Source of the DNA: Prevotella sp.
GTDB taxonomy: Bacteria > Bacteroidota > Bacteroidia > Bacteroidales > Bacteroidaceae
Direction: 5' to 3'
Assembly (NCBI GenBank): GCA_017458125.1
Contig: JAFTGB010000012.1
Location: 1 to 52,623 of the forward strand
DNA length: 52,623 bases
Of the stretch, positions 1-52,623 are shown piece by piece; positions within the stretch are counted from its first letter, which is position 1, and each line of letters starts with the position of its first letter. The notes below the pieces were generated by a model. It saw only the letters and a list, made by a program, of their open reading frames with translations, was not told where the DNA came from and searched no databases. Both the position numbers and the translations under genes were made by a program.

Positions 1-95
1 ATGCCGTCACTCGTCACGCCGGAGGCACACAGCATGGTGTGTACCTTCAGCGCAACCTCTCTCGTTATAGCCGGAGCAATATAGTTCTTCTTCAT
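1..95 (-). CDS. Small peptide gene, N-terminus only (cut by window edge)
   Basis: The reading frame starts at an ATG at 95 and runs off the window after about 31 residues, beginning MKKNYIAPAITREV and containing MLCASGVTSDG. Short Prevotella/Bacteroides peptides with a similar opening (MKK.Y.AP) and a central L.ASG stretch are common and have no known function. The ATG overlaps the stop codon of the upstream frame (ATGA), so the two were probably translated together. The function is unknown, and the family resemblance comes from the start of the protein only. Confidence 0.5.
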   Translation of the reverse strand, partial: MKKNYIAPAITREVALKVHTMLCASGVTSDG

Positions 96-277
96 TTTAC
101 AAATACTTTTTTGTTTCCCTTGATATACAGTCCCCTCGTCGGTTTCTCCACGCGACGGCCGCTCAGGTCGTAGTAAGTTCCCTCGTTTTCGGAGAGGGCC
201 GGGGTGAGGCTTCCTATTCCCGTGGTGCTCTCGCTGTCGTTGAACGACATGCTGATACGGGCGGAGGCGTCGCCTGT
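92..277 (-). pseudogene. C-terminal remnant of a secreted protein
   Basis: An open frame of 61 residues with no start codon ends in YYDLSGRRVEKPTRGLYI followed by a basic tail. This closely resembles the conserved C-terminal segment of many secreted or surface Prevotella proteins (YDL.GRRV...GLYI.NGKK). The frame opens just after a TGA at 278-280, exactly where the preceding coiled-coil frame loses sense. Only the tail of a larger gene survives here, so I call it a truncated remnant joined to another broken gene by deletion or misassembly. Confidence 0.55.
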
Positions 278-568
278 TCAATTCGGACATTCTGTTTTTC
301 AGGGCATCCAGATAGTCCTGGGTCTTTTTGTAGTAGTCGCTGTTCGGATCCAGGTGTCTGATCAGTTCCCGGTACTGGCGGTACTCCTTCGACAACTCGA
401 AGACGGTCATCGTCTCCAGCTTGTTCTGCTTAACGTATTCCGTCTTCTTCTGGTCAAGCTGCTCGTATTCCCGTTTTGCCTGAGCCAAACGTGCGGTGAG
501 CTGCTGCAGTTCCTTTGACGGTTTCGCACTTCTATCTCCAGCTGGATTTTATCTACGCGTATTGGCAT
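278..568 (-). pseudogene. Frameshifted coiled-coil gene fragment, possibly a phage tape-measure N-terminus
   Basis: Translation starts at an ATG at 568 with MPIRVDKIQLEIEVRN. Near 525 the sense moves to another frame, which continues PSKELQQLTARLAQAKREYEQ and onward as a charged heptad-rich coiled coil to about 278. The two halves make one sensible protein only if one frameshift is corrected. The opening resembles the start of tape-measure-type proteins of Bacteroidota prophages, but this is recollection of style and not a search. A promoter-like TATCTTTG lies 19-26 bp upstream of the ATG. The 3' end runs into the tail of an unrelated secreted protein, so the gene is broken at both ends of its coil. 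Confidence 0.45.
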
Positions 569-586
569 ACCTTTGCTTTTATTGGG

Positions 587-594
587 CAAAGATA
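587..594 (-). promoter_or_regulatory. -7 box of the coiled-coil gene fragment
   Basis: CAAAGATA on the plus strand reads TATCTTTG on the minus strand, matching the Bacteroidota -7 consensus TAnnTTTG. It ends about 18 bp before the ATG at 568. No clear -33 TTTG was seen at the usual distance. Confidence 0.45.
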
Positions 595-620
595 TATATA
601 ATAAGGTAAATTGAAAGGAC

Positions 621-650
621 AAAAAAAGAGAGCCCAGAAAAGACTCTCCC
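621..650 (-). terminator. Rho-independent terminator facing left
   Basis: On the minus strand GAGAGTC, a seven-base loop and GGCTCTC form a 7-bp stem with one G-U pair, followed by a run of seven T. It would end transcripts of the small membrane-protein gene at 804-974. Between that gene and this hairpin (651-803) I see no convincing gene. Confidence 0.7.
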
Positions 651-803
651 TATCGTTGGCGTGAAGGCTATTTATCTATTTGCGCCGATCCTGACCGGTT
701 ATTGTTTTAATGTCGTTTCTGCAGGCCGTTGCCATCCTGTACGACTGGAGGCACCCACTTTTAAGCGCTTTCGAGAACACCTACACTTTCAGTAGTGCCA
801 ATG

Positions 804-974
804 TTAATAATAAGACGTGTATCCTGGATAAGTGGTGGAATTTCTTCCGTTTGACCTGAACTTATTCGGCTTCCACGGTTTCGGCTTCGGTTTGTCCATT
901 CCCGACATATGGTCGAGGATGGCGGCAATGGTGTAGACAACCACCAGCAGGATGATAAAACTGAAGTACGTCAT
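804..974 (-). CDS. Small single-pass membrane protein, 56 aa
   Basis: The frame starts at an ATG at 974 and ends at TAA 804-806. Residues 2-20 (TYFSFIILLVVVYTIAAIL) are a clean hydrophobic helix, followed by a KPKPKPWKPNKF basic/proline stretch and a polar Tyr-rich tail. That layout fits a small inner-membrane protein with its tail in the cytoplasm. A full Bacteroidota promoter lies directly upstream (TTTG 1025-1028, 19-bp spacer, TATCTTTG 998-1005), and a terminator follows downstream, so it looks like a self-contained transcription unit. I do not recognise a family. A 48-codon frame on the opposite strand (711-857) overlaps its end, but it lacks a promoter. Confidence 0.5.
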   Translation of the reverse strand: MTYFSFIILLVVVYTIAAILDHMSGMDKPKPKPWKPNKFRSNGRNSTTYPGYTSYY

Positions 975-997
975 AGCATTTAATTGTTTCTCCGATG

Positions 998-1028
998 CAA
1001 AGATAGGGAATAAATTTGAAACGGCAAA
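998..1028 (-). promoter_or_regulatory. Promoter of the small membrane protein, third copy of a repeated core
   Basis: On the minus strand TTTG (1025-1028), a 19-bp spacer and TATCTTTG (998-1005) form a textbook Bacteroidota promoter. About 43 bp around it is nearly identical to the promoters at 1345 and 2105, but the long leader of those copies is missing here. Confidence 0.7.
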
Positions 1029-1031
1029 GGA

Positions 1032-1063
1032 AACGGCAAGGATTTTTCAGTTTCCCTGCCGTT
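1032..1063 (-). terminator. Hairpin after the 63-aa orphan gene, possible weak terminator
   Basis: AACGGCAGGG and CCTTGCCGTT (minus strand) form a 10-bp stem with one G-U pair and a 12-base loop, beginning 16 bp after the stop of the 63-aa gene. There is no long T run after it. It also abuts the -33 element of the next promoter. Confidence 0.35.
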
Positions 1064-1078
1064 GTAAGCGTGTTATTG

Positions 1079-1270
1079 CTATTCGCCTGGTTTGTTAGTA
1101 AGCGATACTGCCGTTCGGTCAAAGTCGGCAGTAATGTCTGTCAGCAGCGTTGTAGCCATAGACTTCTGCTGTCTTTCGGTCCAGCGTTGTTTCACTTCCT
1201 GCTGCCACTCCTGCTGACGCTTTTGCGCTGCCTTGAGCCAGTTGATAGCATGTTCGCGTGTTGTTTCCAT
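1079..1270 (-). CDS. Orphan 63-aa protein expressed from a copy of the toxin-antitoxin leader
   Basis: The protein starts METTREHAINWLKAAQKRQQ and is rich in Gln, Lys, Arg and Trp in its first half (amphipathic helix), with a Thr/Asp-rich second half. No family is recognised. What is distinctive is its control region. The 117 bp before and across its ATG is a near-identical copy of the region that starts the antitoxin gene at 2029, including promoter, short inverted repeats and the first codons ATG GAA AC. It may therefore be a relic or diverged member of the same toxin-antitoxin locus, or an unrelated gene that captured the leader. Confidence 0.5.
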   Translation of the reverse strand: METTREHAINWLKAAQKRQQEWQQEVKQRWTERQQKSMATTLLTDITADFDRTAVSLTNKPGE

Positions 1271-1378
1271 AATCGTCGTAGCTGCTACGTCTTTCTTATA
1301 CTATAAGACCGCCCGCTACCCCTCAGGGCTAACAAACGGTGTTGCAAAGATAGGGAATAAATTTGAAACGGCAAAGGA
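1262..1378 (-). repeat. Duplicated promoter/leader unit, copy 1
   Basis: About 117 bp nearly identical to 2021-2137, with five or six differences including one 1-bp indel. On the minus strand it holds TTTG (1372-1375), a 19-bp spacer, TATCTTTG (1345-1352), then a leader with three short inverted repeats each centred on one base (CCCT-C-AGGG, CTTATA-C-TATAAG, CGTAGC-T-GCTACG), and finally the start codon of the 63-aa gene. The inverted repeats are plausible operators or mRNA hairpins. Confidence 0.85.
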
Positions 1379-1406
1379 AACGGCAAGGAATTTTTGTCAT
1401 AACATA

Positions 1407-1718
1407 CTACTTTACTTGTTCAGCCAAAGAGCTGGGTTCGCGACGAACATCCCAGAAGTCTACGACCTCAATATGGTCATCCGCTACACGATAAATAATT
1501 TTATTCAGACGATTTACAAGGTAACTGCGGTACTTTTCAGCACAATCTTCCAAGAGCGGCTCAACGATACCTACTGATGGAGATTGACCAATTTGTCTGC
1601 TTGACTCGCGCACACCACGAATAAAACTATCACGTGCATTCTTGCCAAACTCTTTACGGATGTACTTGGCAATGTCGCGCACTTGGCACTTGGCTTGTGG
1701 CATCCATATAACTTTCAT
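1407..1718 (-). CDS. ParE/RelE-superfamily toxin of a type II toxin-antitoxin pair
   Basis: 103 residues with the fold signature of the ParE/RelE superfamily: an N-terminal strand VIWMPQA, then helices containing DIAKYIRKEFG, the loop SPSVGIVEPLLED, and the core YRSYLVNRLNKIIYRV with the C-terminal strand VVDFWDVRREP. ParE members poison DNA gyrase, whereas RelE-like members cut ribosome-bound mRNA. The sequence does not settle which applies, though the C-terminal WDVRR is typical of ParE-type proteins. The start ATG overlaps the antitoxin stop (ATGA), which is usual for such pairs and gives coupled translation. It should be inert while bound by the 104-aa partner. Confidence 0.85.
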   Translation of the reverse strand: MKVIWMPQAKCQVRDIAKYIRKEFGKNARDSFIRGVRESSRQIGQSPSVGIVEPLLEDCAEKYRSYLVNRLNKIIYRVADDHIEVVDFWDVRREPSSLAEQVK

Positions 1719-2029
1719 GTTGCTCCTGCCATTTCAAGTGACTGCTCTTCACGGGCAAATTCTTCTTCTAATTCGTCAAACATTGCGTCACTGTCTTGGC
1801 CGAGTCCTAAGGCAGACTCATGTTCTGCTTGAGAAATACGAGCGTGAAGTTCTGCAGCGGTATATGGTTTAAGGGAAGATTCCACTTCGGCCGTTTTTAC
1901 GTCTTTGGCCACGGCAGTTCGCACACTATCTGCAAGCATGGTCACAAGTTCCAACTTCTGGCTGTCATCCATGTCTTTCACCAGATTCCAGTAGTGGTAA
2001 GTGCTGTATCGTCTCGTTGCTGTTTCCAT
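1715..2029 (-). CDS. Antitoxin partner of the ParE-like toxin
   Basis: 104 residues directly before and overlapping the toxin gene by 4 bp. The middle (DSQKLELVTMLADSV) resembles helical antitoxins, and the C-terminal half is very acidic (SDAMFDELEEEFAREEQS), as expected for the toxin-wrapping tail. I do not recognise the DNA-binding type with certainty. Expression starts from the leader at 2021-2137, whose inverted repeats are natural candidates for autorepression by the toxin-antitoxin complex. The start is fixed by the ATG in the duplicated leader. Confidence 0.75.
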   Translation of the reverse strand: METATRRYSTYHYWNLVKDMDDSQKLELVTMLADSVRTAVAKDVKTAEVESSLKPYTAAELHARISQAEHESALGLGQDSDAMFDELEEEFAREEQSLEMAGAT

Positions 2030-2137
2030 AATCGTCGTAGCTACTACGTCTTTCTTATACTATAAGACCGCCCGCTCACCCCTCAGGGCTAACAAGCGAT
2101 GCTGCAAAGATAGGGAATAAATTTGAAACGGCAAAGG
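2021..2137 (-). repeat. Duplicated promoter/leader unit, copy 2 (toxin-antitoxin promoter)
   Basis: Same unit as 1262-1378. The promoter is TTTG (2132-2135), a 19-bp spacer and TATCTTTG (2105-2112) on the minus strand. The palindrome nearest the start codon differs at its centre (CGTAG-CTA-CTACG instead of CGTAGC-T-GCTACG), so the outer arms remain complementary. CTTATA-C-TATAAG is unchanged. This is the expected operator/promoter of the antitoxin-toxin operon. Confidence 0.85.
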
Positions 2138-2260
2138 GATGCGGGTGATTTTTACCAGCACGCAACGGAAAAACATTAGCAACGGTGGCAAAAAAAGATT
2201 AGCGACGCTACCAAATTGGATTAGCCGATTTGGCAGTGTCGCTGACACACCCTCCAACAA

Positions 2261-5200
2261 CTATAAGGTTCTCAGGTTCTGAATGACGATGTTGTCGATA
2301 AGGTGCCGGCTGTTGTAGCGGCTCGACAGCACGTTGATGCCCTGAGCGTAAGGCGTCGTGCCGTCGGGCAGTTCGCGGGTGCCGGAGGCGAGGACGCTAC
2401 CGTTGCGGCGCTGTATCTGCCAGTCTACTGTCCGGGTGCCAACGTTGACGTCAAGGGCTATGGTGTACCACGTACCCACCGTGGGGACGAAGGTGTTGTT
2501 CGCATCGCCGTTGACGGCAAACACGCGGTCTGCGTTGAGCTGTGACAGGCAGAAGAGCCAGTGTGCGCCCGTATTGGCATACAGCTGGCTATTATTAACA
2601 GTCGGCTGGCTGTCCGTGAAGACGCACACCTCACTCGAATACTGGTTGTTGGCATTAGCCGCGAAGTTCCAGTCGAACTGCAGGTGGCAGGTGCCGCCAG
2701 CGGCGTTATCGTAGATGCCGGTACCCCAGGCGACGTAGGCGCTGCGGCCATTCTGGCTGCCACAAGTCATACTCAGACAACTGCCGGAGTCGTCACTCGC
2801 AATGGTCAGTCCTGCGGGATAGTTGGGCGACGTCCATCCGGCAGCGGCGGCATCGGCGACGCTCTCGAAGTCCTGCGTGTAAAGGGTGGTGGTCACGATA
2901 CCGCGGATGTTGCCCGTATGAATGATGTTGGCCACGCCGGTATAGTCCAGCACGTCGATGGTGCCGTTCTGGTCCACGTCGGCGGCATTCTCGTTGAAGT
3001 TCTCAGGGGTGTCGCCGTGGATGTAGTTGGCCAGTCCCGTATAGTCCAAGACGTCCACCGTGCCGTCGCTGTTGACGTCGCCCACCACGTAGTGCGCTCC
3101 CGACTCTGTGTAGAGCACGCCCTCGATGCGGAGGTTGCAGAAGCCTATCTGCTTGGTGTCGTCCAGATTGTAGACGTTCAGCCGCACGCCAAAGGTGCCC
3201 GTGCAGTTCTTAGCGCTGGCTATGTCCGTCGTCAGCACGGTGTAGTAGGGAGCGTGGGTGGTGCCGCCGCTCTCGTCGGCCGACCGTTCTGGCGTCACGC
3301 CGCTCAGCAGGGTGGTCGTCGTGCCGTCGTCGGCAACCCACTTCATGTCCACTGCTCCGCCGTTGGTACCGTAACGGCTGGCGTAGACGGTGACGCTGGT
3401 AGGCCGGAACTCGTAGCCTTCCTTCAACGTCACCATGAAGTTGACAGCATTGCCGTCAGTAGCGGCTGTAGTCTTTACCGTGGGTTGGAATGCCGTCTGC
3501 GTCTGGTTGGCACTGTTCTTCTTCGTGCCCGTGACGTTCAGTCCGTTACCCACCGTGACGCTGCTGGACCCGAAGTATTTGGGCTGGGCGAAGGTGGCGG
3601 TCTCATTGGCGACCTCCGTCCCCGACTCCAACGCCCAGCTGATGACGCCAGCGCCAATCTCCTGCGGCTGCAGCTCGTCGGCATCGTAGAAGACGGTCTC
3701 GTTGTCGGCGGCGCTGACGTCGATGGTGGTTGCCGCGTCGGGCAGGTAATAGCCTAAGTGCGGCGGCTGGTTGTATGAAGACATCTGCCAGACTATGCCT
3801 AAGCGGTAGACGTGGTCGGTCAGCAGGCAGGGCACCTTGTAGCCAGTAGGCATGGCCGAGGAATGGATGTAGAGATTGTTGTCGTCGTGCAGGATGACCT
3901 CCTCGCGCCAGTCGCCGAAAAGGTCGCATGACAGGTTGGGACTGCGCTTCGTCGTGTTGCACGACGAACCTTCAAGGGTAGCAACTGTCGTGAAGCTGCT
4001 GCCGTTCCAGTGGGTGATGCTGTAAGCCTCCGTGTAGCCTCCGTCGGCTAAGCAGTCCTGCAGCGTGCCGTCCCAGTAGAGACGGAAGTTCAGACTCGAC
4101 GACTTGGTGCTCACCACCTTTCCTGTGACGGCAGAGCGCTGCTGACGGTCGTTGCTCGACGAGAACTCGGAGCCGCGGTTGGCCTTGTTGAAGTCGCCAG
4201 CCATGCCGCGCCCGTTGTCTTCACTGCCCGCGGCACTGAACAGCACCTCGCCGGTACGGGCGTCGTGCAAGTCCCAGCCGTAGTTGTTGCCGCTGATTGT
4301 CTCCTCGTGCACATGAAACACCTCCAAGCCGGGACGGGCGGGGTTATGGTCGGCCACATGGATGGCGTCGCCATGGCCATAGCCCACGGCATACATCAGT
4401 TGTCCGTCGTCGTCGATGGCGGCCGAGCCGAAGGTGATTTCGTCCTTACCGTCGCCGTCGTAGTCGCCCACGCTGATGTTGTGGTTACCGTTGCCGTATG
4501 CGGTGTAGTGGCTGCCCTTACCGCTGGTGTTGCTGCTGTAGGTCTTGGTGGTCTTGGTCCAATTGGCATCGTAGTGCTCCACCTTCGTGTCGCTGACCGA
4601 GGCGTGCAGCCAGCGGTGCACCAACTTGCCACCGCTGAAGTCGACGGCCCAGAAGTAGGCGCGCGTGTAGTAGCCACGGTTGAAGATGGCCGTGGGGTTA
4701 GCATTCACGCCGTCAAGGTAGGCCACGCAAGCGTTGTAGCGCTCTGAGCGATTACCATAATTGTCACCCCAAAAGCTCTCAGAAGGATAGCTGCTCTCCT
4801 TATTGAACGCACCCGCGCGGTTGGGGTTATACCATATCGTGTGTATGGCTTCACCGGTCTGTCCGTTGAAGACGGTGAGGAACTCAGGGCCGGCAAGTAC
4901 ATGTCCGTTGCCATTGCGGTGGCTTGTGCTGTTGCTGACGCTCCTGATGTCGCTGTCGTCGGCAGCGGCGCTGACGTAGTTGCCCTTGCCGTCCTTGCTC
5001 CATGATGCCGTCTTGCACATCATCTCGGCCTTGCCGTCACCGTCGAAGTCGTAGACCAGAAACTGGGTGTAGTGGGCTCCGGCGCGGATGTTGGGGCCGA
5101 GGTTGACACTCCACAGGCGGGTGCCGTCCAACTTGTAGCAGTCGATGATGACGTTCGACGTCTTGCCGCTCTGCGAGTTGTCCTTCGAGTCGGCAGGGTC

Positions 5201-5641
5201 CCACTTGACAAACAGCTCCATCTGGCCGTCGCCGTCCACATCGCCTATCGAGACGTCGTTGGGCGTGTAGCTGCTGCTGTTGTTGTTGACCGTAGCGTCG
5301 GGCTTGGTCAGTGCTATCTTCAGAGCACCGTTGAAAGGCGTGGTCTCGGCCTGTTCGACAACCGTGGTGCCGTTGAGCACCTCTAACTTGTACGTGTCGG
5401 TAAGCTTGCTGGCCACGGGGAAGGTGTGCGACGTGCGACGAGTCTCCACCATCTTCACGCCGTTGCGGTAGAGGCGGTAGGTGTAGTTCTGCTCGCCGTC
5501 GAAGAAGCGCCACGACACGAACGTCGTATTGTCGTCGGTGTTGAAAGCCACGAGGGCACGGTTCAGCGTCTCCGTGGCATGGAGCGCTGACAGTGCCGTA
5601 AGGCAGGTGACTATGAGAATAGCCAGTCGTCTTATTTTCAT
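2261..5641 (-). CDS. Rhamnogalacturonan endolyase, PL11 family, with dockerin-like module
   Basis: 1126 residues with a signal peptide (about 1-22). Residues 24-635 form the PL11 lyase: a Fn3-like start, calcium-loop repeats DVDGDG (134), DFDGDG (198) and DYDGDG (393), the conserved WGDNYGNRSERY (291-302) and NRGYYTRAY (321-329), ending PPHLGYYLPD (626-635). PL11 enzymes cleave the rhamnose-galacturonate backbone of pectic rhamnogalacturonan I by beta-elimination. Residues 640-845 are an unassigned beta-rich region. Residues 852-907 contain two dockerin repeats (DVNSDGTVDVLDYTGLANYI and a second copy). 915-1126 looks like a beta-sandwich, possibly carbohydrate-binding. It is the last gene of the uronate operon, 85 bp after the transporter. 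Acts in the periplasm or outside the cell. Confidence 0.93.
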   Translation of the reverse strand: MKIRRLAILIVTCLTALSALHATETLNRALVAFNTDDNTTFVSWRFFDGEQNYTYRLYRNGVKMVETRRTSHTFPVASKLTDTYKLEVLNGTTVVEQAETTPFNGALKIALTKPDATVNNNSSSYTPNDVSIGDVDGDGQMELFVKWDPADSKDNSQSGKTSNVIIDCYKLDGTRLWSVNLGPNIRAGAHYTQFLVYDFDGDGKAEMMCKTASWSKDGKGNYVSAAADDSDIRSVSNSTSHRNGNGHVLAGPEFLTVFNGQTGEAIHTIWYNPNRAGAFNKESSYPSESFWGDNYGNRSERYNACVAYLDGVNANPTAIFNRGYYTRAYFWAVDFSGGKLVHRWLHASVSDTKVEHYDANWTKTTKTYSSNTSGKGSHYTAYGNGNHNISVGDYDGDGKDEITFGSAAIDDDGQLMYAVGYGHGDAIHVADHNPARPGLEVFHVHEETISGNNYGWDLHDARTGEVLFSAAGSEDNGRGMAGDFNKANRGSEFSSSNDRQQRSAVTGKVVSTKSSSLNFRLYWDGTLQDCLADGGYTEAYSITHWNGSSFTTVATLEGSSCNTTKRSPNLSCDLFGDWREEVILHDDNNLYIHSSAMPTGYKVPCLLTDHVYRLGIVWQMSSYNQPPHLGYYLPDAATTIDVSAADNETVFYDADELQPQEIGAGVISWALESGTEVANETATFAQPKYFGSSSVTVGNGLNVTGTKKNSANQTQTAFQPTVKTTAATDGNAVNFMVTLKEGYEFRPTSVTVYASRYGTNGGAVDMKWVADDGTTTTLLSGVTPERSADESGGTTHAPYYTVLTTDIASAKNCTGTFGVRLNVYNLDDTKQIGFCNLRIEGVLYTESGAHYVVGDVNSDGTVDVLDYTGLANYIHGDTPENFNENAADVDQNGTIDVLDYTGVANIIHTGNIRGIVTTTLYTQDFESVADAAAAGWTSPNYPAGLTIASDDSGSCLSMTCGSQNGRSAYVAWGTGIYDNAAGGTCHLQFDWNFAANANNQYSSEVCVFTDSQPTVNNSQLYANTGAHWLFCLSQLNADRVFAVNGDANNTFVPTVGTWYTIALDVNVGTRTVDWQIQRRNGSVLASGTRELPDGTTPYAQGINVLSSRYNSRHLIDNIVIQNLRTL

Positions 5642-5725
5642 ACAGACAATGATTACGATTTTCTGTTATAAAGACGCACCGGAAGGAGTATCCTTGACGG
5701 TGCGCTATATAATAAGGTGTAGTAA

Positions 5726-7180
5726 TTAGTCAAGCGTGATGGGCTTGTACTTCGGCACCAATGCCTTCATAATGCACCAGCCGATGAGGTAAGCTACGGC
5801 GCAGATGCAGAATACCACCATGTAGGCGGCAGGCTTGCCCTCGAAGCCGAAGAACGAGAAGGCAGCGCCCTGCTCGGCGGCCCAGTCGAAGAACTTACCG
5901 CTACCCAGGTTGATGCTCATGGAACCTAAGCCACCGGCCATGGTGCCCAGTCCGACAATGGTACCAATGGTGCTCTTGGGGAACATGTCGCCGACGGTCG
6001 AGAAGATGTTGGCCGACCAGGCCTGGTGTCCGGCACCGAGCAGACCGATGAGGATGGCAGGCCACCAGGCGCTGTAGGCACCGAGAGGCTGTGCAAACAG
6101 TCCGAGCACGGGGAAGCAGGCGAAGATGAACATGGCGCGCATGCGTCCTGCGTAGGGGTTCATGCCCTTCTGCTCCACAAAGTATTTGGGCAGGTAGCCA
6201 CCGCCGATGGAGAGCACCGTCACAATGAAGTAGAGGGTGAAGATGAGCAGGATGCCCATGGTAGAGTCGGAGGTGTAGCCGTACTGGTCAGAGAAGTAGG
6301 CGGGAGCCCAGAACAGGAAGAACCACCACACGCCGTCGGTCATGAACTTACCCACAAGGAACGACCACGTCTGCTTGTAGGTGAAGCACTTTAGGAACGG
6401 GATGGTCTTCTCCTCCTTCTGCTCGTCACGGTTCTGCGCCTCGGCCAGGTCGTTGTCTTGCTCGATGTAGTTGAGCTCGGCCTGGTTGACGCGCGGGTTC
6501 TTGGCAGGCTTCTCGTAGAGCCACATCCACAGACCCATCCAGATGAAGCCTAAGGCACCGATGATGATGAAAGCCATCTCCCAACCCCAGGCACGAGCCA
6601 GCAGGGGAATGGTGGCGGGAGCTGCCAAGGCACCTACCGAGGCACCGCTGTTGAAGATGGAGGTAGAGAAGGCACGGTCCTTCTTGGGGAAGTATTCGGC
6701 TGTGGCCTTGATGGCTGCAGGGAAGTTACCGGCCTCACCGACGGCGAGAATCAGACGGCAGCTCAGGAACAGCCATACCGAGATGGTGGCGATGGCCACG
6801 GCGGCATCGCTGCCAGCCTCCACCATGCGCAAAGCCTCGATAGAGTCATAGCCCTCGACTGTCATGGCCACCCAGCCGCAACCGGCGTGCAGCACAGCAC
6901 CAAGCGACCACACAAAGATAGCGATAAGGTAACCCTTCTTGGTGCCCATCCAGTCGATGAACTTACCGGCGAAGAGGTTGGCAATGGCATAGAACAGCGA
7001 GAACAGACCGGTAATCGTACCATAGTCACCGTCAGTCCAGTGGAACTCTGGGGCGATGAAGTCTTTCCAGGTTAGTGACAAGACCTGACGGTCCATGTAG
7101 TTAATCGTGGTTGCCAGAAAGAGCAGCGCACAGATGACCCAACGGAAGTTGGACATCTTGGTAGTTGTTATTGGTGTCAT
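5726..7180 (-). CDS. exuT: MFS hexuronate transporter (ExuT-like, ACS family)
   Basis: 484 residues with twelve hydrophobic segments. The opening FLATTINYMDRQVLSLTWK matches the first helix of anion:cation symporters of the hexuronate type (NYMDR at 27-31), and a large cytosolic loop near 235-260 separates the halves. Such carriers take up glucuronate and galacturonate, or related keto-uronates, with protons or Na+. It sits between kduI (13 bp away) and the PL11 lyase, so the cargo is probably an unsaturated or keto-uronate from pectin breakdown. A second Met at residue 9 is an alternative start. The substrate is inferred from context. Confidence 0.85.
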   Translation of the reverse strand: MTPITTTKMSNFRWVICALLFLATTINYMDRQVLSLTWKDFIAPEFHWTDGDYGTITGLFSLFYAIANLFAGKFIDWMGTKKGYLIAIFVWSLGAVLHAGCGWVAMTVEGYDSIEALRMVEAGSDAAVAIATISVWLFLSCRLILAVGEAGNFPAAIKATAEYFPKKDRAFSTSIFNSGASVGALAAPATIPLLARAWGWEMAFIIIGALGFIWMGLWMWLYEKPAKNPRVNQAELNYIEQDNDLAEAQNRDEQKEEKTIPFLKCFTYKQTWSFLVGKFMTDGVWWFFLFWAPAYFSDQYGYTSDSTMGILLIFTLYFIVTVLSIGGGYLPKYFVEQKGMNPYAGRMRAMFIFACFPVLGLFAQPLGAYSAWWPAILIGLLGAGHQAWSANIFSTVGDMFPKSTIGTIVGLGTMAGGLGSMSINLGSGKFFDWAAEQGAAFSFFGFEGKPAAYMVVFCICAVAYLIGWCIMKALVPKYKPITLD

Positions 7181-7192
7181 AGTTTTATTGAT

Positions 7193-8167
7193 TTATTTCA
7201 GCTTATTCACGGGAATCTCGTCCTTGTCGTTATAGTACAGGTTCTCGCCGGCCATACCCCAGATGAAGGTGTAGTAGTAGGTGCCGGCAGCGGCGTGGAT
7301 GCTCCACTCGGGCGACATGATAGCTTGCTCGTTGTGCAGCCAGACGACGCGGCTCTCCTGCGGCTCACCCATGATGTGGGCAATAGTCTGCGTCTCGGGC
7401 AGGTTGAAGTAGTAGTAGGCCTCGATGCGGCGGCCGTGGGTGTGCGGGGGCATGGTGTTCCATGCAGCGCCGGGGTTCAACTGCGTCAGGCCGAGCTGCA
7501 GCTGGCAGGGACCTTCCTCCAGAACGTCGTTGACGATGAGCTTGTAGACGGTGCGGTTGTTACACTCCTCCAAGGAGCCGACAGGTCCCCACACGGCGGC
7601 CTTCAGCGAACCCTTGCGGCCGTCCAACGTTATCCACTGCGTCTTGTAGTGCTGGTGGGCGGTGGCGGAGTTCAGGTAGAACTTGGCAGGCTTCGAGGCA
7701 TCCTTGGAACGGAACTCGACAACCTTGTTAACGTCCTTGTCCTTGCCGATGTGGCCGCGTCCGATGTAAAGGGCCTCCTTGGGCGACAGGGCATATTCCT
7801 TGCCGTCGACGATAACCCAGCCGTCGCCCTCGCCGCAGTTCACTACGCCGAGTTCACGGTTATACATGAAATATTTCTCCTTGATGGTCTTGTCGACGTC
7901 GAGTCCCAACTCCAGGAAGTTCTCTAACTTCAGCGTCTTGTGGACGGGCATGGCACCGCCGAAGATGAAACGGTCGTAGTGCGAGTAGGTCAGGTGAATC
8001 TTGTCGGCCTCCATCACCTTCTCCATCACGAAACGGTCGCGCAGCTTCTCGGTGGTGTAGTGCTTCACGTCGTCCGGATGGCATGCCGTCTGGAACTTTA
8101 CATCCTGCTGAGCCTGCATGCCCAGCGTGCCCATAAGCAGGGCAATGCTTAAAATGGTCTTTTTCAT
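7193..8167 (-). CDS. kduI: 5-dehydro-4-deoxy-D-glucuronate isomerase KduI with a signal peptide
   Basis: KduI turns 5-keto-4-deoxyuronate, from unsaturated pectin fragments, into 3-deoxy-D-glycero-2,5-hexodiulosonate. This 324-residue protein has the cupin metal site: H242, H244 and E249 in [15 protein letters not shown], and H291. The 49-residue spacing from H242 to H291 equals that of the E. coli ligands. The first 20 residues, [20 protein letters not shown], are a typical Sec signal peptide, which the cytosolic E. coli enzyme (278 residues) lacks. The mature enzyme is therefore predicted to be periplasmic, placing the step before uptake by the neighbouring transporters. The start is supported by good spacing after the EIIC gene (18 bp). 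Confidence 0.92.
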
Positions 8168-8185
8168 TTTCTTTATTGTTTTGTT

Positions 8186-9541
8186 TTATTTATCTTTAGC
8201 TATACGCATGCGGTTCCACACCACCATGCCAATGGTAATCAGCGTCAGCAGGCCAGCACCAATCCACTTCAGATAAGCCACGCACTTGTAGATGACCCAA
8301 CCGAAGAGACTGGAGGCGAAGTCAAGGGCGCCGCCCTCGAAGCCTGCGGGAATGTCGGCAGCCTTGTCGCCGGTCTGCTCAAACACGGTGTGGGCGGCCT
8401 GTGTGAAGGCGGGAGCCATGTCCGTGACGAAATAGAGGCCGATGGCCAGAGCTACCAGTCCGATGATGAACGTCTTGACAACGTTACCCTTGGTGAAGGG
8501 CAGAACCATGGGAAACAGGTAGAACATACCGGCCAGCGAGGCCAGAGGCAGGAACTGGTTGCCGGGCAGCACCACAGCCAGTCCTAAGGCTACGGGGATG
8601 AGCAGCAGCGAGACGACAAGTGTCGTGGGGTGGCCGATGACGACGGCTGGCGACATGCCGATATACACTTTCTTGCCGTTGAACTTCTGCTTCACCACCT
8701 CCTGCGTCTTCTCGGCGATAGGCTTCAGACCTTCAATGAACAGCGAGGTGATGCGGGGGATGAGCTCCATAACGGCACCCATGGTGACGCCGAGGAAGAG
8801 CACCTTCTTGATGTCGAGCTGAGCCAGCGCGCCGATGAGGCAGCCCACGATGACACCGAGGATGAGCGGCTCGCCCATGACGCCGAACTTCTTCTTCATT
8901 CCTTCGGCGTCAATGTTCAGCTTCTCAAAGCCGGGTATCTTGTCCAGGGCCTTGCCAATGAGCAGGGCGAAGGGTACGAAACTCTGGCAGAAGGGCTGGG
9001 GAATGCTGATGCCCTGCCACTCGGTATAGTATTCCTGGAACTTGTCGGCAGTCAGGTCGGCCATGACCAGCGTGATGATGTAGCACACGATGGCGGCGAA
9101 GTAGCCCCATGCCAACGACTCATCCATGACGAAGTAGGCCACGGCGCCGATGAAGGCAAAGTGCCAGTAGTTCCATAGGTCGATGTTGACGGTGCGCGTA
9201 CAGCCCGTGATGAGCAGCAGGAAGTTGACACCTAAGCAGATGGGGATGATGAGCGCGCCCACGGCGGTGTTATACGCCACGGCAGCAGCGGCCGGCCAAC
9301 CCATGTCAAACACCTTCAGCTGCAGGTCATAGAGCTTGGATATCTCGCTCAGCGGGCCTCCGAAGTTGGTAGTCAGCAGGGCTGTCACAATGCCCAAGCC
9401 CACAAAACCGACACCTACATAAAGGCCACTCTTCAGCGAGCGGCCGAACTTCAGCCCTATGCACAGGCCGATAATGGTGAAGAGGATGGGCATCATCACC
9501 GATGCGCCCAGACTAATAATGTAACTAAAGACTTGTTCCAT
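8186..9541 (-). CDS. Orphan PTS galactitol-type EIIC membrane permease
   Basis: 451 residues, strongly hydrophobic, with about ten to twelve membrane helices. The opening (ASVMMPILFTIIGLCIGLKFG) and the later KKVYIGMSPAVVIGHPTTL and LPGNQFLPLASLAG stretches match the EIIC-GAT (GatC) family. No EIIA, EIIB, HPr or EI gene is present in the window, and Bacteroidota normally lack a working PTS, so this probably acts as a secondary transporter. As first gene of the kduI-exuT-PL11 operon, its cargo should be a pectin-derived uronate or sugar. The start ATG at 9541 follows a leader with a perfect palindrome. Confidence 0.85.
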   Translation of the reverse strand: MEQVFSYIISLGASVMMPILFTIIGLCIGLKFGRSLKSGLYVGVGFVGLGIVTALLTTNFGGPLSEISKLYDLQLKVFDMGWPAAAAVAYNTAVGALIIPICLGVNFLLLITGCTRTVNIDLWNYWHFAFIGAVAYFVMDESLAWGYFAAIVCYIITLVMADLTADKFQEYYTEWQGISIPQPFCQSFVPFALLIGKALDKIPGFEKLNIDAEGMKKKFGVMGEPLILGVIVGCLIGALAQLDIKKVLFLGVTMGAVMELIPRITSLFIEGLKPIAEKTQEVVKQKFNGKKVYIGMSPAVVIGHPTTLVVSLLLIPVALGLAVVLPGNQFLPLASLAGMFYLFPMVLPFTKGNVVKTFIIGLVALAIGLYFVTDMAPAFTQAAHTVFEQTGDKAADIPAGFEGGALDFASSLFGWVIYKCVAYLKWIGAGLLTLITIGMVVWNRMRIAKDK

Positions 9542-9551
9542 TGTTTGTTAA

Positions 9552-9565
9552 AAATATCGATATTT
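9552..9565. promoter_or_regulatory. 14-bp perfect palindrome in the pectin-operon leader
   Basis: AAATATCGATATTT lies between the predicted transcription start (about 9586) and the EIIC start codon at 9541. A perfect 14-bp palindrome at this site is a good candidate operator for a repressor sensing pectin breakdown products. No regulator gene is adjacent. Confidence 0.45.
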
Positions 9566-9589
9566 GGTTTGTTTTAGTGTATTTGGTTG

Positions 9590-9597
9590 CAAAGATA
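9590..9597 (-). promoter_or_regulatory. -7 box of the pectin/uronate operon
   Basis: TATCTTTG on the minus strand, followed by CAACC, fits the Bacteroidota -7 consensus. The region where the -33 box should lie is occupied by the terminator hairpin of murF-alr, so the promoter may need an activator. Confidence 0.6.
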
Positions 9598-9598
9598 A

Positions 9599-9636
9599 TA
9601 AAAAAGGACGAATTAAAAGAATTAATGCGTCCTTAT
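9599..9636 (-). terminator. Terminator of murF-alr
   Basis: On the minus strand AAGGACG, then ATTAATT, a short loop, AATT and CGTCCTT form a long hairpin followed by a T run. It begins about 25 bp after the stop of murF-alr and separates it from the pectin operon. Confidence 0.8.
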
Positions 9637-9643
9637 TTTTGCG

Positions 9644-9653
9644 TAAACGTTTA
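9644..9653. promoter_or_regulatory. TAAACGTTTA palindrome upstream of the pectin operon
   Basis: A perfect 10-bp palindrome with a central CG, as in many LacI-family operators, lies about 47 bp upstream of the -7 box of the pectin operon and 8 bp after the murF-alr stop. The regulator is unknown, and the site could also arise by chance. Confidence 0.3.
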
Positions 9654-9660
9654 AAATCAA

Positions 9661-12048
9661 TCAATCTTGGAAGTAAACCTTCTTCACACGCGAGCTGACG
9701 CTGGTCAGCACTTCGTAGGGGATGGTGTCGAGGATGTCACTGAGCACACTGGCAGGCAGATGCTCGCCAAAGATTTCCACCTGGTCGCCCTCGTGGCAGG
9801 GAATGCCGGTGACGTCAATCATGGCTACATCCATGCAGATGTTGCCTACGTAGGGAGCCTTCTGCCCGTTGACCAAGCAATAGCCTGCCCCGCGCCCCAA
9901 GTGGCGGTTCAAGCCGTCGGCATAGCCTATGGGGATGGCGGCGATGACGCTGTCACGCGTCAGGATGCCCTTGCGCGAATAGCCCACCGTCTCGTCCTTG
10001 GGCACGTTGCGCAGCTGCAGTATGGTGGTCTTGAGGGTTGACACAGGTTCCAAAGAGGCCTGCTTGGCCTCGCGCGGGTCATAGCCATAGAGTCCCAGTC
10101 CCAAGCGGCACATGTCGAGCTGCCGCTCGGGGAAGTGCTCGATGGCGGCCGAGTTGTCCATGTGTCGCAGTATCTTGTGGCTAAAGGCAGCCTGCAAGCG
10201 TTGGCTGGCTTTGTCGAAGCGTTCAAACTGCATGGCAGAGAAACGGTCGAAGTCGTCGCTATCGCTGCCCACAAAGTGGCTGAACACGGAGCGCGGGATG
10301 ATGGCATTCTGGCTCTTCAGCCGACGGATGACCTCGTCGATGTCACGTTCCGGGTCGAAACCGAGGCGGTGCATGCCTGTGTCGAGCTTGATGTGGACGG
10401 GCCAACCAGTGATACCCTCCTTCTCTGCGGCGCGGATGAGGGCGTCCATCAGGCGGAAGGAGTAGACCTCGGGTTCCAAGTCGTAGTCGAACATGGTCTT
10501 GAAGGCCGTCATCTCGGGGTTCATCACCATAATGTTCTGCGTGATACCGTTGCGGCGCAGCGTGACGCCCTCGTCGGCCACGGCCACGGCTAAATAGTCG
10601 ACGCGGTGTTCCTGCAGCGTCTTAGCCACCTCGACGGCTCCGGCACCGTAGGCGTCGGCCTTGACCATACACACCAGCTTGGTCTCCGGTTTCAGGAACG
10701 AGCGGTAGTAGTTGAGGTTGTTGACCAGCGCGTTGAGGTTGACTTCTAGTATGGTCTCATGCACTTTCTGTTCCAGCCGTTCGCTGATGCGGTCGAAGCC
10801 AAAGGGGCGTGCCCCTTTGATAAGCACCACCTCGTCGTGCAACTGGCGGAACGCGTTGCTGTTCAGGAAGTCGTCGGTAGTAGTAAAAAACTGAGAGGAG
10901 TGAAGCGTGAAGCGTGAGGAATGAGCGCTGATGTGCGGACCGATGGCTATGAGTTTGTTGACGCCGCGCTTCACACACAGCGTGTTCACCTCGTCATACA
11001 GTTCCGCGTCAGACATGCCGCTCTGGTAGATGTCGCTGAGTATCAGCGTGCGGCGTGTCTCCTCGCGCCGCGACATGAAATCAAGTGCAATGTCAAGCGA
11101 GTTGATGTCGGAGTTGTAGGAGTCGTTGATGAGCGTGCAGCCGTGCTGTCCCTCCTTGACCTCCAACCGCATGGCTACAGGTTCCAGCCGGGCCATGCGT
11201 TCGCGGAGCTGTTCAGGGGTTACGCCTAAGTAGAGAGCCGTGGCAGCCACCGCCAAGGAGCACTCCACGGAGGCCTCGTCGCTGAACGGCAACTGGTACA
11301 TGCCGGCCAGCTCCTCCCTGCGCCAGCCAATCCTTTTGCCCCTGAAGTCGGAACGGCGCACACATCGGCTTACCAGGTCGTCGTCGGCATTGTAGATGAT
11401 GACCTGTGCGTCATGGAACAGGCGCAGCTTCTCCATGCACTTCTCCTCCAAAGAACGGAAGTTCTCCTGATGGGCAGCACCTATCGATGTCAGCACGCCA
11501 ATGGTGGGCTGGATGATGTCGCGCAGACGCTCCATCTCGCCCAACTGGCTGATGCCGGCTTCAAAGAGTCCTATCTCGGTCTGCTCGTTCAGCAGCCATA
11601 CGCTCAGGGGCACGCCAATCTGCGAGTTGTAGCTTTTGGGCGACCGCGTAACAGCATGGTCGGGCGAAAGCACCTGATAGAGCCACTCCTTAACCATGGT
11701 CTTGCCGTTGGAGCCGGTAATGCCCACGATGGGGATGTCGAACTCGTCGCGGTGCCGCTCGGCCAGTCGCTGCAAGGCAGCCAAGGGTGACGGTACGACG
11801 AGGAAGTTAGCGTCCCCTTCGGGGGACGAAGGGGGAGCATCCACCACAAAGTTTCTCACGCCACGCCGATACAGGTCTGCGATATAGCGGTGGCCGTCGT
11901 TGCGCTGGGTCTTCAGCGCAAAGAACAGTGTCTCTTCAGGAAAACATAGTGAGCGGCTGTCGGTCAGCAGCCACCCTATCTGTGCGTCGGCTGTGCCGAT
12001 GCGCCGCGCTCCGATGAGCGTCGTAATCTTTTCTATGGTGTAATTCAT
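9661..12048 (-). CDS. alr: Bifunctional MurF ligase / alanine racemase
   Basis: 795 residues, the MurF-Alr fusion typical of Bacteroidota. The MurF half (about 1-425) adds D-Ala-D-Ala to UDP-MurNAc-tripeptide and has the ATP loop GITGSNGKT (109-117) and LINDSYNSD (306-314). The Alr half (about 430-795) makes D-alanine, with the PLP lysine in MVKADAYGAG (K463) and the second catalytic tyrosine in ETVGYSRKG (Y690). Two in-frame oddities interrupt the MurF half. Residues 376-387 (HSSRFTLHSSQF) are encoded by 7-bp repeats, and residues 72-79 (PPSSPEGD) by a palindromic GC-rich hairpin. The start overlaps the end of the GSCFA gene (ATGA). Confidence 0.95.
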   Translation of the reverse strand: MNYTIEKITTLIGARRIGTADAQIGWLLTDSRSLCFPEETLFFALKTQRNDGHRYIADLYRRGVRNFVVDAPPSSPEGDANFLVVPSPLAALQRLAERHRDEFDIPIVGITGSNGKTMVKEWLYQVLSPDHAVTRSPKSYNSQIGVPLSVWLLNEQTEIGLFEAGISQLGEMERLRDIIQPTIGVLTSIGAAHQENFRSLEEKCMEKLRLFHDAQVIIYNADDDLVSRCVRRSDFRGKRIGWRREELAGMYQLPFSDEASVECSLAVAATALYLGVTPEQLRERMARLEPVAMRLEVKEGQHGCTLINDSYNSDINSLDIALDFMSRREETRRTLILSDIYQSGMSDAELYDEVNTLCVKRGVNKLIAIGPHISAHSSRFTLHSSQFFTTTDDFLNSNAFRQLHDEVVLIKGARPFGFDRISERLEQKVHETILEVNLNALVNNLNYYRSFLKPETKLVCMVKADAYGAGAVEVAKTLQEHRVDYLAVAVADEGVTLRRNGITQNIMVMNPEMTAFKTMFDYDLEPEVYSFRLMDALIRAAEKEGITGWPVHIKLDTGMHRLGFDPERDIDEVIRRLKSQNAIIPRSVFSHFVGSDSDDFDRFSAMQFERFDKASQRLQAAFSHKILRHMDNSAAIEHFPERQLDMCRLGLGLYGYDPREAKQASLEPVSTLKTTILQLRNVPKDETVGYSRKGILTRDSVIAAIPIGYADGLNRHLGRGAGYCLVNGQKAPYVGNICMDVAMIDVTGIPCHEGDQVEIFGEHLPASVLSDILDTIPYEVLTSVSSRVKKVYFQD
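10891..10925. repeat. 7-bp repeat array inside murF-alr
   Basis: Five consecutive units of the type GAGTGAA, GCGTGAA, GCGTGAG and GAATGAG lie in frame in the gene and add an HSSRFTLHSS-like insertion between the MurF core and the Alr half. Confidence 0.8.
11812..11834. repeat. GC-rich palindrome inserted in frame in murF
   Basis: GTCCCC-TTCG-GGGGAC is a perfect hairpin with a UUCG-type tetraloop, overlapped by CCCCTTCG/CGAAGGGG. It lies inside the coding region and encodes PPSSPEGD, which looks like an insertion in a loop of the N-terminal MurF domain. Similar CCCCTTCG palindromes are common between Bacteroidales genes. Confidence 0.5.
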
Positions 12049-12887
12049 AGTGCAAAGGTAGGATATTTCTTTCGTATCGCATCTACTTTTAACATAGTTT
12101 TATCCATGAAAGCCTGATAATCGGCACTGTCCGGATGGAACGGCTTATGGCTGAGTGCCTGTTTCAGGGGGCGCCACTCTTCAAGATAAGCCTTGGCCTC
12201 AGCCGAGAAGCAGCTATCCACCAGCCGCTCCCAGATGTATTCGACAGCCTGCTGCGAGGGGTGCAGCATGTCAGCGGCGTAGAAGCGGTAGTCGCGCAAC
12301 TCGTCCATCATAATCTCATACGACGGGAAGTAGTGAGTTGAGGGGTGAAGGTTGAGGGGTGAAGGTTGAGGGTTGAGAGTTGACATTTCTGCCTTCAGCA
12401 GATGGTCGACAGCCAGCAGCAGGGTGGCCTTGGACAGCTGACTTTCATGGTAACCGTATTTACGGTAACGGATGGGACTGACCGTCAGCACGACGCGCAC
12501 CTCAGGATTGCGCTGCCGCAGCAGGTCTACGGCTTGCTGCAGAGCAGTCTCACATTCGGCGACGCTCAACACTTCCTCCTGAAAGAGGCTCTGCGGACGC
12601 TTCGCGCAGTTGTCCACAATCTCGCCCGTAGCCTTCAGCCGGTAGACGTGGTTGGTGCCCAGCGTCAAGAAGACGGTACGCGGATGGCCTGTATAGCGCG
12701 CTATGGTATGCAGTACCGACACAGGATTATACATGGTACCATACGGATTGACCGTCACCGGGAAGCCCTCCTCACGGAACCGCTGTCCGATGGCATCAGC
12801 GAAGCACGACCCGACAAAGAGCATCTCCTCGCAAGGCGCTATCTCGAAGTCCGCCTTCGGTATATCTATGACCGTCCTAAACTCCAC
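12045..12887 (-). CDS. GSCFA domain protein, GTG start
   Basis: 280 residues carrying the family signature GSCFA at 26-30 after FRTVIDIPKADFEI, then NPYGTMYNPVSV and TLGTNHVYR. GSCFA proteins are SGNH-like and predicted to be hydrolases or acyl-transfer enzymes, and their true substrate is not known. Residues 168-185 (MSTLNPQPSPLNLHPSTH) come from an in-frame array of 7-bp repeats and look inserted. No ATG exists between the upstream in-frame stop and the conserved start. The only good start is GTG at 12887, immediately after another heptamer array (12893-12926). The gene lies between fkp and murF-alr and overlaps the latter by 4 bp. Confidence 0.85.
   Translation of the reverse strand: MEFRTVIDIPKADFEIAPCEEMLFVGSCFADAIGQRFREEGFPVTVNPYGTMYNPVSVLHTIARYTGHPRTVFLTLGTNHVYRLKATGEIVDNCAKRPQSLFQEEVLSVAECETALQQAVDLLRQRNPEVRVVLTVSPIRYRKYGYHESQLSKATLLLAVDHLLKAEMSTLNPQPSPLNLHPSTHYFPSYEIMMDELRDYRFYAADMLHPSQQAVEYIWERLVDSCFSAEAKAYLEEWRPLKQALSHKPFHPDSADYQAFMDKTMLKVDAIRKKYPTFAL
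12334..12383. repeat. 7-bp repeat array inside the GSCFA gene
   Basis: Seven units alternating GGTTGAG and GGGTGAA (plus strand) in frame inside the gene, encoding a Pro/Leu/Asn-rich insertion. Confidence 0.85.
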
Positions 12888-12892
12888 CTCGA

Positions 12893-12926
12893 AAACTATG
12901 AACTATAAACTATGAACTATTAACTA
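12893..12926. repeat. 7-bp repeat array between fkp and the GSCFA gene
   Basis: Units of the type AACTATG fill the gap between fkp and the GSCFA gene. The fkp stop codon (TAG, 12924-12926) lies at one edge, and the GTG start of the GSCFA gene lies a few bases beyond the other. Confidence 0.85.
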
Positions 12927-15641
12927 ACTGCGGCTCACCTGCAGTCCTGTCTTCGACAGCGTCATGTCGACGAACCGTGCATTAGCATTAGGCTGTGCGG
13001 CAGTCAGCGTCTGCTTGATGCGCGCCGCCGCCTCCGGGTCCTTGGCCACCATGTAGAGGAAGCCGCCACCACCGGCCCCGGGCAGTTTGTAGCCTAAGCA
13101 GAGGTCGTCGACCATACTGGTGATGCGCTGCACGCTCTCGGGGTTGGTGCCGCTGTCGATGAGCTGGTTCTGCTGCCACGTCTTGCGCACCAGCATTCCC
13201 AACTGGCGGAAGTCCTGCCGCTGAATGGCCTCATACGTGTCCTGAGCATGCGCCTTCATAGCCCGCAGCTGACGCAGTTCGCCACCATGGTTGAGGAACA
13301 TGCGGCGCACTATCTCGGCCAGTATCTTCTTGGCCGTGCGCGTGACGCCCGTATAGTACAACAAGTGGCACTGAGCATACTCCGGCTGGGTATAGAGACC
13401 ATCGGGCAGCCAGCGCACCAACGGGTTCTGGTCGAAGCCGCGCTGCGTCTCCAACAGCTTCACGCCGGCTAAGACACCGCCAAACTGGTCCTGCCAACCG
13501 CCGCCGGTGGTCAGCAGCTGTTCCAGCACCAACGTTCGCTTGCCTATCTCGTTCTTGTCCCAACCCAAGCCGCAGAAATCGCTGACGGCTCCCAACACGG
13601 TGGAAGCCAGAATGCTGGACGTGCCCAGTCCGCTGCCTGCCGGTATGGCCGACAGCAGCGTCAGCTCTATGCCGCTGCCGAAGGCCTCCAACTGTGCCTG
13701 CAGCGAAGGATAGTCCTGCGCCGAGAAACCAGGCAGGAAACCGGCCAAGGCCAGTGCCGCCTTGGGTATGGAGAAGGGTGAGCCTACCTTATTATATGCT
13801 GCCAACTGCTCGTAGGTCGTTATCTGTTCCATGGCACCGAGGTCGATGCTGCGCAGTATGATGTGCGGCTGCCGACACGGTTTGACGTAGGCCTGCAAGG
13901 GCGGCTGGCCGTTCAGCTCTATGGCGATATTGACCACCGAGCCACCTTCCATCAGGCAATAGGGCGGCGTGTCTGTCCAGCCGCCGGCCAAGTCGATGCG
14001 CACCGGCGAACGCCCCCACACAATCTGGTCCTGATAGACGGACAGCCGCGGCTGCTGCCTGACGGCCAGTGCACTCTCCGTCAACCCCTCACGCAATAGC
14101 GAAAAGGCGCGGTTGCTGTCGCCACGGAACATGGCGTCATGGATGCGCGTCATCAGTGGGGCATCGTCGTCGACGGGTGCCGGCATGGGCAGCTGCAACG
14201 CACTGAACTCGCGGGCGGCGTCATCCAAGTCCAACTGGTAGAAGACGCTGTGCTGCCAGTTGCGGGCCATGGCTGGCCAGTTGCTGCTGCGGAAGTGGCG
14301 CCGCTGTACAAAGAGGCGCCGCAGGTTGGCCTCGTTGCTGATGTCCTCGGCGGAGAGCATGGGGCACTGGGCCTGGGACTTGCTGCATTGGCCGTTGAGC
14401 CATGCCGCTATCTCCGTCACACTGTCCACCACGGGGAAACGCTTCTCCTGCTGTTCCTTGCCAGCGAAGCGGTCGTCAATATGGTAGCGGCGCACACAGT
14501 ATTGTGTCTCGCCTATGGGTATGACGTCAATGCACTCGCCGGGAGCAAGCGTCACGGTCCAGTCGTTGTCAGGCACTCCAGTCACGATATTGTCACGCGT
14601 CAGCGTCCAGTGGCTGCCGACGCAGCTGTTCTCCACCCAGATGTTCTGGTTGTCCTGCGTGAACTTGCACTGTGTCACGGCGTTCTGCGTGAAGATGCTG
14701 GGGTGCGGCTTGCGGTCGTGGTGCATGATGTCGCGCTGGTCGTTGACGATGTTCTGGATGGCCACCGTCGACGATATCATCTCGCGGCTGGTGCCGAAAT
14801 GGTAGAACTCGCCACCCTGCAACGGGACGATGGCCACCGAGAGCTCACGCAGCTCCGGGTCGTCAATGGTGGGATGGGTGCCTAACGTGCAGCCGAACTC
14901 GGAGTAGAGGTCGTATTCTTTGAGGTGAGAGGTGAGAGATGAGAGGTGAGCGTTCTCACTGTCTGCCATGCTGCGCTTCATCAGCAGCCTGACGGCGCGG
15001 TCGCTGAGCATCCATACGCCGATGTCGGTCAGGTAGTAGTGGTCTTTCTGCAGTGCCGTCAGCTGTTCAGTCGAGGGCTTCTGCAGCATCATCTTCAGCA
15101 CACCGGGGTTACGGCGGTCGCTGACAAAGACACCGTGGTTCTTGGCCACTGAGGCGTCGAGCCACAGACCGTAGCACACCACGTCGGCGTCGGGCACGGA
15201 GCCGATGCGCTCAGCAGCACGCACATAGACGTCGCCGCTGACTATCATCGTGGTCAGCCGCCGCGGGGCCTGAGCCATCATGCGCTCATAGAGCGGCAGC
15301 TGCAAGTCGAGCAGCGTCTGCGACAGCCGCTGGCCGCGCTCCCAACGGAACACGGGTATGGGGGTGAGTATCTTGCCGCTGGGCGCGTAGGCCGGCAGTC
15401 GGCGGCTCTGTCCGCCGGCATGCAGCACGATGCGCCGTTCGCTGGACAGCCACTGGTCGAGGGACTGTCCGCTGCCCTCATGCTGCCAGGCCTGCATGAG
15501 AAGCCATGTGGTGCCTCCCCCTGAGCCGAGCTTGTGGCCTACCGGGTCGTTAGTACAGAAATATTCTTCGCGCGAGAAACCCGTCACGTCGTGGAAGCTC
15601 TCCACGAGGTTAGGCGGCAACGATAACAGTTTCTTCATCAT
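12924..15641 (-). CDS. fkp: Bifunctional L-fucokinase / L-fucose-1-phosphate guanylyltransferase
   Basis: 905 residues from the ATG at 15641, which directly follows the YfhO stop. The reading frame is open further upstream, but that stretch lies inside the YfhO gene. Fkp makes GDP-fucose from free L-fucose for fucosylating capsule and surface glycoproteins. The N-terminal half is the guanylyltransferase (GGGTT at 41-45, LHAGGQSRRLPAYAPSGK at 73-90). The C-terminal part is a GHMP kinase (PAGSGLGTSS at 667-676, PGAGGGGF at 854-861). Residues 230-241 (NAHLSSLTSHLK) are encoded by 7-bp repeats and look inserted in the guanylyltransferase half. Co-transcription with the YfhO gene is likely. Confidence 0.95.
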   Translation of the reverse strand: MMKKLLSLPPNLVESFHDVTGFSREEYFCTNDPVGHKLGSGGGTTWLLMQAWQHEGSGQSLDQWLSSERRIVLHAGGQSRRLPAYAPSGKILTPIPVFRWERGQRLSQTLLDLQLPLYERMMAQAPRRLTTMIVSGDVYVRAAERIGSVPDADVVCYGLWLDASVAKNHGVFVSDRRNPGVLKMMLQKPSTEQLTALQKDHYYLTDIGVWMLSDRAVRLLMKRSMADSENAHLSSLTSHLKEYDLYSEFGCTLGTHPTIDDPELRELSVAIVPLQGGEFYHFGTSREMISSTVAIQNIVNDQRDIMHHDRKPHPSIFTQNAVTQCKFTQDNQNIWVENSCVGSHWTLTRDNIVTGVPDNDWTVTLAPGECIDVIPIGETQYCVRRYHIDDRFAGKEQQEKRFPVVDSVTEIAAWLNGQCSKSQAQCPMLSAEDISNEANLRRLFVQRRHFRSSNWPAMARNWQHSVFYQLDLDDAAREFSALQLPMPAPVDDDAPLMTRIHDAMFRGDSNRAFSLLREGLTESALAVRQQPRLSVYQDQIVWGRSPVRIDLAGGWTDTPPYCLMEGGSVVNIAIELNGQPPLQAYVKPCRQPHIILRSIDLGAMEQITTYEQLAAYNKVGSPFSIPKAALALAGFLPGFSAQDYPSLQAQLEAFGSGIELTLLSAIPAGSGLGTSSILASTVLGAVSDFCGLGWDKNEIGKRTLVLEQLLTTGGGWQDQFGGVLAGVKLLETQRGFDQNPLVRWLPDGLYTQPEYAQCHLLYYTGVTRTAKKILAEIVRRMFLNHGGELRQLRAMKAHAQDTYEAIQRQDFRQLGMLVRKTWQQNQLIDSGTNPESVQRITSMVDDLCLGYKLPGAGGGGFLYMVAKDPEAAARIKQTLTAAQPNANARFVDMTLSKTGLQVSRS
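14922..14950. repeat. 7-bp repeat array inside fkp
   Basis: Four units GAGGTGA, GAGGTGA, GAGATGA and GAGGTGA (plus strand) in frame within fkp, encoding a HLSSLTSHL-like insertion. Confidence 0.85.
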
Positions 15642-15642
15642 A

Positions 15643-18141
15643 TCATTGGTTTTTGCGGGCACCGTGCCTGCGCCAGGTGCTCCACACAAGGTACAAAAGG
15701 ATGAGCAGCAGCACGACGTAGGCCACGTAGACCACCGTCTCCGTGCGGTCGATGCTCTTGGGGAAGAAGCTCAGCACCACCTTGTGACGGCCGGGTTTCA
15801 CCTTCAGCGCACGCAGCACGTAGTTGACACGGCCCAGCTCCTGCTCCTGACCGTCGACGGTGACTGTCCAGCCGGGATAGTAGATTTCCGAGAACACCAC
15901 TACTCCACCCTTGCCCGAGTTGACCTCGTAGGTCAGCTGGTTAGGCTCGTACTGCTTGAGGGTCACCACGCTCAGCGTGTCCTGGGCGGTGCTCTCGCCC
16001 AACACGTCATGGAACTTCTTGTCGGCCACAGCCTCGTGACGCAGCGGCAGCACTCCCGTCAGGTCCAGTTCCTCGTTGGCATTGTCAGCATAGTGCACCT
16101 TGTCCACTATCCAGGCATTGCCGTAAGTATAGGGGTTCTCCACGGGCACGCTCTGTCCGTCCTGCAACGGCAGTATCAGGTATTTGGTGTTCAACATGTT
16201 CAGCACGGGGTATATGCTGTCGCCGTTGACCAGCGTCATGTCGCCGCCAGCCTTTGCCACGGCATCGTACAGTGCGGTGATTTCAGGCTGTATGTGGGCA
16301 TCTATGAGTTCCTGGTAGCGGCGCAGCTTGGCAGCGTGGTAGCCTCCGATGCTCTTCAGATAGAACGACGTCTCGTTCTCGTTGAAGGTCGACGTGGCCA
16401 GGTTCAGCACGCGGTAGTCCAACGACTGGTCCTGCAGGATGCGGTCGATGGCTGCCGTTTTCTGTATGGGTTGCTCGCGCATGCTCTTCGACACAAACAT
16501 GTCGTCGTTCAGGTAGCGCTTGTTGACCAGCCACATGTCAGCCAGGCAGAGCACAGCCAGGGCACCCACCATCAGCTGGGCGCGCAGTTTGCCGTACTTA
16601 TAGAGCAACAGCAGTGCGGTGCCCGCAACAATAATCCAGAACGAGCGCCAACAGTCGGCAGTGAACATGGCGACGCGCATCTCCGTCAGGTTCTGCACCA
16701 ACGGTGCCAGCTCCTCGGCGGGTATCTGGCTCATGGCCTGCATCTCGCTGCTGCTGATGTAGTCGGGGAAGAACAGCTTGGGCAGCAGTGCAAACAAAAG
16801 GCAGGCACCGCCAGTCAGGGCGAAGGAGACGACGAGCCACTTGGTCTTGGTTTTCAGCAGGTCGGGTTCGTCAACTATCTTCTTCAGGGCCATCATGGCC
16901 AACAAGGGTATGGTGAACTCGGCAATGACCAGTATGCTGGCCACAGTGCGGAACTTGGCATACATGGGCACGTAGTCGATGAACAGGTCGGTGAACGGCA
17001 TGAAGTTGCGCCCCCACGACAGCAGCACCGACAGGATGGTGACACCCAGCAGTGCCCACTTCATGGGACCTTTGACGATGAACAGTCCCAACACGAACAG
17101 CAGCAGCACGAAGGCTCCGACGTAGACAGGGCCCATGGTCATGGGCTGCTCGCCCCAGTACTGTCCTATCTGCTGATAGATGCCCATAAACTCGGGGTTG
17201 GCATGCTTCATGGCTGTCTTGTTCTGCGCCAGGGGCACCGAGGCGCCGCCCTTGGTGTTGGGCACCAAGAGTGTCCACGTCTCGTCCAGTCCGTAGCTCC
17301 ACTGCGTGATGTAGTCGCGGTCCAGACCGCTACTGGTCTGGTTGCCGGCATTCTTTTTCACCAGCTCGCTCTGGCTGCGCATCGACTCCTGACCGTACTG
17401 CCACGTATGATAGAGGTTCGACAGGTTCAGGCAGATGCCGATGGCTGCTCCCGCTATGCACACGCCCGTAGCCTTCAGCAGGTGGGCGTAGTCTTTGCGG
17501 CGTAAGCCCTCGATGAGGAAGGCAATGACCATGGCAGCAATGACGAACAGGTAGTAATAGGTCATCTGCACATGATTGGCCAGCACCTCGAAGGCCGCAA
17601 AGACGGCCGTCACCGCCAGTCCCCACAGGTAGCGTCCCCTGAAGGCCAGCACCACGCCGGCTATCATGGGCGGCAGGTAGGCCAGGGCCATCACCTTCCA
17701 GTAGTGGCCTGCGGCAATGATGATGAAGAAGTAGCTGGAGAACGCCCACACCACGGCACCCAGCATGGCCAGATACCAGCGGAAGTCGAAGGCACGCAGC
17801 AGGATGTAGAAGCCCAAGAGGTAGGCAAAGACGTACCACACGATGTCGGGCAGCCACAGGTGGTAGCTGTTGGCAACCTTCGACAGCATGCTGGTACTGT
17901 TGTATGACGGTGCCATCTGGTAGGTGGGCATGCCGCCGAACAGGGCGTTGGTCCACCGGGTGCGCTCTCCCGTGCGCTGTTCGTACTGGTGAGCCTCCTC
18001 GCCTGCGCCGCGCGACGCTGACGAGTCGTGTCTGTAAAGGATGCGCCCCTCAAAGTCGGCGGGGAAGAAATAAACCAGCGAAATAGCGGCAAACAAAACG
18101 ACTACCAACACGTCAGGCAGCCATGCTTTCAAACTTTTCAT
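15643..18141 (-). CDS. YfhO-family polytopic membrane protein
   Basis: 832 residues from the ATG at 18141 (MKSLKAWLPDVLVVVLF). An open stretch upstream lies before the promoter and is not used. It has about twelve hydrophobic helices, a luminal loop after helix 1 (FEGRILYRHDSSASRGAGEE) and a large C-terminal extracytoplasmic domain (about 600-800), ending in one more helix. YfhO relatives are GT-C-like membrane glycosyltransferases that decorate surface polymers in Firmicutes. The acceptor in Bacteroidota is unknown. Its place directly before fkp, with 1 bp between stop and start, hints at surface glycan fucosylation, but that is inference. Confidence 0.85.
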   Translation of the reverse strand: MKSLKAWLPDVLVVVLFAAISLVYFFPADFEGRILYRHDSSASRGAGEEAHQYEQRTGERTRWTNALFGGMPTYQMAPSYNSTSMLSKVANSYHLWLPDIVWYVFAYLLGFYILLRAFDFRWYLAMLGAVVWAFSSYFFIIIAAGHYWKVMALAYLPPMIAGVVLAFRGRYLWGLAVTAVFAAFEVLANHVQMTYYYLFVIAAMVIAFLIEGLRRKDYAHLLKATGVCIAGAAIGICLNLSNLYHTWQYGQESMRSQSELVKKNAGNQTSSGLDRDYITQWSYGLDETWTLLVPNTKGGASVPLAQNKTAMKHANPEFMGIYQQIGQYWGEQPMTMGPVYVGAFVLLLFVLGLFIVKGPMKWALLGVTILSVLLSWGRNFMPFTDLFIDYVPMYAKFRTVASILVIAEFTIPLLAMMALKKIVDEPDLLKTKTKWLVVSFALTGGACLLFALLPKLFFPDYISSSEMQAMSQIPAEELAPLVQNLTEMRVAMFTADCWRSFWIIVAGTALLLLYKYGKLRAQLMVGALAVLCLADMWLVNKRYLNDDMFVSKSMREQPIQKTAAIDRILQDQSLDYRVLNLATSTFNENETSFYLKSIGGYHAAKLRRYQELIDAHIQPEITALYDAVAKAGGDMTLVNGDSIYPVLNMLNTKYLILPLQDGQSVPVENPYTYGNAWIVDKVHYADNANEELDLTGVLPLRHEAVADKKFHDVLGESTAQDTLSVVTLKQYEPNQLTYEVNSGKGGVVVFSEIYYPGWTVTVDGQEQELGRVNYVLRALKVKPGRHKVVLSFFPKSIDRTETVVYVAYVVLLLILLYLVWSTWRRHGARKNQ

Positions 18142-18164
18142 AACATTATCTTTTAAACTGGCCG

Positions 18165-18195
18165 CAAAGGTACGAATAAGCGAGTAGAAAACAAA
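18165..18195 (-). promoter_or_regulatory. Promoter of the YfhO-fkp operon
   Basis: On the minus strand TTTG (18192-18195), a 19-bp spacer and TACCTTTG (18165-18172) form a complete Bacteroidota promoter about 20 bp before the YfhO start codon. This confirms the choice of start at 18141. Confidence 0.75.
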
Positions 18196-18250
18196 ATGAA
18201 AAACTCTTTTTTTCATTTTTATTGTCGAGCGTGAGTACCTTCGGCAAAGC

Positions 18251-18331
18251 CAAAGGTACGAAATAACGAGTGAAATTCGTAAGAAAAACAAGCTTTTCTT
18301 TTTGCATTTCACTCGTTTATTTGTACCTTTG
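18251..18331. promoter_or_regulatory. Inverted repeat carrying two head-to-head promoters
   Basis: Arms 18251-18287 and 18294-18331 are imperfect inverted copies of about 37 bp, each starting with CAAAGGTAC. The right arm contains a full promoter facing right (TTTG 18301-18304, 19 bp, TACCTTTG 18324-18331) for the M16 peptidase. The left arm keeps the -7 box facing left but has lost the -33 box. The centre contains AAGCTT. Confidence 0.7.
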
Positions 18332-18342
18332 CAACAAATTAT

Positions 18343-21231
18343 ATGAATGATATGAAACGAATGATTTTTATGATGGCTGTCTGTGCTGTGGCCTTGGCGG
18401 GCTGGGCGCAGGTGACTCCGATGTTACAGGTCAAGGAACTGAAGCTCAGCAACGGCATGACGGTATGGCTGAACGAAGACCACTCGCAGCCGAAGGTGTT
18501 TGGTGCCGTGGTGGTCAAGGCGGGTGCCAAGGACTGTCCGAATACGGGCATTGCCCACTACTTCGAGCATATCATGTTCAAGGGTACCGACCGCATAGGA
18601 ACGGTGGACTACCAGGCCGAGAAGCCCTGGTTGGACAGCATCTCGGTGCAGTACGACCTGCTCTCGCAGACCAAGGACGAGGCTGAGCGCACCAAGATAC
18701 AGCAGCACATCAACGAGCTGAGCCTGAAGGCTGCGGACTACATGATTCCCAACGAGTTCAGCCGCCTCATCTCGAAATATGGCGGCAGCGGACTGAATGC
18801 CGGCACAGGACACGACATGACGTACTACTACAACATGTTTCTGCCACAATACATGGAGCAATGGTGCTGGCTCAATTCCGAGCGCCTCATCAAGCCCGTA
18901 TTCCGTGGTTTCCAGGGTGAACTGGAGAATGTCTACGAGGAGAAGAACCGCTCTGCCGACGGCATGGGCAATGCGATGGAGAAGGTTTTCAGCGCCGTGT
19001 TCAAGACACAGCCCTACGCCTACCCCATCATCGGCTCGACGGAGAACCTGAAGAACCCGCGCCTGTCGGACATGGAGGCTTTCTACAAGAAATACTATGT
19101 GGCCTCGAACATGGGACTCATACTCTGTGGCGACTTCACGCCCGACGCGACGCTGACGGCCTTGCTCGAACAGACCTTCGGACGCGTGCAGACGGGACCG
19201 GTGCCCCAGCGCGGCTACAGTCCCATGCCCGACATCAAGGCTGGCGAGGAGTATGAAATCAAGCTGCCCATCCCGCTCATCAGTGCCGAGGTGATGGTGT
19301 ATAAGTCGCCCACGGACTTCGAGCCTGATGCCGATGCCATGGACCTGGCCAATATGCTGCTGTCGAACGGCAAGGCGGGCAGGCTGGACTCGCTGATGAA
19401 CGAGCACAAGGTGATGATGGCGTTGGCTATCAGCACGGCGTTCAACGATGCCGGCGGCACGGCTGTCGTCGTCATTCCCAAGCTGCTGGGCAAGATGAAG
19501 ACGGCCGAGGAGCGTGTGATGGAGCAGGTGCGATGCGTCATGGACGGTCAGTTCAGCGACGAGCAGTTAGAGGCGCTGAAACGGGAGCTGGTGATGGAGG
19601 CCGAGCGCAACATGGAGACTGTCAAAGACCGTTCGCAGCTGATGGTTGATGCATTCTCGCAGGGCAAGACGTGGCAGGACGTGCTCAACAAGGTGGCGCA
19701 CATCAAACGTCTGACCCGCGACGACGTCATTGCTGCTGCCAAGAAGTACTATGACGCCAACCACCTGACCCTACGAAAGAAATACGGCACAGCGGACAAG
19801 GAGACACTGAAGCAGCCCGGCTACAAACCGGTAACGCCCAAGAACAGCGATGCCAAGTCGGCCTTTGCCATGCAACTGGAGCAGATACCCGTCAAGGAGG
19901 CTGCCATCCGCACGGTGGACTTCGCCCACGACGTGACGACGCAGAAAATCAATGACCATGCCACCTTATATTATAAGGAGAACCCTATCAACGACATCTT
20001 CACGTTCACGCTGCGCTACAAGGACGGCACGCTGCATACGCCCAAGCTCGACGTGCTGGCGCCATACCTTGATGCCATCGGCACCGACTCGCTGAAGAAG
20101 CAGCAGCTGGAACAGGCCTGGCAGCGCATAGGCACGACGATGGATGTGGCACAGGACAACGAGACGTTCAGCATCAACCTGACGGGTCCTGACCACCAGC
20201 TGAAGCCTGCCCTGCAACTGCTGGCACACTTCCTGCGCGCAGCCAAGGGCGACGGGGATGCGCTGGACGAGGCTAAGGATGCCGACAAGGTGAACCGCAA
20301 GAGCTTTGGCAAGCAGAAGAACGACGTGATCATGCCCGTATTCTCGAAGGTGGCCTATGGCGAGAAGTCGAATTACCTGACGCAGCTGTCGAAGAAGGAA
20401 ATCAAGGCCCTGACAAACGACGAGCTGCTGGCACTCTTCCGCGAGCTGCAGCAGTATGACTGCGAGTTGTTCTACTGCGGGCGCCAGAGCCTTGAGGCTG
20501 TTAACAGGGTTTGCCAACAGACGCTGCCCTTGGCGCAGTGCAGCAAGCCGCAGGCTGACACCTACCGTCGCCTGCTGCAGTACCAGGAGCCCATGGTGTT
20601 CTTCTACGACGTCCCCAAGTCGCGCCAGAACTATGTCGTCTCCTACGACGTGCTTGGTGCGCTGCCAACAGCCCAGGAGCGTGTCCAGCTGAAGCTGTGG
20701 AGCGAATACTTCGGCGGCGGCATGTCGTCAGTGCTGTTCCAGAACGTCCGCGAATTCCGTTCGCTGGCCTACTCGTGCAACGGCATGCCCATCGTGAAGA
20801 GTCTGGCCCTGCATGCCCAGGAGCCCCTTGCCTATGTCACCATCACAGGCACCCAGGCCGACAAGACCATGGAGGCTGTCGCCGTCATCGACTCGCTGCT
20901 GCGCCAGATGCCTGTCAAGGAAGAGAACCTGAAGTCGGCACGCCAGGAGGCCATCAGCGACATGCAGAACAAATACCCCACATTCCGCGACATTGCCAAA
21001 TATGTGGCGAACGAGCGCATGAAGGGCTACGCCACAGACCCCAACGCTGAACAGGCACGCCTGTTGCCCGCCGTCAGCACACAGGACGTCGTGCAGTTCC
21101 ACCGCCAGCATGTTGCCGGCAACCAGAACCGCGTCTGGATCATCATCGGCGACAAGAAGCTCACGGACCTCAAAGCCCTGGCCCGCTATGGCAAGGTGGT
21201 GGAGCTGAAGAAAGCGGACGTGTATAGGTAA
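18343..21231 (+). CDS. M16-family zinc metallopeptidase (pitrilysin/insulinase type), secreted
   Basis: 962 residues with a signal peptide (to about WAQ23; the start may be Met1 or Met4). The inverted zinc motif HxxEH is H72-Y-F-E-H76 in GIAHYFEHIMFKGT, and the third ligand probably lies among E193-E200 (GELENVYEEK). The C-terminal half (about 510-962) is a second M16-like repeat without the motif, as in two-domain family members. These enzymes degrade peptides inside a closed clamshell. The signal peptide places this one in the periplasm. It has its own promoter in the inverted repeat before it and is followed 37 bp later by mtnN. Confidence 0.92.
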   Translation: MNDMKRMIFMMAVCAVALAGWAQVTPMLQVKELKLSNGMTVWLNEDHSQPKVFGAVVVKAGAKDCPNTGIAHYFEHIMFKGTDRIGTVDYQAEKPWLDSISVQYDLLSQTKDEAERTKIQQHINELSLKAADYMIPNEFSRLISKYGGSGLNAGTGHDMTYYYNMFLPQYMEQWCWLNSERLIKPVFRGFQGELENVYEEKNRSADGMGNAMEKVFSAVFKTQPYAYPIIGSTENLKNPRLSDMEAFYKKYYVASNMGLILCGDFTPDATLTALLEQTFGRVQTGPVPQRGYSPMPDIKAGEEYEIKLPIPLISAEVMVYKSPTDFEPDADAMDLANMLLSNGKAGRLDSLMNEHKVMMALAISTAFNDAGGTAVVVIPKLLGKMKTAEERVMEQVRCVMDGQFSDEQLEALKRELVMEAERNMETVKDRSQLMVDAFSQGKTWQDVLNKVAHIKRLTRDDVIAAAKKYYDANHLTLRKKYGTADKETLKQPGYKPVTPKNSDAKSAFAMQLEQIPVKEAAIRTVDFAHDVTTQKINDHATLYYKENPINDIFTFTLRYKDGTLHTPKLDVLAPYLDAIGTDSLKKQQLEQAWQRIGTTMDVAQDNETFSINLTGPDHQLKPALQLLAHFLRAAKGDGDALDEAKDADKVNRKSFGKQKNDVIMPVFSKVAYGEKSNYLTQLSKKEIKALTNDELLALFRELQQYDCELFYCGRQSLEAVNRVCQQTLPLAQCSKPQADTYRRLLQYQEPMVFFYDVPKSRQNYVVSYDVLGALPTAQERVQLKLWSEYFGGGMSSVLFQNVREFRSLAYSCNGMPIVKSLALHAQEPLAYVTITGTQADKTMEAVAVIDSLLRQMPVKEENLKSARQEAISDMQNKYPTFRDIAKYVANERMKGYATDPNAEQARLLPAVSTQDVVQFHRQHVAGNQNRVWIIIGDKKLTDLKALARYGKVVELKKADVYR

Positions 21232-21268
21232 AATTTAAAAATTATAAAATTAAAGAATTGAAGTATAT

Positions 21269-21919
21269 ATGAGAATTGGTATTATTGTAGCTATGGATAA
21301 GGAGCTGAAGCAGCTCCAGGCGCTGTTTAACGACGGCAGCGTGCGCATCGAGAAGTGCGGCATAGGCAAGGTAAACGCCGCCTTAGGTGCCCAGCGCTTG
21401 ATTAACGAGTTCCACCCCGACTGCATCATCAGCAGCGGCTGCGCCGGCGGCAACGGCGACGACATTCAGGTGCAGGACATCATTGTGGGCAGCGAGGTGA
21501 CGTACCACGACGTGTACTGCGGCACGGCCATCGACAACACGACGGTGTACGGCCAGGTGCAGGGACTGCCTGTCCGCTATCAGCCCGACCCCATGCTGCT
21601 GCAGAAGGCGCAGCAGTTGTCAATTGCCAATAGTCAACTGTCCATCCACACGGGCCTCATCGTCACCGGCGACTGGTTCGTCGACTCGAAGGAGAAGATG
21701 CAGTCCATCGTCAACCTGTTCCCCGAGGCGCGTGCCGTCGACATGGAGTCGTGTGCCATTGCGCAGACATGTTATATAAATAAGGTGCCGTTCATTTCGT
21801 TCCGCGTCATCAGCGACATCCCGCTGCGCGACACCGACGCCTCACAGTACCACAACTTCTGGGACACCGTGGCCGAGAACTCGTTCCACACCACCCGTGC
21901 CTTTGTAGAGAGCCTGTAG
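21269..21919 (+). CDS. mtnN: 5'-methylthioadenosine/S-adenosylhomocysteine nucleosidase
   Basis: 216 residues. It cleaves S-adenosylhomocysteine to S-ribosylhomocysteine plus adenine, supplying LuxS next door. Key residues are visible: E12 in VAMDKE, the GCAGG loop (57-61), VDME with E160, and ISD with D183 as the general acid. Between strands, residues 116-129 (QLSIANSQLSIHTG) are encoded by 7-bp repeats (units like TGTCAAT, TGCCAAT, AGTCAAC) and seem to replace or extend a surface loop. A 15-bp stretch at 21773-21787 coding YINKV is identical to one in the radical SAM gene. Confidence 0.95.
   Translation: MRIGIIVAMDKELKQLQALFNDGSVRIEKCGIGKVNAALGAQRLINEFHPDCIISSGCAGGNGDDIQVQDIIVGSEVTYHDVYCGTAIDNTTVYGQVQGLPVRYQPDPMLLQKAQQLSIANSQLSIHTGLIVTGDWFVDSKEKMQSIVNLFPEARAVDMESCAIAQTCYINKVPFISFRVISDIPLRDTDASQYHNFWDTVAENSFHTTRAFVESL
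21616..21644. repeat. 7-bp repeat array inside mtnN
   Basis: Four units (TGTCAAT, TGCCAAT, AGTCAAC, TGTCCAT) in frame in mtnN. Confidence 0.65.
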
Positions 21920-21968
21920 CAGGCGGTAGCATTGCGTGCCACACTTTGCACCTTTAGGTCAAAGAAAT

Positions 21969-22000
21969 TCTTCACTTTTCACTCTTCACTTTTCACTTAT
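21969..22000. repeat. 7-bp repeat array between mtnN and luxS
   Basis: Units TTCACTT, TTCACTC and TTCACTT fill the gap just before the luxS start. No Shine-Dalgarno-like sequence is seen in it. Confidence 0.85.
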
Positions 22001-22003
22001 AAT

Positions 22004-22498
22004 ATGGAAGTCATACAAAGTTTCACCATTGACCACACCCGCCTGAAACCGGGTATCTACATATCGCGCCAGGACAAGGGGTTCACCACCTTCGACCTGC
22101 GCATTACCGAGCCAAACAAGGAGCCGGCGGTGGCTCCTGCAGCCATACACAGTATGGAACACCTGATGGCTACATGGTTCCGCAACAGCGACGTCAAGGA
22201 CGACGTGGTGTATGTGGGGCCGATGGGCTGCCTGACGGGCATGTATGTCGTCATGACGGGCGACTACAGCGTGCAGGACATGCGCCGACTGACCATCGAG
22301 TGTCTGAAGTGGATACTGACGCAGGACGAGGTACCGGCTACCACGCCGCAGACCTGCGGCAACTACCTGCTGCACGACTTGCCGATGTGCAAGTGGGAGA
22401 CGGTCCGCTACCTGGACCGTCTTGAGAACGACTTCCACTGCGAGTACCAAACGCTGCAGGTCACCTTAGAGGACGGCAAGGTGTTTGCCGACGCCTAA
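22004..22498 (+). CDS. luxS: S-ribosylhomocysteine lyase LuxS
   Basis: 164 residues from the ATG at 22004 (MEVIQSFTIDHTRLKPGIY). The frame is open upstream through a repeat array, but the family start is here. LuxS splits S-ribosylhomocysteine into homocysteine and DPD, the precursor of autoinducer 2. Metal ligands are H49 and H53 in AIHSMEH and C118 in TCGNYLLHD; E52 is the catalytic glutamate. The catalytic cysteine C76 sits in MGCLTGMY. The better known enzymes have GCRTGFY, so the Arg to Leu change is unusual. Together with mtnN it completes the route from S-adenosylhomocysteine to homocysteine. Confidence 0.93.
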   Translation: MEVIQSFTIDHTRLKPGIYISRQDKGFTTFDLRITEPNKEPAVAPAAIHSMEHLMATWFRNSDVKDDVVYVGPMGCLTGMYVVMTGDYSVQDMRRLTIECLKWILTQDEVPATTPQTCGNYLLHDLPMCKWETVRYLDRLENDFHCEYQTLQVTLEDGKVFADA

Positions 22499-22554
22499 GA
22501 TGACCTGCAGAGTCTGCGGGCTGACTCCTCCAGCCGTTGAGCCGACTGATACTA

Positions 22555-24360
<1,806 letters not shown>

Positions 24361-24385
24361 ATTTCTTTTCCGTTATTTTCGGCTG

Positions 24386-24393
24386 CAAAGGTA
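24386..24393 (-). promoter_or_regulatory. -7 box of typA
   Basis: TACCTTTG on the minus strand, about 26 bp before the typA start. No clear -33 TTTG at the usual distance. Confidence 0.55.
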
Positions 24394-24541
24394 CACATTT
24401 TCCCCGAATTATCCACTATGTTACCCGCAGATTTTAGCATCCTTCGGCAGCAAACGGTCAAAAGGCACCCCCACAAACTGGTGGCGGATGCACGATAAAT
24501 ATGGACTTTTCGCTCGAAAAAGCAAAAAAAACGACGTTTTC

Positions 24542-24573
24542 TTTGGCTTTTTGAACGCTTATTCGTACCTTTG
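24542..24573 (+). promoter_or_regulatory. Promoter of rpsO
   Basis: TTTG (24542-24545), a 20-bp spacer and TACCTTTG (24566-24573) form a complete Bacteroidota promoter. It leaves a leader of about 105 bases before rpsO. Confidence 0.75.
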
Positions 24574-24576
24574 CAG

Positions 24577-24683
24577 CCGCTAATCGGAAAATCCGATGCA
24601 TTCGACGATGTGAAACGGCTGTGATTAGAGGCCTGGAGCGTCAGAAGGATGTAATGGCAAACAACTTATTTAATCATCAAACA
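24577..24683 (+). promoter_or_regulatory. rpsO leader with mutually exclusive pairings (possible S15 autoregulation)
   Basis: In the roughly 105-base untranslated leader, ATCGGA-AAA-TCCGAT forms a short hairpin, while CTAATC (24580-24585) can instead pair with GATTAG (24623-24628). The two pairings share bases. S15 represses its own mRNA through leader structure in several bacteria, so this is a candidate site, but no known S15 leader class is recognised. Confidence 0.35.
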
Positions 24684-24953
24684 ATGTATTTAGATTCAGC
24701 AAAGAAGACGGAGATCTTCACTGAGTATGGCCAGTCGGCCACCGACACCGGTTCCGTTGAGAGCCAGGTAGCTTTGTTCACCTTCCGCATCAAGCACCTC
24801 ACAGAGCACCTGAAGAAGAACCACAAGGACTTCGGCACTGCCCGCGCACTGACCAAGATGGTAGGTCGCCGCCGCAAACTCCTGAAGTACCTCTACAACA
24901 AGGACATCAACCGCTACCGCGCACTCATCAAGGCTCTCGGCCTGCGTAAGTAA
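24684..24953 (+). CDS. rpsO: 30S ribosomal protein S15
   Basis: 89 residues from the ATG at 24684 (MYLDSAKKTEIFTEYG). The family core is present: DTGSVESQVALFTFRI, LTEHLKKNHKD, and GRRRKLLKYLYNKD. S15 binds the central domain of 16S rRNA early in 30S assembly. The length equals the family norm. It is a single-gene unit with its own promoter, a long leader and a strong terminator. Confidence 0.98.
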   Translation: MYLDSAKKTEIFTEYGQSATDTGSVESQVALFTFRIKHLTEHLKKNHKDFGTARALTKMVGRRRKLLKYLYNKDINRYRALIKALGLRK

Positions 24954-24978
24954 GCGACGAGCGAGAAGAAACAAGAAA

Positions 24979-25002
24979 GCCTCCCAGAACGGGAGGCTTT
25001 TT
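24979..25002 (+). terminator. Rho-independent terminator of rpsO
   Basis: GCCTCCC, AGAAC loop, GGGAGGC and five T. The stem is perfect. Because the flanking A-rich side is also present, it may also end transcripts of the convergent GH28 gene. Confidence 0.93.
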
Positions 25003-25009
25003 CGTGTCT

Positions 25010-26518
25010 TTACTTCTCTATGGAGATGTTGATGTTCTCCTTCTTGATGTTCTCGCAGTTGGTGAAGGTGGCGTCCTTCTTTGCCTTGATGACCACGTTC
25101 TTCAGGTTGATGCCCTGAATAGGCATCTCGGGCAGTCCGTTGAACTCCATGGCCCGTCCGGCACCGTTGCAGACGATGTCCTGAATGTCGATGTTGCGGA
25201 AGATGGGCGTCTCCTCGGTGACGGGCATCTTGGTGGTGTTGTCGGGATTGTCGCCGTCGGCCAGCATCTCGGCCACCGACTTGCCGCCGTAGTACATATT
25301 GAAGGTGATGGCGTCGGTCTTGATGTCAGTCATCGAGATGTCGCGGATGAAGATGTTCTCCACGATGCCGCCACGGCCACGGGTAGACTTGAAGCGCAGG
25401 CCTACGTCAGTGCCGAGGAACTGGCAGCTCTTGACCAGGATGTTCCTGACGCCGCCGCTCATCTCGGAGCCTACGACGAAGCCGCCATGGCCGGCAAAGA
25501 CGGTGCAGCCGTCGACGACCACATTCTCGCAGGGACGGCCACGACGGCGACCGTCCTTGTCCTTACCGCTCTTGATGCAGATGCCGTCGTCACCAGCGTC
25601 GAACTTAGAATTGACGATGAGTGCGTTCTTGCACGACTCCAAGTCCAGCGCGTCACCGTTCTGTGCGTAGGAAGGATTGCGTGCCAGCACATTGTCGAGG
25701 ATGATGTTCTCGCACATCAGCGGATGGATGTTCCAAGCCGGTGAGTTCTGGAAGATGACACCCTGCAGCAGCACGTTCTTACAGTTGACGAGGCTAATCA
25801 TGACGGGACGCAGGAAGCGCTTGTAGCTGTTCCACTCCTCGTCAGACGAGGCCTTGACCACATTCATGTCGGCATTCTTCTCGGCATTGGCATAGCCTTG
25901 CGAGGGCACCCAGTAGCCTTTCTTCGACTCCACGCCGCCGGGACGCGAGAGCACCGCCTTCCACTGAGCGTCGGTGACCTTCGCCTTCTTGACAGGACGC
26001 CAATACTGGCCGTTGCCGTCGATGACGCCACGACCCGTGATGGCAATGTTCTCGCAGCCGTTGGCCGTCAGCGGCGACTGGCAGCGCTTGGTGTCGAGTC
26101 CCTCGAAGGAGGTGTCGATGAGTCCGTAGAGGCTGTCGTCGCCCGAGAACTGGATGACGGCACCCACCTCCAAGTGCAGATTGATATTGGACTTGAGGGT
26201 GATAGGTCCGGTGAACCACACGCCTGCGGGGACTATCAGCTTGCCACCGCCCTGCTTGGCCAGGGCGTCGATGGCCTTGGCAAAGGCGTCGGTATTGAGC
26301 GTGATGCCGTCGCCCACGGCGCCGAACTCGCGCAGGTTGACGCTGCGGTTGGGGATGGCAGGAGCCTTGACCTCAGGCATCTGGAAGGGCAGGTTCTGGG
26401 TGTAGTGCTTGTAGGGGTTCTCACATTGGGCACAGGGCTTGCCTTCAGCGCAAGCGTGCTTTTGAGCCGTGGCAGTCATGGTGACGCCTAACAGCAGGAG
26501 GCAGATTAGTTTTTTCAT
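25010..26518 (-). CDS. Polygalacturonase, GH28 family, secreted
   Basis: 502 residues with a signal peptide (about 1-18). A right-handed beta-helix enzyme that hydrolyses galacturonan. Catalytic landmarks are NGDALD (287-292, in place of the usual NTDG.D), GDDGICIKSGKD (309-320, with the paired Asp D310 and D311), GHGGFVVGSE (343-352, H344) and RFKSTRGRGG (375-384, K377). A cysteine-rich segment follows the signal peptide (HACAEGKPCAQC), which may anchor or cross-link the mature N-terminus. It probably supplies uronates for the operon at 2.2-9.5 kb, although it is 15 kb away and has no recognised promoter. Confidence 0.93.
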   Translation of the reverse strand: MKKLICLLLLGVTMTATAQKHACAEGKPCAQCENPYKHYTQNLPFQMPEVKAPAIPNRSVNLREFGAVGDGITLNTDAFAKAIDALAKQGGGKLIVPAGVWFTGPITLKSNINLHLEVGAVIQFSGDDSLYGLIDTSFEGLDTKRCQSPLTANGCENIAITGRGVIDGNGQYWRPVKKAKVTDAQWKAVLSRPGGVESKKGYWVPSQGYANAEKNADMNVVKASSDEEWNSYKRFLRPVMISLVNCKNVLLQGVIFQNSPAWNIHPLMCENIILDNVLARNPSYAQNGDALDLESCKNALIVNSKFDAGDDGICIKSGKDKDGRRRGRPCENVVVDGCTVFAGHGGFVVGSEMSGGVRNILVKSCQFLGTDVGLRFKSTRGRGGIVENIFIRDISMTDIKTDAITFNMYYGGKSVAEMLADGDNPDNTTKMPVTEETPIFRNIDIQDIVCNGAGRAMEFNGLPEMPIQGINLKNVVIKAKKDATFTNCENIKKENINISIEK

Positions 26519-26576
26519 ACGCAGTTAGTTTGTTAGTTTTACGATTTACGAATATACTTTTACTGTTGGTCAGCTA

Positions 26577-27014
26577 TCATCCTGTGGTTATTTCGCGCAG
26601 GGGTTTCATCACGAAGTCGCGCTCATGCATCAGCGGATGTGGGATAGTCAGGTCGGGTTCGTCAATGTGCCGGTCGTCGTAGAGCAGGATGTCGATGTCG
26701 ATGGGGCGGTCTTGGTATGTACGATGTACGTATGTGCCATGTACGGACTTATGGCGACCCATGTCGCGCTCTATCTTTTGCGTCAGCCGCAGCACCTCGC
26801 GCGGTGTGCGCTCGGTAAGGCAGAGGATGACGGCGTTGAGAAACCGGTTGTCCGACTGGAACCCCCATGGCTCCGTTTCGATGAATGACGACTGGCGCGT
26901 CACCTCCCCCACCCTTTCGCCTATCAGCCGTATGGCTGTCAGCAGCTGCTGCTCCCTGTCGCCCATGTTGGAACCCAGTCCCAAGTAGACGGCATGTAAA
27001 TGCTCACCTCTCAA
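26577..27014 (-). CDS. folK: HPPK (folate pathway pyrophosphokinase), TTG start
   Basis: 145 residues; transfers pyrophosphate from ATP to 6-hydroxymethyl-dihydropterin. Motifs are VYLGLGSNMGDR (9-20), ETEPWGF (46-52) and DRPIDIDILLYDD (102-114). Residues 91-100 (VHGTYVHRTY), just before DRPID, derive from in-frame repeats of TATGTAC/GATGTAC type and look inserted. A stop codon lies directly before the TTG at 27014, and there is no in-frame ATG before the conserved first strand, so TTG is the apparent start. That TTG belongs to the heptamer array separating folK from queA. Confidence 0.88.
   Translation of the reverse strand: MRGEHLHAVYLGLGSNMGDREQQLLTAIRLIGERVGEVTRQSSFIETEPWGFQSDNRFLNAVILCLTERTPREVLRLTQKIERDMGRHKSVHGTYVHRTYQDRPIDIDILLYDDRHIDEPDLTIPHPLMHERDFVMKPLREITTG
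26714..26745. repeat. 7-bp repeat array inside folK
   Basis: Units TATGTAC, GATGTAC, GTATGTG and CATGTAC in frame inside folK, just before the catalytic DRPIDID segment. Confidence 0.7.
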
Positions 27015-27059
27015 CTATGAACTATGAATTATGAACTATGAACTCTAAACTCTAAACTA
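27004..27059. repeat. 7-bp repeat array between queA and folK
   Basis: Units TCAACTA, TGAACTA, TGAATTA, TGAACTA, TGAACTC and TAAACTC fill the whole gap. The queA stop (TAG at 27057-27059) and the folK TTG start both lie in its ends. Confidence 0.9.
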
Positions 27060-28199
27060 ATCATCCATAATCAGCATGCAGTCACCGTAGCAGCCGAACT
27101 TATAGCCATTGTCGACAGCCTTCTGGTAAGCCTCCATCACCAGGTCGTAGCCGCCAAAGGCAGCCGTAGCCATAAGCATGGTAGACTCGGGATGGTAGAA
27201 GTTGACAATCATCGAGTCGGCCAGGCCGAACTCATACGGCGGGAAGATGAAACGGTTGGTCCAGCCGTCGTACTCCTTCAGCATGCCGTCAGTGCCCACG
27301 GCGCTTTCGGTTGCGCGCAGCGTGGTGACGCCCACCACACAGACATGACGCCCCTCGGCCTTGGCCTTGTTGACCACCTGGCAGGCTTCTGAGTCGATGC
27401 GCATCTGCTCGGAACTCATCTTGTGCTTCGTCAGGTCTTCCACCTCGATGGTGTCGAAACAGCCTAAGCTGCAATGCACAGTGATGAACGAGAAGTTGAC
27501 GCCACGAATCTCAAGGCGCTTCATCAGTTCGCGACTGAAGTGCAGGCCGGAGGCCGGAGCCGTCACGGCACCCTCGTTGCGCGCATAGATGGTCTGGAAG
27601 TTCTCCATGTCGTCATCAGTCACCGGGCGACGATCCACGATGTAGCGGGGCAGCGGAGCGGAACCCAAGGCGAACAGCTCGCGCTTGAACTCGTCGTGCG
27701 GACAGTCGTAGAGGAAGCGCAGCGTGCGGCCTCGGCTGGTGGTATTGTCGATGACTTCAGCCACCATGGGACCGTCATCCTCGAAGAAGAGCTTGTTGCC
27801 GATACGTATTTTGCGGGCCGGTTCCACCAACACATCCCACAGGCGCAGCTCCCTGTTGAGCTCACGCAGCAGGAACACCTCTATCTTGGCGTCGGTCTTC
27901 TCCTTGGTGCCATAGAGGCGGGCGGGAAACACCTTGGTGTCGTTAAGCACAATGGCGTCGCCCTCGTCGAAGTAGTCGATGACGTTGCGGAATGTCAGGA
28001 ACTGGTCGGTGTCATTGCCGTCGTCATCCTTGACATACATGTCGATGGTCTGGCTCTTGCGGTGCACCACCATCATGCGGCATTCGTCGCGACGGTAGAC
28101 CTTCTCGACGGTACCGTCATCGTTGGCGAAAGCTTTGTGGGGCGGCTCTAAGGCCAGCAGCTCTTCGGGGAGCTTGAATCTGAATTGTGACAGTTTCAT
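27057..28199 (-). CDS. queA: S-adenosylmethionine:tRNA ribosyltransferase-isomerase QueA
   Basis: 380 residues. QueA moves the ribosyl part of SAM onto preQ1 in tRNA, giving epoxyqueuosine. Family segments seen: the opening [47 protein letters not shown], the VHCSLGCF stretch and the C-terminal [20 protein letters not shown]-like region. It is somewhat longer than the E. coli protein (356 residues). It lies in the conserved Bacteroidota cluster ftsX-DUF3098-uppP-truB-queA-folK, 6 bp after truB. Confidence 0.96.
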
Positions 28200-28204
28200 C
28201 TGGT

Positions 28205-28239
28205 TTTATTTTCGATTTACGGATTTTCTATTTTCAATT
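28205..28239. repeat. 7-bp repeat array at the truB 3' end
   Basis: On the minus strand GAATTGA, AAATAGA, AAATCCG and TAAATCG: five loosely matching units that encode the last residues and the stop of truB. Confidence 0.65.
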
Positions 28240-28928
28240 CTCACCTGCTCCAGCCACTGGGGAAAGTCGTCGATGGTCAGGCAGTCTTCGATTCGGATAG
28301 CGCCCAGCTGCGTGCGGCAGAGCGCCGTCAGATAGGCCCCGCTGCCCAAAGCCTCGCCGATGTCGCGGGCCAGCGAGCGGATGTAGGTGCCCTTGCCGCA
28401 GCGGACGCGGATGCTCATCAGCATGGTGGCGGGGTCGAAGGCGGTCAGCTCTATCTCGTCAATATGCACCGTCTTGGCCTTCAGCTCAACGGTGGCTCCC
28501 TTGCGCATGAGGTCGTAAGCGCGGTCGCCGGCAATCTTACAGGCAGAATACTGGGGCGGCACCTGCCGGATGTCGCCTTCAAAGCGGGAAAGCGTCTGCA
28601 GTATGAGGTCGCGGGTGATGTGCGCCGTGGGATAAGTGGCGTCCACCTCGTGCTCCATGTCGTAGCTGGGCGTGGTGGCTCCAAGCTGAAGGGTGGCCGT
28701 GTACTCCTTGCTGTCGAGCTGCAGGCGCTCTATCTCCTTGGTCTTCTTGCCCGTGCAGAGGATGAGCACACCAGTGGCCAGCGGGTCCAGCGTACCGGCA
28801 TGGCCTATCTTCACACGCCGTACCCCGCACTTGCGCGACACTCTGGTGCGCACGAAAGCCAAGGCACCGAATGAGGTCATGCGGTAGGGCTTGTTGATGT
28901 ATATGTATTCGCCTTCTAAAAAATTCAT
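28206..28928 (-). CDS. truB: tRNA pseudouridine-55 synthase TruB
   Basis: 240 residues. It makes pseudouridine 55 in the T-loop of tRNAs; the catalytic aspartate is in GHAGTLDPLATGVL. The family segments YINKPYRMTSFGAL and CGKGTYIRSLARDIG are intact. The last eleven residues (RIENRKSVNRK) are encoded by a 7-bp repeat array (28205-28239), so the natural C-terminus appears extended by repeat sequence. The start codon overlaps the uppP stop by one base. Confidence 0.96.
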   Translation of the reverse strand: MNFLEGEYIYINKPYRMTSFGALAFVRTRVSRKCGVRRVKIGHAGTLDPLATGVLILCTGKKTKEIERLQLDSKEYTATLQLGATTPSYDMEHEVDATYPTAHITRDLILQTLSRFEGDIRQVPPQYSACKIAGDRAYDLMRKGATVELKAKTVHIDEIELTAFDPATMLMSIRVRCGKGTYIRSLARDIGEALGSGAYLTALCRTQLGAIRIEDCLTIDDFPQWLEQVRIENRKSVNRK

Positions 28929-29785
28929 TAGTCAACCATTGCAAGTGAGTGTCCCGTCAGCAGCAGAATGATGATGATGCAGCCAACAATGATGCGGTAG
29001 TAGCCAAAAGCCTTGAAGCCGTACTTGGTAAGGAAGCCCACAAACCACTTCATGGCCAATAAGGCGACGATGAATGACACCACACAGCCCAGCACGAGCA
29101 TGGTGATGTTGTGGGTGGTGGCCCACGACGCTTCCTCCTTGACGAGGTCCAGCAGGTCGAGCAGAGTAGCTCCTGCCATGGTAGGCACAGCCAGGAAGAA
29201 GGAGAACTCTGCCGCTTTCTTGCGCGTCAGTCCCTGCGTCATACCGCCGACAATGGTTGCCATGGAGCGCGAGACACCGGGAATGACAGAGATGCACTGA
29301 TAGAGACCGATGCGGAAGGCACGCTTCTCGTTGACAGTGTTGGCGTCGCTGCCCTTGTTGAACAGCTTGTCGCAGTAGAGCATGAAGACTCCTCCCACGA
29401 CGAGCATGACGGCAACGACCTCCACGCTGTCAAGCAGCCAGTCGAGCAGTCCCGACTTCTTAGCCAACAGACCTATCACCACAGCGGGGATGACGCCCAC
29501 AATGAGCAGCCAGTAGAAGTAATACTTGTGTCTGAGCCGCTGCAACAGCGTGCTGCCCTCCGGGGCGGGCGTGTTGTCGAACTGAAAGAAGCGCTTCCAG
29601 TAGAGACACACCACCGACAGGATGGCACCAAATTGAATGATGAAGGTAAAGGCGTGGACAAAGGGGTCGCCCTGCGGGATGCCCAACAGGTTCTGGGTGA
29701 TAATCATGTGCCCAGTGGAGGACACGGGGAGAAACTCTGTCAGCCCCTCAACGATGGAGATGATGATGGTTTCTATCCACGTCAT
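28928..29785 (-). CDS. uppP: Undecaprenyl-diphosphatase UppP/BacA
   Basis: 285 residues with about eight membrane helices. It recycles undecaprenyl pyrophosphate to the monophosphate lipid carrier for cell-wall and O-antigen synthesis and gives bacitracin tolerance. Signatures are EGLTEFLPVSSTGHM (14-28) and PGVSRSMATIVGG. It overlaps the DUF3098 gene by 4 bp and truB by 1 bp, showing tight co-translation. Confidence 0.96.
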   Translation of the reverse strand: MTWIETIIISIVEGLTEFLPVSSTGHMIITQNLLGIPQGDPFVHAFTFIIQFGAILSVVCLYWKRFFQFDNTPAPEGSTLLQRLRHKYYFYWLLIVGVIPAVVIGLLAKKSGLLDWLLDSVEVVAVMLVVGGVFMLYCDKLFNKGSDANTVNEKRAFRIGLYQCISVIPGVSRSMATIVGGMTQGLTRKKAAEFSFFLAVPTMAGATLLDLLDLVKEEASWATTHNITMLVLGCVVSFIVALLAMKWFVGFLTKYGFKAFGYYRIIVGCIIIILLLTGHSLAMVD

Positions 29786-30021
29786 TTCACATCCTCCCTA
29801 TCTTTAGGACGACGGACAACGGCATAAATCATTGAAACAAAGCCGACCAGACACACCAGCGGGGCCACCTTGATGCGGCGTGCGCTGAAGATGTCGGGAT
29901 TGTAGGCTGTCTCCGTGGAGCCTGAACCGCTCATCAGCAGGAAGCCAATAATGACAACCGCCATGCCTACGGCCAGCAGGATGTAGTTTACTTTGTCAAA
30001 GGCAAAATCTCTCTTACTCAT
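29782..30021 (-). CDS. DUF3098 small membrane protein
   Basis: 79 residues with two hydrophobic helices (YILLAVGMAVVIIGFLLMSG and VAPLVCLVGFVSMIYAVV) joined by a loop containing YNPDIFSARRIKVAP, the recognisable DUF3098 pattern. Function is unknown. In Bacteroidota it sits between ftsX and uppP, which suggests a cell-envelope or division role. Confidence 0.85.
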   Translation of the reverse strand: MSKRDFAFDKVNYILLAVGMAVVIIGFLLMSGSGSTETAYNPDIFSARRIKVAPLVCLVGFVSMIYAVVRRPKDREDVK

Positions 30022-30084
30022 TGTTGTTTTAATTTTTCGGGGTTTTCGGGCGGTATTCCGGTATTTCGGTATACCGTTATTCCG

Positions 30085-30966
30085 TCATATCTTATACAGC
30101 TCGCCCGCTTTCATGCGCAGGAACCTGTTGACGGCAAGCCAGGCACAGAACAGCGTGATGAGGATGCCGAAGGCAAACACGCTGCCGGCAGTGATGGACA
30201 GCACCTGCCATGTCACCACGTCCAACAAGCCGGGTTGCTTGAGATAGAGGGCGTAGACACCAAGTCCCAACACCATATTGGCCAGCACGGCAGCCACGAT
30301 GCCCACCCCGACGGCCTGCCTCAGGAAAGGCCGGCGTATGAAGCTCCACGAGGCTCCCACCAGTTTCATGGTGTGGATAAGGAAACGGCGAGCGTAGACG
30401 CTCAGGCGCACCGCATTGCTGATGAGCGTGAACGACACAAAGGTAAGCAGGACGGCCAGCACTAAGAGGACGATGCTGACACGACTCAGGTTGATGTTCA
30501 CCTGGTCCATCAGGTCTTCCATGTAGGCAAGGTCGTTCACACGCTTGTCGTTCTTGATTTCACGGGCTATCCACCGCAGGGAGTCGCGGTTGGCGTAGTC
30601 AGCCTTGAGCTGGACTTCAAGGGTGGCTGGGAACGGGTTGAACCCCAAAAACTCCGTGGGGTCGCTGCCCAGCTCCTTGATTTGCTCACGCGCAGCCTGC
30701 GCTTTGCTGATGTAGTCGATGTTATGGGCGTACGGGCGGTGGTAGAGGTCGCGGCAGAACAACTTAGCGTCGTTGACGCTCACGCTGTCTTTCAGCATTA
30801 TCGTCATCGTCAGGTTCTGCTTCATGTGTGCCGACAGGTTGCGTGCCGACAGCACAAAGAAGACCACCATACCCAGCAGAATGAGCACCATTGTGGTGCT
30901 TATACATAACGTTACGACCTGCATGCCACGGCGGCTGCGGGTCCTTTTCCGTTTCTTACTCATCAT
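30085..30966 (-). CDS. ftsX: Cell division protein FtsX
   Basis: 293 residues with the FtsX layout: a basic cytosolic start (KKRKRTRSRRG), helix 1, an extracytoplasmic domain (about 45-165, with TMTIMLKDSVS), then three helices. FtsX pairs with the ATPase FtsE to control cell-wall hydrolases at the septum. ftsE is not in this window. Downstream, the 63-bp gap to DUF3098 holds 8-bp repeats of CGGTATTC type. A possible promoter lies at 30998-31005. Confidence 0.92.
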   Translation of the reverse strand: MMSKKRKRTRSRRGMQVVTLCISTTMVLILLGMVVFFVLSARNLSAHMKQNLTMTIMLKDSVSVNDAKLFCRDLYHRPYAHNIDYISKAQAAREQIKELGSDPTEFLGFNPFPATLEVQLKADYANRDSLRWIAREIKNDKRVNDLAYMEDLMDQVNINLSRVSIVLLVLAVLLTFVSFTLISNAVRLSVYARRFLIHTMKLVGASWSFIRRPFLRQAVGVGIVAAVLANMVLGLGVYALYLKQPGLLDVVTWQVLSITAGSVFAFGILITLFCAWLAVNRFLRMKAGELYKI

Positions 30967-30997
30967 ATCATTTAGACGTAATACACCTAATTTCGTG

Positions 30998-31005
30998 CAA
31001 AATTA
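30998..31005 (-). promoter_or_regulatory. -7 box of the ftsX cluster
   Basis: TAATTTTG on the minus strand, about 32 bp before the ftsX start. No convincing -33 box. Confidence 0.4.
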
Positions 31006-31049
31006 CAAAATAAAACTGAAATACGCTGCACTATTTAAGAATAATTTTA

Positions 31050-31057
31050 TAATTTTG
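31050..31057 (+). promoter_or_regulatory. -7 box of the radical SAM gene
   Basis: TAATTTTG ends 9 bp before the ATG at 31067, so the transcript would have almost no leader. No clear -33 box was found. Confidence 0.45.
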
Positions 31058-31066
31058 TCCCCCACT

Positions 31067-31843
31067 ATGAGTACCATCATCTATCCTTCACCCATTTTCG
31101 GCCCTGTCCACAGCCGCCGCTTAGGGGTTTCGTTAGGCATCAACCTGCTGCCTGCCGACGGCAAAGCATGCACGTTTGACTGCATCTACTGTGAGTGTGG
31201 CTTCAACAAAGACCACCGTCCCACCCTGCCCTTGCCCACGCGCCAGGAGGTAGCTGCCCACTTAGAGCAAAAGCTCGGGCAGATGCAGCAGGAGGGACTG
31301 CTGCCCGACGTGCTGACATTTGCCGGCAACGGCGAGCCGACGAGTCACCCGCACTTTGCCGAAATCATCGGCGACACGCTGAAGCTGCGCGACCGTTACT
31401 GCCCAAAGGCTAAGGTCAGCGTGCTCAGCAACTCCACCATGCTGCACCGCCAGCAGGTGCACGAGGCACTGCTGCTCGTGGACAACAACATTCTGAAGTT
31501 AGACACCATAGACCCCCTATATATAAATAAGGTGGACCGTCCCAACAGTGCCTACGACGTGCAGCAAATCATTGAGCACATGAAAGCCTTCCACGGCCAC
31601 GTCATCATACAGACCATGTTCATGAGCGGCACCTTCAACGGTGAGTCCGTAGACAACACCGGCGAGGAGTATGTGGGGCCGTGGCTCGATGCCGTCAAAG
31701 ACATCCGGCCGCAGCAGGTGATGGTTTACACCATCGACCGCGAGACACCGGCTAAAGGACTGGAAAAAGCCAGTCGCGAACAGCTTGATGCCATCCGCGA
31801 CCGTGTCATAGCTGCCGGCATTCCCTGCACGGCCAGTTACTAA
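31067..31843 (+). CDS. Radical SAM protein of unknown substrate
   Basis: 258 residues from the ATG at 31067 (MSTIIYPSPIFGPVHSRRLG). The open frame extends upstream but passes back through the divergent promoter region. The cluster-binding cysteines are C35, C39 and C42 in CTFDCIYC, followed by GNGEPTSHPHF, which is typical of the SAM-binding GGE-type motif. Members of this group are uncharacterised Bacteroidota radical SAM enzymes somewhat like wybutosine-type proteins. The substrate cannot be deduced. Transcribed divergently from ftsX. Contains the 15-bp stretch TATATAAATAAGGTG (31520-31534) shared with mtnN. Confidence 0.85.
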   Translation: MSTIIYPSPIFGPVHSRRLGVSLGINLLPADGKACTFDCIYCECGFNKDHRPTLPLPTRQEVAAHLEQKLGQMQQEGLLPDVLTFAGNGEPTSHPHFAEIIGDTLKLRDRYCPKAKVSVLSNSTMLHRQQVHEALLLVDNNILKLDTIDPLYINKVDRPNSAYDVQQIIEHMKAFHGHVIIQTMFMSGTFNGESVDNTGEEYVGPWLDAVKDIRPQQVMVYTIDRETPAKGLEKASREQLDAIRDRVIAAGIPCTASY

Positions 31844-31855
31844 GCGTTCTGTCCT

Positions 31856-32638
31856 CTACAGTTCCTCCTTCGAGATGATACCCTTTTGGGTAGCACGCAG
31901 GAACTCAATGATGTGACGGATGAAGGGTCCGTCAGGCACCTGCTCCTCTATCTGGTTGACGGCATCGAACGTCGACGTTTTGCCGTGGAACACCAATCGG
32001 TAGGCGTTGGCAATATGACTGAGCGTCTTCTCGTCGACACCGTGCATGCGTGCCACATGGTTGTTGACGCCACCATAGCTGCGCTGGTTGGTGCAAATGA
32101 TGTAGGGTGGCACGTCGTGCGAGAAGGTGGTGCCTGCCTGAATCATGCTTCCCTTGCCGACACGCGTCTTGGCGTTCTCGATGACCGAACTGGAGAAGAT
32201 GACACCGTCCTCTATCTCGCAGTCGCCTGCAATCTTGGTGCCGTAGCCGAAGACGCAGCGGTTGCCCACTTTGGTGTCGTGCGAGATATGGGCACCCTCC
32301 ATCAGCACGTTGTCGTTGCCGATGACGGTCTGCCCGCCCTTGTGGGTGGCGCGGTTGACGACGACGTTCTCGCGGAAGATGTTGTTGTCGCCGATGATGC
32401 ACTCCGTCTTCTCGCCACGGAACTCAAAGTCCTGAGGCAGTGCGCTGATGACCGTTCCCTGATGCACCTTGTTGCCGTTGCCCATGCGGGTACCGCTGCA
32501 GATGCTGACGAAGGGGAAGATGATGCAGTTGTCGCCTATCACCACGTCGTCCTCGATATAGGCAAAGGGGAATATCTTACAGTTTTTGCCGATTTTCGCA
32601 CCAGGGGCTATCTCGGCTTTGGGAGAAATATCACTCAT
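31856..32638 (-). CDS. lpxA: UDP-N-acetylglucosamine acyltransferase LpxA
   Basis: 260 residues. It catalyses the first step of lipid A synthesis, acylating UDP-GlcNAc. The left-handed beta-helix hexapeptide repeats are evident (for example IGKNCKIFPFAYIEDDVVIGD), and the active-site histidine lies in MEGAHISHDTKVGN. The C-terminal helical domain (HVARMHGVDEKTLSHIANAYRLV) is present. Unusually it sits directly downstream of the RND efflux operon and could be read from the same transcript. The 30-bp gap carries 7-bp repeats of TTAATGC type. Confidence 0.96.
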   Translation of the reverse strand: MSDISPKAEIAPGAKIGKNCKIFPFAYIEDDVVIGDNCIIFPFVSICSGTRMGNGNKVHQGTVISALPQDFEFRGEKTECIIGDNNIFRENVVVNRATHKGGQTVIGNDNVLMEGAHISHDTKVGNRCVFGYGTKIAGDCEIEDGVIFSSSVIENAKTRVGKGSMIQAGTTFSHDVPPYIICTNQRSYGGVNNHVARMHGVDEKTLSHIANAYRLVFHGKTSTFDAVNQIEEQVPDGPFIRHIIEFLRATQKGIISKEEL

Positions 32639-32668
32639 AACTTTAATGCTTAATGTTTAATGTTCAAT

Positions 32669-34057
32669 TCACTTGCCGCCACCGCCGAGGGCTGTGTAGA
32701 GGCTGATGACGTTAACCATCTTGTTATAGTCGTCGGTGACCTTGTTGAGCTGTGCCGACAACAGCTGCGTCTGGGCGGTGATGACCTCCAGATAGCTGCT
32801 GCCGCTGCTCTTGTAGAGGGCACGGGTGTCCTCCACATTCTTGGTCAGCACCTGCACGCGCTGGGCCTCGATGCGCGAGTTGGCATCGTAGGTGTTGTAG
32901 TTGACCAACGCGTTGCTGACCTCGTTGCCTGCCGACAGGATGGCGTTCTGCCAGGAGTTGAAGGCCTGCTCGTACTGCAGCTTCGACACCTTGAGGTTGG
33001 CGATGAGCGCACCGCGGGCGAAGATGGGCTGCGTGAGGGAGCCGAACAGCGTGGTAAGCCACTTGCCTGGGTTTATGCTGCCGTTGGAGTTGGCGAAAGC
33101 TCCCGTGGCACCGATGGTGATGGTGGGGTAGAACTTCGAGCGGGCAGTCTGTACGTCGTGGAAGCAGGCAGCCAGCTGCATCTCGGCATTATGCACGTCG
33201 GGGCGGTTCTTCAACAGCTGTACGCCCACGCCTGTGGCGAACTCGGCGGGCAGCGACTGCTGAGCCAGCGTCGAACGGGGTATCTGCTGTCCAGCCTGGC
33301 CGATGAGCAGACAGAGTGCATTCTCCGTGGCACGTATCTGACGGCGGAATTCGTTAGCCTGCGTCTGCGTGGAGAGGTAGGCCGCCTCGGCACTCTGCAC
33401 GCTGGTAGAGCGCATGCGTCCTAACTGGTGCTGCAGCTTCATCATGTCCCACGTCTCCTTGGCCATCTGCGACATCTCGGTGACGATGCGCAGCTGCTCG
33501 TCCAGCATGAGCAGGGTATAGTAGCAGTTGGCCACGCCGCTGACCACCGAGGCCCGCACGGCCATCTGGTAGTCCTTGTAGCCTAAGAGCTTCATCTGCG
33601 TGGAACGCTTCTGCGACAGGACATTGCCGAAGAGGTCCAGTGTCCACGACGCCGTAACGGGCAGCGAGTAGGCCTTGGTGGTCACCGACGGGTCGGTGTA
33701 GACGGTGGTGATGCTACCCATGTTGTTTGTCGTGCCGAAGCTGATGGCGGGCAGGAAGGCCAGCTTGGCAGCCTTCAGCATGGTTTCGTACATCTGCACC
33801 GTCAGGGCGGCATTCAGCAGGTTGGCATTCTTCTGCAGTCCCTGCTCAATGAGCTGCTGCAACTGGGGGTCGGTGAACACGGCGCGCCAGGGCAGGTTGC
33901 CGAAGGATGCCGTGTCCTGCACGGCCAGCGTGTCCACGTCGCTGACGGCGTCGCGTATGAGTCCCGTCGTATTGACGTCAGGACGCTCGTACTTATTATA
34001 TAATCCGCAACTGCCCAAAAGCATGGTTGCGGCAGCAAATATCAATATCTTCTTCAT
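32669..34057 (-). CDS. Outer-membrane efflux channel, TolC/NodT family lipoprotein
   Basis: 462 residues. The lipobox LGSC puts the acylated cysteine at C17. Two long helical repeats with the usual SWTLDLFG and ALVNYNTYDANSRIEAQRVQV segments identify an outer-membrane factor of the NodT group. It forms the outer channel for the RND pump encoded just upstream, 9 bp away. Confidence 0.94.
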   Translation of the reverse strand: MKKILIFAAATMLLGSCGLYNKYERPDVNTTGLIRDAVSDVDTLAVQDTASFGNLPWRAVFTDPQLQQLIEQGLQKNANLLNAALTVQMYETMLKAAKLAFLPAISFGTTNNMGSITTVYTDPSVTTKAYSLPVTASWTLDLFGNVLSQKRSTQMKLLGYKDYQMAVRASVVSGVANCYYTLLMLDEQLRIVTEMSQMAKETWDMMKLQHQLGRMRSTSVQSAEAAYLSTQTQANEFRRQIRATENALCLLIGQAGQQIPRSTLAQQSLPAEFATGVGVQLLKNRPDVHNAEMQLAACFHDVQTARSKFYPTITIGATGAFANSNGSINPGKWLTTLFGSLTQPIFARGALIANLKVSKLQYEQAFNSWQNAILSAGNEVSNALVNYNTYDANSRIEAQRVQVLTKNVEDTRALYKSSGSSYLEVITAQTQLLSAQLNKVTDDYNKMVNVISLYTALGGGGK

Positions 34058-34066
34058 AGCTTCTCT

Positions 34067-37000
34067 TTACTTCTCTAACTCGTAGTTTACAGGACGGTGA
34101 GCGTACTGCTCAATCTCGGAGAGTACACCGTGATGAGTATCTTCACCCTCAAACTTCATGGGCGAAATCTTCTCCTGCAGGCTCTGGAAGATGACGAACA
34201 GCGAGGGCACCACAAGCACCTGCAGCAGGGTACCGATGAGCATGCCGCCCACGGCTGCCGCGCCTAAGGTCTGGTTACCGTTCTTGCCCACGCCCGATGC
34301 GAACATCATAGGCAGCAGACCGATGACCATGGCCAACGACGTCATCAGGATAGGACGCAGACGGGCGGCGGCGCCCAGCACGGCCGACCACGTGATGGCC
34401 ATACCCAACTGGCGGCGCTCCAGGGCGAACTGCACGATAAGGATGGCGTTCTTAGCCAGCAGACCAATCAGCATGATGAGCGAAATCTGCATGTAGATGT
34501 CGTTCGCGTGGCCGAAGAGCTGGGTGAACAGGAAACAGCCTGCCAGTCCGAAGGGTACGGAGAGCACCACGGCGAGCGGCAGGATGTACGACTCGTACTG
34601 TGCCGACAGGATGAGGTAGATGAAGATGATACAGAGCACGAAGATGACGGCCGTCGTGTTGGAGGCTTTGGCCTCCTCACGGGTCAGACCCGAGAACTCG
34701 TAGGTGTAACCCTGCGGCAGCACGTCCTCGCCCACCTCACGGATGGCCTGCAGGGCCTCACCGGTGGAGTAGCCGCTTGCCACGGTACCCGTCACGGTGA
34801 TGCTGGTGAACAGGTTGAAGCGGTTGATGTTGGACGGTCCGTAGACGCGCTCCATGCGGCAGAACTCCTGAACGGGCGACATGCCGCCGGGTGTGCGCAC
34901 ATAGATGCTGTTGAGCGACTCGGGCGTCATGCGCGTCTCGGGCGAGCCTTGTATCATCACGCGGTACAGCTTACCGTAGGCGTTGAAGTTCGAGGCGTAG
35001 AGTCCGCCGTAGTAACCCTGCAGCGTGGACAGCACGGTGCTGGGCGACACGCCGGCCTGCTTACACTTGGCCACGTCGACGTGCAGCATGTACTGCGGAT
35101 AGTTGGGGTTGTACGACGTCTGTGCCGTCTGGAACTCGGGGCGCTTGTTCAGCTGGTCGAGGAACTCCTTGGTAATCTCGAAGAAGCGGGTCAGCGAGCC
35201 GCCGGTGCGGTCCTGCATGACCAGCGAGATACCGCTGTTGGCAGAGAAGCCGGGAATCATGGGCGGTCCGAAAGCCAGTATCTGCGCGTCCTTGATGTGG
35301 GCTGTCTTCAGGTATATCTGCGCCAGCACACCACTTGACTCGTAAGGGTTCAGGAAGAAACGGTAGATGCCGTCGCCCTGCCACAGTCCGCTGAGCTTCC
35401 ACCAGAATCCTTTCTGGCGCTCCTCAAAGGGCTTGAGCTTGATGATGAACGTGGCCTGGTCGCTACCAGCACCGGCAATGAAGTTGTAGCCCTGTATCTG
35501 CTCACGGCTCAGGATGGCCGGGTCGGCAGCCAGGATGCTGTCAACCTCGCTGATGACCTTCTTGGTGCGGGCCACCGAGGTGGCAGGGGGCATGGAGACG
35601 GTGCAGAAGATGGTGCCGGTGTCCTCGTCGGGGACGAGTCCCGTCTTGGTGGTAGCCATGGTGCCGATAAGGGCTGCTATGCCGATGATGACGGCAAGGA
35701 TGATGGCCACGGGCTTGTGCACCAGTTTCTGGACGGCATTCTTATACTTGCCCAACACCTTGTCGTAGGCCGTGTTGAACGACGCATGGAAACGGTCTAC
35801 CATCGACATCTTCCGCTCGTGCCCCTCCTTGTCGTGAGGCTTCAGGAAGATGGCGCAGAGCGCAGGCGACAGCGTCAGGGCGTTCAGTGCCGAGATGAAG
35901 ATGCTGACAGCCATCGTCACACCGAACTCGCGGTAGAACGTACCGCTGGTGCCGCCGATGAACGACACGGGAATGAACACTGAGGCCATCACGAGGGTGA
36001 TGGAGATGATAGCGCCCGAAATCTCGTTCATGGCATCAATCGATGCCGTCAGTGCCGACTTGTAGCCTTGGTCCAGCTTGGCGTGCACGGCCTCGACCAC
36101 CACGATGGCGTCGTCCACCACGATGGCAATAGCCAGCAGCAGTGCCGACAGCGTGAGCAGGTTGATGGAGAAACCGAAGACGCTCAGGAAGAAGAAGGTA
36201 CCGATGAGCGACACCGGCACGGCAATCAGCGGGATGAGCGTCGAGCGCCAGTCCTGTAGGAAGATGTAGATGACGATGAACACCAGTATCAGGGTGAACA
36301 CGAGGGTGAACACCACCTCCTCGATAGAGGCATAGAGGAACTCGGTGACGTCGTAGTTAATCTTATAGAACATGCCCGGCGGCATCAGCTTCTGCTGCTC
36401 CTCCAGCTCGGCCTTCACCTGCTTGGCTATCTCGTTGGCGTTGGAGCCGGCAATCTGCTGCACCATACCCATCACCGACGGGATGTTGTTGTTCTTCATC
36501 GACACGCTGTACTGCTGTCCGCCCAACTCTATCTTGGCCACGTCCTTCAGTCTCAGCGTCTGGCCGTTGGCATCGCTGGAGATGATGATGTTGCCAAACT
36601 CCTCGGGCGACTTCAGGCGGCCCGTGTAGCGCATGGCATACTCGTACTGCACGTCGCTCTCCTGGCCGAAGTTACCGGGAGCGGCCTCAATGTTCTGTTC
36701 GGCCAGCACGCCGCTGATGTCAGAGGGCATCAGGTCGTGCTGCTTCATCACGTCGGGCTTCAGCCAGATGCGCATGGCGTAGGTCTTCAGACCGGGGCTC
36801 TGCACGTCGCCCACACCCTGTATACGCTTCAGTGCGGGCACGATGTTGATGTTGGCGTAGTTGGTCAGGAACTCGTCGTCGTAGCGGCCGTCAGAGGTCA
36901 GCGAGTACATGATGACCTGCGACGTCTGACGCTTCATCACGGTGACACCGATGCGCGTCACCTCGGCCGGCAGCAGTGCCTGCGCCTGCGAGACGCGGTT

Positions 37001-37324
37001 CTGCACGTTGACGGCACACATGTCGGCATTCATGCCCTGACGGAAGAGGACGGAGAGCTGCGCCGAACCCGACGATGCGGTGGAGGTGATGTAGTCCATA
37101 CCTTCCACACCGTTGATGCTCTCCTCCAACGGGGTGATGACGGAGTTCTTCACCGTCTCGGCGTCAGCACCGGGGTAGCTGGTGTAGACGGCAACGGTAG
37201 GCGGCGCAATATCCGGGTACTGCTCGATAGGCAGCGAGGCCAGTCCTATGAAACCCAGCAGCACGAGGAGGATGGAAATCACCGTCGACAGCACCGGGCG
37301 TTTGATAAATGTTGTAAATGTCAT
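34067..37324 (-). CDS. RND multidrug efflux permease, HAE1 family
   Basis: 1085 residues in the family range. Typical segments: the opening FIKRPVLSTVISILLVLLGF, a periplasmic porter domain, the AIAIVVDDAIVVVEAVHAKL helix 4 motif with the proton-relay aspartates, and the C-terminal DAIYMQISLIMLIGLLAKNAILIV-like helix 10 region. It pumps hydrophobic drugs, bile acids or similar compounds with proton uptake. The substrate is not deducible. Central gene of the three-part efflux operon. Confidence 0.96.
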   Translation of the reverse strand: MTFTTFIKRPVLSTVISILLVLLGFIGLASLPIEQYPDIAPPTVAVYTSYPGADAETVKNSVITPLEESINGVEGMDYITSTASSGSAQLSVLFRQGMNADMCAVNVQNRVSQAQALLPAEVTRIGVTVMKRQTSQVIMYSLTSDGRYDDEFLTNYANINIVPALKRIQGVGDVQSPGLKTYAMRIWLKPDVMKQHDLMPSDISGVLAEQNIEAAPGNFGQESDVQYEYAMRYTGRLKSPEEFGNIIISSDANGQTLRLKDVAKIELGGQQYSVSMKNNNIPSVMGMVQQIAGSNANEIAKQVKAELEEQQKLMPPGMFYKINYDVTEFLYASIEEVVFTLVFTLILVFIVIYIFLQDWRSTLIPLIAVPVSLIGTFFFLSVFGFSINLLTLSALLLAIAIVVDDAIVVVEAVHAKLDQGYKSALTASIDAMNEISGAIISITLVMASVFIPVSFIGGTSGTFYREFGVTMAVSIFISALNALTLSPALCAIFLKPHDKEGHERKMSMVDRFHASFNTAYDKVLGKYKNAVQKLVHKPVAIILAVIIGIAALIGTMATTKTGLVPDEDTGTIFCTVSMPPATSVARTKKVISEVDSILAADPAILSREQIQGYNFIAGAGSDQATFIIKLKPFEERQKGFWWKLSGLWQGDGIYRFFLNPYESSGVLAQIYLKTAHIKDAQILAFGPPMIPGFSANSGISLVMQDRTGGSLTRFFEITKEFLDQLNKRPEFQTAQTSYNPNYPQYMLHVDVAKCKQAGVSPSTVLSTLQGYYGGLYASNFNAYGKLYRVMIQGSPETRMTPESLNSIYVRTPGGMSPVQEFCRMERVYGPSNINRFNLFTSITVTGTVASGYSTGEALQAIREVGEDVLPQGYTYEFSGLTREEAKASNTTAVIFVLCIIFIYLILSAQYESYILPLAVVLSVPFGLAGCFLFTQLFGHANDIYMQISLIMLIGLLAKNAILIVQFALERRQLGMAITWSAVLGAAARLRPILMTSLAMVIGLLPMMFASGVGKNGNQTLGAAAVGGMLIGTLLQVLVVPSLFVIFQSLQEKISPMKFEGEDTHHGVLSEIEQYAHRPVNYELEK

Positions 37325-37380
37325 TGTTATTTACGATTTACCGATTTACAATTTTCGATTTAGCGATTTACAATTTACGT
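37325..37380. repeat. 7/8-bp repeat array between the RND adaptor and permease genes
   Basis: Units GATTTAC, CGATTTAC, AATTTTC and GATTTAG fill the whole 57-bp gap, so these two co-transcribed genes are separated only by repeat sequence. Confidence 0.75.
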
Positions 37381-37381
37381 T

Positions 37382-38560
37382 TTATTTCTTCGTGGCTTTC
37401 TGCACAGCTTCCACTATCTCGCCGGCCGACATCTCCTTGGCCTGCTCCTGAATCTTCTGCTGGTAGCGCTCGGGGGTGATGGGCACTATCTCCATGCCGT
37501 CCTTGAGCTTGGTGATGCCGTTGGTGACATACTTGTCGCCGGGCTTCAGACCCTCGGTGACGATGTAGCTGTTGCCGTCGTCCTGCGGGTCGACCTTGAT
37601 TTCGGAGTATTTCACCTTGTTGCCGTCGGCCAGCATGTAGACGAACTTCTTGTTCTGCACCTCCGACACGCACGACTGCGGGATGACGATGGCCGTCGTG
37701 TTCTGGCGCGGAATAATCAGCTTGCCCGTGGCACCGCTCTTCAGCTGACGCTCCGGGTTGGGGAACGTGGCAATGAGCTGCACGGAGCCTGTCGACTGGT
37801 CAATGACACCGCTCATGCGGGCCACCTTACCCTCGTGGCCATAGATGCTGCCGTCGGCCAGCTGCAGCTTGACGGCAGGCAGACTGCCCAGACCGTGCTG
37901 CGAGAGGAGCATGCCCTCCTTCTCGGTCACGGAGAAGTAGATGTCCATGGACGAGATGTTGCTGACCGTCGTCAGCACATTGGAACCGCTCACTAAGGCA
38001 CCCTTCTTGAAGGGCAGCGTGCCGACGACACCCGAGGCGGGACTCTTCACGTAGCAGAAGCTCAGTGCCTCCTTGGCCGAAGCCAGGGCAGCATTGGCCT
38101 GAGCCAGCTGAGCCTTGGCGCTCTCAAAGGTATTCTTCGACGTCTGCAGCTCGTAGTCGCCAATCACCTTGTTCTGGTGCAGCTGCTGGGCGTTGTCGTA
38201 GGTCAGCTTGGCCGTGTTCACCTGCTGCTGCGCCGTGTTGACGGCAGCCTGTGCCTGGCGCACCTGTGCCTGGTAGGTCTCATTGTCTATCACAAACAGG
38301 GTCTGTCCGGCACTCACTGCCTGACCCTCTTTCACGTTAATCTGCACCAGGAAACCCGACGCCTTCGGACGGATTTCAACGTCCTGCACACCCTTGATGG
38401 AGGCAGGATAGGTGGTCTGCATGTCGGCCTCCGACGTTCCGGCAGTCACTACCGGATACTCGTTATCGCCGAACTGGGGACGGCCACCGCCGCCGCCACA
38501 GGAAACCAACGTTGCAGCAAGTGCTGCAAACATCATCACTTTTTTCATTCTCTTATCCAT
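37382..38560 (-). CDS. RND efflux periplasmic adaptor (membrane fusion protein), lipoprotein
   Basis: 392 residues. The lipobox LVSC gives C21 as the lipidated residue, followed by a glycine run. Then a barrel-sandwich (VQINVKEGQAVSAGQTLFVID), a helical hairpin (about 80-150) and beta-barrel parts follow, as in AcrA-type adaptors. It links the inner-membrane pump to the outer channel. First gene of the operon; Met1 or Met5 could start it. Confidence 0.94.
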   Translation of the reverse strand: MDKRMKKVMMFAALAATLVSCGGGGGRPQFGDNEYPVVTAGTSEADMQTTYPASIKGVQDVEIRPKASGFLVQINVKEGQAVSAGQTLFVIDNETYQAQVRQAQAAVNTAQQQVNTAKLTYDNAQQLHQNKVIGDYELQTSKNTFESAKAQLAQANAALASAKEALSFCYVKSPASGVVGTLPFKKGALVSGSNVLTTVSNISSMDIYFSVTEKEGMLLSQHGLGSLPAVKLQLADGSIYGHEGKVARMSGVIDQSTGSVQLIATFPNPERQLKSGATGKLIIPRQNTTAIVIPQSCVSEVQNKKFVYMLADGNKVKYSEIKVDPQDDGNSYIVTEGLKPGDKYVTNGITKLKDGMEIVPITPERYQQKIQEQAKEMSAGEIVEAVQKATKK

Positions 38561-38639
38561 TTTTTTGTTATTATTTTCGTTACGCCTTATTTACGGTCTT
38601 ATCACCTATTTAAAAGGACATTTCACTTCTTTCAGCCTG

Positions 38640-38647
38640 CAAAGGTA
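38640..38647 (-). promoter_or_regulatory. -7 box of the RND efflux operon
   Basis: TACCTTTG on the minus strand, within the common Bacteroidota context TTCGTACCTTTGCAGG, about 80 bp before the adaptor start. The leader between them holds no recognised structure. Confidence 0.6.
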
Positions 38648-38753
38648 CGAAAAAAACGGCACACCTTTATTAATAGCAACTTAAACTTTAACAATCATTA
38701 TTACATTATAACACCAACGCACTGCGACCGTCACAAAATATTTTTTTAATGCC

Positions 38754-38993
38754 ATAAATGCCATTTTGCAAGACTTGCTGATTTTCAGCTACTTACGTAT
38801 GGCATTTTATATGGCATCAAAGGCAATTTACCATGAAAATTTTCCCATCGTTGGAAAAAGTTTTTCCCACGCTGGGGAAAATTTTTCTGATGCTGATGAC
38901 GGACGGCACGGCACGCTGAATATGCCATAATACCACACAAAATGCCATACGTAAGTAATTGAAAATCTGCAAGTCTTGCAAAATGGCATTTAT
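38754..38993. mobile_element. MITE-like element with 55-bp terminal inverted repeats
   Basis: Arms 38754-38808 and 38939-38993 are inverted copies that differ at only about three of 55 positions. Both contain ATGCCATTTTGCAAGACTTG at the outer end and TACTTACGTATGGCATTTT at the inner end. The 130-bp interior has no gene but holds two small hairpins (TTTTCCCA..TGGAAAAA type) and more GGCAT/ATGCC copies. The element lies between the CCA-adding enzyme and the efflux operon promoter. No target-site duplication is certain. It could be a non-autonomous transposon or a large structured RNA/DNA element. Confidence 0.6.
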
Positions 38994-39014
38994 TTTCTAA
39001 AAATAAAATTCCGG

Positions 39015-40460
39015 CTACGCTAACCCCATCTGGTGCGCTTTCTCCTTGAGCAGCCGCATGAGCGGTTCCCGCTCGTTGGCCACGCGGTTGTCGAGGACGG
39101 CATCCTTGAGGTACTGCTTGAGCGTGCCCACCTCGCGCGAGGGCTGCAGGTGGAAGAGCTGCATGATTTCGTTGCCGTCGATGACGGGCTGCAGCAGCCG
39201 CTTGTAGTCTTTCTCCTTGAGGTCGGCCAGCTTCTCGCGGACCATGCGGAAGTTTTCGAGAAACATGCGCTTCTTCACCTCGTTCTTCGACGTGATGTCG
39301 GCCTCGCAGAGCAGCATCAGGTCGTCAATGTCGTCGCCGGCATCGTTGAGCAGGCGGCGCACGGCGGAGTCGGTGACCTCGTCGTCGGCAATGGCCTGCG
39401 GCCGCATGTGCAGGTCTACGAGCTTCTGCACATACTTCATCTCAGCCCCCATGGGCAGCTTGAGACGGCGGAAAATGACGGGCACCATCTTGGCGCCTAT
39501 GATGTTGTGGTTGTGGAACGTCCACCCCACTCCGGGCTCCCACCGCTTCGACCTGGTCTTGCCGATGTCGTGCAGCAGAGCGGCCCATCTCAAATACAAT
39601 TTCTCATTTCTCATTTTACAAATGTTCTCCACCACTTCCAGCGAATGGTAGAAATTGTTTTTGTGGGCACGGCCTTCGCGCTTCTCCACGATGTCGAGGG
39701 CAGCGACCTCGGGCAGGATGAGCTGCATGAGTCCCGCGCGCTGCAGCAGTTCCAGGCCGATGCTGGGGTGGCGCGCCATCATGATTTTGTTGAGTTCCAC
39801 CTCAATGCGCTCGCCGCTGACGATGCTGATGCGCTCCGCCATGTGCTGCAGGGCCGTGAAGGTCTCCTCCTCTATCTGGAAGTTGAGCTGGGTGGCGAAA
39901 CGGATGCACCGCATCATGCGCAGCGGGTCATCGCTGAAGGTCACCTCCGGCTCCAAGGGCGTGGCGATGATGCCGTCCTGCAGGTCGGCCAGACCGTTGA
40001 AGGGGTCCACCAGCTCGCCGAAGCGTCCGCTGTTCAGACAGATGGCCATGGCGTTGATGGTGAAGTCGCGGCGGTTCTGGTCGTCCTCCAACGTGCCGTC
40101 CTCGACGACGGGCTTGCGCGAGTCGTGGCTGTAGCTCTCGCGGCGGGCACCCACGAACTCTATCTCAAGGAACGAGCCTTCACCGCTCATGGGGACCTTC
40201 ACCTGCGCCGTACCGAAATTCCGGAACACGCTGAGGTGAGCCTTGCGCCCTAAACGTTTCTTCAACGCTGAAGCCACGTCGATGCCGCTGCCCACCACCA
40301 CGACGTCGATGTCGTCGGAAGGGCGCTCCAGGAAAATGTCGCGCACGTAACCGCCCACCACGTAGCATTCCACGCCAAGCTGGTCGGCGACAGCCGAAAT
40401 CTGGCGGAAGATGGGCTTATCTAATATGTTTGCTAACGCCTTGTCGGAATAAAGCTTCAT
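39015..40460 (-). CDS. cca: CCA tRNA nucleotidyltransferase with HD domain
   Basis: 481 residues from the ATG at 40460. The promoter -7 box at 40483-40490 excludes an upstream start. The class II nucleotidyltransferase head has GGYVRDIFL (36-44) and the metal aspartates in DDIDVVVVG (49-57), then RRDFTINAMA (130-139). The C-terminal HD domain has RWAALLHDIGK (291-301). It adds or repairs the CCA end of tRNAs; a poly(A) polymerase role is the alternative in this family. Residues 281-290 (CKMRNEKLYL), just before the HD motif, are encoded by repeats of TTTCTCA type. Confidence 0.9.
   Translation of the reverse strand: MKLYSDKALANILDKPIFRQISAVADQLGVECYVVGGYVRDIFLERPSDDIDVVVVGSGIDVASALKKRLGRKAHLSVFRNFGTAQVKVPMSGEGSFLEIEFVGARRESYSHDSRKPVVEDGTLEDDQNRRDFTINAMAICLNSGRFGELVDPFNGLADLQDGIIATPLEPEVTFSDDPLRMMRCIRFATQLNFQIEEETFTALQHMAERISIVSGERIEVELNKIMMARHPSIGLELLQRAGLMQLILPEVAALDIVEKREGRAHKNNFYHSLEVVENICKMRNEKLYLRWAALLHDIGKTRSKRWEPGVGWTFHNHNIIGAKMVPVIFRRLKLPMGAEMKYVQKLVDLHMRPQAIADDEVTDSAVRRLLNDAGDDIDDLMLLCEADITSKNEVKKRMFLENFRMVREKLADLKEKDYKRLLQPVIDGNEIMQLFHLQPSREVGTLKQYLKDAVLDNRVANEREPLMRLLKEKAHQMGLA
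39599..39622. repeat. 7-bp repeat array inside cca
   Basis: Units TTTCTCA, TTTCTCA and TTTTACA (21 bp), in frame just before the HD motif. Confidence 0.65.
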
Positions 40461-40482
40461 CGTAAATGACTGAATTGGGCTG

Positions 40483-40490
40483 CAAAGGTA
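40483..40490 (-). promoter_or_regulatory. -7 box of cca
   Basis: TACCTTTG on the minus strand, about 22 bp before the cca start. Confidence 0.6.
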
Positions 40491-40532
40491 CAAAAATTAA
40501 AAATTATATTAGGAGGTTTTAGTTTTTTTTGC

Positions 40533-40540
40533 TAACTTTG
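40533..40540 (+). promoter_or_regulatory. -7 box of the DUF1599-DoxX-tpiA operon
   Basis: TAACTTTG, divergent from the cca promoter, about 50 bp before the DUF1599 start. Confidence 0.6.
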
Positions 40541-40593
40541 CACCCAAAATAACGGCAAAAACATCATGTATGCTGCCAAGAATGCGCATCACC

Positions 40594-41148
40594 ATGGAGA
40601 AAAACGAGACGAAGACCAACCAGCAGTTTGAGCAGACCATAGCCGAGTGCCGAGCCCTGTTCGAGAAGAAGCTACACGACTACGGAGCGTCGTGGCGCAT
40701 CCTGCGGCCACAGTCGCTCACCGACCAGCTGTTCATCAAGGCCAAGCGCATCCGCTCGCTGGAAATCAAGCGCGAGTCGCTGGTCGGCGAGGGCATACGG
40801 CCGGAGTTCATCGCGCTCATCAACTATGGCATCGTGGGACTCGTGCAGCTGGCTCAGGGCTTTGTCGACACCGTGGACATCAGCAACGACGAGGCCATGC
40901 GGCTGTACGACAAATACGCCCGCGAGGCCTTAGAACTGATGAAGCGCAAGAACCACGACTACGACGAGGCTTGGCGCGGCATGAGGGTCAGCTCGTACAC
41001 CGACTTCATACTGACCAAGATAGAACGTATCAAGGAGATTGAGAACCTGGGCGGCGACACGCTCGTGAGCGAGGGCATCGACGCCAACTATATGGACATC
41101 ATCAACTACGCCGTCTTTGGGGCGATCAAGTTGAAAGCTGAGAGTTAA
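40594..41148 (+). CDS. DUF1599 protein with two internal repeats
   Basis: 184 residues from the ATG at 40594 (MEKNETKTNQQFEQ); an in-frame ATG at 40570 is also possible. The protein is a tandem duplication: HDYGASWRILRPQSLTDQLF with KAKRIRSLE, then HDYDEAWRGMRVSSYTDFIL with KIERIKEIE, each followed by a GEGI or SEGI turn and an INY helix. DUF1599 is found mainly in Bacteroidota and has no proven role. The repeated H.Y...W pattern could bind a nucleotide or metal. Its stop codon lies in a heptamer array that also provides the next start. Confidence 0.85.
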   Translation: MEKNETKTNQQFEQTIAECRALFEKKLHDYGASWRILRPQSLTDQLFIKAKRIRSLEIKRESLVGEGIRPEFIALINYGIVGLVQLAQGFVDTVDISNDEAMRLYDKYAREALELMKRKNHDYDEAWRGMRVSSYTDFILTKIERIKEIENLGGDTLVSEGIDANYMDIINYAVFGAIKLKAES

Positions 41149-41165
41149 GAGTTGAAAGTTGCAGT
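41130..41165. repeat. 7-bp repeat array across the DUF1599/DoxX border
   Basis: Units GCTGAGA, GTTAAGA, GTTGAAA and GTTGCAG. The TAA stop of DUF1599 (41146-41148) and the TTG start of the next gene (41152) are both parts of the array. Confidence 0.8.
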
Positions 41166-42324
41166 TAACATAGCCCGCATCGTACTGGCCGTCACCCTGA
41201 TATTCTCGGGGTTCGTCAAGGCTGTCGACCCGATGGGCACGCAATACAAGATTGCCGACTACCTGACGGCACTGAAACTGGGAAGTTTCGTGCCCGACTT
41301 CATGGCACTGGGCGCATCGGTGCTGCTGTCGGGCTTTGAGTTCGTGTTAGGCATCTGCCTGCTGTTCGCCATACAGCGCCGGCTGTCGTCGCTGATGGCA
41401 CTGGTGCTCATGGCTGTCATGACGGTCATCACCCTGTGGCTGGCAGTGGCCAACCCCGTCAGCGACTGCGGATGCTTCGGCGATGCCATCGTGCTGACCA
41501 ACTGGCAGACCTTCGGCAAGAACGTGGTGCTCTTAGTGCTGGCTTTCGTCGTGTGGCGCCACGCCCTCGACATGGTCAGGTTCATTTCACGGGGCAACCA
41601 GTGGATAGTCACCAACTACACGGTGCTCTTCATACTCGTGGTGTCAGGATGGTCGCTGTACTACCTGCCCTACTTCGACTTCAGGCCCTACCACATCGGC
41701 ACCGACCTGCACAAGGGATGGCAACAGACCATGGAGGGTGCCGACCTGCCCTACGCCGACCTCTTCATAGAGCGCATGGACAACGGCGAGGACATCACTG
41801 AACAGCTGCTCAGCCACAAGGGCTACGTGTGGCTGCTCGTCTCGCCGCACTTGGAGACGGCCGACGACAGCCAGCTCGACCTGATGAACCAGGTCTACGA
41901 GTATGCTGACGACAACGGCTACCCGTTCTACTGCCTGACGGCAAGCAGCCAGAAAGCCATCGACGACTGGCGCATCACGACGGGAGCAGAATACCCGTTT
42001 GCACAGACGGACGACATCGTGCTGAAGACCATGATACGCAGCAATCCCGGTCTGCTGCTGCTCAAGGACGGCGTCATCATCCGCAAATGGAGCGACGCGG
42101 CACTGCCTGACGAGTACGCCCTGAACGGACGGTTAGAGCAGCTGGAGATAGGAAAGATGCCTGAGGACTCCATACCGCAGAAGATACTCATCATCCTGCT
42201 ATGGTACGTCCTGCCCCTCCTCCTGCTGACCATTGCCGACCGCCTGTGGAGCTGGACGCGCTGGATGAGAAAAAACAGAAACAACACCCCGGAAAATCCG
42301 GAACCCCCGGAAAGTACGGAATAA
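41152..42324 (+). CDS. BT_3928-like DoxX-family membrane protein, TTG start
   Basis: 390 residues. The N-terminal half has four helices of the DoxX/MauE type (NIARIVLAVTLIFSGFVKAVDP) with the conserved NPVSDCGCFGD. A fifth helix precedes a thioredoxin-like extracytoplasmic domain (about 185-335), and a last helix is near 345-365. The stop of DUF1599 lies in frame two codons before, and the first in-frame ATG would remove helix 1, so the start is TTG at 41152. The C-terminal tail TPENPEPPESTE is built from a 9-bp repeat. Such proteins are thought to handle redox or quinone chemistry at the membrane, but the role is unproven. Confidence 0.8.
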   Translation: MKVAVNIARIVLAVTLIFSGFVKAVDPMGTQYKIADYLTALKLGSFVPDFMALGASVLLSGFEFVLGICLLFAIQRRLSSLMALVLMAVMTVITLWLAVANPVSDCGCFGDAIVLTNWQTFGKNVVLLVLAFVVWRHALDMVRFISRGNQWIVTNYTVLFILVVSGWSLYYLPYFDFRPYHIGTDLHKGWQQTMEGADLPYADLFIERMDNGEDITEQLLSHKGYVWLLVSPHLETADDSQLDLMNQVYEYADDNGYPFYCLTASSQKAIDDWRITTGAEYPFAQTDDIVLKTMIRSNPGLLLLKDGVIIRKWSDAALPDEYALNGRLEQLEIGKMPEDSIPQKILIILLWYVLPLLLLTIADRLWSWTRWMRKNRNNTPENPEPPESTE

Positions 42325-42349
42325 AAATTAAAAAAAAAACAAAACAACA

Positions 42350-43108
42350 ATGAGAAAGAAAATCGTAGCAGGCAACTGGAAGATGAACCTGAACCTGCAA
42401 GAGGGCATTGCCCTGGCCAAGGAACTGAACGAGGCACTCGCTGCCGACAAGCCCAACTGTGGCGTCATCATCTGCACGCCCTTCATCCACCTGGCCTCTG
42501 TTGCTAACGTCATTGACCAGAACACCATCGGCCTGGGTGCCGAGAACTGCGCCGACAAGGAGAAGGGTGCCTTCACCGGTGAGGTCAGTGCCGAGATGGT
42601 CAAGTCGACGGGTGCTCAGTATGTCATCCTGGGTCACAGCGAGCGTCGCGAATACTACAAGGAGACGCCGGAAATCCTGAAGGAGAAGGTGCTGCTGGCC
42701 CTGAAGAACGGTCTGAAGGTCATCTTCTGCATCGGCGAGACGCTGGCTGAGCGCGAGGCCAACAAGCAGAACGAGGTGGTGAAGGCCGAGCTGGAAGGCA
42801 GCGTGTTCAACCTCAGCGAAGAGGAGTTCCGCAACATCGTCATTGCCTACGAACCCATCTGGGCCATCGGCACCGGCAAGACCGCCACGGCTGAGCAGGC
42901 AGAGGAAATACACGCCTACATCCGCAGCATCGTGGCTGAGAAGTACGGCCAGGCTGTAGCCGACGACACCAGCATCCTCTACGGCGGCTCGTGCAAGGCT
43001 TCCAACGCCCCGGAACTGTTTGCCAAGCCCGACATCGACGGCGGACTCATCGGAGGTGCTTCGCTGAAGTGTGCCGACTTCAAAGGCATCATCGACGCTT
43101 GGAAATAA
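42350..43108 (+). CDS. tpiA: Triosephosphate isomerase
   Basis: 252 residues. It interconverts dihydroxyacetone phosphate and glyceraldehyde 3-phosphate. Active-site elements are GNWKMN (catalytic Lys), GHSERREYY (His) and [14 protein letters not shown] (Glu plus the closing loop), then [13 protein letters not shown] for phosphate binding. The length is normal. Part of a right-facing operon. Confidence 0.98.
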
Positions 43109-43109
43109 A

Positions 43110-43709
43110 ATGAAGAAACTCATACATATCATCATGCTGTGTGCTGGCATTCTGACGAGTGCCAGCGCACAGACTTTCACGCAGCGCATCCAGCAGAAGG
43201 TGGACGGCATGGGCACCGTCACCATCCACGAGTCGGACTCCATAGACCAGCTGGTGAACAGCGCTACGCTGGGGAACACGGCAGCCAAGCAGGCAACCGC
43301 CGGCAACCGCGTGACACCGGCAGCACCAGCGACAGCCAACCCGCACGCCACCGCCACGACGACACCCAAGCCTGTCGCCGACGACGACACTGAAGAGAAG
43401 GACGATGCTCCCGTGGAGATCACGAAGAAGATGCTGGTGGGCGGCTACAAGGTGCAAGGCTACCGCGTGCAGGCCTTCGCCGGCGGCAACTCGCGCAAAG
43501 ACCGCCAGAAAGCCGAGAGAATCGGCAACGACATCAAAGCCAGCTTCCCCGACGAGCCCGTCTACGTACACTTCTACTCGCCACGCTGGATTTGCCGCGT
43601 AGGCAACTACCGCACCTACGAGGAGGCGCACCAGATGCTGGTGAGCCTGCGCAAGATGGGCTTCACACAGTCCACCATCGTCAAAGGAAAAATCACCGTA
43701 ACAGACTAA
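43110..43709 (+). CDS. SPOR-domain secreted protein
   Basis: 199 residues from the ATG at 43110, 1 bp after tpiA. Signal peptide about 1-20 (LCAGILTSASAQ), then a Thr/Ala/Pro-rich linker (about 60-105) and a SPOR domain (about 118-198: YRVQAFAGGNSRKDRQKAE ... RVGNYRTYEEAHQML). SPOR domains bind denuded peptidoglycan at the septum. The tpiA-SPOR-folE order suggests simple co-transcription rather than shared function. Confidence 0.9.
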   Translation: MKKLIHIIMLCAGILTSASAQTFTQRIQQKVDGMGTVTIHESDSIDQLVNSATLGNTAAKQATAGNRVTPAAPATANPHATATTTPKPVADDDTEEKDDAPVEITKKMLVGGYKVQGYRVQAFAGGNSRKDRQKAERIGNDIKASFPDEPVYVHFYSPRWICRVGNYRTYEEAHQMLVSLRKMGFTQSTIVKGKITVTD

Positions 43710-43712
43710 CGC

Positions 43713-44306
43713 ATGAATTCAGACTCAGAATACAGGGAAGGCCTTGACGCACTGGCTGCCCACTACCGCGACGTGCTGCAACTGTTGGGCGAAGACCCTA
43801 CCCGTGAGGGACTGCAGAAGACGCCCATGCGCGTGGCCAAAGCCATGCAGGTGCTGACACGCGGCTACGAGATGGATGCCCACAAGGTGCTGACCGACGC
43901 CCTGTTCAGGGAGGACTACTCGCAGATGGTCATCGTCAAGGACATCGACTTCTTCTCGCTCTGCGAGCACCACATGCTGCCTTTCTACGGCAAGGCGCAC
44001 GTAGCCTACATCCCCAACGGCTACATCACCGGACTGTCGAAGATAGCGCGCGTGGTGGACATCTACAGTCACCGCCTGCAGGTGCAGGAGCGGCTGACGC
44101 TGCAAATCAAGGAGTGCATAGAGCAGACGCTACACCCCTTGGGCGTGATGGTGGTCGTCGAGGCCCGCCACATGTGCATGCAGATGCGGGGGGTGGAGAA
44201 GCAGAACAGCATCACGACCACCAGCGACTTCAGCGGAGCCTTCAACCAGGCCAAGACGCGACAGGAGTTCATGAACCTGCTGCATAACGACAAGAGTAAC
44301 CTTTAA
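43713..44306 (+). CDS. folE: GTP cyclohydrolase I
   Basis: 197 residues. It opens GTP to dihydroneopterin triphosphate, the first step of folate synthesis; folK, a later step, is also in this window. Zinc ligands are the Cys and His in [10 protein letters not shown] and the Cys in [20 protein letters not shown] and the [10 protein letters not shown] segment are conserved. Confidence 0.97.
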
Positions 44307-44315
44307 CACAAAACT

Positions 44316-44888
44316 ATGAATCAATTCAACCCTAACACCTACAAGAAACGCTCGGCACTACAGGAGTTCTACCACAGCTGTCTGGGCAAGCTCGTCATAC
44401 TGGTGGCCATCGTGGCCGTAGTGCTGACTGTGGCCTTTATGACACGCCCCACCGACAACATGATGTACTGGCAGGCCGAAGACAGCATCAGGGAGTGCCT
44501 GAACGACAACGACAGCATACAGCAGGATGTCATAGACGACTACGTCGCCAACATAGGCCGCCTATTCACTCATGCCGACACCACTGAAACGGACAGGGAA
44601 CTGTGGGCAACATTCTGCAAGCACAACAGGGTGGCCGTCTACGCCCACCCGTTCTTCAAAACGGCGTATGTCCACCACAACAACCACCCCGAGGGCGTGC
44701 GCATAGGCATCGGCGTCTTCGGCATTGTAATCCCAACCATCAAGTACACCGACCTGCTGATGAACACGGGCACCATACGCGGCGAATACGGCGAACAGCT
44801 CATTGAGCAGCCGCAAGTCCCCGAACAGTCGTTGGGCGAAAACCCTGACGTACAGCCCTATCACTATCAAGGCAACCCGGACAACTAA
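44316..44888 (+). CDS. Unknown single-pass membrane protein next to the phosphoethanolamine transferase
   Basis: 190 residues. One membrane helix (about 24-43, KLVILVAIVAVVLTVAFM) is followed by an extracytoplasmic domain with an acidic helix and a conserved-looking beta core (HNRVAVYAHPFFKTAYV, GVRIGIGVFGIVIPTIKY), ending in a proline/glutamine-rich tail. I do not recognise the family. It is 9 bp after folE and 12 bp before the EptA-like gene, so it may act with the latter. Confidence 0.75.
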   Translation: MNQFNPNTYKKRSALQEFYHSCLGKLVILVAIVAVVLTVAFMTRPTDNMMYWQAEDSIRECLNDNDSIQQDVIDDYVANIGRLFTHADTTETDRELWATFCKHNRVAVYAHPFFKTAYVHHNNHPEGVRIGIGVFGIVIPTIKYTDLLMNTGTIRGEYGEQLIEQPQVPEQSLGENPDVQPYHYQGNPDN

Positions 44889-44900
44889 GAGAACATTGCC

Positions 44901-46445
44901 ATGAACACGAAATGGCGCGTATCGCTTAGGACTTTCTCGTGCATCGTCAGCATAGGGACGCTGTTGCTCTACAACATTCCTTTCTTTCAGTATGTTGCCG
45001 GCAACAGCAATGAGACGACGGCGGGGAAGACCTTCCTGCTGGTGTCGCTGGCAGTGGTCATGCTGGCGCTCAACTTCATGATGACCTACCTCGTCATGTT
45101 CCTGTTGAGGAAGGCAGGGCGCGTACTGCTGGCTCTCCTGGCGCTCATCAACGCCACGGCGGTCTACTTCATCATCACCTACAGTGTGATGATGGATGCA
45201 ACGACCATTGGCAACGTGTTCAACACCCGATACTCGGAAGCCTCCGGCTTCTTCAGCTGGTCGCTGTGGCTCTTCATCGCGGTCTTCGGCGTGCTGCCTG
45301 CCCTCTACTGCCTGTGGCAGCCAGTGGTCATCGGCAAAGCGAAGCAGATGGGGATATGCTGCGGCAGCGCATTAGCCATGGTTCTCGTGGCAGCAGCACT
45401 GAACATCAACCAGACGCTTTGGATAAGCCAGCACGACACGGAGCTGGGCGGACTGTTGCAGCCCTGGTCTTACATCGTGAACAGCGTGCGGTTAGTCAGC
45501 AGCAGGTTTGACGAGCAGGCAGAGGAAATCAAGCTCCCTGACGGCAAGATACGCGACCGTGACAAGGCCGTCGTGGTGCTCGTCATCGGTGAGTCGGCAC
45601 GCAAAGCCAACTTCCAGCTCTACGGATACAAGCGCGAGACCAATCCGCTGCTGTCCAAGCAAAAGGACCTGAAGGTGTACCAAGCCACGTCGTGCGCCAC
45701 CTACACCACCGCCGGCACCAAGGCCATCCTGGAACCCAAGAACAGCGGCGACCTGTATGAGCTGCTGCCGAACTATGCCTACAGGACGGGCGTCGACGTG
45801 TCGTGGCGCACCTCCAACTGGGGGGAGCCTCCCATCCATATCGGCGAATACCTGAGCGACGACGACCTGTGCAAACTGTACCCCAACGAGAGTAACGACT
45901 ACGACGGCATCCTCTTTGCCGGACTGCGCCAGCGCATCGCGTCGAGCACCAAAGACAAGGTGCTCGTCATCCTGCACACCAGCACCAGCCACGGTCCGAA
46001 CTATGCCAGCAAATACCCCAAAGCGTTCGAGGTCTTCAAACCCGTGGCCAGGAATGTGGAGGAAGGCGAGAAGAATGTGGCGACACTGGTGAATGCCTAC
46101 GACAACACCATACGCTATACCGACTTCCTCTTAGACAGCCTTATCAACACCCTCCGCGGGATGACCGACTGGAAGAGTGCCATGTTTTTCATCTCCGACC
46201 ACGGGGAGTCATTGGGCGAGAACGGCATGTTCATGCACGGACTGCCCATGCGTCTTGCGCCAAAGGTGCAGTACGAGATTCCCTTCCTCGTATGGACCTC
46301 CGAAGGGTTCAGACAGTACAAGCAAACCGCCACCGAGCTGCCTGCGGTTCTGGAACAGCACTACATCTTCCACTCTGTCCTCAACCTGTTGTCCATAGAC
46401 TCACCGGCATACAACAAAGACTTCGACATCTTCATGAATGAATGA
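44901..46445 (+). CDS. Phosphoethanolamine transferase, EptA-like
   Basis: 514 residues. Five membrane helices occupy residues 1-175, followed by an extracytoplasmic alkaline-phosphatase/sulfatase-fold domain. Metal and catalytic elements are VIGESARKANFQLYGY (E231), the nucleophile region SCATYTTAGTKAI (264-276), HTSTSHGPNYASKYP and FISDHGESLGENGMFMHG. Such enzymes move phosphoethanolamine from phosphatidylethanolamine to lipid A or other glycans, often raising resistance to cationic peptides. The acceptor is not certain. Confidence 0.9.
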   Translation: MNTKWRVSLRTFSCIVSIGTLLLYNIPFFQYVAGNSNETTAGKTFLLVSLAVVMLALNFMMTYLVMFLLRKAGRVLLALLALINATAVYFIITYSVMMDATTIGNVFNTRYSEASGFFSWSLWLFIAVFGVLPALYCLWQPVVIGKAKQMGICCGSALAMVLVAAALNINQTLWISQHDTELGGLLQPWSYIVNSVRLVSSRFDEQAEEIKLPDGKIRDRDKAVVVLVIGESARKANFQLYGYKRETNPLLSKQKDLKVYQATSCATYTTAGTKAILEPKNSGDLYELLPNYAYRTGVDVSWRTSNWGEPPIHIGEYLSDDDLCKLYPNESNDYDGILFAGLRQRIASSTKDKVLVILHTSTSHGPNYASKYPKAFEVFKPVARNVEEGEKNVATLVNAYDNTIRYTDFLLDSLINTLRGMTDWKSAMFFISDHGESLGENGMFMHGLPMRLAPKVQYEIPFLVWTSEGFRQYKQTATELPAVLEQHYIFHSVLNLLSIDSPAYNKDFDIFMNE

Positions 46446-46448
46446 CTG

Positions 46449-46601
46449 ATGACCATGCAAAGAATTTCCGTCTTCCTTATGCTACTGTCCGTGGCTCTGA
46501 CAAGGCATAGTGTTGCAGGAAATCCTCATTCATTAGGTTCCTGTTGCACAAAGCCTCCACCCGGCCCACTATTCACTTCTCACTATTCACTCTTCACTTA
46601 A
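46449..46601 (+). CDS. Possible 50-aa secreted peptide or gene remnant
   Basis: A short frame right after the EptA-like gene starts MTMQRISVFLMLLSVALTRHS, a plausible signal peptide, and continues NPHSLGSCC. It then ends within a 7-bp repeat array (TTCACTT, CTATTCAC type) that encodes the last residues and the stop. It could be a tiny secreted peptide or the truncated start of a gene destroyed by the repeat insertion. The end overlaps the end of the convergent LytTR gene. Confidence 0.25.
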   Translation: MTMQRISVFLMLLSVALTRHSVAGNPHSLGSCCTKPPPGPLFTSHYSLFT

Positions 46602-46608
46602 AACTTAA
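46565..46608. repeat. 7-bp repeat array between the EptA-like and LytTR genes
   Basis: Units CTATTCA, CTTCTCA, CTATTCA and CTCTTCA, covering the convergent gene ends. Confidence 0.8.
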
Positions 46609-47463
46609 AATGGCATCCCTGATGAGCGAGATTTTGCTTCTCGAAACAGGAATGCTTTCGGGGCAAAGCTTCATGACGAGTTGCATGCTTCCTGATTTGT
46701 AAATCACTTGATCTATTTGAGCGAGATTGACGAGGAAGGCGCGGTGACAGCGGACAATCATGGGATAGTCACGCAACTCTTCTTCTATCTGTTTGGAAGT
46801 GGCGCGGAGCATGTCGGCACGGACAGCCCCGTCACGAAGGTGATAGACCTTCACGTAGTTACCTACGGCCTCTATATATAAGAGGTCAGAGACCTGAAGC
46901 GTGACGGTCTCATTGGTTGTCCCGGTTAGAGTCAGATCTGCCGGGGCTGACGAAACAGGTGAGGGCTTTATTGCCTTCAACTGCTCATTCAGCAGTTTCG
47001 TTTCCGCCAGTTCTTCAGCCAGATAGCGGCTGCGGAACTTGAAGCGCCAGTAGAGCCCGATGGCAAAGGAGCAGAAGGCGATAATTAAAAGCGTCTCGAA
47101 GAAATTGCTCCATGAAAGGTGATTGGCAGGAATATGCCCGCTCATCACGAAATGGCGATAGAGACAAATCATCAGCGTCACCAGCAGGGTGTTGATAATC
47201 TGGAAGTACAGATTACGGCGAATGAAATAATCGACATCCCTACGACTATCGTCCATAGAAACGGGGTTGCGGACAAGATATTTCATCACGGCATCCGTCA
47301 ACATGCACACGACGACACCCAGCGCAAAGATACATGCCAGATGCATATAGCCCTGCCAATGCCATGCATCAAGTCCGAAGGGCTTGAATACGGCAAGGGC
47401 AAGTGTCGTAAAGGCAGTACTGACGACACGCATGCGGATGATCTCTTTCTGTCCTTGATCCAT
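46594..47463 (-). CDS. Membrane-bound LytTR-type transcription regulator
   Basis: 289 residues. Four hydrophobic helices (about 13-33, 38-60, 86-106, 120-140), then a short coiled coil (YLAEELAETKLLNEQLKAI) and a C-terminal LytTR DNA-binding domain (about 180-285: VSDLLYIEAVGNYVKVYHL ... MIVRCHRAFLVNLAQID). There is no receiver domain, so the sensing is likely done by the membrane part or a partner. LytTR proteins bind paired direct repeats about 21 bp apart; such a pair lies between this gene and the divergent LiaF-like gene. The promoter (TACTTTTG, 47471-47478) ends only 7 bp before the ATG, so either the mRNA is almost leaderless or Met12 (47430) is the start. Confidence 0.9.
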   Translation of the reverse strand: MDQGQKEIIRMRVVSTAFTTLALAVFKPFGLDAWHWQGYMHLACIFALGVVVCMLTDAVMKYLVRNPVSMDDSRRDVDYFIRRNLYFQIINTLLVTLMICLYRHFVMSGHIPANHLSWSNFFETLLIIAFCSFAIGLYWRFKFRSRYLAEELAETKLLNEQLKAIKPSPVSSAPADLTLTGTTNETVTLQVSDLLYIEAVGNYVKVYHLRDGAVRADMLRATSKQIEEELRDYPMIVRCHRAFLVNLAQIDQVIYKSGSMQLVMKLCPESIPVSRSKISLIRDAILSFK

Positions 47464-47470
47464 GATGTCG

Positions 47471-47478
47471 GCAAAAGT
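47471..47478 (-). promoter_or_regulatory. -7 box of the LytTR gene
   Basis: TACTTTTG on the minus strand, very close to the annotated start codon. Confidence 0.45.
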
Positions 47479-47545
47479 ACGAAGAAAAAGTGAAAAGGTA
47501 AGAGTGAAAAGAGAAAAATTTGCTACTGCTCGTCACTTTTACTGT

Positions 47546-47633
47546 CATTCATCACACTTTCATTACCATTCATCACATAATGATACAGAATATCCCAGAT
47601 ATTTGCACCTTCCAGCGATGCCACTTAACTTTG
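47546..47633 (+). promoter_or_regulatory. Regulated promoter P1 of the LiaF-like operon
   Basis: Contains, in order: CATTCATCACA at 47546 and again at 47567 (21 bp apart), CAGAATATCCCAGA at 47586-47599, the -33 TTTG at 47602-47605, a 20-bp spacer and the -7 box TAACTTTG at 47626-47633. The second CATTCATCACA, the CAGAATATCCCAGA block, the -33 and the -7 recur at identical spacing before the isochorismatase gene (51961-52027). The 21-bp spacing fits LytTR binding. A caveat is that 21 bp also equals three units of the local 7-bp repeats. Confidence 0.65.
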
Positions 47634-47671
47634 CACTCGCAATCATGCAAAACCATCAAATGTTTTAGGTT

Positions 47672-48235
47672 ATGAGAAGAAGAACTTTTATTGGCGTTAT
47701 TTTCATCGTGGCCGCTCTGTTGAAGTTGGCCACACTGTGGGGTATTCTCCAGTGGAGATGGTTTGAAACCATGTCGGAAGGCCGATGGGCCATGTACTTC
47801 GGCATATTCGTTTTGCTATATGTCGGTGTACATCTTGTTATCGACAGTTATCGTCGCGACCCAAGTCAATGGCTGCAGCGACCCATTCCACCTGCCGAAG
47901 AGGGAAAGCGCATCTGCTGTTCGGTCCACTATGGCGGCGACGAGTATATATATAAAGGTGAGCCGTTCCACGGAGCCCGACTTGATGCTTTCTGCGGAGG
48001 GCTTCGTCTGGACTTGCGCGAGGCTGTCATCACGGAGGATGAGGAGATAGACATCCACACCTTCATGGGTGGCGTGGAACTGATAGTGCCCGACTGGCTG
48101 AATGTCGAGACGAAAAGCCGCAGTTTCATCGGCGGTGTGGGCAATGAGACGAACCGCAACGTCAAGGACGGTGCGCCTACCCTGCACATTGTTGCCAGTA
48201 ATTTTCTTGGTAGTGTAAGTATAAAAAACAATTAG
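47672..48235 (+). CDS. LiaF-like membrane protein
   Basis: 187 residues. Two helices (about 6-26 and 40-60) come before a C-terminal beta-rich domain with the repeating pattern DAFCGGLRLDLREA, IHTFMGGVELIVP and SFIGGVGNETN, which is the LiaF/DUF2154 'cell wall-active antibiotic response' type. In Firmicutes LiaF restrains an envelope-stress sensor. Here it is divergent from a LytTR regulator, a pairing often seen in Bacteroidota, and it leads an operon with a beta-barrel protein and an ECF sigma factor. Confidence 0.85.
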   Translation: MRRRTFIGVIFIVAALLKLATLWGILQWRWFETMSEGRWAMYFGIFVLLYVGVHLVIDSYRRDPSQWLQRPIPPAEEGKRICCSVHYGGDEYIYKGEPFHGARLDAFCGGLRLDLREAVITEDEEIDIHTFMGGVELIVPDWLNVETKSRSFIGGVGNETNRNVKDGAPTLHIVASNFLGSVSIKNN

Positions 48236-48248
48236 GAAGTATAATAAT

Positions 48249-50687
48249 ATGAGAAGTATTGGTTTTAAGATGGCAACATTGATGACTGCCTTGATGAGCA
48301 CAATGACAGTGTATGCCAAGTCTCAAGACGTGGGTGGTAGAGTGATTAATGAGAATGGCCAGCCGATGCCCTATGTGAACGTGGTGCTGCTGTCGCTGCC
48401 TGACTCGGCCTTTGTGCAGGGTGCGATGACTGACGAGCAGGGTGTGTTTAAGATTGTGACAGATATAAGCGATGGTCTGTTCAAGGTGACTAGCGTGGGC
48501 TATCAGACCTTATATATAAACGCGGGCGAGGGGCTGACCATCCAGATGAAGGAGGAAGCCAAACTGCTCAGCGAGGTCGTGGTGAAGGGGCAATTGCCGA
48601 AGACGCATGTGAAAGGTGACGCCATGCGCACCACCGTCGCTGGTACGATACTGGAGAAAGCCGGAACCGTGAGCGATGCCTTAGGAAAGATTCCGTCGCT
48701 TGAGGCTGAGCGCGACGGTGGTGTGAAGGTGCTGGGGCGTGGCGATGCCGAAGTGTATATCAACGGTCGGCGGGTGCAGGACATGAAGGAACTCTCTCGC
48801 CTGCGCTCCGACCAGATTCAGCACGTCGATGTGGTGCAAAATCCCGGAGCCCGCTATGCCGCCTCGGTAAAGGCCGTCGTTCGCATCACGCTGAAAAAAG
48901 CACAGGGCGAGGGCCTGAGCTTTGAGGATAACCTCGGTGGCGTTTATCAGTATGGGCACACACTGACGAACAATCTGGATGTGAACTACCGAACTGGCGG
49001 TCTCGACATTACCGCCTCGCTGTGGGCTGGGCGCTACGGTCACTATAAGTCGTTGCAGGAGCATGAACTGACTTATTTTGTCGGTCCAGATTACATCGAG
49101 AGCAACAGCTCGCAGGAGTCGAAGGGCATCTGGAAGGGCTGGTCGCCTCAATTGCAGGTGAACTACATGGTGAATGAAAACCATAGTTTTGGTGCATTCT
49201 ACAAATACGACCGTCATCCGAGTAGTGACTACAATGGTATGATCTTTACAGACAATAACGAGAATGGTCAGTTCACGGAACATTCAGAGAGCCGTGTCTG
49301 GCAGGACGAGACTATCAGCAAACACATATTCAATGCCTACTATAACGGCAAGATAGGACAACTGGGTATTGACCTCAACGTGGATGGTCTTTTCGACGAC
49401 ACCAAGACGCCAGGCAGTACCACAGAGACGACAAAGGATGCCACAGGCGGCTCTACGGAGCGTAGCTTTGAGAGCAGCACCAACAGCGGAAACAACTTCT
49501 GGGCCACAAAACTCATCCTCTCCTATCCTGTATGGAAAGGTAATTTCTCTCTGGGTGGCGAATATAGCTATAACCATCGCACTGACTCCTACTCGTTTAC
49601 AGCCACCGACTATGTGCCTGTGAAAACCACCGACACAGAGATCAATGAGAAATCATCGGCCGCCTTCCTGGAGTATGGTCGTTCTTTTGGCAAAGTCTAT
49701 GCCCAGGTAGGACTGCGCTATGAACACCTGACAAACGACTACTTCAATTTTGGTAAAAAGGAGGATGAGGTCTGCCGCGACTATGGCGACTGGTTCCCTA
49801 CGGCAGTCATCTCTACCCCTGTAGGCAAGGCACAACTCTCGCTCTCTTACCGTCGTGACATCCAGCGTCCTAACTATGCTAATCTGACCAGTTCGACGGT
49901 TTATGTCAACCGCTATACTTACCAGAGCGGTAATCCATATTTATTGCCGACTTATACCCATAGTCTGGTGCTCAATGCTGCCTACAAATGGGCGAACCTG
50001 ATGCTGAACTATGGCCGTGTGAAGGATGCCCTCACTATGTCGACAGAACCTTTCCCAGGTTCAGAAGATCCCCTAGTCAGCCTTGTGCGTCCCATCAACA
50101 GCTGGGAGGATTACAACCAATTCAGCATCCAATTGTCTGCACGCCCCGTCATCGGCTGCTGGCATCCGGCATGGAGCGTCATCACCCAGATACAGGATTT
50201 CAAGGCACCGAGTGTGCGAGGGGAGAACGATGCTCGCATCAGTTCTCCCGAGCGTGAGGTGGCTCGACCTTCGGTCAAGTCGCCCACGGCTGTCGGCTCC
50301 ACCATTACGCTCAACCACCCTTGGTTCATTATCGGCTGGCAGAATGACATCGAATTGTCCCATGGTTTCCGCCTCAATGTCTCTGCCCAGTGGTATTCTA
50401 AAGGTGACTACAACAATTTCCGCATGACCAAGCCCCGTCTCTTCACCAACGTCGGACTGCAGCGCGACTTCAATCTGAAGCGCATGGGCACGCTGACCTT
50501 CGACCTCCGTTGTAGCGATCCCTTCCATACTAACAAGACGGATGCTATCGTCTACGGATACCGGGAGCTGACAACGCACAATCCTGCTCGTCGTACCTTC
50601 ACACTCGACCTTACCTGGAAGTTCAACGAGGCCCGCTCGAAATATCGCGGCTCTGGTGCCGGAGAGAAACAGAAGGCAAGAATGTAA
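48249..50687 (+). CDS. Outer-membrane beta-barrel protein with carboxypeptidase-like and plug domains
   Basis: 812 residues. Signal peptide about 1-25, a CarboxypepD-reg-like beta-sandwich (27-110: VGGRVINENGQPMPYVNVVL), a TonB-receptor plug (about 115-215: GTVSDALGKIPSLEAERDG, VYINGRRV) and a long barrel ending FTLDLTWKFNEAR. It belongs to the outer-membrane beta-barrel family of TonB-receptor relatives without a recognisable SusD partner. There is no SusD gene nearby, so glycan uptake is unlikely. It may move peptides or serve envelope stress signalling. Follows the LiaF-like gene by 13 bp. Confidence 0.9.
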   Translation: MRSIGFKMATLMTALMSTMTVYAKSQDVGGRVINENGQPMPYVNVVLLSLPDSAFVQGAMTDEQGVFKIVTDISDGLFKVTSVGYQTLYINAGEGLTIQMKEEAKLLSEVVVKGQLPKTHVKGDAMRTTVAGTILEKAGTVSDALGKIPSLEAERDGGVKVLGRGDAEVYINGRRVQDMKELSRLRSDQIQHVDVVQNPGARYAASVKAVVRITLKKAQGEGLSFEDNLGGVYQYGHTLTNNLDVNYRTGGLDITASLWAGRYGHYKSLQEHELTYFVGPDYIESNSSQESKGIWKGWSPQLQVNYMVNENHSFGAFYKYDRHPSSDYNGMIFTDNNENGQFTEHSESRVWQDETISKHIFNAYYNGKIGQLGIDLNVDGLFDDTKTPGSTTETTKDATGGSTERSFESSTNSGNNFWATKLILSYPVWKGNFSLGGEYSYNHRTDSYSFTATDYVPVKTTDTEINEKSSAAFLEYGRSFGKVYAQVGLRYEHLTNDYFNFGKKEDEVCRDYGDWFPTAVISTPVGKAQLSLSYRRDIQRPNYANLTSSTVYVNRYTYQSGNPYLLPTYTHSLVLNAAYKWANLMLNYGRVKDALTMSTEPFPGSEDPLVSLVRPINSWEDYNQFSIQLSARPVIGCWHPAWSVITQIQDFKAPSVRGENDARISSPEREVARPSVKSPTAVGSTITLNHPWFIIGWQNDIELSHGFRLNVSAQWYSKGDYNNFRMTKPRLFTNVGLQRDFNLKRMGTLTFDLRCSDPFHTNKTDAIVYGYRELTTHNPARRTFTLDLTWKFNEARSKYRGSGAGEKQKARM

Positions 50688-50703
50688 AATAGTTCCGTTT
50701 GGA

Positions 50704-50731
50704 TGTAATTATTTCGCCTTTTCTGCGACTA
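50704..50731 (+). promoter_or_regulatory. Possible ECF-type promoter before the sigma factor gene
   Basis: TGTAAT (50704-50709), 16 bp and CGACTA (50726-50731) resemble the GTAAC/CGTCTA pattern of ECF-dependent promoters, about 27 bp before the sigma gene. Autoregulation would follow. There is no TAnnTTTG box in this 70-bp gap. Confidence 0.35.
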
Positions 50732-50757
50732 ATAGGTCAAAAGGATTCAGTTGAACA

Positions 50758-51249
50758 ATGGAGACAAAAGAATTAGAGAAAGAATTCCTGATGATGATCG
50801 AGGCGCAGAAACGTACCATCTACAAGGTGTGCTACATCTATGCCAACGACCAGGACGACCTGAACGACCTGTATCAGGAGACGGTGCTCAACCTGTGGAA
50901 GAGTTTCCCCCGCTATCGGGGAGATAGCACACTCAACACATGGGTCTACCGCATCGCCATGAACACCTGTATCACGTTCCTCCGACGCTCCAATGCCCGC
51001 CCGCAGATTGTACCGATGACGGCTAATGTGGCAAGCATGGCAGCAGAAGACAACGAGACGGCAGGACAACTCAGGGAACTCTACCGACTCATCAGCCAAC
51101 TGGGGAAATTGGAACGCGCGCTGATTTTCCTCTGGCTGGAAGAACGGAGCTATGAGGAAATCGCCAACATCCTCGGCATCACTAAGACTAACGTCGCCGT
51201 GAAACTGAATCGCACCAAAGAGAAATTAAAGAAAATGTCGAACCGTTAA
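50758..51249 (+). CDS. ECF-type RNA polymerase sigma factor
   Basis: 163 residues. Region 2 is clear (DDLNDLYQETVLNLWKSF, then STLNTWVYRIAMNTCITFLRR), and region 4 has a helix-turn-helix (SYEEIANILGITKTNVAVKL). It redirects RNA polymerase to stress or uptake genes. No classical anti-sigma (FecR, zinc-type) follows. The next gene, 12 bp away, codes a four-helix membrane protein that may play that part. Confidence 0.93.
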   Translation: METKELEKEFLMMIEAQKRTIYKVCYIYANDQDDLNDLYQETVLNLWKSFPRYRGDSTLNTWVYRIAMNTCITFLRRSNARPQIVPMTANVASMAAEDNETAGQLRELYRLISQLGKLERALIFLWLEERSYEEIANILGITKTNVAVKLNRTKEKLKKMSNR

Positions 51250-51261
51250 ATTTGAATTGTT

Positions 51262-51870
51262 ATGGAACTTGAAGCATTGAAAGCCAGTTGGAACAAGCTC
51301 GATGAGCGTCTGGCAGAAATGGAAATTGTGAACCTTCGCGTGGTAAAGGAAGTGATTCAGCAGAAGACCAAGTCGGCCTATGATGGTATCATGGGACAGA
51401 ACATCTACAACTTCGTGATGAATATGCTCATCATCTGCGTGGTATTCCCGTATGTCTATATGAATACGCCCATCCAGGCCACCTCATTCGCTATCGTTGA
51501 GGGTGTGATGGTAATAGGACTGATTCCTCTGGTATGGAAACTCTCTCTGCTGTCGAAATTCGATCTGGGCGGCAAAAGCAGCCGCGAACTCAGCCGTTTG
51601 GTGCTCACTTACAAGAAGATCTGCCATCAGGAGAAGGTCTGGCTGATTGGTGCCGTATGCCTGGCGTTGATAGCTTTTTACATCCTAGAGTTGGGATTCA
51701 ACACGAAAGCAGGCTACGAGTATAGTACAAGATTGTTGTTGCCTCTCGGACTCTCATTGCTCACCTTTGGTCTCGGTCTTGTCTTTGCCAAATGGCAGCT
51801 TCGCCGCCACACCCAGCAGATTCAGGAGATAGAGTGCGGGCTGGAGGAACTCCGTGAGTTCGAGAAATAA
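51262..51870 (+). CDS. Four-helix membrane protein downstream of the sigma factor, candidate anti-sigma
   Basis: 202 residues. A cytosolic amphipathic N-terminal helix (ELEALKASWNKLDERLAEME) comes first, then four hydrophobic helices (about 48-68, 72-92, 128-148, 155-177) and a charged C-terminal tail (QIQEIECGLEELREF). I recognise no family. The position directly after an ECF sigma gene and the charged N-terminal helix fit a role in holding the sigma factor at the membrane, but this is inference from position. Confidence 0.75.
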   Translation: MELEALKASWNKLDERLAEMEIVNLRVVKEVIQQKTKSAYDGIMGQNIYNFVMNMLIICVVFPYVYMNTPIQATSFAIVEGVMVIGLIPLVWKLSLLSKFDLGGKSSRELSRLVLTYKKICHQEKVWLIGAVCLALIAFYILELGFNTKAGYEYSTRLLLPLGLSLLTFGLGLVFAKWQLRRHTQQIQEIECGLEELREFEK

Positions 51871-51923
51871 TAAATATCATACTTTGTTTGTATGATTGTT
51901 AATATTTAGTTAGAGTAAGAAAA

Positions 51924-51950
51924 CAGCACTCGTCGCGATGACGGGTGCTG
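51924..51950 (+). terminator. Hairpin after the sigma/membrane-protein genes
   Basis: CAGCACTCGTC, GCGAT loop and GACGGGTGCTG form an 11-bp stem with one G-U pair. It is followed by CATTATTAG rather than a T run, so termination may be weak. Part of its stem (CACTCGTC) repeats in promoter P2 33 bp further on. Confidence 0.5.
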
Positions 51951-51960
51951 CATTATTAGC

Positions 51961-52027
51961 CACTCGTCACAGAATCATGCAGAATATCCCAGAAATTTGC
52001 AATAATCCGCTAGTATCAGTAATTTTG
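51961..52027 (+). promoter_or_regulatory. Regulated promoter P2 of the isochorismatase-like gene
   Basis: CACTCGTCACA (51961), then 8 bp, CAGAATATCCCAGA (51980-51993), the -33 TTTG (51996-51999), a 20-bp spacer and TAATTTTG (52020-52027). Every element and spacing matches P1 at 47567-47633, so the two promoters likely share an activator. Confidence 0.65.
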
Positions 52028-52053
52028 CAGCGTCAAACTTAATAAATGAAGAT

Positions 52054-52542
52054 ATGCAAACAAAAGCACTTGTCGTTATCGACATTCAGAACGACATCAC
52101 CAAGCACTATCGAGACATCATCGAGAACATCAATGCTGCCATTGAATGGGCTGTGGCTGAGCGCCTGCACATTGTCTATATCAAGCATAATAACACCACA
52201 GCAGGCACGCGAACGTTCAAACCTGGTAGCAAAGGCGAGGAACTGGTGCCTGAATTGAAGGTCGTGTCAGACAATATCTTCGTGAAGACGAAAAGCAATG
52301 CCCTCACGAGTGAGGCTTTTTCTGCTTTCATCACAACGAACGATATTAATGAGTTCTACGTGGCAGGTGCTGACGCTACCGCTTGTGTGAAATCGACGTG
52401 TTTCAATATGACTAAAGCTGGATACACGGTGCATGTCCTCTCCGACTGTATCACCAGCTATGATCTGAAAAAGTTGCCAGAGATGTTAGCCTATTACGAA
52501 AGCAAAGGCTGTGATATAAAGGAATTCATATGGATAAAATGA
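52054..52542 (+). CDS. Isochorismatase-family cysteine hydrolase
   Basis: 162 residues. Catalytic residues of the family are visible: D10 in LVVIDIQND, K78 in IFVKTKSNALTS and C111 in AGADATACVKST. Members hydrolyse small amides or vinyl ethers (nicotinamide, isochorismate, others), and the substrate cannot be told here. Its promoter shares a special upstream block with the LiaF-like operon, which suggests membership of the same stress regulon. The end overlaps the DUF3795 start. Confidence 0.9.
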   Translation: MQTKALVVIDIQNDITKHYRDIIENINAAIEWAVAERLHIVYIKHNNTTAGTRTFKPGSKGEELVPELKVVSDNIFVKTKSNALTSEAFSAFITTNDINEFYVAGADATACVKSTCFNMTKAGYTVHVLSDCITSYDLKKLPEMLAYYESKGCDIKEFIWIK

Positions 52543-52623
52543 TTGGATATTGTGGCATTAACTGTGAGAAATGTGAAGCTCGCATTGCCACTGTTAGAGA
52601 TGATGACAACATGCGTGAAGAGG
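52539..52623 (+). CDS. DUF3795 protein, N-terminus (cut by window edge)
   Basis: The frame opens at 52530 (MDKMIGYCGINCEKCEARIA). The ATG at 52539 overlaps the previous stop and matches the family start, so I prefer it. The cysteine pattern YCG.NCEKCEA is the DUF3795 signature, a small cysteine-rich protein of unknown role, possibly metal-binding. Only about 28 residues are in the window. Confidence 0.75.
   Translation, partial: MIGYCGINCEKCEARIATVRDDDNMREE

Follow-up and report, generated by a model that had tools for sequence, protein, structure and literature searches.

Two promoters in a rumen Prevotella carry the same multi-part sequence within a stretch of 52,623 nucleotides, which we call the window. 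One of them, P1, precedes the gene for a LiaF-like membrane protein that is divergent from a LytTR regulator gene; the other, P2, precedes the gene for an isochorismatase-family enzyme (ISC). Why should two such different transcription units share a promoter? An earlier note on this DNA argued for function rather than duplication. This is a false choice, because genomes also exchange blocks headed by such a promoter. Judging from the sequence, we consider it probable that a single LytTR/LiaF-like sensory system uses both P1 and P2 as output promoters and controls a small regulon.

The two promoters and their genes

Copies of the operator, whose consensus is CATTCRTCACA-N8-CAGAATATCCCA-N4-TTTG, can be read directly in the sequence at 47567 (P1) and 51961 (P2), both on the plus strand. 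At P1, core half-site A (CATTCATCACA, 47567-47577), which related loci and a profile also mark, is followed after 8 bp by the core block CAGAATATCCCAGA (47586-47599), which contains half-site B (TATCCC). Then come 2 bp (TA) and the promoter core (47602-47633), made of TTTG at 47602-47605, 20 bp and TAACTTTG at 47626-47633. P2 repeats this order with half-site A CACTCGTCACA (51961-51971, found also by profile and pattern scan), 8 bp, CAGAATATCCCAGA with half-site B (51980-51993), 2 bp (AA) and a core at 51996-52027 (TTTG at 51996-51999, 20 bp, TAATTTTG at 52020-52027). From the first block through TTTG, 33 of 39 bases are common to the two. The order and spacing of the blocks are those described earlier, apart from the 2 bp before TTTG, which the earlier formula left out. 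That formula also counted TTTG-N20-TAnnTTTG as part of the signature; it is only the generic Bacteroidetes promoter core.

P1 has a longer row of half-sites. A second CATTCATCACA lies at 47546-47556, exactly 21 bp upstream of the first, as had been noticed before, and a plus-strand TCGTCAC (47530-47536) stands nearest the LytTR gene. CAGAATATCCC looks like a putative fourth half-site (TCCC, 20 bp from TCAC). P2 has the core pair only. Half-site starts are 19-21 bp apart and the array lies directly before TTTG, with its last half-site about 4 bp away.

The LytTR regulator (minus strand, 46594-47463, 289 aa) has four hydrophobic segments and then a LytTR DNA-binding domain (Pfam PF04397, 2.8e-15; hydropathy; a 32-row alignment). 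Its own divergent promoter would have TACTTTTG (minus strand, 47472-47479), 8 nt before the start codon, as a putative -7 element. In 62 of 65 loci the word T[AG]nnTTTG occurs no more than 30 nt from the start of the LytTR match, the distance being 8 nt in 38 of them; only 23 of the 65 have a TTTG at a further 18-21 bp upstream. P1 faces the other way, as do the remaining genes. The LiaF-like protein (47672-48235, 187 aa) has two hydrophobic segments and a LiaF-like C-terminal domain (PF09922, 5.7e-08; hydropathy). Its gene is adjacent to and divergent from the LytTR gene here, and likewise divergent in those related loci in which LiaF was identified beside LytTR. Behind it come an outer-membrane beta-barrel with a carboxypeptidase-regulatory-like N-terminal domain (48249-50687, 812 aa; PF14905, 4e-58), an ECF sigma factor (50758-51249, 163 aa; PF04542/PF08281, TIGR02937) and a 202-aa membrane protein (51262-51870) with about four hydrophobic regions by hydropathy. 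The last has no family above the cut-off in Pfam or NCBIfam, and its position alone makes it a candidate partner of the ECF factor.

Between this row and P2 a hairpin with an 11-bp stem and no T run (plus strand, 51924-51950; fold of 51871-51965, z = -3.37) is a possible end of the first transcript. It is not among the terminator-like matches of our terminator scan, and that scan and the consensus promoter scan both gave numbers close to the shuffle mean and were therefore set aside. ISC (52054-52542, 162 aa) has an isochorismatase-fold domain (PF00857, 2.7e-28); no NCBIfam family scores above the cut-off, with matches to biuret hydrolase, nicotinamidase and YcaC far below. The start of a DUF3795 protein (52530-52623), cut by the window end, matches PF12675 over 31 residues (23.8 bits, cut-off 22.6). 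Its DNA is 92.7% identical over 96 bp to L203, where the gene encodes a DUF3795 protein (4.3e-17).

A rare operator that accompanies the LytTR gene

We scanned the source genome assembly (3.37 Mb, 88% complete) with a profile of relatives. The profile holds 52 of 57 non-redundant promoters (L031, L039, L050, L055 and L078 are omitted) and excludes the window along with its close copies L004, L005, L006 and L010; its rows were selected by the motif itself. P2 scored 57.2 bits and P1 56.7, and the third match scored 25 bits and covers profile positions 29-76 only, the generic promoter part. The 14-mer CAGAATATCCCAGA at up to one mismatch occurs at two places, both exact, namely P1 and P2 (reversed control 0), and TCRTCACA-N8-CAGAATATCCCA at up to three mismatches also at two (control 0). 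The tandem CAYTCRTCACA with 21-bp spacing, again at up to three mismatches, is found once, at P1. With the criterion relaxed to 20 of 27 fixed bases, one more place appears that looks like chance, 52573 on the minus strand, within the DUF3795 coding sequence. A genome scan had been set beforehand as a check of the idea, and in this assembly the operator is confined to P1 and P2, though the missing parts of the genome may contain more sites.

Is it also conserved? Eighty related loci were fetched, of which 4 were too short and 76 were scored, a locus being called at 20 or more of 27 fixed bases (one base-shuffle per locus gave at most 17). The operator precedes the LytTR-divergent gene in 65 of the 76. 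In 8 of the other 11 it stands elsewhere in the sequence around the locus, ahead of LiaF, ECF or barrel genes. The reversed pattern gave no match in about 1.1 Mb, and at the threshold of 20 of 27 bases 4 of 87 matches seem accidental (L043, L072, L075 and the window's minus-strand 52573). Absence from relatives and random scatter, which the earlier note had named as findings that would speak against it, are thus both contradicted, because the operator is conserved in relatives and is not scattered.

The spacing is conserved as well. The distance of 21 bp from TCRTCAC to the start of TATCCC is kept in 61 of the 65 loci. A half-site word stands at -20 to -22 in 42 of them (about 0.16 expected per three positions) and at -39 to -42 in 28; the extra word is absent from 21 of the 65 P1-type sites. 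Across the 52 non-redundant promoters, whose choice by the motif must be kept in mind, conservation reaches at least 90% in TCAC, TTG, TTTG and most of TATCCC and stays below this in the spacer columns.

Within the genus, the profile finds the operator in 77 of 200 genomes, at 213 sites, in a search whose stricter filters lose some weak matches. A pattern with three mismatches was dropped as too loose (121 of 200 genomes positive, the control also matching in some). Of the 213 profile sites 150 were listed, 119 without a locus, and regions were examined for 101; four more of the 119 (one in G081, two in G157, one in G136) were added afterwards. The locus and genome sets are not independent, because several contigs, judged by length, are the same (L006/G035, L008/G086, L009/G127). 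Beyond Prevotella this rare and well conserved promoter type also occurs in other Bacteroidales.

The operator is present in 54 of 57 genomes with an orthologue of the LytTR protein and in 23 of 143 without (p = 1.5e-26, a statistic that counts genomes and not independent events). Orthologues were accepted at E <= 1e-40, the lowest identity kept being 48%; four matches with identity no higher than 36% (G015, G048, G130, G176) were excluded. Three LytTR-positive genomes have no site at E <= 1e-8 (G040, G069 and G188), the last having a pattern match at 2 mismatches. ISC follows the operator too, which is present in all 20 genomes with ISC and in 57 of 180 without (p = 9e-10). At 14 of 21 ISC places, the window included, a same-strand site lies within up to 1.5 kb upstream, and in L032 and L060 ISC belongs to the gene row behind P1. 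Since every ISC genome has the operator and ISC occurs within the P1 row, assignment of ISC to the regulon of P1, as proposed earlier, is supported at the level of sequence. DUF3795, which had been added with a "perhaps", follows ISC in G131.

If the operator is read by a protein, which one is it? It could be another LytTR protein or an unlinked regulator, the LytTR gene next to P1 being a fellow target. The source genome has two further LytTR-domain proteins. Moreover, 23 of the 77 operator-positive genomes have no orthologue at the above cut-off; seven of them are at least 93% complete, each with 3-9 other LytTR-domain matches, and in four of the seven (G049, G059, G081, G157) no LytTR-domain match lies beside the sites inspected. 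However, the co-occurrence persists after one site is subtracted for each LytTR carrier (at least two sites in 41 of 57 carriers, at least one in 23 of 143 others, p = 8e-14), and the orphan sites inspected in G059, G157 and G049 precede the same cargo families, as would be expected if blocks had arrived or the regulator had been lost. We regard a different reader as rather unlikely. The ECF sigma factor of the operon might instead read the shared sequence as its promoter. ECF genes do lie behind the operator in the window, L025 and L307, and 14 of 17 genomes with an ECF orthologue (at least 70% identity) are operator-positive (p = 1.5e-4), although the same is expected of a target. Yet the downstream half is an ordinary TTTG/TAnnTTTG promoter, and 63 of the 77 operator-positive genomes have no such ECF orthologue, for which reason the ECF factor was rejected as the reader; its chances seem very slim. 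The position of the block directly upstream of the -33 element would also suit an extended element of strong housekeeping promoters. Against this, only two of the 137 profile matches at E <= 10 in the genome are full-length, the others being weak and mainly in the generic part. A general strong-promoter element was rejected on that ground, and we give this explanation practically no credence.

Cargo and exchanged blocks

In relatives the operator heads CatA-like and GNAT acetyltransferases, peptidases, hydrolases and ECF genes, as well as lipid- or envelope-related proteins. In our gene tally each site was given the longest ATG frame that begins no more than 600 nt downstream; one G019 gene enters it three times, overlapping scan positions having passed the threshold. 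Much of this cargo resembles small-molecule or antibiotic modification, so that the label "envelope stress", which the earlier note gave to the regulon, is apt only in part; as a whole its interpretation is partly supported. The set of detoxification-like genes changes from relative to relative, and for this reason it looks as if exchangeable cargo has one regulated promoter type in common.

Blocks headed by such promoters are exchanged between genomes, and the break in homology is often, not always, in or near the promoter. From the -7 element of P2 onward the block is 98% identical to that of a genome whose tpiA is 82% identical. The ISC and DUF3795 block is common to G131 (95.7% over 667 bp from 51958). 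It is conceivable that P2 arrived in this foreign block and is constitutive, its likeness to P1 being due to exchange and not to joint regulation. However, near-identity with G131 begins at 52022, inside the -7 element, and upstream the operators differ at 7 of 39 bases and the spacers at 11 of 20, which argues that something beyond recent copying maintains the P2 operator. The strong conservation of half-site columns relative to spacer columns points the same way, with the stated reservation about the choice of rows. We find this alternative improbable.

A speculative reading of the exchange is a cassette system without a dedicated integrase, in which the LytTR promoter would be both switch and homology joint and cargo would be inserted at, split from or swapped between promoter copies. 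Such cargo would be controlled from the outset by the membrane sensor already present, and the acetyltransferases, hydrolases and peptidases could neutralise toxic small molecules. The clearest cases are L008, where promoter copies flank an inserted gene on both sides, the ISC block of G131, and G031, which has a different gene behind P2. The idea that homology breaks exactly at the promoter was rejected on recount. Of 23 up-only pairs, 12 break within -60 to +100 of the site start and 11 outside it; of 43 down-only pairs, 25 and 18, respectively. Because so many lie outside, we lowered our estimate and hold both the cassette and the immediate control of its cargo to be doubtful, if possible. 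The promoter copies themselves may take part in the exchange.

Chromosomal integron cassette arrays also carry exchangeable cargo rich in acetyltransferases and small-molecule-modifying enzymes. The cargo described here is similarly rich in both, and one member of it has a Pfam match to Cass2 ("integron-associated effector binding protein"). In contrast to integron arrays, the transcription units bear their own regulated promoter, and a Pfam scan of 55 cargo or neighbour proteins of relatives found no recombinase. Our searches of open-licence PMC papers yielded none on promoter cassettes.

A proposed membrane-anchored LytTR system

We infer the following mechanism. The membrane-anchored LytTR protein would bind half-sites about 20 bp (two turns) apart, just upstream of the -33 element, and activate transcription. 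P1 would then drive the genes for the LiaF-like protein, the barrel, the ECF factor and the 202-aa protein; those for the isochorismatase-family enzyme and DUF3795 would depend on P2. The LiaF-like protein may be a feedback component or an inhibitor. The signal would most likely be chemical or envelope damage.

LiaFSR is a cell-envelope stress system with the LiaS kinase and the LiaR response regulator. The first gene product of P1 shares the LiaF-type C-terminal domain; unlike LiaFSR, the locus has no histidine kinase or receiver protein among its six proteins in a Pfam scan.

Further parallels come from a paper on LytTR systems (Zou et al. 2018, PMC6193735). The "LRS-like" operons of Bacteroides (Btheta7330_RS19920/RS19915 and B. 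ovatus) combine a transmembrane LytTR protein with a DUF2154 membrane protein, matched here by PF04397 and PF09922, and likewise have direct repeats just upstream of a Bacteroides-type promoter (PMC6193735). As described there, the membrane-protein gene lies upstream of the regulator in one operon, its product has an extra NfeD-like domain, and the 11-bp repeats (TCCGGTATTCA-11-ACCGGAAATCA) have an 11-bp spacer and stand 11 bp from the promoter (PMC6193735). Here the genes are divergent, the half-sites are CATTCRTCACA and AGAATATCCCA with starts 19-21 bp apart, and the regulon would extend to other transcription units with varied cargo. In the LytTR Regulatory Systems HdrRM and BrsRM of S. mutans, inhibition and positive feedback have been tested, and LytTR repeats upstream of -35 are reported to go with positive autoregulation (PMC6193735). 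Those systems, too, pair a LytTR protein with a membrane partner, place direct repeats, with a period of about 20-22 bp, right before the promoter, and have further target promoters, there of bacteriocin genes; their regulators are soluble, and the regulator gene precedes that of the inhibitor in a shared operon (PMC6193735). The genes seen here are divergent, and the regulator has four hydrophobic segments. In our searches of open-licence PMC papers we came across no description of such a regulon.

If our reading is correct, the abundant but little-studied rumen Prevotella gain a well-delimited sensory regulon whose operator can be read from sequence, and Bacteroidales LytTR/LiaF-like systems extend from autoregulated operons to multi-gene regulons. 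Because the operator is so specific, with two full-length matches in 3.4 Mb, such regulons could be listed genome by genome. A conserved promoter type would then collect and exchange detoxification-like genes under a single control.

The operator and its promoters

The window is contig 54 of a genome of 3,372,008 bases in 86 contigs (88% complete). The LytTR regulator gene lies on the minus strand at 46594-47463; the close named relatives of its protein come from Prevotella and Prevotellaceae metagenome-assembled genomes, e.g. Prevotella sp. UBA2456 (L004), at 96%. On the plus strand follow promoter P1, the LiaF-like gene, an outer-membrane barrel gene, an ECF factor gene, a gene for a 202-aa membrane protein, a hairpin, promoter P2, the isochorismatase-family gene (ISC) and the first part of a DUF3795 gene. 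The hairpin (51924-51950) is strong, has CGTCGCGATGACGGG at its centre and no T run, and divides two transcription units. A sequence resembling it lies downstream of P1 in one relative (L067).

The shared layout and spacing that the earlier note had claimed for P1 and P2 are confirmed in sequence, except that its formula omits 2 bp between CAGAATATCCCAGA and TTTG. What is distinctive in the proposed multi-part signature is the upstream blocks, i.e. half-site A (CATTCRTCACA) and, 8 bp on, the block with half-site B (TATCCC), whereas TTTG-N20-TAnnTTTG is an ordinary Bacteroidetes promoter. Within the own genome the operator is specific. With at most one mismatch, the 14-mer has two matches there, both exact and both in the window. 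Matches to the two-block pattern (up to three mismatches) are confined to the P1/P2 region, and tandem CATTCATCACA occurs once. R1 is a profile of 76 positions derived from 52 promoters of relatives, from which the window and its near copies were excluded. It scores P2 at 57.2 bits and P1 at 56.7 bits; the next-best match, at 25 bits, spans the generic promoter half only. The proposed scan with motif and spacing therefore returned P1 and P2 as the only full-length matches in this 88% complete genome.

Among the 52 promoters, which were selected by motif, the invariant columns are TCAC in half-site A, T-T--C in half-site B, TTG and TTTG, and the spacer columns are variable. In 61 of 65 P1-type loci the start of TCRTCAC and that of TATCCC are 21 bp apart, the TCAC-to-TCCC distance then being 20 bp. 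Extra half-site words are present at -20 to -22 in 42 of these loci and at -39 to -42 in 28 (about 0.16 expected per three positions); 21 have neither. P1 of the window has four half-site elements, starting at 47530, 47549, 47570 and 47591. According to PMC6193735, where the same TTTG-N20-TAnnTTTG layout is used, LytTR proteins bind 9-bp repeats with spacers of mostly 12 bp. The row in P1 has the two-turn spacing of the kind that LytTR proteins bind.

The LytTR gene has a T[AG]nnTTTG element of its own, which in 62 of 65 loci lies no more than 30 nt from where the LytTR match begins, and the region is therefore probably a two-way promoter. A TTTG 18-21 bp further upstream is present in only 23 of the 65. 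In the window (47463-47479) the -7 element, TAnnTTTG, stands 8 nt before the start codon, the same position as in 38 of 65 relatives. Since the start codon follows so closely, the LytTR mRNA may be leaderless or nearly so.

Conservation and the regulator

Searching with the LytTR protein gave 80 named loci, 76 of them with at least 100 bp upstream. The conservation upstream of orthologues that the earlier note had predicted is borne out: the operator (scored as present from 20 of the 27 fixed bases upward; top score 17 in one base-shuffle per locus) lies on the LytTR-divergent side in 65 of the 76. In eight of the remaining 11 it is found elsewhere in the stretch, upstream of the LiaF, barrel or ECF gene; the stretch covered gave no operator for L052, L059 or L068. 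About 1.1 Mb of sequence contained 87 forward matches, of which 4 look like chance, and 0 matches to the reversed pattern.

R1 was also run against 200 genomes of the genus (E <= 1e-8); 77 of them have sites, 213 in all and 1-9 per genome. An orthologue of LytTR is present in 57, leaving out four matches with at most 36% identity. The operator occurs in 54 of these 57 and in 23 of the 143 others (p = 1.5e-26). Physical linkage accounts for part of this co-occurrence, and hence LytTR carriers were also compared at two or more sites: 41/57 have them, against 23/143 other genomes with any site (p = 8e-14). Among the 150 sites listed, a divergent one lies within 500 bp of 44 of the 57 LytTR matches entered.

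Genomes outside the window also bear out the membership of ISC in the regulon. At E <= 1e-30, 20 of the 200 genomes, counting the window's own, contain an ISC orthologue; every one of them has the operator, compared with 57 of 180 others (p = 9e-10). A same-strand site lies upstream in 14 of 21 ISC places (up to 1.5 kb examined; window included). The gene immediately follows the operator in G131, G196 and G083, and, judged by coordinates, in G095. It is within the gene row behind P1 in L032 and L060, and also in L049, provided that one reverse-strand frame is spurious. DUF3795 follows ISC in G131, and in L203 the frame picked after the operator codes for it. In L317 (5555-6526) a protein combining GyrI-like/Cass2 and glyoxalase/bleomycin-resistance domains comes immediately after ISC.

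Against this LytTR as the regulator, seven operator-positive genomes, at least 93% complete, have no LytTR orthologue (G049, G059, G079, G081, G130, G157, G177), and G059 and G081 have no LytTR match even at 1e-8. Is there then a second reader of the motif, besides this LytTR? These genomes make it possible. However, the inspected sites (in G049, G059, G081 and G157, none adjoined by a LytTR-domain match) mostly precede known cargo: GNAT in G059, GNAT and CAT (CatA-like acetyltransferase) in G157, a transglutaminase-like gene in G049 and ECF genes in G081; one G049 site has no known cargo nearby. Such orphan operators are consistent with the regulator having been lost, or with promoter-headed blocks having arrived.

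Some details of these and other loci can be added. In G081 (L307, ~1924-6530) a barrel gene is flanked by a pair of operator-like sites, which score 36 and 38: one precedes a sigma-70 ECF-type gene, and behind the other is an ECF gene that shares 44% identity with that of the window. G157 (L308) has three copies within 4 kb. Two are nearly alike over the upstream 45 bp, which looks like partial duplication; the third is weaker and the usual promoter is not behind it. One LytTR copy (G034:C32:39556-40464) has an internal stop, as have several ECF matches (G055, G074, G110, G112, G154, G171, G177, G194).

Exchange of promoter-headed blocks

Compared with G131, a single BLAST stretch that begins at 51958, reaches the window end and covers P2, ISC and DUF3795 is 95.7% identical over 667 bp, versus 68-73% for the LytTR, LiaF and barrel stretches and 81.9% for the housekeeping gene tpiA. 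Base by base, near-identity starts at 52022, inside the -7 element (527/539 bases onward), while the operator agrees at 32/39 bases and the spacer at 9/20. The ISC block has therefore been exchanged, with the joint inside the promoter. The similarity to G031 (88% identity) extends from the barrel gene via ECF, the 202-aa gene and P2 and ends at 52048, before ISC; G031 has a transglutaminase-like gene behind the equivalent promoter. L006 and L009 have a P2-like site before GNAT genes. In L008 the window's P1 is present in two copies, separated by a 280-aa gene without a known family: the copy beside LytTR is like the window upstream (92-94% at -300 to -100) and unlike it downstream, the copy beside LiaF like it downstream (90-93%) and unlike it upstream. 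L009 (G127) is 91% identical over LytTR-LiaF-barrel but 76.3% in tpiA, so that this block moves too.

Flanks of 125 distinct sites were compared, identity being counted as strong from 80% and 400 bp upwards. Of 65 pairs with strong identity upstream, 23 (from 20 sites) had no detectable homology downstream; of 96 with strong identity downstream, 43 (from 32 sites) had none upstream. Measured from the site start, the break falls between -60 and +100 for 12 of the 23 and 25 of the 43; in the other pairs it is 60-180 bp upstream or 100-430 bp downstream (L069/L082 break 180 bp downstream; L042/L047 are alike to ~+150). Promoter-headed blocks are thus exchanged between genomes, the promoter being a frequent, but not the sole, joint.

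A likely mechanism and its cargo

The comparisons above show the anatomy of the locus, the specificity and conservation of the operator, its linkage and the block exchange; LytTR binding, the sign of regulation, the role of the LiaF-like protein and the signal are what we infer in the following model. LytTR would sense at the membrane, or the LiaF-like protein would hold it there. On a signal, LytTR would bind the half-sites and activate P1, giving more LiaF-like protein, barrel and ECF factor, and P2-type promoters, giving cargo. Activation is favoured because the half-sites adjoin the -33 element and because of the parallel with the LytTR Regulatory System (LRS) of S. mutans. The ECF factor is a target of the operator rather than its reader. 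Of the kinds described, the Bacteroides LRS-like operon (PMC6193735) comes closest. It shares the pair of TM-LytTR and LiaF/DUF2154 with the window locus and differs in gene order, repeat sequence and geometry; the window system is therefore a variant, not a member, of these operons. In open-licence PMC literature on LytTR and promoter cassettes we found no description of the regulon, its cargo or the block exchange.

Taking the longest frame starting within 600 nt after each of 134 distinct sites gave 133 genes: 31 LiaF-like, 27 barrel (one gene counted three times), 32 of a GNAT/CAT group (21 GNAT with zinc ribbon, 6 CatA-like, 4 another GNAT, 1 other GNAT), 6 ABC transporter, 5 further GNAT and 5 M13 peptidase, with the remaining groups at 3 or fewer each. 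Counting instead gene runs behind sites (gaps up to 250 bp, first gene within 450 bp) in 80 named and 12 fetched loci gave 224 genes, including LiaF 42, barrel 42, GNAT 33, CAT 15, ISC 6 and ECF 5 besides others; 56 are unassigned. Pfam and NCBIfam matched cargo representatives to GNAT with zinc ribbon, M13, M28 and S41 peptidases, transglutaminase-like, flavodoxin-like, AAT/choloylglycine hydrolase, alpha/beta hydrolase, DUF418, acyltransferase 3 and AlkZ-like families, and also to CatA-like O-acetyltransferase family 2 (304.8 bits, cut-off 250). In or near longer rows are Beta-lactamase2, glyoxalase/bleomycin-resistance fold, GyrI-like/Cass2, PhzF, CDP-alcohol phosphatidyltransferase, phospholipid methyltransferase and BamE. 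These cargo functions are family resemblances. If they hold, the envelope-stress regulon of the earlier note would be right as to envelope upkeep and too narrow as a whole: taken together, the cargo suggests that harmful small molecules are modified and the envelope is maintained, rather than envelope stress alone.
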